IMG/VR virus record: IMGVR_UViG_3300001097_000054
Coordinates: 295 to 22,001 of that record
Direction: 5' to 3' (one strand)
Length of the DNA stretch: 21,707 nt
Origin: a virus
Positions 1 through 21,707 of the stretch are shown here, one piece after another (position 1 is the stretch's first letter; each line of letters opens with the position of its first letter). A program made the translations under genes and the position numbers. The notes beneath the pieces were generated by a model, which saw only the letters and a program-made list of their open reading frames with translations, did not search any database and had not been told where the DNA came from.

Positions 1-1
1 T

Positions 2-157
2 AAAGACACAACTCTTCAACTTTTTTTGCTTAAGACACAAGCAAGACACAGAGGGTATGATCAAGATGAAGCGAAGAACACTGCTAAAGACATAGCCACT
101 GCTGCTTTCGACTTCATAATCAATAGATCTAAGAATCCAGCCGAGCCAACGAACTAA
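2..157 (+). CDS. C-terminal end of an unidentified protein (partial)
   Basis: An open frame enters from the left edge and stops at a TAA at 155-157, giving about 51 residues. The last thirty or so (from DEAKNTAKDIATAAFDF onward) look like ordinary soluble protein: an amphipathic helix followed by a short polar tail ending in PAEPTN. The part before that is rich in repeats of AAGACACAA and is less convincing. No start is visible in the window and no family is recognised. It could be the tail of a gene read toward the origin region, or a chance open frame in AT-rich DNA. Confidence 0.3.
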   Translation, partial: KDTTLQLFLLKTQARHRGYDQDEAKNTAKDIATAAFDFIINRSKNPAEPTN

Positions 158-162
158 TACCT

Positions 163-280
163 TCTAATACATCTCTAATACATCTCCAGCAAACAATAGC
201 CTAATAGCAAACAATAGCCTAATAGCAAACAATAGCCCTACAACGCTCTAGAATGCACTAACAACACTCTAGCATGCGCT
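163..280. repeat. Tandem 18-bp repeat and flanking degenerate repeats
   Basis: An 18-bp unit, AGCAAACAATAGCCTAAT, occurs at 188-205 and 206-223, and its first 15 bases (last one changed) at 224-238. On its left TCTAATACATCT occurs twice (163-174 and 174-185). On its right two degenerate 19-bp copies begin CAACGCTCTAG and CAACACTCTAG, 21 bp apart (241-259 and 262-280). These repeats sit beside the iteron-like array and probably belong to the same origin or partition region. Their function is not visible. Confidence 0.6.
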
Positions 281-356
281 GTAAGAGCTTAACGTGTCTT
301 ACTAGTATTGTGAGATGTGTGATGCACTACTCAAGCGTGTAAGCCTTCTAATGCAT

Positions 357-427
357 ACACTGTATGTATATCTATATACACTCACACACTGTATGTATGC
401 ACTCACACACTGTACACTGTATGTATA
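357..427. repeat. Three direct repeats ACACTGTATGTAT
   Basis: Copies start at 357, 386 and 414, so the spacing is 29 and 28 bp. The sequence between them is rich in CACTCACAC. An open frame crosses this stretch, but its translation is just the repeat (Leu, Tyr, Thr, His and Cys), so it is not a gene. Confidence 0.6.
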
Positions 428-440
428 CACTATATGCAGT

Positions 441-595
441 AGCTACCCGCCCACATCCACTTCAGCTACCCGCTCACCCTCAACCCAGCTACCCGCTCAC
501 TTACACAGTGAGAAACTATATCTGCACACTGTAAGAGCTACCCGCTCACTAACACACTAGCTACCCGCTCACACATGCAGTAGCTACCCGCCCAC
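441..595. repeat. Iteron-like array, six 14-bp repeats AGCTACCCGCYCAC
   Basis: Six copies lie at 441-454, 464-477, 487-500, 536-549, 559-572 and 582-595, all in the same direction. They differ only at one C/T position. The start-to-start distance is exactly 23 bp inside each group of three, and the two groups are 49 bp apart. A spacing near two helical turns places every copy on the same face of the DNA. That is typical of iterons bound by a plasmid or phage replication initiator. A winged-helix initiator-like gene follows at 1299. The Rep-binding role is inference; the repeats and spacing are read directly. Confidence 0.8.
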
Positions 596-898
596 ACTAC
601 ATCGCTAGGCACATGTACTAAACAATATCTGCTTAAGATATGATAGAGACATAGATATATATCTTGATGAGAGCTGTAAGCGTAGTGTGTGTGTGGTATC
701 TAAACAGCTCCTTGCTCTACGATGCTAACAAGGTGGTTAGATACAGTGACTCCGATGACGCTGTGTGTGTCAGAAAAGACGGGGGGTGTGTGTCCTTAAC
801 TAGAACCAGTACTATACTTAGTTTTAGTCTCCCCCTCTTTCAAAAACAGTTCACTTTCCCAAATAAAAAAAGTATTTGATATATACATATTGCATAAC
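596..898. other. Gene-free stretch, no firm feature
   Basis: Open frames here are short, low in complexity and lack ribosome sites. There are GT-rich runs around 687-695 and 762-792. A G6 run (781-786) and a C5 run (about 832-836) could close a long, weak hairpin. No tRNA, promoter or conserved coding sequence could be supported. Confidence 0.5.
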
Positions 899-1060
899 TT
901 TACATTGTGTGCAGAAATTGGATATCTTTACATTGTGTGCGTATAGATATTATGGCTTAAAATTGTGTGCGAAAAATTTACATATAAATATTTTGAAAAA
1001 TAAGATGTACGGAAATAATAAGATGTACGCAAATAAGATGTACGGTAATAAGCACACAAT
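899..1060. repeat. Repeats ATTGTGTGC (3 direct, 1 inverted) and TAAGATGTACG (3 direct)
   Basis: TTTACATTGTGTGC occurs at 899-912 and 927-940. Its core ATTGTGTGC recurs at 962-970 and, inverted, as GCACACAAT at 1052-1060. Inside the inverted pair lie three copies of TAAGATGTACG at 1001-1011, 1019-1029 and 1034-1044. These may be initiator or repressor binding sites upstream of the replication gene's promoter. An open frame spans the region, but its KMYGN/KMYAN repeats merely translate the DNA repeats. Confidence 0.6.
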
Positions 1061-1141
1061 CGTATATGTGTTTACCGGTGTATGCGTGTAATGAAAGAGT
1101 GTTTGATTTATTTTTTAGAAATATCTGTTGGGAAATATTTG

Positions 1142-1170
1142 TTGAAAAAAAGACATCCAGTGGATAGAAT
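1142..1170 (+). promoter_or_regulatory. Sigma-70-like promoter for the replication gene
   Basis: TTGAAA at 1142-1147 and TAGAAT at 1165-1170 are separated by exactly 17 bases. Transcription would begin near 1176, so the RNA would start with the strong hairpin at 1174-1223. This is the best promoter match seen in the window. Confidence 0.55.
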
Positions 1171-1223
1171 AAAAAGACTTCACTAAAACACAGGGCCGTG
1201 CAGATCCTTTTTAGTGAAGTCTT
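1171..1223 (-). ncRNA. Candidate antisense RNA (copy-number control type)
   Basis: Read on the minus strand, the 15-bp hairpin is followed directly by a run of five Ts (complement of 1171-1175). It therefore has the form of an intrinsic terminator only in this direction. A possible minus promoter lies just upstream. The RNA would be about 50-70 nt, would be complementary to the rep leader loop, and would carry in its own loop a copy of the rep ribosome-site sequence AAGGATCTGC. This matches the general design of plasmid antisense inhibitors such as CopA or Inc RNA. No transcript has been shown, and the predicted start would trim the base of the stem. Confidence 0.4.
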
Positions 1224-1282
1224 AATTATTGGTTAAGTCACAAGACTAACAAAGCTGATAATAAGAAACAACAAGGATCTGC
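1174..1282 (+). promoter_or_regulatory. Leader hairpin able to pair with the downstream ribosome site (pseudoknot candidate)
   Basis: A perfect 15-bp stem is formed by 1174-1188 and 1209-1223, with a 20-nt loop. The loop's 3' part plus one stem base (GCAGATCCTT, 1200-1209) is exactly complementary to AAGGATCTGC at 1273-1282. That second element contains the purine-rich ribosome-binding sequence ahead of the replication gene. The plus-strand hairpin is not followed by a T-run, so it is unlikely to be a terminator in this direction. The layout resembles leaders of plasmid rep genes, such as the IncIalpha/IncB type, where a loop pairs with a distal site to control translation. The pairing is read directly; the control role is inferred. 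Confidence 0.5.
1225..1252 (-). promoter_or_regulatory. Possible antisense promoter
   Basis: On the minus strand, TTGTTA (1252-1247) and AATAAT (1230-1225) are 16 bases apart. Each is a moderate match to the sigma-70 consensus. It faces the rep promoter across the hairpin. AT-rich DNA yields such matches by chance, so its main support is position. Confidence 0.3.
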
Positions 1283-1298
1283 CGAAAAGTGAAAAAAC

Positions 1299-2009
1299 TT
1301 GGGATTATATTCCGATATCTTAGATAATTTTTTAAAAACATTTCAAAGACTTACAAAGAACTTCAAGAAAATATTTCGGTATTTGCAACGCCTTGCATTT
1401 GAATTCAAGAATGTTTTTCCGTCAATTCCAACAATTGCCAAAAAGAGTGGTTGTTCACTAAGCACGGTTAAACGTGCTATACAATATTTTAAATCTTTCG
1501 GCTTCATAAACGTCCAAAAAGTGGCATATCAAAGTAATTATTACTATATGAATGCCGCGCTTATCAAGATTGATACACGTAATCCAAATACTTATAGAAA
1601 CGCCCCACAAAGTCCACATGAGCCCCAGGTTGAGCTATGCGTTGAGCTATGCGTTGACCCCGTATTAACTTCTACTAAGATAAACAAAGATAAAGATACT
1701 AGTACACCCAAAGAAAAAGACCAAAGTACACCAGTGCCAGTATCGATAAATAAGAATCAGCAAGAAAACAAACACCAAGAAAACAAGCAGCAACAAAATA
1801 AGCAAGAAAACAAGCAGCAAAATATGCCAATTAAAAAATGCGTTAAACTACAAGGCCTAACAGAACAACAACAGCAAGATTTAAGCGATCGTTTTTCGGA
1901 ATACGCTCTTGTTAATGCCTTACAAGATGCCAAATGGTACGTCAAGCAAGGAAAAGTGATAATAAGTCTTGTTAAAATGTTATGGAGCAGGGCAGCATCA
2001 TACAGTTGA
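1299..2009 (+). CDS. Replication initiator-like protein (winged helix, Rep/O type)
   Basis: The 236-residue frame has a winged-helix DNA-binding region at about residues 25-85. Residues 41-70 (PSIPTIAKKSG, then SLSTVKRAIQYFKSFGFI) form the helix-turn-helix, and the following VAYQSNYYYMN looks like the wing. Residues about 115-185 are a polar linker ending in repeats of QQENK, HQENK and QQQNK. The C-terminal 45 residues (ALQDAKWYVKQGKVIISLVKML) form a helical segment like those ending many phage and plasmid initiators. With the upstream iterons and hairpin leader, an origin-binding role is likely. The start is odd. TTG at 1299 is the first usable codon, yet the ribosome site (1273-1277) suits GTG at 1289, which is in another frame. 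Removing one A from the A6 run at 1292-1297 would join GTG to this frame. A phage O-like protein is the main alternative to a plasmid Rep. Confidence 0.7.
   Translation: MGLYSDILDNFLKTFQRLTKNFKKIFRYLQRLAFEFKNVFPSIPTIAKKSGCSLSTVKRAIQYFKSFGFINVQKVAYQSNYYYMNAALIKIDTRNPNTYRNAPQSPHEPQVELCVELCVDPVLTSTKINKDKDTSTPKEKDQSTPVPVSINKNQQENKHQENKQQQNKQENKQQNMPIKKCVKLQGLTEQQQQDLSDRFSEYALVNALQDAKWYVKQGKVIISLVKMLWSRAASYS
1758..1823. repeat. 15-bp tandem repeats inside the rep linker
   Basis: Units start at 1758, 1773 and 1788 (15 bp each), then a 12-bp version at 1803 and a partial one at 1815. The consensus is close to CAGCAAGAAAACAAG. An 18-bp stretch, CAAGAAAACAAGCAGCAA, is perfectly repeated at 1776-1793 and 1803-1820. 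The repeats encode the QENK-rich linker between the two ends of the protein. Phage lambda keeps its iterons at the matching place inside gene O, so these could be a second binding array. They could also be a simple coding repeat. Confidence 0.55.
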
Positions 2010-2041
2010 AATTTCTTTTAGAAATATTTCACACCTTTTTT

Positions 2042-2070
2042 TTGACCGCATAGATATGGGTGCATAATCT
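2042..2070 (+). promoter_or_regulatory. Possible promoter ahead of the small-gene cluster
   Basis: TTGACC (2042-2047) and TAATCT (2065-2070) are 17 bases apart. The -35 is a good match and the -10 a poor one; CATAAT at 2063-2068 is better but only 15 bases away. The site overlaps the first copy of the tandem repeat and precedes the genes at 2228-3244. Confidence 0.3.
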
Positions 2071-2114
2071 TGTAGAAACGAAATAGATATGCTGCATAAT
2101 CTTGTAGAAACGAA
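2050..2114. repeat. Tandem direct repeat of about 33 bp
   Basis: ATAGATATG, one or two variable bases, then TGCATAATCTTGTAGAAACGAA occurs at 2050-2082 (33 bp) and directly again at 2083-2114 (32 bp). Apart from the short difference after ATAGATATG the copies match. They follow the rep stop codon and precede a small membrane-peptide gene. They could be operator sites or a recent duplication of a promoter segment. Confidence 0.75.
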
Positions 2115-2227
2115 TTTCCATAAATGATAAAAATCGTGGAATATGTATTTTAAGATATGGGGATGTGTGCCAACATTTAAATGGACTATTGATATCAAAG
2201 ACATCGAAAAAAACCGGGGATTTAAGA

Positions 2228-2317
2228 ATGTTAGTCGTAATGCTTCTATGTGTTTTATTCGTAATAACGATTCTTACGTACGTGATGTGTTATCTACTAA
2301 GCCTCCCAATGCGCTAA
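2228..2317 (+). CDS. Very small hydrophobic membrane peptide (29 aa)
   Basis: ATG at 2228 follows a good ribosome site (GGGGA, 2216-2220) with a 7-base gap. The product begins MLVVMLLCVLFVITILTYVM and ends LSLPMR: one transmembrane helix with almost no soluble part and a basic end. Size and composition recall the membrane peptides of type I toxin-antitoxin systems, which stabilise plasmids, or tiny phage membrane proteins. No sequence match to a named toxin is claimed. A longer frame, 2143-2349, overlaps it in another register, but its start has only a weak ribosome site and its translation looks random. The tandem repeat just upstream could be part of its control. Confidence 0.45.
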   Translation: MLVVMLLCVLFVITILTYVMCYLLSLPMR

Positions 2318-2332
2318 CCGTATGCGCTGATC

Positions 2333-2388
2333 ACAAAGCCAAGGGGTAAACTGATGTCTCTACAAAGCCAAGGGGTAAACTAATGTCT
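2333..2388 (+). repeat. Duplicated translation start with a 9-codon leader frame
   Basis: A 27-bp unit, ACAAAGCCAAGGGGTAAACT then RATGTCT, occurs at 2333-2359 and 2362-2388 with a single difference. Each copy carries both the ribosome site AAGGGG and an ATG. The second ATG (2383) starts the next gene. The first (2354) opens a nine-residue peptide, MSLQSQGVN, whose stop overlaps the second start as TAATG. The leader may couple or tune translation of the downstream gene. Confidence 0.6.
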
Positions 2389-2709
2389 TTTCCACAAGAT
2401 ATTCAAAGAAACTTTCATTGTATTGCTCCTTTTGGTTTGGATGAAAAAAAGGTAGATTTTTGGGTTAAAAACACTGATGAAAGAAAGCATTTAGAAAAAA
2501 TATCTGAGGCTTATAGTTTTTTTTCCGCTGACATACTTACTGCCGATTCCTTTAATGGCGATGCTAAAGAAGTTAAAATTACCCTAGTAAATTTATCTAC
2601 TTCAGAAATGGCTACCAAAGATTTAGTTGATGCGGTGTCAAATAACTTAAAAAATACGTCAAAAGATGATCTACCGGAAGATGATCCACAAAAAGATGAA
2701 CTTATTTGA
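2383..2709 (+). CDS. Hypothetical small acidic protein
   Basis: The 108-residue product starts MSFPQDIQRNF from an ATG with a strong ribosome site (AAGGGG, 8 bases upstream). The N-terminal half has mixed charge and probable helices (ERKHLEKISEAYSFFSADIL). The C-terminal 25 residues are acidic (KDDLPEDDPQKDELI) and probably disordered. There is no membrane segment or signal peptide. It is the second gene of a plus-strand run of small genes after the replication gene, with the next one 70 bases downstream. No family is recognised. The place is typical of early phage or plasmid accessory proteins, but no function can be assigned. Confidence 0.6.
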   Translation: MSFPQDIQRNFHCIAPFGLDEKKVDFWVKNTDERKHLEKISEAYSFFSADILTADSFNGDAKEVKITLVNLSTSEMATKDLVDAVSNNLKNTSKDDLPEDDPQKDELI

Positions 2710-2778
2710 AAAGAATTTGCATCAAGGAATAAAATAAGGTTTCTCTTAAAATATCAAAAAATTAAAAATGGTTTGAAA

Positions 2779-3063
2779 ATGGATAATACAGAAAAAGTTA
2801 AGCGCTACACTAGAATTAATGCAAAACTGAGCGAAGACGATAAAGATAAAGTAAGAGAATGTGTTGAACAGCTAGTTCCTTTGCTAAATTCTTATAAAAA
2901 TGCAAATGTTGGTGCAGCTGGCATGGTGCAACTTCTTGTTTACATGGCGATGTTTAGCGAGCATGGAAAAGAGGGTTTTTTGAAAAATATGTCAGAAGCT
3001 TATGATTTTTATAGCGACCAGGTCGACGGACGAAAAGAAACATTTACACCGATAACAAAATAA
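2779..3063 (+). CDS. Hypothetical small helical protein
   Basis: The frame is open from a TTG at 2773, but ATG at 2779 is the more likely start and gives 94 residues. The ribosome site is weak. The product has a basic start (KVKRYTRINAKLSEDDKDKVRE) and a helical core (ECVEQLVPLLNSYKNANVGAAGMVQLLVYMAMF). It is predicted to be all helix and not a membrane protein despite the hydrophobic patch. It is followed 19 bases later by another small helical protein with a vaguely similar hydrophobic segment (AMMKLLILCTEQ). No family is recognised. The regular amino acid make-up and gene-dense position support a real gene. Confidence 0.55.
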   Translation: MDNTEKVKRYTRINAKLSEDDKDKVRECVEQLVPLLNSYKNANVGAAGMVQLLVYMAMFSEHGKEGFLKNMSEAYDFYSDQVDGRKETFTPITK

Positions 3064-3082
3064 TCGATAAAAACAAATAATT

Positions 3083-3244
3083 ATGGATGATATCGAAAAA
3101 GCGGAAGAAAAAATACGAGCTGAATATCAAAAAAAAACAGATGAATGTATTCTAAAGTTACTATGGTATGTTTATGAAAATACAGATATCGATGCTAGAG
3201 CAATGATGAAGCTTTTAATTTTGTGCACAGAACAAAGACTGTAA
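3083..3244 (+). CDS. Hypothetical small helical protein (53 aa)
   Basis: The frame runs from ATG at 3083 to TAA at 3242-3244. The product starts MDDIEKAEEKIRAEYQKKTD and ends LLILCTEQRL, with a charged first helix and a hydrophobic second one. No strong ribosome site precedes it. Its place 19 bases after the previous gene suggests translation of the same message. The second half resembles the end of its upstream neighbour in pattern (hydrophobic helix after a GAAG or DARA turn), which hints at, but does not prove, a shared origin. No function is recognised. Confidence 0.45.
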   Translation: MDDIEKAEEKIRAEYQKKTDECILKLLWYVYENTDIDARAMMKLLILCTEQRL

Positions 3245-3265
3245 AAAGAATCAAGAGATGTATCA

Positions 3266-3298
3266 TTTGGAAAACTGGTTGAACACCAATTTTCCAAA
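3266..3298. terminator. Strong hairpin between convergent small genes
   Basis: 3266-3279 pairs with 3285-3298 around a 5-base loop: 13 pairs with one C/A mismatch. In minus-strand RNA that mismatch becomes a G-U pair, so the minus stem is complete. It lies between the end of the plus gene at 3244 and the end of the minus gene at 3311, where a shared terminator is expected. No clear T-run follows on either side, so it may act by stalling or RNA protection. Confidence 0.5.
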
Positions 3299-3310
3299 CA
3301 AATATGAAAT

Positions 3311-3460
3311 CTAATAAGGAACCGACTTCCCATATTCGCCCATTCGTTTTTTATTGCCCGCTTTTGTGGAGTTTGTGCCAGGTGTTAAACTTTTTGGCTT
3401 TGGAGCTTTTGTTTGTTTGTAACCTGTTACGAATTTTGATACTGCGCTTGCCTTGGGCAT
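3311..3460 (-). CDS. Small basic protein (49 aa), minus strand
   Basis: On the minus strand, ATG at 3460 follows a clear ribosome site (TTAGGAG, five bases upstream of the ATG) and the frame stops at 3311. The product begins MPKASAVSKFVTGYKQTKAP and ends NKKRMGEYGKSVPY. It is rich in Lys, Pro, Ser, Thr and Gly and strongly basic, with no hydrophobic core, so it is probably disordered or nucleic-acid or virion bound. In style it recalls the small GYKPP-containing protein at 8958, but no homology is claimed. It is divergent from the structural-type gene at 3540. The good ribosome site and start make it more than a chance frame. Confidence 0.6.
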   Translation of the reverse strand: MPKASAVSKFVTGYKQTKAPKPKSLTPGTNSTKAGNKKRMGEYGKSVPY

Positions 3461-3502
3461 AAATACTCCTAAGTTTTAGATTGGTTTTTTATGGTTTTCG
3501 CA

Positions 3503-3521
3503 TTACAGTAAATTTATGTAA
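3503..3521. promoter_or_regulatory. Palindrome in the divergent intergenic space
   Basis: TTACAGTAAATTTATGTAA is a near palindrome centred on TAAATTTA, with one extra base on the left arm. It lies between the divergent starts at 3460 (minus) and 3540 (plus), where a shared operator would sit. A weak plus promoter (TTGGTT at 3481, then TACAGT) overlaps it. Confidence 0.2.
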
Positions 3522-3539
3522 AGAAATTATTGGAGAAAA

Positions 3540-3998
3540 ATGTCTGAACGTAATCCAATGCCAAACCCGCAAAATCCCAATGACGCAATGTATCAATTTA
3601 TCGATACACAGCCAGCCAGTTCATTTCCGAATAACCCAGATTCATCTTTAAGTCATTTTACAGTACGGCAATTCACGCCTGAAAATATAACATCTGGATA
3701 TCCTCCTATTGTAACAAAGACAGCACACGGGCTCGAAAATGGGCAAGCAGTTAGAGCCACACAATTTATTAGTATTCCTTTTGCTGTAGCAACGGGCATG
3801 GAACAACTAAATAACAAATTATTTTATGTCCAGGGTGTTACAGATAATACTTTCTATCTTGCTGATAAGAATACGTTGCCGATTGACGCACGGAATTTTA
3901 CTACATATGTACAGAATGGACAATTTACTTTGACTGGTCAAACTTTACCGATTGTAAATCCTTCTCGTTTTCCACCACCCGGAACAGTTCTAATATAA
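3540..3998 (+). CDS. Phage structural-type protein with an FCCH-like module
   Basis: The start ATG follows TTGGAG with good spacing. The 152-residue product has a Pro/Asn-rich N-terminus (MSERNPMPNPQNPNDAMYQF). Residues about 50-115 form a beta-rich module with the pattern PPIVTKTAHGLENGQAV, then MEQLNNKLFYVQGVTDNTFYL. That pattern (A/T-x-H-GL-x-NGQ-V ... LN-x-x-x-F-V ... TF-x-L) is seen in small beta modules of phage tail proteins, often matched to the E1 ubiquitin-activating FCCH domain. Similar modules occur at 11293 and 13845 here, so this is likely a virion or adhesion accessory protein. It stands apart from the late operon, among minus-strand genes. Confidence 0.6.
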   Translation: MSERNPMPNPQNPNDAMYQFIDTQPASSFPNNPDSSLSHFTVRQFTPENITSGYPPIVTKTAHGLENGQAVRATQFISIPFAVATGMEQLNNKLFYVQGVTDNTFYLADKNTLPIDARNFTTYVQNGQFTLTGQTLPIVNPSRFPPPGTVLI

Positions 3999-4001
3999 AT
4001 T

Positions 4002-4031
4002 GTTTAGATTGAGCATAAGCCCAATCCAAAC
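4002..4031 (-). terminator. Hairpin terminator candidate between convergent genes
   Basis: 4002-4014 pairs with 4019-4031 around the loop ATAA. On the plus strand two A/C mismatches interrupt the stem. On the minus strand both become G-U pairs, so the stem is continuous over 13 pairs. It lies 10 bases past the end of the minus gene at 4042. An A/T-rich but not uniform stretch follows. It probably ends minus transcription, and perhaps also the plus gene ending at 3998. Confidence 0.5.
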
Positions 4032-4041
4032 ATTAATTTAC

Positions 4042-4545
4042 TTAACGCGCAAGTAATGCCGCATAAACTCCACATTTTTCAAAGTGATATTGTGACCACT
4101 TCAATTTATCGTTGATGTAGTCCCATTCGTCTAAGCAATCCAATCCGTAATTACAAAGCAATGAACTCACAAATAAAACAAGCTTAAGTTGGGGTGTTTG
4201 TGCACCAATGGTTGCAAAAGCAGCCATCCAAGCCTCACGAGCTCTTTGTCTCCATGTCAAGTCCGGCAGGTACCACGCTCTATTTTTTGCGTCTTCGTAC
4301 GTGCGTATGGCATTAAAATGGTGCATGTCAAATTCGTCTTGCCAAAACTGTCTTTGGTTTGTAACCGATTTTTGCATCATAGATTTTGATGCAAAATGAC
4401 TTTGTGCGTCAGGAGTCGCAAAAAGATATTCTTGACTCGCTGGAAGTCTGTATTGCTCGCAATATCCGTACGATTTAGCGAAGAAAAACAAACCTAGCAA
4501 AAATAAAAAAGTTGGAATTGCAATATTCCAAAATCGTGTACCCAT
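4042..4545 (-). CDS. Hypothetical membrane-anchored protein
   Basis: The 167-residue product starts MGTRFWNIAIPTFLFLLGLF, a positively charged start followed by a strong hydrophobic segment (residues about 7-24), so it is either N-terminally anchored or exported. The rest is soluble, rich in Trp, Tyr and His, with QFWQDEFDMHHFNAIRTYEDA in the middle and a second moderately hydrophobic patch near residues 120-133 (LKLVLFVSSLLCNYG). Four cysteines lie outside the first helix. AGGTG upstream of the ATG is an acceptable ribosome site. It shares a minus-strand run with the gene at 4600-5088, 54 bases upstream. It may be an accessory (moron) gene acting at the host envelope. No family is recognised. 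Confidence 0.6.
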   Translation of the reverse strand: MGTRFWNIAIPTFLFLLGLFFFAKSYGYCEQYRLPASQEYLFATPDAQSHFASKSMMQKSVTNQRQFWQDEFDMHHFNAIRTYEDAKNRAWYLPDLTWRQRAREAWMAAFATIGAQTPQLKLVLFVSSLLCNYGLDCLDEWDYINDKLKWSQYHFEKCGVYAALLAR

Positions 4546-4599
4546 ATATAAACACCTGTAAAAATGTGTAGAATCTTTTTTTGTAAGAGTTGTTAGAAA

Positions 4600-5088
4600 T
4601 TATTCATCCTGATCATCACTATCAAAATCATCAATGTCATCGAAAACATCAATTTCATGATCACTTTCCTGTTTCTGTAGAGATTCATTTGCGCATCTAT
4701 CATTATCAAAATAATATTTTGTTCTTTGAGGATCGCAATGCAGCAACCACATTTTTGCGTGATCGTCTTGATGTAGATAAATCCAATTATAAATTTCCTG
4801 ACAAATAGGATCAAATTTTGTTTCTAGTGAATTGATAATGTTAAACTTCAAATTTTTTATGCATCTCTTGAAAATTTTTTCTTTTATGCCGTCCTTACCA
4901 GTGACATATTCCTGGTAAATTCTATTTTGCACATCAATCGTATTGCCCAGTTCTAATGTGAAATTGTCAAGCCCATCTAAAATTTTTTTATCTACTTCTG
5001 AGAAGTTAATTTTTTGGGGGTTTTTTACACGTATGCAAAAAACTAAATCGCCCTCAGGGGTTACTTCACGGTCTATTTCGATGTCCAT
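4600..5088 (-). CDS. Hypothetical protein with acidic tail
   Basis: The frame is open from a TTG at 5154, but ATG at 5088 follows TTGGAGAA with good spacing and is the better start, giving 162 residues. The product begins MDIEIDREVTPEGDLVFCIR, a beta hairpin-like start, then a helical, Lys-rich middle (KEKIFKRCIKNLKFNIINSL). It ends in an extreme acidic tail (DVFDDIDDFDSDDQDE). Such tails occur in DNA mimics and in proteins that bind basic partners, but no such function is shown. It is divergent from the large terminase gene. The usual small-terminase position is just upstream of the large one, but this gene points the other way and shows no helix-turn-helix. Confidence 0.6.
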   Translation of the reverse strand: MDIEIDREVTPEGDLVFCIRVKNPQKINFSEVDKKILDGLDNFTLELGNTIDVQNRIYQEYVTGKDGIKEKIFKRCIKNLKFNIINSLETKFDPICQEIYNWIYLHQDDHAKMWLLHCDPQRTKYYFDNDRCANESLQKQESDHEIDVFDDIDDFDSDDQDE

Positions 5089-5103
5089 AATATTCTCCAA
5101 TCG

Positions 5104-5132
5104 TTGTAAACTATCAAATGTTTGTTTAAATT
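5104..5132 (+). promoter_or_regulatory. Possible promoter for the packaging/head operon
   Basis: TTGTAA (5104-5109) and TAAATT (5127-5132) are 17 bases apart, each matching four of six consensus bases. They lie between the divergent starts at 5088 (minus) and 5168 or 5207 (plus). The region is very AT-rich, so chance matches are expected. Confidence 0.25.
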
Positions 5133-5167
5133 TCAATGTAAATTTAGCTAGCAAATAATTTATTTAA

Positions 5168-6691
5168 ATGTTAATTAAAATTATTTTAAAAAACTCAAGA
5201 TATTGGATGAATCAGCACAACGCAATAGAAATACTCGGAAGCCAAGATTGGCGCTTGCGAAATCTTTATAAAATTAAAGATAAACAAGGCGCAATCATAG
5301 ATTTTGCACCGAACTGGGCACAGGTTGAATTAAAGTCACCGCACTATCTTAATATTATATTGAAAGCACGCCAGCTTGGAATCACTACTTATCATGCGAT
5401 TTTATTTCTAGATACTTGTTTATTTAATAAAAATGTTAACTGCGCAATTGTTGCTGACAGCAAACCCATCGCGAGGGAAATTTTTATCGACAAGGTAAAA
5501 TTTGCCTATGACAATCTTCCCCAATTTGTCAGGGATATGTGCCCGGCATATAGAGATAACGTTCATGAAATGCGTTTTGCAAATGGAAGTGTTTACCGAG
5601 TATCAACCTCGCTAAGAGGAGGAACTTTGCAACTTCTACATATCACGGAATTCGCAAAAATCTGTCAAGAAAACCCTAAAAAAGCTAACGAAATTGTAAG
5701 TGGCGCTTTAAATGCTGTACAAGCAGGCCAATTTGTCTGTATCGAGTCGACGGCAAGGGGAAGAGAAGGACACTTTTATAATTTATGTAAAGCCGCACAA
5801 GCGCTTGATGATTCTGGAGTACAACCAGGCAAACTTGACTGGAAGATATGGTTTTTCCCATGGTGGAGACACCCTGATTATGAAGTAGATTCAAAAAATG
5901 TATTGATAAGTAATGATATGAACAAGTATTTTCTTGAATTAGAAGATAAACATATTATTTTGAATTTAGAACAGAAAGCATGGTATGTAAAAAAAATGCA
6001 GACGATGGGCGAATACATGAAAAGAGAATTTCCTTCAACGCCCGAAGAAGCTTTTGAATCTGCAAACGAGGGATTTTACTTTGCCAAACAAATTTCTCAA
6101 GCCAGGCATGACAAAAGAATCTGCTATCTACCCCACGATGAGAATGCAAAAACTTTTTCGTCATGGGATATTGGAATTGGTGACGCATGCGCAATATGGA
6201 TCTGGCAGCTAATAGGAAAAGAAATTCACTGTATTGACTACTACGAAAATTCAGACGAACCCCTGGCGCATTATGTTAAATGGATTAAAGCAAAGAATTA
6301 TACGATTGAAAAACACTTTCTTCCGCACGATGCAGCAGCTCGTGAGAAAGCTAGCGGAAAGTCTTTTGCGGACATTGCCAGAGACCAAGGATTAAAAGTA
6401 GATATTGTACCACGCCAGCTTAACGAAATGTTTGGAATTGAATGCCTAAGAAATACATTGCCCAGGTTCTTTTTTGATCTGCAAAAATGTGAAAAAGGAA
6501 TTAAAGCCATTGAAAACTTTCGCAAAGAATGGAATGAAAAACTTGGGTGCTACAGAGAGCGAAGTTATCACGATTGGGCATCTCACGGAGCGAAAGCATT
6601 AATATACGGCGCAGAGTCAATACAGAGATTGCACGGTGGAACTGGTATGTCAGCTGAAGAATGGAAGCGAATGAGGAAAGAATGGATATAG
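5168..6691 (+). CDS. terL: Terminase large subunit
   Basis: This is the DNA-packaging motor: an ATPase that moves phage DNA through the portal and a nuclease that cuts it. The 507-residue frame has the N-terminal adenine-binding style start (DWRLRNLYKIKDKQG, then PNWAQ). The Walker A-like ARQLGITT is at residues 67-74, the Walker B-like LQLLHITEFAK at 154-164 with E161 as probable catalytic residue, and the coupling motif ESTARGREGHFY at 193-204. The RNase H-like nuclease follows: WDIGIGD (D334, D339), LPHD (D388) and HDWASH (D469). A second start at 5207 (MNQHNAIEILG) fits the family better than the hydrophobic extension from 5168, though neither has a clear ribosome site. No small subunit was recognised next to it. 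Assignment is firm. Confidence 0.93.
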   Translation: MLIKIILKNSRYWMNQHNAIEILGSQDWRLRNLYKIKDKQGAIIDFAPNWAQVELKSPHYLNIILKARQLGITTYHAILFLDTCLFNKNVNCAIVADSKPIAREIFIDKVKFAYDNLPQFVRDMCPAYRDNVHEMRFANGSVYRVSTSLRGGTLQLLHITEFAKICQENPKKANEIVSGALNAVQAGQFVCIESTARGREGHFYNLCKAAQALDDSGVQPGKLDWKIWFFPWWRHPDYEVDSKNVLISNDMNKYFLELEDKHIILNLEQKAWYVKKMQTMGEYMKREFPSTPEEAFESANEGFYFAKQISQARHDKRICYLPHDENAKTFSSWDIGIGDACAIWIWQLIGKEIHCIDYYENSDEPLAHYVKWIKAKNYTIEKHFLPHDAAAREKASGKSFADIARDQGLKVDIVPRQLNEMFGIECLRNTLPRFFFDLQKCEKGIKAIENFRKEWNEKLGCYRERSYHDWASHGAKALIYGAESIQRLHGGTGMSAEEWKRMRKEWI

Positions 6692-6882
6692 ACTTGTGCT
6701 GCAACTGCCGATTTTACGAGCTAGAAGATTACGAGTTTGACGATGTTTCATACGAAAAGACGTATGGAGTTTGTAGAAGATATCCCCCCAAGCGCATAGA
6801 TGGAACGTTTTCAGGGTTTCCAGTTGTCGAAGATGATTCATGGTGTGGTGAACACCAAAAAAATGATTTAAACAAAAAGTAA
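6682..6882 (+). CDS. Small four-cysteine protein
   Basis: The likely start is ATG at 6682, preceded by GAGGAAAG inside the terminase end, giving 66 residues. The visible pattern is CCNCRFY, then YGVCRRYPP, then SWCGEH: a C-x2-C pair (or CC-x-C), a single Cys and a final WCG. This is a recurrent layout in small phage proteins placed near the terminase. The four spaced cysteines suggest a bound metal or iron-sulfur cluster; the ending W-C-G resembles high-potential iron-sulfur proteins. Metal binding is inferred. It overlaps the terminase by ten bases and precedes the portal by 16, so it is translated with the packaging genes. Confidence 0.7.
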   Translation: MDIDLCCNCRFYELEDYEFDDVSYEKTYGVCRRYPPKRIDGTFSGFPVVEDDSWCGEHQKNDLNKK

Positions 6883-6898
6883 TTTGCAAAAGAGAGAT

Positions 6899-8956
6899 AT
6901 GTACGCATTTCAGAAAGACGGTACTAACAACCAAACTTATGATCACAATAACAAAGTGTTCATGTGGCAGCAGTTTTTTTACGATGCGTATAGAACCTGG
7001 GGAGTTTTTTATGCTGAGGCATACAGGGATTTAAAAGCTTATGCAGGGGACAATTGGACTAATCAAGAACGAACTAAGCTTGAAAGACAAAATAGAATGG
7101 TCTTGGAGCTTAATAAAATACGTAGAGTGATCAACCTTTATTCGGGCTATGAAAGAGAAAACAGAACGCAAACTGTTACAGCACCGGTTGAAGGTAGTGA
7201 CGAAATTACAGCAGATCTTTTTTCTAATGTCTTGTACTACGTTTATGATAAAGGGAATGCAGATTACATCTTTTCAGAAGCTTTTGAGCATGCTCTAAAA
7301 ACAGGTCTCGCAATTGTCGGGATCTATATGGACTACACGAAAGATAAAGTGAATGGAGACATTAAATTTTACTGGAAGCCTTTTAACGCGCTTATGTTAG
7401 ATCCATATTTTACTAAGAGGGATTTATCAGATTGCGACCAGGCTTCCACCAGAGATCTACTATCCAAAGAATTAATTAAGAGTTTGTTGCCCTGGATAGA
7501 TCCCGAGGAAATTGACTCAATTCCTACAGGGATAAGAGATAACAAATACCAGTATTTAGGTCTTTATCGACAATATAATTCTACTTACATAGCGCAGAAT
7601 TTAGTCACTTATGACCAATATTGGAAGAGAATTAATGTTCCGCAAAAATATCTTGTAGATGAAGACACAGGAGTTACGGAAGAATGGTTTGGCACAAGAG
7701 CGGAAGAAAAAGAACTTAAAGCAAGCCTGGCTTTAACTCCCCAAGTAAAACTTATTACAACACACAAAAGAAGTGTTGAGCTCAACATTATTGTTGGTGG
7801 TAGGCTGTTGTACAGTGGTCCAGACCCAACAGGTTTAGATACATTCCCATTCATGCCGATATTACTTTACCATGAGCCTCTCATAAGCACAGAGCTTAAA
7901 ATTCAAGGCTTAGTACGTTCCGTTCGTGACGCGCAAAGGCAATATAATCGCCGACACTCACAGATCATAGACATCATGGAATCTATAATTAATACTGGAT
8001 GGATCACGAAGAACGGTTCAGTGTTAGACCCGACAATGCTAATGCAGGCTGGCCAGGGAAGGCAAATTGTTGTTAATGATGGCTATGACGTCAACGCCGA
8101 TGTAAGAGAAATTTCTCCACCCAACATCCCGCCTGGATACCTACAATATCAAGACATTATCGACAAAAATATCATGGAAATTCCTGGCGCGTCAGAGGAA
8201 TTATTAGGCCTATCTTCGACTGGTGACTCTCAAGTATCGGGAAAACTTGCGGAAGTTAGAAGTTCTAACAGCCTTAAAGGTAATCGCGGGATCTTTGATA
8301 ATTTAGAGCAGACTAAAAAATATGTTGGAATGCTGGTTATGGAGTGCATTCAGAAAAATTATCAGCCCGGCAAAATCTTTCGCATTACAAACAAAGAACC
8401 GACTGAAGAATTCTTTTCTGGTAATTTTGGAGAGTATGACTGCGTAGTTAAACAAGCTGTTAAAACTGCCACACAACGTGAAGCTTACTATTACCAACTT
8501 CTTCAGCTTGTGTCACTTGGTGCACCGATTCCCTGGGAAGATATTTTGGAAGCGGCTCCGCTCCAAGGCAAAACTGAGTTTCTTGAGAAGATCAGGGAAA
8601 GAGCTGAACAAGCACAAGAACAACAACAAAAAGTTCAGGAAGCTGAGCAAATACAGAAACAACTTGAATTATCACAAATTGACCAAAACACTGCATTAGC
8701 TGAAGAGCGTCGAGCTCGTGTTCTGGCTGATATTGGCTTGGCAAGAGAAAGAATTTCCGAAGGGGAACAAAACTACGCCAGGGCTTTATTAGATAACGCG
8801 AAAACTGTCAAAGAAATACAAGATCTAGACAGAAAACGCTTACTGGATGTAATGCAATTAGCTTCCGATCTGCGCCAGCAAGAACAAGCTAAAACAGAAG
8901 AATTGTTACAGCAAGACAGCCAGAGAGCGAAAAACCCATTAACTACAGGAGTTTAA
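6899..8956 (+). CDS. Portal protein (P22 type)
   Basis: The portal ring sits at one capsid vertex, is the channel for DNA packaging and exit, and docks the terminase. The frame is open from TTG at 6884, but ATG at 6899 is likelier (GAGAG just upstream), giving 685 residues. The N-terminal half carries the P22-like wing and stem pattern (LNKIRRVINLYSGYERENRT, then IFSEAFEHALKTGLAIVGIYMDY, then WKPFNALMLDPYF). The middle has LVRSVRDAQRQYNRRHSQII and the PGASEELLGL region. Residues from about 570 to 670 are a long Q/E-rich coiled coil, consistent with the C-terminal helical barrel of P22 gp1 (725 residues). It follows the terminase and precedes the scaffold and coat. Assignment is firm. Confidence 0.92.
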   Translation: MYAFQKDGTNNQTYDHNNKVFMWQQFFYDAYRTWGVFYAEAYRDLKAYAGDNWTNQERTKLERQNRMVLELNKIRRVINLYSGYERENRTQTVTAPVEGSDEITADLFSNVLYYVYDKGNADYIFSEAFEHALKTGLAIVGIYMDYTKDKVNGDIKFYWKPFNALMLDPYFTKRDLSDCDQASTRDLLSKELIKSLLPWIDPEEIDSIPTGIRDNKYQYLGLYRQYNSTYIAQNLVTYDQYWKRINVPQKYLVDEDTGVTEEWFGTRAEEKELKASLALTPQVKLITTHKRSVELNIIVGGRLLYSGPDPTGLDTFPFMPILLYHEPLISTELKIQGLVRSVRDAQRQYNRRHSQIIDIMESIINTGWITKNGSVLDPTMLMQAGQGRQIVVNDGYDVNADVREISPPNIPPGYLQYQDIIDKNIMEIPGASEELLGLSSTGDSQVSGKLAEVRSSNSLKGNRGIFDNLEQTKKYVGMLVMECIQKNYQPGKIFRITNKEPTEEFFSGNFGEYDCVVKQAVKTATQREAYYYQLLQLVSLGAPIPWEDILEAAPLQGKTEFLEKIRERAEQAQEQQQKVQEAEQIQKQLELSQIDQNTALAEERRARVLADIGLARERISEGEQNYARALLDNAKTVKEIQDLDRKRLLDVMQLASDLRQQEQAKTEELLQQDSQRAKNPLTTGV

Positions 8957-8957
8957 A

Positions 8958-9230
8958 ATGGCAAGAGGAATGAAAGGAACAGCATCGTACAACAAAATGA
9001 TGCCCAATTTTAGCACATACGGCGGTCAGGAAAACCCGGGCTATAAACCACCGACAGGTGACGCGGGTGCTAAAGCACACGGATTATATTCTACAAAAAA
9101 AAATCCATTGTCTGTACCTATTAAAGGGTCACAAATTGGCCCAGGTTATGGAAATGCAGATCGTATGAAAGCTATGGCAAATAAAGACGCCCAAGCTCTA
9201 GAAGAAGATCTAAGAGGGCAACCATGCTAA
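8958..9230 (+). CDS. Small Gly/Lys-rich phage protein
   Basis: ATG at 8958 follows CAGGAG inside the portal's last codons. The 90-residue product starts MARGMKGTASYNKMMPNFST and contains GYKPPTGDAG and GPGYGNADRMKAMANKDAQ. It is basic and Gly/Pro-rich in its first two thirds with a charged helical end. It is short and probably disordered. Genes of this size and make-up are common between portal and scaffold genes, but no role is established here. Its stop overlaps the start of the next gene (ATGCTAA), so the two are likely coupled. Confidence 0.65.
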   Translation: MARGMKGTASYNKMMPNFSTYGGQENPGYKPPTGDAGAKAHGLYSTKKNPLSVPIKGSQIGPGYGNADRMKAMANKDAQALEEDLRGQPC

Positions 9231-9580
9231 GTCTGCAAAAAACCTTGCCAACGATGGGTGAATTTCATTTATTGGCTAGGAAAAGACTTAGTGACTATTT
9301 CCAAATTAAATTTGAAAAAGTCCAGAAAGAGAATTTAGATAAAAATAAATATTTTATCTTAGGTGCTGTTAAAACGACTAGAAAGAACGGCAAGACAAAA
9401 ATACGTGTAATATTAAAGACGTATGATCAACAGCCACAAATTCAAAAAGAATCGTATCTATATGAAATTGATAATGTAGAAAACACACAAACTCTTTTAT
9501 GGGTCATGCATACAAACAATAGTTTAAGTTTACCAACAATTGGCAAAAAAATATCGGTCGGCACCACAAGCGTATCTTAG
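9224..9580 (+). CDS. Hypothetical protein in the head operon
   Basis: The start overlaps the previous stop as ATGCTAA, and GAGGG lies just upstream. The 118-residue product has a helical N-terminus (MLSLQKTLPTMGEFHLLARK) then beta-type segments (YFILGAVKTTRKNGKTKIRV, KESYLYEIDNVENT). It is basic and has no membrane segment. It lies between the portal and scaffold genes, so a head-assembly role is possible. No family is recognised. A small hairpin starts at its last base, before the scaffold gene. Confidence 0.6.
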   Translation: MLSLQKTLPTMGEFHLLARKRLSDYFQIKFEKVQKENLDKNKYFILGAVKTTRKNGKTKIRVILKTYDQQPQIQKESYLYEIDNVENTQTLLWVMHTNNSLSLPTIGKKISVGTTSVS

Positions 9581-9597
9581 CGTCAGAGTATTGACGC
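9580..9597 (+). other. Small hairpin before the scaffold gene
   Basis: GCGTCA (9580-9585) pairs with TGACGC (9592-9597) around a 6-base loop. No T-run follows, so it is not an intrinsic terminator. It lies just before the scaffold ribosome site (CGGGAG) and could affect RNA processing or stability. Confidence 0.35.
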
Positions 9598-9613
9598 ACT
9601 ACGGGAGTTAATA

Positions 9614-10273
9614 ATGAACGAACAAAACATTGGACATGAAGCGGATGCTGCCTCCGAGCACAACCAAATCGAGTCAGGGGAAGAAAGCCAGGATCTAAAT
9701 CAACAAAAAATGGTCCCACTTGCTGCGCTTCAAGATGAGCGTAGAAAGAGGCAAGAGTTAGAGACAAAAGCAGAGCGATTAGAAGCTAGATCACAAGCTT
9801 ATGAAGAACTGATTCGCGCTAAAGATAGCAAGGAAGAAGTGGAAGAAGAAGATCCCAACGGCATAGTTGAGAGAAAAGACCTCCACGCTAACACAGCACA
9901 TACAAAGCGCGATATTTTGGAAACTCTCTATCAGGATATGAACCCCGAAGCTGTTCAAAAGATAAATAAGTATTTGAAATTGATTTTAGAAAAAAAGCCT
10001 TGGTTGGCTTCTTCGGTAGATACGGCACAGAATCGGTACGCGCGAGCGTACGAAATTGTTGGGGACTACATGCACTTAGTCGATGAAAAAATCGAAGTGA
10101 AAAGGTCAAGCAATCAGGATGGTAAGAGAATAATAGAAAATTCCAGAAAGCCAAGATCACCGATGGACGTCGGGAATTCTGCTCGGCCGGAAGGAATGGA
10201 ATATCTCAAAAGCATCCAGGGGAAGAAAGAGTTCCGTGAGTACCGTCAGAAACTCCGCCAAGGAGACGCTTAG
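9614..10273 (+). CDS. Scaffolding protein
   Basis: The scaffold guides coat assembly inside the procapsid and then leaves. The 219-residue product is highly charged, with no hydrophobic core at either end. Residues about 32-75 (MVPLAALQDERRKRQELETK, then ERLEARSQAYEELIR) match the VPLAAL-Q-x-ER pattern typical of phage scaffolds and form a coiled coil. The C-terminus (EFREYRQKLRQGDA) is basic, as expected for a coat-binding helix. Gene order portal, scaffold, coat supports the call. The ribosome site is CGGGAG, seven bases before the ATG. Assignment is good, from composition, motif and position. Confidence 0.8.
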   Translation: MNEQNIGHEADAASEHNQIESGEESQDLNQQKMVPLAALQDERRKRQELETKAERLEARSQAYEELIRAKDSKEEVEEEDPNGIVERKDLHANTAHTKRDILETLYQDMNPEAVQKINKYLKLILEKKPWLASSVDTAQNRYARAYEIVGDYMHLVDEKIEVKRSSNQDGKRIIENSRKPRSPMDVGNSARPEGMEYLKSIQGKKEFREYRQKLRQGDA

Positions 10274-10299
10274 AGACAAATTTAAAAAATTTTGCCTCT
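10272..10299. other. Hairpin between scaffold and coat genes
   Basis: AGAGACAAA (10272-10280) pairs with TTTGCCTCT (10291-10299), with one A/C mismatch that is G-U in minus-strand RNA. A T6 run comes 12 bases later (10313-10318). It may be a weak terminator or processing site that sets coat and scaffold levels apart. Confidence 0.3.
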
Positions 10300-10332
10300 A
10301 GTGTCAAAACATTTTTTGATTAGGAGATAAAA

Positions 10333-11277
10333 ATGGCTGCTGGAACTACTACAACCGTACAAGTTGACCCTGAAGTTAATTTGTTTTTTGACAATATATT
10401 GCTGGATAGACACCAGCCCTATTACGTTCATGGATACTTCGCACAAGAGCGTAGAATTCCTCAAAAGAACAGTAAGACTGCTATCTTTCGTCGCTATGAT
10501 AATTTGGCCGATGCCCTTACACCGCTGACTGAAGGGGTAACACCAGCTTCAGAACAGGTAACCAAGTTCGACATAACCGCTGTAGTTCAACAGTACGGTA
10601 AAGTCGTAGAAGTATCTGATGATGTAATTATCACAGTACAGGATCAAACAGCTAACGAAATTGCTGACATGCTTGCTCAAAACATGGCAAGCACTTATGA
10701 CAAAATTGTTAGGAATATGCTCGCTGCTACAAGTGCACAAATTGACTGCCTAAACGGGGTTAATGGACAGCCCATCACAGAAGTAACTACCACTGACCTC
10801 GAACTAGCCGTTGACTATCTAGAAGGTAATAACGGTAAGAAATTATCACCTAACCAAGAAGGCACAAACGCTTTTGGTACTGCTCCAGTATGGGCAGCGT
10901 ATTGGATGATTATTTCTACTGATTTACGTTCAGACTTTAAAAACTTGTCTAATTTTCTACCAACTGCCGATTACCCAAGACAGCAGTCTGTACTTGAAGC
11001 CGAATTTGGCTCATGTGATGAGGTTCGGTTGGTTAAGACATCTGAAGCGTACAAAGACACGTCAGTTGTTCCCGCCATTTATTTTAACTTCTTGTTCGCT
11101 GCTAACGCTTATGGACGTATTTCTATCGACGATCAATCGATGGAAATGGTTCTAAAACCGCTTGGAGCGGGACAAGATCCGTTGAACCAACGCCAAAGTA
11201 TGGGTTGGAAAGGTCGTCTAGGGGCTGTTATCCTAGATGATAGTTGGTGCATAGCACTACGAAGCACAAAAGGTTAA
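10333..11277 (+). CDS. Major capsid protein (N4-gp56 family)
   Basis: This is the main coat subunit of the head. The 314-residue product starts MAAGTTTTVQVDPEVNLFFD. Its N-terminal third carries the pattern of the N4-gp56 capsid family: DxxLLDRxxPYxVH, then RRIPQKNSKTAIFRRYDNL, then LTEGVTP, then AVVQQYGKVVEVSDDV. The rest fits an HK97-like fold (LAQNMASTYDKIVRNML as the axial helix region, NFLPTADYPRQQSVLEAEFG, and a C-terminal GAVILDDSWCIALRST). It has a strong ribosome site (TAGGAG) and follows the scaffold. An N4-gp56 coat with a P22-like portal is seen in many short-tailed phages. Assignment is firm. Confidence 0.92.
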   Translation: MAAGTTTTVQVDPEVNLFFDNILLDRHQPYYVHGYFAQERRIPQKNSKTAIFRRYDNLADALTPLTEGVTPASEQVTKFDITAVVQQYGKVVEVSDDVIITVQDQTANEIADMLAQNMASTYDKIVRNMLAATSAQIDCLNGVNGQPITEVTTTDLELAVDYLEGNNGKKLSPNQEGTNAFGTAPVWAAYWMIISTDLRSDFKNLSNFLPTADYPRQQSVLEAEFGSCDEVRLVKTSEAYKDTSVVPAIYFNFLFAANAYGRISIDDQSMEMVLKPLGAGQDPLNQRQSMGWKGRLGAVILDDSWCIALRSTKG

Positions 11278-11292
11278 AAAAAGGGGGACAAT

Positions 11293-12042
11293 ATGACTGC
11301 GTCATTAGGAAATAATGCTAATAGATTTACTGGTCAGCGCGAGCAAAGCCAGGTTACTAACAGCTACGGGGGTTATCTACAATCTGCTGGGATTGCATAT
11401 GACCTAACTCTACCATTCTTACCAGATAAGTTAGACTGGTATAATTTTACTAGATATGGGACGGATACATCGTCTATTTCTGGCGTGTGGTTTCGTGATA
11501 TGCCAATAGGCGACGCATTAATCGTTACACGAGGCGCTACAACCCTGACTAGTACATTGGAAACAACAAATGGAATTACTGACGTATCAACTGAAGGTGG
11601 GTTTTATGACCTACATTTAGTAATCACAGGAATTACAACTGCGACACCAGGCGTTATTACAACTTCCGCAGCCCATTTTCTGTCTGACTTCGACCGTGTA
11701 ATACTGACAAAAATTATTGGCACAGCAGCAGCGCAATTGAACAACAACGAATATGTCGTTCGAGTTCTTTCAGCGACCACGTTTGCTTTGTATGATACTT
11801 TTGGTATTCCAGTAACAGTGAGTGGAGCCTACGGCTCTAGTGGTCAAGTCACGAAAGTTGGTCCGTTGCTGGGTAATCCTAACGAGCCCGTAAGTCCAGC
11901 TATACAGCATCGTGCTATTATCGACTATGCACCTACCGCAATTTTGCGTTTAGGAACGTCTATAATGGGAGCTGACAATAACATTATCTATTTTACGGCG
12001 TGGCAGTTTAACGGCTATGTCAATCGTGGTGATGTTGTGTAA
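11293..12042 (+). CDS. Structural protein after the coat, with FCCH-like module
   Basis: The 249-residue product begins MTASLGNNANRFTGQREQSQ. It has the ribosome site GGGGG close to its ATG, 15 bases after the coat stop. It is rich in Thr, Gly and Ala and looks all-beta. Residues about 105-165 (LVITGITTATPGVITTSAAH, then LNNNEYVVRVLSATTFALYD) repeat the module seen at 3540 and 13845. The end (DNNIIYFTAWQFNGYV) is also beta. The position, coat stoichiometry block closed by a terminator, suggests a capsid decoration or head-vertex protein. The exact role is inferred; it is certainly a virion-type protein by composition. Confidence 0.65.
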   Translation: MTASLGNNANRFTGQREQSQVTNSYGGYLQSAGIAYDLTLPFLPDKLDWYNFTRYGTDTSSISGVWFRDMPIGDALIVTRGATTLTSTLETTNGITDVSTEGGFYDLHLVITGITTATPGVITTSAAHFLSDFDRVILTKIIGTAAAQLNNNEYVVRVLSATTFALYDTFGIPVTVSGAYGSSGQVTKVGPLLGNPNEPVSPAIQHRAIIDYAPTAILRLGTSIMGADNNIIYFTAWQFNGYVNRGDVV

Positions 12043-12052
12043 ATAATTAGGT

Positions 12053-12078
12053 GGGGGGTAATTTATCCCCCCCTTTCT
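12053..12078 (+). terminator. GC-rich intrinsic terminator or attenuator after the head genes
   Basis: Six Gs (12053-12058) pair with Cs at 12067-12073 around an AT-rich loop, followed by TTTCTT. It lies 11 bases after the head gene stop and before the tail genes. It probably lowers, rather than fully stops, transcription into the tail module, since no clear promoter was seen after it. Confidence 0.65.
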
Positions 12079-12096
12079 TAACTGTAATGAGGAAAT

Positions 12097-12561
12097 ATGA
12101 GCAGAAAAATGGAAACGAAATCCGAACAAATTGAAATGGAAAAACCTTTTGATTTTGATACTTTTGAAATCAAAACAATTGAAGATTTTGGTATTTGGAA
12201 CTTGCATGCAAGAAAAGCTTTTCGCGAAGCCAAAAAACGCAACCCTCGTTGTGACCCACCGATACCTGTAAGAGTGCCTGACGAATCATTCCACAAAAAA
12301 ATGAAAGTCAAATTTCAGCGTTTTGATCAACCCGAAAACATTTTAAAAGTATCAGTGCGCACAAAAGAAATTGACTGGAAAGGACAGCTAAAGCCAGGGC
12401 GTAGTTACGATTTACCCTTACCAGTAATTCGTTTTCTCAACAATCTTGCCGTGCCTATTTTTGCGGAAGTTAAAGTTGAAAGTAATGGAGAGACGGTTAC
12501 AGAAACACGGCAAGTAGGCGAACGCAATCGCTTTTCATGCCATCCCATGGAGATAATTTAA
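12097..12561 (+). CDS. Hypothetical protein, neck region
   Basis: ATG follows GAGGAAAT. The 154-residue product starts with a charged helix (MSRKMETKSEQIEMEKPFDF), then FEIKTIEDFGIWNLHARKAF, a central DPPIPVRVPDESFHKK, and a beta-rich C-terminal half ending in VGERNRFSCHPMEI. Its place between coat/decoration genes and the adaptor gene suggests a head-completion or neck role, and in phages of this type a small protein commonly stands here. No catalytic motif or membrane segment is visible. No named family is recognised. Confidence 0.65.
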   Translation: MSRKMETKSEQIEMEKPFDFDTFEIKTIEDFGIWNLHARKAFREAKKRNPRCDPPIPVRVPDESFHKKMKVKFQRFDQPENILKVSVRTKEIDWKGQLKPGRSYDLPLPVIRFLNNLAVPIFAEVKVESNGETVTETRQVGERNRFSCHPMEII

Positions 12562-12567
12562 GGGAAT

Positions 12568-12828
12568 ATGGCTAAATCAACGGCAGATTTAATTTTGATT
12601 CTCAGAAATATTACTGGCAGAGTTGATGCGAGCGATCCGCAATTTACTGATTCAATCATGCTTCAGTATTTGCAGGACTTTATTCAACTTCAGTCAACGC
12701 AAGATATTCGTATTTTTAAAAATAAAACTTGGTGGGAATTTACATACGGACCTGGACTTAAATCCATTTCCAGTAAATTTACAAAATATTATTTTAATAA
12801 ATGGGAATCAGGGAGCATCAACAATTGA
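12568..12828 (+). CDS. Head-tail adaptor-like protein, N-terminal part (frameshifted)
   Basis: ATG at 12568 follows AAGGGA. The first 65 residues (MAKSTADLILILRNITGRVD, then DSIMLQYLQDFIQLQSTQDI, then KTWWEFTYGPGL) look like the start of the gp4-like tail accessory proteins of short-tailed phages: a helical start, then W-E-F-x-Y/T-x-P-G. After GPGL at 12757 the frame gives unrelated residues and stops at 12828. The expected sequence (NPFPVNLQN, then PPCYVDGFYVFWY) continues one base over, from 12761. The two parts together would give about 218 residues, a normal length. The break is either an extra A in AAA (12760-12762), a real mutation, or a +1 ribosomal shift at CTT-A. Confidence 0.7.
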   Translation: MAKSTADLILILRNITGRVDASDPQFTDSIMLQYLQDFIQLQSTQDIRIFKNKTWWEFTYGPGLKSISSKFTKYYFNKWESGSINN

Positions 12829-13222
12829 ACCGCCGTGTTATGTTGATGGGTTTTACGTTTTCTGGTATCAAGACCCTACAGAATTTTATAGAATCTGGCC
12901 AGAAACGCAAACCTATCAACCTCAACGCCCTACTGGGGTTCTTTATTACAATAACGAATTAACTTTTAGGGGTCCTCCTGAAAAAGATTATTTAGTAAAG
13001 ATCGCAGCTTATCAAGTTGAGCTTGAGATAACAAATGGTGTTTTAGACCAAGATTATCTGTATCGCTATATATGTTACGGAACAGCTTTAGACATATTTT
13101 CAGATTTTGGAGAGATGGATAAATGGCGAGATATTTTCCAAGCATATCAACGATACAGAGCCCTGGTATATGGTAGAACAAACTGCCAATATCAAAATCA
13201 ACGCCCATCCCCGGAGTTTTAA
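12761..13222 (+). CDS. Head-tail adaptor-like protein, C-terminal part (frameshifted)
   Basis: This is the continuation of the gene at 12568 in the +1 frame. The frame is open well upstream, but the residues before 12761 (such as IRNLLIQSCFSICRTLFNFS) are out-of-frame noise. From NPFPVNLQN on, the sequence is convincing: PPCYVDGFYVFWYQDPTEFY, LTFRGPPEKDYLVKIAAYQV, and a final helical part (LYRYICYGTALDIFSDFGEM, QAYQRYRALVYGRTN). This pattern fits the second half of neck or tail accessory proteins that bridge portal and tail. No start codon with a ribosome site precedes it, so it is not an independent gene. It ends TAATG onto the next gene. Confidence 0.7.
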   Translation, partial: NPFPVNLQNIILINGNQGASTIEPPCYVDGFYVFWYQDPTEFYRIWPETQTYQPQRPTGVLYYNNELTFRGPPEKDYLVKIAAYQVELEITNGVLDQDYLYRYICYGTALDIFSDFGEMDKWRDIFQAYQRYRALVYGRTNCQYQNQRPSPEF

Positions 13223-13845
13223 TGACTTACGACCCAAACATTCCCAATGCTGGTCAATCGCCAGGATTATTTCCGCCTCAAATGAATGCAAACCTGGGTC
13301 GCTTAAAAACGATTATAAATGCTGATCACGTTTTTAACGACACTGCACAAGATACAGACGGAGTTCATAGACAAGCTACTTTTGTAGAAAGATCTATGCC
13401 GGCTACACCCCCAGGATTACCTGCTGGTACTAACGGTATATTCTACTGCTGGCTTGACGCAAATGGCCAAGCACAGCTGCGTTGGTTCAACGGCAATACA
13501 GACGTACAGCTCACACCTGGAATCGTCGCTATGGTCAATTTTGATGGCACGGGAGCGGCTGGGGTTAAAACTATGCGATCGCAATTAAATGTCGAATCTG
13601 TCACCAAAACTGCGCTTGGGACTTACACGGTGAAATTCGCTACAGAGATGCCGAACACAAATTACATTGTGCAAGTTTGCGCTCACAGTCAATCAGGAAC
13701 AAATGGCATCTCAAATGGTGCAGTTCGAGGTGATATAACATACGCAAACGCCGTACAAAAAGCAAATGTAAAAGTTCAATTCAACGGGTCTGGTTCTAAT
13801 TTAATTGACGTAACTGCTGGTTTCGTTTTAGTCACGAGAGTTTAA
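13222..13845 (+). CDS. Tail fibre-like or minor tail protein
   Basis: The start overlaps the previous stop (TAATG) and the end overlaps the next start in the same way. The 207-residue product opens with MTYDPNIPNAGQSPGLFPPQ and an NLGRLKTIINADHVFND segment, then Gly/Pro-rich beta strands (GIFYCWLDANGQAQLRWFN). The C-terminal 80 residues (ALGTYTVKFATEMPNTNYIV, then VKVQFNGSGSNLIDVTAGFV) look like the beta-sandwich tip domain found at the ends of phage fibres. Receptor binding or particle decoration is inferred. No enzymatic motif is seen. Confidence 0.6.
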   Translation: MTYDPNIPNAGQSPGLFPPQMNANLGRLKTIINADHVFNDTAQDTDGVHRQATFVERSMPATPPGLPAGTNGIFYCWLDANGQAQLRWFNGNTDVQLTPGIVAMVNFDGTGAAGVKTMRSQLNVESVTKTALGTYTVKFATEMPNTNYIVQVCAHSQSGTNGISNGAVRGDITYANAVQKANVKVQFNGSGSNLIDVTAGFVLVTRV

Positions 13846-16304
13846 TGAGCTACACCCCTTTTTTAATTTCTAATTTTGCAACGGGACTAGACAAAAGACT
13901 TCAGCCCTGGCTTATTCCCGATGACGCTCAAGAGGAACTGCTAGATGGCTATGTTTATCGCGGGACAATGTCAAAAAGAGAAGGTTACACGTACTTTGCT
14001 ACGGGTGAAAAAGGCGGTGTTGGATATAGAGAATCGCGTATTGTGGACACTACAACAGATTTTGCCATGGTCGGAGCAATAGACGGTGTCAATACACTGT
14101 ACACTTTAAATGGCTTGCCGCAAATTGCGCGGGGAAGTGCGGTTATTACTGGCAATAATCCAGCTCAAACTTTTACAGATAACAGCAATGGTTTCTTTTT
14201 TGATGGAATAACACAGATCGGAACAATAAATTATTTGACAGGTGTTATTAGCATCACCCTTCCAGTAGCCCCAGCAGCGGGAACGGTTTTAATAACTTAC
14301 AACTCGATGCCAGGGCTTCCCGTAATGATGATTGCTAGTTTCATTACAGCTTCAAATATACGAGAATTGATTGTCGCAGACACAAGAAATGTTAATTTTT
14401 ACAATACTTCGCTTAACGTTTTAGAAAACCTTCCTCATCCCACACCTTATACAGGCGATCAATTTGATTTTTTTACATGGGTAAACTACGAAAGCGCAAC
14501 AAGTATTCCAAGGCTTTTATTCTCAAATAATGTTGATGTTATACAGCAATATGATGGAGCTGTAGTAACGGATTACACTTATAATATGCTAACTGGAAAT
14601 CCACCAATTCCCGTCACAACTTTAACTTGCGCCTGGATGGCAAGTTACAAAGATCGGCTGATACTCTTAAGAACAACGGAAAACGGTGCTATTTTCGGAA
14701 AGAGAATTAGAATTTCTGGCACTGGCGTTAACACAGATAATTTTATAACAACTGCAACTGGAGCGGGATTTATTGACATTCCAGACGCGACGTGGATATA
14801 CGGAGCTGCTTTTAATAGAGATGATTTAATTATTTTCACTCAACAAGCAACCTGGGTCTTAAAATTTACGGGTAATGACACCACTCCATTTGCGCTTAAT
14901 AAAATTGACGAATCGCGCGGAAGTGAAGCCACGTTTGGAGCAATAACATACTTAAACAGAACTACAACCCTTTCTCCACGGGGTTTAATTAACACAGATG
15001 GCTACAGGGTAGTGCGACAAGACGAAGACATTCCAGACTTTTCTTATAATGAAATTGACGGCGCAAACTTTTCCTTGTGCTTTGCTGGATCTGTAGATGC
15101 TGATAGAGACCATTATTTGCTATACCCACCGCCCAATCGACAACATTCTTTAAGAATTTTGACTACTAATTACGATGAAGATAATTATTCTACATACCGA
15201 CTGGCGTTATCATGTATGGGGAATTTTGTTAGTTCATTTGATGTAACATGGTCACAATTGCTTAGATATGGTAACTGGGATCAATTTGCTGCTGAATTCG
15301 GCGATTGGAATTCTTTTGCTTACACTGCTGGAGCTCCGTTTAGTGTGGGAGGGGGTCACAAAGGGGAAATATGGAAACTTGCTGTTACAGAAATTGAAGA
15401 TAATCCCGTTAGAGTTCGTGAAGTGACAATTATTGATGTTAACACGCTTGAAGTCACTACAGACTGGAATAATTACCGTCTAAATCTTGATAACAGTTCC
15501 TTGTTTGATTTTGAATATGCTGACCCTGACCAAGAAGCAGATATTATTTATTTTACCGGCCTAGGTGGAACTGTTGAGGCAAATAATAAACAATACCCAA
15601 TTATTTCTGTAATAAACAACAACGTATTCCGCGTCAGGGTTCCATCTACAGCCGATTTTTCAAATTACACTTCGGGAGGAACTGCGCAAAGAGTTATCCC
15701 TTTTTCTTCTTTAATGAAACAATTTAACCCATACATAGCGCAAGATCAAAAAGTTCGATGTGGATGGATTTACATGTATGTCAACTCGACAGGAACAAAA
15801 TTAACTAAAAATTACGCAATTGCGAACATAACAAACTCTAATCCAGCAATTGTAACCACTGCTCTTCAGCATGGTTTGTTGACTGGATCGCAAGTGAATT
15901 TTTTTGGTATTCTCGGGATGACTGAATTGAACGGCGCAGTAGCTTTTGTAACGGTTTTGTCTCCAACAACCTATTCGCTTAATGATATAGATTCGTCAGG
16001 GTTCGGAGCTTATATTAGTGGTGGGTATGCCGCTTCTGCGGAACCAGCCAAGCTTGTTATTGAAGTGCTAACAAACGATCGGAAAACGCCTAATTACACA
16101 CAATTAAATAATTTAAGCCAGCAACCATATCAGGGAATTTGTTCTAATTTGACTTTTGAAGACGGAGTTAAGAAATGGTACAAAGTATTTATTAATCAAA
16201 CAGGAAAGTTTATTCAATTTAGATTTTTAAATACGCAAGCTGGAGCAAAAATCAACATTCAAGCCACAATGCCAGGGTTTCAACCAGTCGGAAGGTTAAT
16301 TTAA
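13845..16304 (+). CDS. Large tail hub/stabilisation protein
   Basis: The 819-residue product starts MSYTPFLISNFATGLDKRLQ, then WLIPDDAQEELLDGYVYRGT and KREGYTY. This is the N-terminal signature (NF-x-x-GLD-x-R ... P-x-D ... KR-GY) of large podovirus tail proteins such as P22 gp10-type nozzle or stabilisation proteins. The middle (TFTDNSNGFFFDGITQIGTI, AWMASYKDRLILLRTTENG, ATWVLKFTGND) has the repeated beta-blade look of a propeller. Two small FCCH-like modules sit at about residues 525-600 and 655-720 (NPAIVTTALQHGLLTGSQV, then ATTYSLNDID-like PTTYSLNDID). It is the largest beta-type gene and lies after the adaptor, as expected. It probably plugs the head or forms the tail nozzle. Confidence 0.7.
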   Translation: MSYTPFLISNFATGLDKRLQPWLIPDDAQEELLDGYVYRGTMSKREGYTYFATGEKGGVGYRESRIVDTTTDFAMVGAIDGVNTLYTLNGLPQIARGSAVITGNNPAQTFTDNSNGFFFDGITQIGTINYLTGVISITLPVAPAAGTVLITYNSMPGLPVMMIASFITASNIRELIVADTRNVNFYNTSLNVLENLPHPTPYTGDQFDFFTWVNYESATSIPRLLFSNNVDVIQQYDGAVVTDYTYNMLTGNPPIPVTTLTCAWMASYKDRLILLRTTENGAIFGKRIRISGTGVNTDNFITTATGAGFIDIPDATWIYGAAFNRDDLIIFTQQATWVLKFTGNDTTPFALNKIDESRGSEATFGAITYLNRTTTLSPRGLINTDGYRVVRQDEDIPDFSYNEIDGANFSLCFAGSVDADRDHYLLYPPPNRQHSLRILTTNYDEDNYSTYRLALSCMGNFVSSFDVTWSQLLRYGNWDQFAAEFGDWNSFAYTAGAPFSVGGGHKGEIWKLAVTEIEDNPVRVREVTIIDVNTLEVTTDWNNYRLNLDNSSLFDFEYADPDQEADIIYFTGLGGTVEANNKQYPIISVINNNVFRVRVPSTADFSNYTSGGTAQRVIPFSSLMKQFNPYIAQDQKVRCGWIYMYVNSTGTKLTKNYAIANITNSNPAIVTTALQHGLLTGSQVNFFGILGMTELNGAVAFVTVLSPTTYSLNDIDSSGFGAYISGGYAASAEPAKLVIEVLTNDRKTPNYTQLNNLSQQPYQGICSNLTFEDGVKKWYKVFINQTGKFIQFRFLNTQAGAKINIQATMPGFQPVGRLI

Positions 16305-16597
16305 TGCCAACATTAATCAATAATTTTAATTTCGGTTCGTCGCAAAGAAATGCGAATCCTGAATTGACTAGACAGTTATCAGTATTATATTCCGACATAG
16401 CTTTTTGTGTGAATACTAAGACCTCAAAATATTTTACGGACGGAGTGTTAAAGCCACACGCAAACCCTCCCGCAAATAATCAGTTTAATAAAAATTTTGA
16501 AATATGTGATATTTATGTGAGAACGGACACAAATACGGGTTGGCTTTTGACTAGCCGAACAACGGATGAAGCGGTTACCTGGACACAAATAACGTAA
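16304..16597 (+). CDS. Small tail-region protein
   Basis: The start overlaps the hub stop as TAATG. The 97-residue product begins MPTLINNFNFGSSQRNANPE. It has a short beta-rich C-terminus (EICDIYVRTDTNTGWLLTSR, then EAVTWTQIT) of the kind that binds along fibres or nozzles (pattern N-T-x-T-x-W-x-L-TSRT). It is small, soluble and uncharged. A hairpin begins within its stop codon. A minor virion role is likely from position; no named family is claimed. Confidence 0.55.
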   Translation: MPTLINNFNFGSSQRNANPELTRQLSVLYSDIAFCVNTKTSKYFTDGVLKPHANPPANNQFNKNFEICDIYVRTDTNTGWLLTSRTTDEAVTWTQIT

Positions 16598-16616
16598 TGT
16601 AAAGCGGATTTACATT
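16596..16616 (+). promoter_or_regulatory. Hairpin abutting the ribosome site of the first ejection gene
   Basis: AATGTAAA (16596-16603) pairs perfectly with TTTACATT (16609-16616) around GCGGA. The ribosome site TTGGAG starts at the stem's last base (16615-16620), and the next ATG is at 16626. The stem also covers the previous stop codon. Ribosomes finishing the upstream gene would melt it, which would couple the two genes. Confidence 0.4.
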
Positions 16617-16625
16617 GGAGAAAAT

Positions 16626-17351
16626 ATGAGTAAATTAAATTATGGTGCGGGATTTAGCGGTGCGGCAAGTGGTGCTGCAACAGGTGCGTCGATTGGTTCT
16701 GTTATTCCTGGGGTTGGTACGGCGATCGGTACCGGAATTGGCGCTATTGCCGGTGGAATTTCTGGCCTTTTTGGTTCTAAGAAAAAAAAGAAAAAGAAAG
16801 TTAGCACACTTGATCCGCAACAGCAGGCTTTATATCAAGACTATGTAGATTCGATTCGCGGTACAGGACCTATGTCAGATCTTTATAATTTTGATGCAGA
16901 AGGTGCAAATAAGAACTTTGATCAGAATTTTTCTAGACCAGCCTATAGAAATTTTGAAGAAAATGTTATTCCATCAATTACGGGACAATTTAGAAGTGGA
17001 AACGTGCAAAACAGCTCTTATATGGGTGAAGCACTGGGGCGTGCGGGTAGAGGTGTTCAAGAAGGTTTAGATGCACAACGTTCTAGCATGATGTTTCAAG
17101 GTCAGGGTCAAGCAAACCAAAATAAACAAAATTCCATTCAAAACATTTTGGGAACGCAAACTTTCGCTTATCAAAAACCAGGCGCGCAGAAGCCAGGTGC
17201 AATTGATGAAATTCTTGGTTCATTGGGAGTAAGTTCAGGTGAATGGCTAGCCGATTATTTGAAAAAAGGAAATTCTGGGTCTGCGTCACCTAATTCACCA
17301 TTTTCACAATCAAGTTACGCTGCTAATTCGGCAGCATTCGCAACACGGTAG
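16626..17351 (+). CDS. Glycine-zipper ejection/internal virion protein
   Basis: The 241-residue product begins MSKLNYGAGFSGAASGAATG and continues as a glycine-zipper helix (ASIGSVIPGVGTAIGTGIGA, then IAGGISGLFG) over about residues 8-50, followed by seven lysines. The rest is polar: DPQQQALYQDYVDSIRGTGP, then NFEENVIPSITGQF, GQGQANQNKQNS and a Ser/Asn-rich tail. A membrane-inserting Gly/Ala helix followed by basic residues fits small ejected proteins such as P22 gp7-type, which help the DNA cross the host envelope. It is the first of three adjacent long helical genes, matching the usual three-protein ejection set. The function is inferred from pattern and place. Confidence 0.65.
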   Translation: MSKLNYGAGFSGAASGAATGASIGSVIPGVGTAIGTGIGAIAGGISGLFGSKKKKKKKVSTLDPQQQALYQDYVDSIRGTGPMSDLYNFDAEGANKNFDQNFSRPAYRNFEENVIPSITGQFRSGNVQNSSYMGEALGRAGRGVQEGLDAQRSSMMFQGQGQANQNKQNSIQNILGTQTFAYQKPGAQKPGAIDEILGSLGVSSGEWLADYLKKGNSGSASPNSPFSQSSYAANSAAFATR

Positions 17352-17359
17352 GAGATATA

Positions 17360-18622
17360 ATGCCAAGCGCACAAGTAATAAATCTTAATCCAGAGCAGCG
17401 GACGGAATCGACATCTCTTGAGAAAACTTTGATGGCTTTCGGTAAAAGAAAAAGAGAAAATGAGACTGATCTTGAAGAAACCGATGCTCTAAAAGAAATT
17501 TACGGAAAATACCAAAGTGACGGTAGAAATTTAGAAAATGCTTTGATGTCAATACAGACGCGACCCGGTATTTCTCCGACAACTCGCGTTAATACAGCAA
17601 AGCAATTGATGGAGTTTCAAAATCACAACAACGAAATGCAAAAAAAATCTTTGCAAGATTTAAATAAAGCTAATGAAATTGAATCTAATCGTCGACAAAT
17701 TGCAGGTTTAGAGCAGATGCGTGGTTTAGATCCGGGTTCTGGTAGTTCTTTTGAAAATGACCCAAAAATGTTCGAGCAAGTTTCACGCCCAGCCCGTGGA
17801 ACAGCTCCGCTTGGGGGACTATCTGGAACGCCACTAAGTAGTCAAGAAGCTGATTCTATTGAAACGGTTTTATCTGAAAATCGAGACGCTTCAGCCGAAC
17901 AGCTTGAAGTAGCTTTTAACAGAGCGGGTATAGCTCCCGGGCGTACTGGTAAAATTATCGAGAGCAGACGAAGAACAGAAGAACAAAATGTAAAAACTAA
18001 AAGTGAAGATAAGAAAATAAATCGTAAAGAACAACTTGAATTTCATAAAGAGTCACAGAAATACGACGAAGAACTAAATAAATCCACAAAAATTGCAAAA
18101 AACCAGATCGATACAATAAAAATTATTAACCAATCTATTGGATCAGGGAATGTCAAACCAAATTCCGTTGCAAACTTATTTAAGGGCTTTGGAGTTCTTG
18201 GGGATAAAATTTCAAATGCTTATCTAAACGGCGATCAAGCTGCACTACAGGCATCCATTCCAGCATTGTTAGAAGGCTGGAAAGAAGTTTTTGGTGTACG
18301 TTTGTCAGATGCCGACTTAAGAATTTTGCAAGATAAATTACCAGGGCTTGGCAATAGCTTAGAAGCTAATAAAGCTATCCTGAAAGTCATGACAAAATAC
18401 TCAAAAATGGCTTTGTTGAGATCAAAAATTGGCCTTGAGATTAAAGAAAAAAATGGTGGATTAAGACCTTTAAATTATGCCAACAAAATTGAGCAAAGGT
18501 ATGATGAAATGGTACAGCCAGTAAGAATAATTAATCCTAAAACTGGCAGAGAAATTACGATACCCGCTTTTGAACTCGGAGATGCCTTAGATGCAGGCGG
18601 TACATTAGTCCAGGAGACATAA
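17360..18622 (+). CDS. Internal virion/ejection protein (second of three)
   Basis: The start follows TAGGAG. The 420-residue product is charged and helical, with an N-terminal polar half (KRKRENETDLEETDALKEIY, then QFQNHNNEM-like MEFQNHNNEMQKKSLQDLN), a Gly/Ser hinge near residue 125-155 and a coiled-coil stretch at about 205-240. The C-terminal part has a more ordered helical block: FKGFGVLGDKISNAYLNGDQ, PALLEGWKEVFGVRLSDADL, then NGGLRPLNYANKIEQRYDEM. It has no transmembrane segment. It lies between a membrane-active small protein and a very long protein and overlaps the latter by TAATG, so all three are translated together. An ejected-protein role is the best inference. Confidence 0.6.
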   Translation: MPSAQVINLNPEQRTESTSLEKTLMAFGKRKRENETDLEETDALKEIYGKYQSDGRNLENALMSIQTRPGISPTTRVNTAKQLMEFQNHNNEMQKKSLQDLNKANEIESNRRQIAGLEQMRGLDPGSGSSFENDPKMFEQVSRPARGTAPLGGLSGTPLSSQEADSIETVLSENRDASAEQLEVAFNRAGIAPGRTGKIIESRRRTEEQNVKTKSEDKKINRKEQLEFHKESQKYDEELNKSTKIAKNQIDTIKIINQSIGSGNVKPNSVANLFKGFGVLGDKISNAYLNGDQAALQASIPALLEGWKEVFGVRLSDADLRILQDKLPGLGNSLEANKAILKVMTKYSKMALLRSKIGLEIKEKNGGLRPLNYANKIEQRYDEMVQPVRIINPKTGREITIPAFELGDALDAGGTLVQET

Positions 18623-21237
18623 TGAATACATTTAATTTTTCCGATTACGATGAAGAAGATAATTCGGCCGTAGTAAAAGCCCCAACTAAACCAAAAAAAA
18701 ATACTTCTTTTGATTTTGATGAATATGAAATTCCCGAGACTCAAGAAGATAGAATGCAAAAATCTTTGTCTAATGATAAATTTTATCAGTCAGTGAAAAC
18801 GCCAGACTATTCACCTGAAGAAATTAGGGGAATGCCATTTTACGAAAAAATGAAATATGCAGAAGGGTTACAAAGAGAGCAAGATTATCTACTAGATCGT
18901 GGATTTACAAAGGGGTTTGCTTCGAAAATAACACTTGGTCAATCGGAAAAATATGAGGCAGGAGAATTGTATGGAGAGCCTGGAGAAATGGTCGGCCAGC
19001 TAGTTGGTGATGTTGCCCCGATTGCTATTGCGAGTACTATTATAGGCATTCCGTTGGTTGTTGCGGGGAAACTTTTAAGGTTTGGCGCTCCAGCACTTGC
19101 TGCAACAAGGGTTTTAGGTTCGGCTTTAACTGGTGGAGGACTTGAGACAGCTAGACAAGCCGTAAAAGGGGAAGGCTTTGACTCTTTAGCTATTGCAGAA
19201 CAAGGTGTTGAATTTGGTGTAGTTCACGGATTGTTTGAAGCCGTTCCAGCAGCATTTAAATGGCTTAAAAGTCTTAATCCAGGTCAACAATCTGAGCTTT
19301 TAGTGAATGGGTCGATTCCGAAAGATTTAACGCCAAATAAATACAAAGTTTATGAAAAAGAAGTTGTTCCCAGGCTGCAAGAAGTTGCAAAGCAAGAATC
19401 TGAGATTGCATATGCGAAAGCTGTAGAAGAGAATAACACCATTTTTGAAAACAAAATGTCAAATACTCAAGCAGATCACGAAAGAAAGTTAGCGGAAATA
19501 TCAAAGAACAAACAATCATCTCAAGAAGATTTTGCACGTGCTCAACAAGAATATGAAAAAAATGTTCAAGAGGCAACTAGGCAGCATCAAGAATCTGTAA
19601 GTCAAATAGAACAAGAAAATCAATCAGCTCAAGTTGAACAACAGCAAAACCAGGCTCAGTATGACCAACTTAAAAATAGACAGAGCATGGTTAACGAAGC
19701 AATCCAGCCGAGTGAAGGTGGAGAGATTCTCCAAGGAAAGGTTTCTGCTGAGGGAAAAGATGTTGGAATACGTCCTATAGCTCCATTCGAAGCTTTAAGA
19801 CCTATCGAAATTAGAATTGGTGATGTCGTTAGCACAAATAGTGTAGCTGATACAGCACCGAACGGACGTGGCAATACGACTACAGCGGGACGCACTCAAA
19901 CTCAGGCTGTAAGGGCTAATGACGCGGTGGATTACAAGCTTGTGCAAGATGCTTATACTTTGAGTGATGAACTTAATAGCAAGATCAACGCCGAACAACC
20001 AAACATGGTTTCAGATTTAATGGCCCAGCGTAATAGGCTTACCAGAATTTCAAAGCTTTCACCCGTACAAGATCAGCAACTTAGCGTTATTGATGCACTT
20101 TTAAATGATCTTACGATTACGTCACAAGAGGGTGAAATTATTGGATTAAAACCAATCAACAACAATACTTTGCAAGAGCAAGGCAAATCTCTCAGATATT
20201 TCATGGATTTTAATTTCCAACATGGGAATAGCAGAGGGATTTTAACTCCGACATTAAATACTATTGAAGACGGTATCGTGTTTGGCTCGACAATGGCAAA
20301 TGACAAACCGGCTTTAGATGCTCACAAGAATGCTAAAAAAATGTATGGCACGTGGGCTAAAGAATATGATAATTCTTATATTCGCCCCTACAGAGACGTT
20401 GAAAACCAAAGCTTTATACAGAATTTTGAAAGCTCGTTAAATATTGATAATTTTAATCCGTTAAATGTTGTGTTAGATAAATCAAATGCTGGCCAACAAG
20501 TTTCGGGGGTCACAAAAAGGGCTTTAGTAGATAAATATCTCAGTCCATTTTATGCAGATCCAAAAAAAATTAATACAAATTCTTTTAACGAAAAAATACG
20601 CGAACTTGGTGCTGTATTAACTCCCGAGCAAGAAAGCCTAATTCGTACTGAATTTAACATTAGCAAAAAAGCTGCACCCACTATCAAAGCGACTAAAATT
20701 GAGAGTCCAGTACCGCCAAAAGATGCCAAAATAAGACCAATTCCCGAGAAACCAAAAATTTCTGAATTTAAGAAAAAACCTAAAGAAGTTAAAGATTTAA
20801 CGGTTGTAAAAGTTCCCACAAAAAGTAAAGTTCAAGAAAGTGATGCTATGCGAAAAGCTGCTTACAAATTGAATATTACTAACGAACAAGCCATAAAACA
20901 GTCTGATACAATAACAGGTTTTCGGGAACTGAAAACAGATCTTTTAAAGACAAAAGGCGGGGATAAAATATCTAAAACACTAGACAACTTAAAAACTAGA
21001 GAAATTTTATACGAGGGTAATGTTAAGCGTGAATTTAAAGGGAATGAGCTTAAATCCATCCTTAATAAGGGTGATAATTATGAATTCATATCCGAGATTC
21101 ACGGTGAAGAGGTAGCTAAGAATTGGTTAGAAACGGCTGAAAAAATTGCAGATCAAAAAGTTACTGCTGATAGATGGAAGAGGGTGGGTGGGAGTATAAC
21201 ATCTCTAAAAGTGGCACATGTTTTTGGCATACTTTAA
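18622..21237 (+). CDS. Large internal virion/ejection protein (third of three)
   Basis: The 871-residue product begins MNTFNFSDYDEEDNSAVVKA and repeats its opening motif (FNFSDYD at 4-10, FDFDEYE at 30-36). Residues about 125-172 (MVGQLVGDVAPIAIASTIIG, then IPLVVAGKLLRFGAPALAAT) form long hydrophobic helices rich in Ala and Gly. Residues 235-345 are a Q/E-rich coiled coil. The middle (residues about 440-640) is mixed helical; about 690-735 is Pro/Lys-rich (PVPPKDAKIRPIPEKPKISE) and probably flexible. It ends abruptly in KVAHVFGIL. Long proteins with a buried membrane-active part are ejected with DNA to form a channel in the host envelope. No transglycosylase motif was recognised. It ends convergently with the tiny minus gene at 21234. 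Confidence 0.65.
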   Translation: MNTFNFSDYDEEDNSAVVKAPTKPKKNTSFDFDEYEIPETQEDRMQKSLSNDKFYQSVKTPDYSPEEIRGMPFYEKMKYAEGLQREQDYLLDRGFTKGFASKITLGQSEKYEAGELYGEPGEMVGQLVGDVAPIAIASTIIGIPLVVAGKLLRFGAPALAATRVLGSALTGGGLETARQAVKGEGFDSLAIAEQGVEFGVVHGLFEAVPAAFKWLKSLNPGQQSELLVNGSIPKDLTPNKYKVYEKEVVPRLQEVAKQESEIAYAKAVEENNTIFENKMSNTQADHERKLAEISKNKQSSQEDFARAQQEYEKNVQEATRQHQESVSQIEQENQSAQVEQQQNQAQYDQLKNRQSMVNEAIQPSEGGEILQGKVSAEGKDVGIRPIAPFEALRPIEIRIGDVVSTNSVADTAPNGRGNTTTAGRTQTQAVRANDAVDYKLVQDAYTLSDELNSKINAEQPNMVSDLMAQRNRLTRISKLSPVQDQQLSVIDALLNDLTITSQEGEIIGLKPINNNTLQEQGKSLRYFMDFNFQHGNSRGILTPTLNTIEDGIVFGSTMANDKPALDAHKNAKKMYGTWAKEYDNSYIRPYRDVENQSFIQNFESSLNIDNFNPLNVVLDKSNAGQQVSGVTKRALVDKYLSPFYADPKKINTNSFNEKIRELGAVLTPEQESLIRTEFNISKKAAPTIKATKIESPVPPKDAKIRPIPEKPKISEFKKKPKEVKDLTVVKVPTKSKVQESDAMRKAAYKLNITNEQAIKQSDTITGFRELKTDLLKTKGGDKISKTLDNLKTREILYEGNVKREFKGNELKSILNKGDNYEFISEIHGEEVAKNWLETAEKIADQKVTADRWKRVGGSITSLKVAHVFGIL

Positions 21238-21320
21238 GACTCCCACAGATACCATACCCACGCCAAAACAGTGCATTTTGCCCCGCATAATACCAAACCA
21301 GCAATTAGTACAATTAACAT
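21234..21320 (-). CDS. Very small hydrophobic membrane peptide (28 aa), minus strand
   Basis: On the minus strand, ATG at 21320 follows a strong ribosome site (AAAAGGAGA, five bases upstream). The product begins MLIVLIAGLVLCGAKCTVLA and ends WVWYLWES. It has one transmembrane helix with two cysteines and three tryptophans near the end. The stop overlaps the last four bases of the large ejection gene, tail to tail. It could be a small envelope-acting phage peptide (for lysis, exclusion or toxicity), but no family is recognised. Support rests on the ribosome site, the start and the hydrophobic make-up; its length alone would not be significant. Confidence 0.5.
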   Translation of the reverse strand: MLIVLIAGLVLCGAKCTVLAWVWYLWES

Positions 21321-21438
21321 TTAAATCTCCTTTTAAGCTGAATTAGCATAACCATTTATCTTATTTAAATGCTACTAAAAAACTAAATAATAGTGTAATG
21401 ATAACGCACATCACATTATGGATCACTTTCTTGACCTA

Positions 21439-21459
21439 AACGATATTATAACATTCGTT
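21439..21459. promoter_or_regulatory. Imperfect palindrome in the intergenic space before the fibre gene
   Basis: AACGA and TCGTT arms flank an AT-rich centre (TATTATAACAT). TTGACC lies just before it, and TATAAC is inside it but only 10 bases away, too close for a standard promoter. An operator or promoter for the fibre gene or the minus peptide probably lies in 21321-21522, but its exact position cannot be fixed. Confidence 0.2.
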
Positions 21460-21522
21460 ATGACAAGATAATACCTGTATGTGTTAAATTTAAATTAATT
21501 ATTTTAATCCAAGGGGAAATTC

Positions 21523-21707
21523 ATGGCTACGTTAAACTTGAAAAATCCGACTGGCTACGATGGGCAGCCTGGCACACAGTATAAGCAAGGTATCGTAAGA
21601 CTGGCGACTGATACGGAAGCAGCAGCGGGAACAGCTAATAACGTTGTAATTACACCTGTTCAGCTTACCGATGGAGTTGGATCAAACTTCGCCTCTCCGC
21701 CGTTGTT
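21523..21707 (+). CDS. Tail fibre/tail spike protein, N-terminal part
   Basis: ATG follows AAGGGGAAATTC with good spacing. The visible 61 residues begin MATLNLKNPTGYDGQPGTQY and continue KQGIVRLATDTEAAAGTANN, then VVITPVQL. The G-I-V-x-LAT-x-x-E-A-x-AGT-x-N-x-x-V-x-TP pattern is the classic fibre repeat, which builds triple beta structures in phage tail fibres. The gene runs off the right edge. It is separated from the ejection genes by a 285-base intergenic space and probably has its own promoter. A host-recognition role is firm in kind; the receptor is not visible. Confidence 0.8.
   Translation, partial: MATLNLKNPTGYDGQPGTQYKQGIVRLATDTEAAAGTANNVVITPVQLTDGVGSNFASPPL

Follow-up and report, generated by a model that had tools for sequence, protein, structure and literature searches.

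A private two-base deletion probably splits the predicted head-tail adaptor gene of a metagenomic phage

Why should a phage gene that is expected to be essential be broken partway through? The question arises in a 21,707-nucleotide stretch of IMG/VR record IMGVR_UViG_3300001097_000054 (the window), in which a putative neck gene extends from 12568 to 13222 on the plus strand, which also carries the portal and head genes described below. The original prediction placed a frame break at 12757-12763 and offered three explanations: a +1 slip at a CTT-AAA motif, like the one used by yeast Ty1, an extra A in the sequence, or a defective prophage. By comparing open reading frames and homology, we confirmed that the gene is divided between frame 1 and frame 2. 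Frame 1 opens at ATG 12568 and closes at TGA 12826-12828, encoding 86 amino acids, and frame 2 is free of stops from after 12596 up to TAA 13220-13222. Scanning viral contigs with the downstream half of the gene returned 46 related loci. Their proteins match frame 1 over 12568-12753 and then frame 2 from 12752 or 12755 to 13219, so the two halves (12568-12753 and 12752-13222) belong to a single gene. The predicted split therefore stands, but its position does not: the break is at 12751/12752.

The gene was originally identified as a head-tail adaptor, and this identity is upheld by fold comparison. Searches with the adaptor sequence, in which five intact relatives were used, returned no Pfam family and no PHROG of weight, and comparison with PDB sequences also gave no match, although divergence can hide a match in either case. 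The fold comparison used a predicted structure of the protein from the best of the 46 loci (L002), modeled with AlphaFold2 at a mean pLDDT of 80.2 and a pTM of 0.56. The model consists of N-terminal helices, a beta domain and C-terminal helices. Its best Foldseek match is phage GP4 (8jov_G, E 4.1e-6), and all 11 PDB chains at E <= 0.001 come from phage portal, neck or tail complexes. VIA Z scores are 13.0 to KHP30, 10.4 to P22 gp4 (104 residues) and 10.1 to T7 gp11 (6r21_N). A structure alignment (A2) drew on 33 of the 46 loci.

The gene neighborhood points the same way. A P22-like portal protein (PF16510), the expected neck partner of the adaptor, is encoded at 6884-8956, and the major head protein (PHROG 1357) follows at 10333-11277; both genes are unsplit, and the adaptor gene lies close to and downstream of them in the order portal, head, adaptor. 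With the fold match, these upstream genes sustain the assignment, and the gene at 12568-13222 is, as judged from its modeled fold, a podovirus head-tail adaptor. It resembles the adaptors P22 gp4, Sf6 gp7, T7 gp11, GP4 and KHP30 in predicted fold and in its place downstream of portal and head genes, but differs from podovirus adaptors in having no detectable sequence match and in being broken in this record. As written, the product would be a truncated adaptor of 86 residues that lacks the beta domain and the C-terminal helices, both encoded by the 3' part. Mapped onto the model, this product would retain only two helices and a single strand.

The origin of the break became apparent from a near-identical virus. 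The best locus belongs to record IMGVR_UViG_3300023301_000954, in which the adaptor gene is a single frame of 218 codons. Taken whole (L048), this record overlaps the window over 7791-14363 and is 99.94% identical to it across 6,575 aligned columns, with two substitutions and one two-base gap as the only differences. The gap sits at 12751/12752, with the window as the shorter form. We therefore read the break as a net two-base deletion a short way upstream of CTT-AAA and not as an extra A at 12757-12763. The suggestion of a plain indel was right in kind and wrong in size and place, as two bases are missing farther upstream where one was thought to have been added. Of the two substitutions, one (12066) is intergenic and the other (12693) changes a Gln codon synonymously. 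Such harmless changes are to be expected if selection is purifying; the gap alone among the differences between the two records does damage. Two pattern scans of viral contigs, with patterns spanning or adjoining the junction, found the exact stretch in just one other record.

The original prediction had also proposed comparison with relatives, and the outcome speaks against any need for a slip. The junction can be read in 43 of the 46 loci, and all 43 encode the adaptor in a single frame, so that a frame change is conserved in none of them. Several of these loci are near-duplicates (for example, L007/L008/L009/L021, L013/L014, L015/L016 and L025/L026), and the 43 are therefore not independent events. 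Three loci were left out of the count: L012 ends at a contig edge, and in L046 and L047 the downstream part alone aligns, each gene being one frame of 322 residues. In L027 the junction is read in one frame, but via a TGA at a Trp position. Among the window genes that match open reading frames of the fetched relatives, only the adaptor gene is hit in two frames by full-length frames.

We conclude, with a probability of roughly 0.93, that the adaptor gene was broken by a private, recent two-base deletion at 12751/12752, arising either as an error or as a mutation, and that no recoding is involved. An error in the consensus or assembly, or a contig that took up a minority read, would explain the deletion and seems to us the most likely source, at slightly better than even odds. 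Antonov et al. (2013, PMC3711429) expect that frame breaks which are unclustered and confirmed by BLASTp stem from sequencing errors and not from genuine indels. The break described here resembles their singleton breaks in being absent from relatives and in having two halves that both match full-length relatives, although their material was complete prokaryotic genomes and ours is a metagenomic phage record. The three differences from the near-identical record all lie in a span of 687 bases (for three uniformly placed points, P is about 0.03). This clustering may mean nothing, or it could point to strain mixing or misassembly in that part of the sequence.

Alternatively, a real loss-of-function mutation may have occurred recently in one phage lineage, an explanation that we hold to be a serious one at somewhat under even odds. 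Short-read errors do not typically delete two bases outside a homopolymer, and this leaves room for a real mutation. In either case the damage would be fresh: the protein sequence encoded by the downstream half is 100% identical to its counterpart in the near-identical record, and this conservation, together with the adaptor being the only split gene among those compared, gives no sign of older decay.

That observation also bears on the idea that the adaptor gene was lost in the course of the general decay of a defective prophage. The loss of a gene expected to be essential, and the possibility that the mutation is real, lend this idea some appeal. However, the other window genes with relatives stay in one frame, the remainder of the overlap with the near-identical record contains no further damage, and scans of genome_contigs with the adaptor and the head protein found no prophage copy. 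General decay thus appears highly improbable, and the defective-prophage explanation is not supported in that form. In these scans the adaptor alignment found no relative, and the head protein found one, at 44% identity, on a Parcubacteria MAG contig (L058, LCLB01000023.1), which may point to the hosts that distant relatives infect, unless it is a mis-binned phage. The phages collection of named phages yielded neither a DNA nor a protein match to the window.

Could translation instead repair the break? A full-length adaptor would result from both frames if ribosomes shifted by +1 at CTT-AAA in the manner of Ty1, whether as a programmed event or as compensation. The motif has similarities to the Ty1 site: as in CUU_AGG_C, a site with 40% +1 shifting in yeast according to one review (PMC5009743), CUU is followed by A, permitting re-pairing from CUU to UUA. 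Such a slip at 12757-12759 would carry ribosomes from one homologous frame into the other and yield a protein one residue shorter than the near-identical form. If recoding were true, +1 frameshifting would gain a new role, that of expressing a phage neck gene.

The details of the site are unfavorable to this explanation. CTT-AAA lies at 12757-12762, some 6 bases past the actual break, within a stretch where frame 2 is already homologous to the near-identical record. In that record the same letters fall in frame as TTA AAT, the reading that a slip would have to produce. CTT-AAA is thus in frame here solely because the upstream deletion has already shifted the frame, and the apparent slip motif is a product of the deletion itself. 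In Ty1, according to the same review (PMC5009743), slipping is promoted because the A-site codon AGG is recognized slowly. The A-site codon in the window is AAA, which, as the original prediction recognized, is not rare. It is the commoner Lys codon (260 AAA versus 63 AAG), and no stop follows CTT, so the shift-prone P-site codon is succeeded by neither a slow codon nor a stop. The motif is also frequent elsewhere, with 6 in-frame copies of CTT-AAA and 25 of CTT followed by A in the 14 other window ORFs (4,982 codon pairs). Because the gene needs no shift in any of the 43 assessable relatives, including one that is 99.94% identical, we find no evidence of programmed +1 frameshifting here and give the Ty1-like slip hardly any credence. 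It would be just as surprising if the short form were real in nature and the phage survived its recent indel through incidental +1 slips, at CTT-AAA or nearby within 12752-12826, frequent enough to yield some full-length adaptor. For frame breaks of this type, comparison with a near-identical record settles the matter.

Finally, that the halves now work as two separate genes is exceedingly improbable: frame 2 offers a TTG at 12623 and an ATG at 12626 as starts, but both are within the first gene, the resulting peptide over 12623-12751 is not in the frame that relatives use there, no ATG, GTG or TTG occurs in frame 2 between 12752 and 13000, and the gene is split in 0 of 43 assessable relatives. 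An alternative genetic code was rejected as a cause, since a code change leaves the frame unaltered.

Several features of the relatives and of the window are of separate interest. One relative (L027, IMGVR_UViG_3300048897_000013, 41,313 bases) has 9 in-frame TGAs in aligned parts of several genes, 7 of them at positions where the window phage has Trp. It appears from this pattern to read TGA as tryptophan, and since it alone among the 46 loci does so, the code change seems to have arisen within an otherwise standard-code group.

In L050 (record G002, which also contains L006), about 700 bases at 13568-14273 break into the major head gene, and the head protein picks up again at the codon matching window position 10600. 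The insert contains a reading frame that we take to be LAGLIDADG-like, and to judge by its sequence it resembles an intron that carries a homing endonuclease. In L044, the similarity of the head gene (880-2156) to the window falls into three segments, with roughly 200 additional bases between one segment and the next. A search of L006 and L044 with Rfam at the gathering threshold found nothing.

The adaptor itself varies in length. L022, L023, L024 and L028 encode adaptors of 317-319 amino acids with about 90 extra residues between the conserved halves. In L052, from the same record as L028, the adaptor also matches a portion (14046-14303) of the 819-amino-acid structural protein of the window, a similarity that suggests a mobile domain shared by the two proteins. 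Near its start, at 154-2699, the window contains many short tandem repeats with periods of 11-32.
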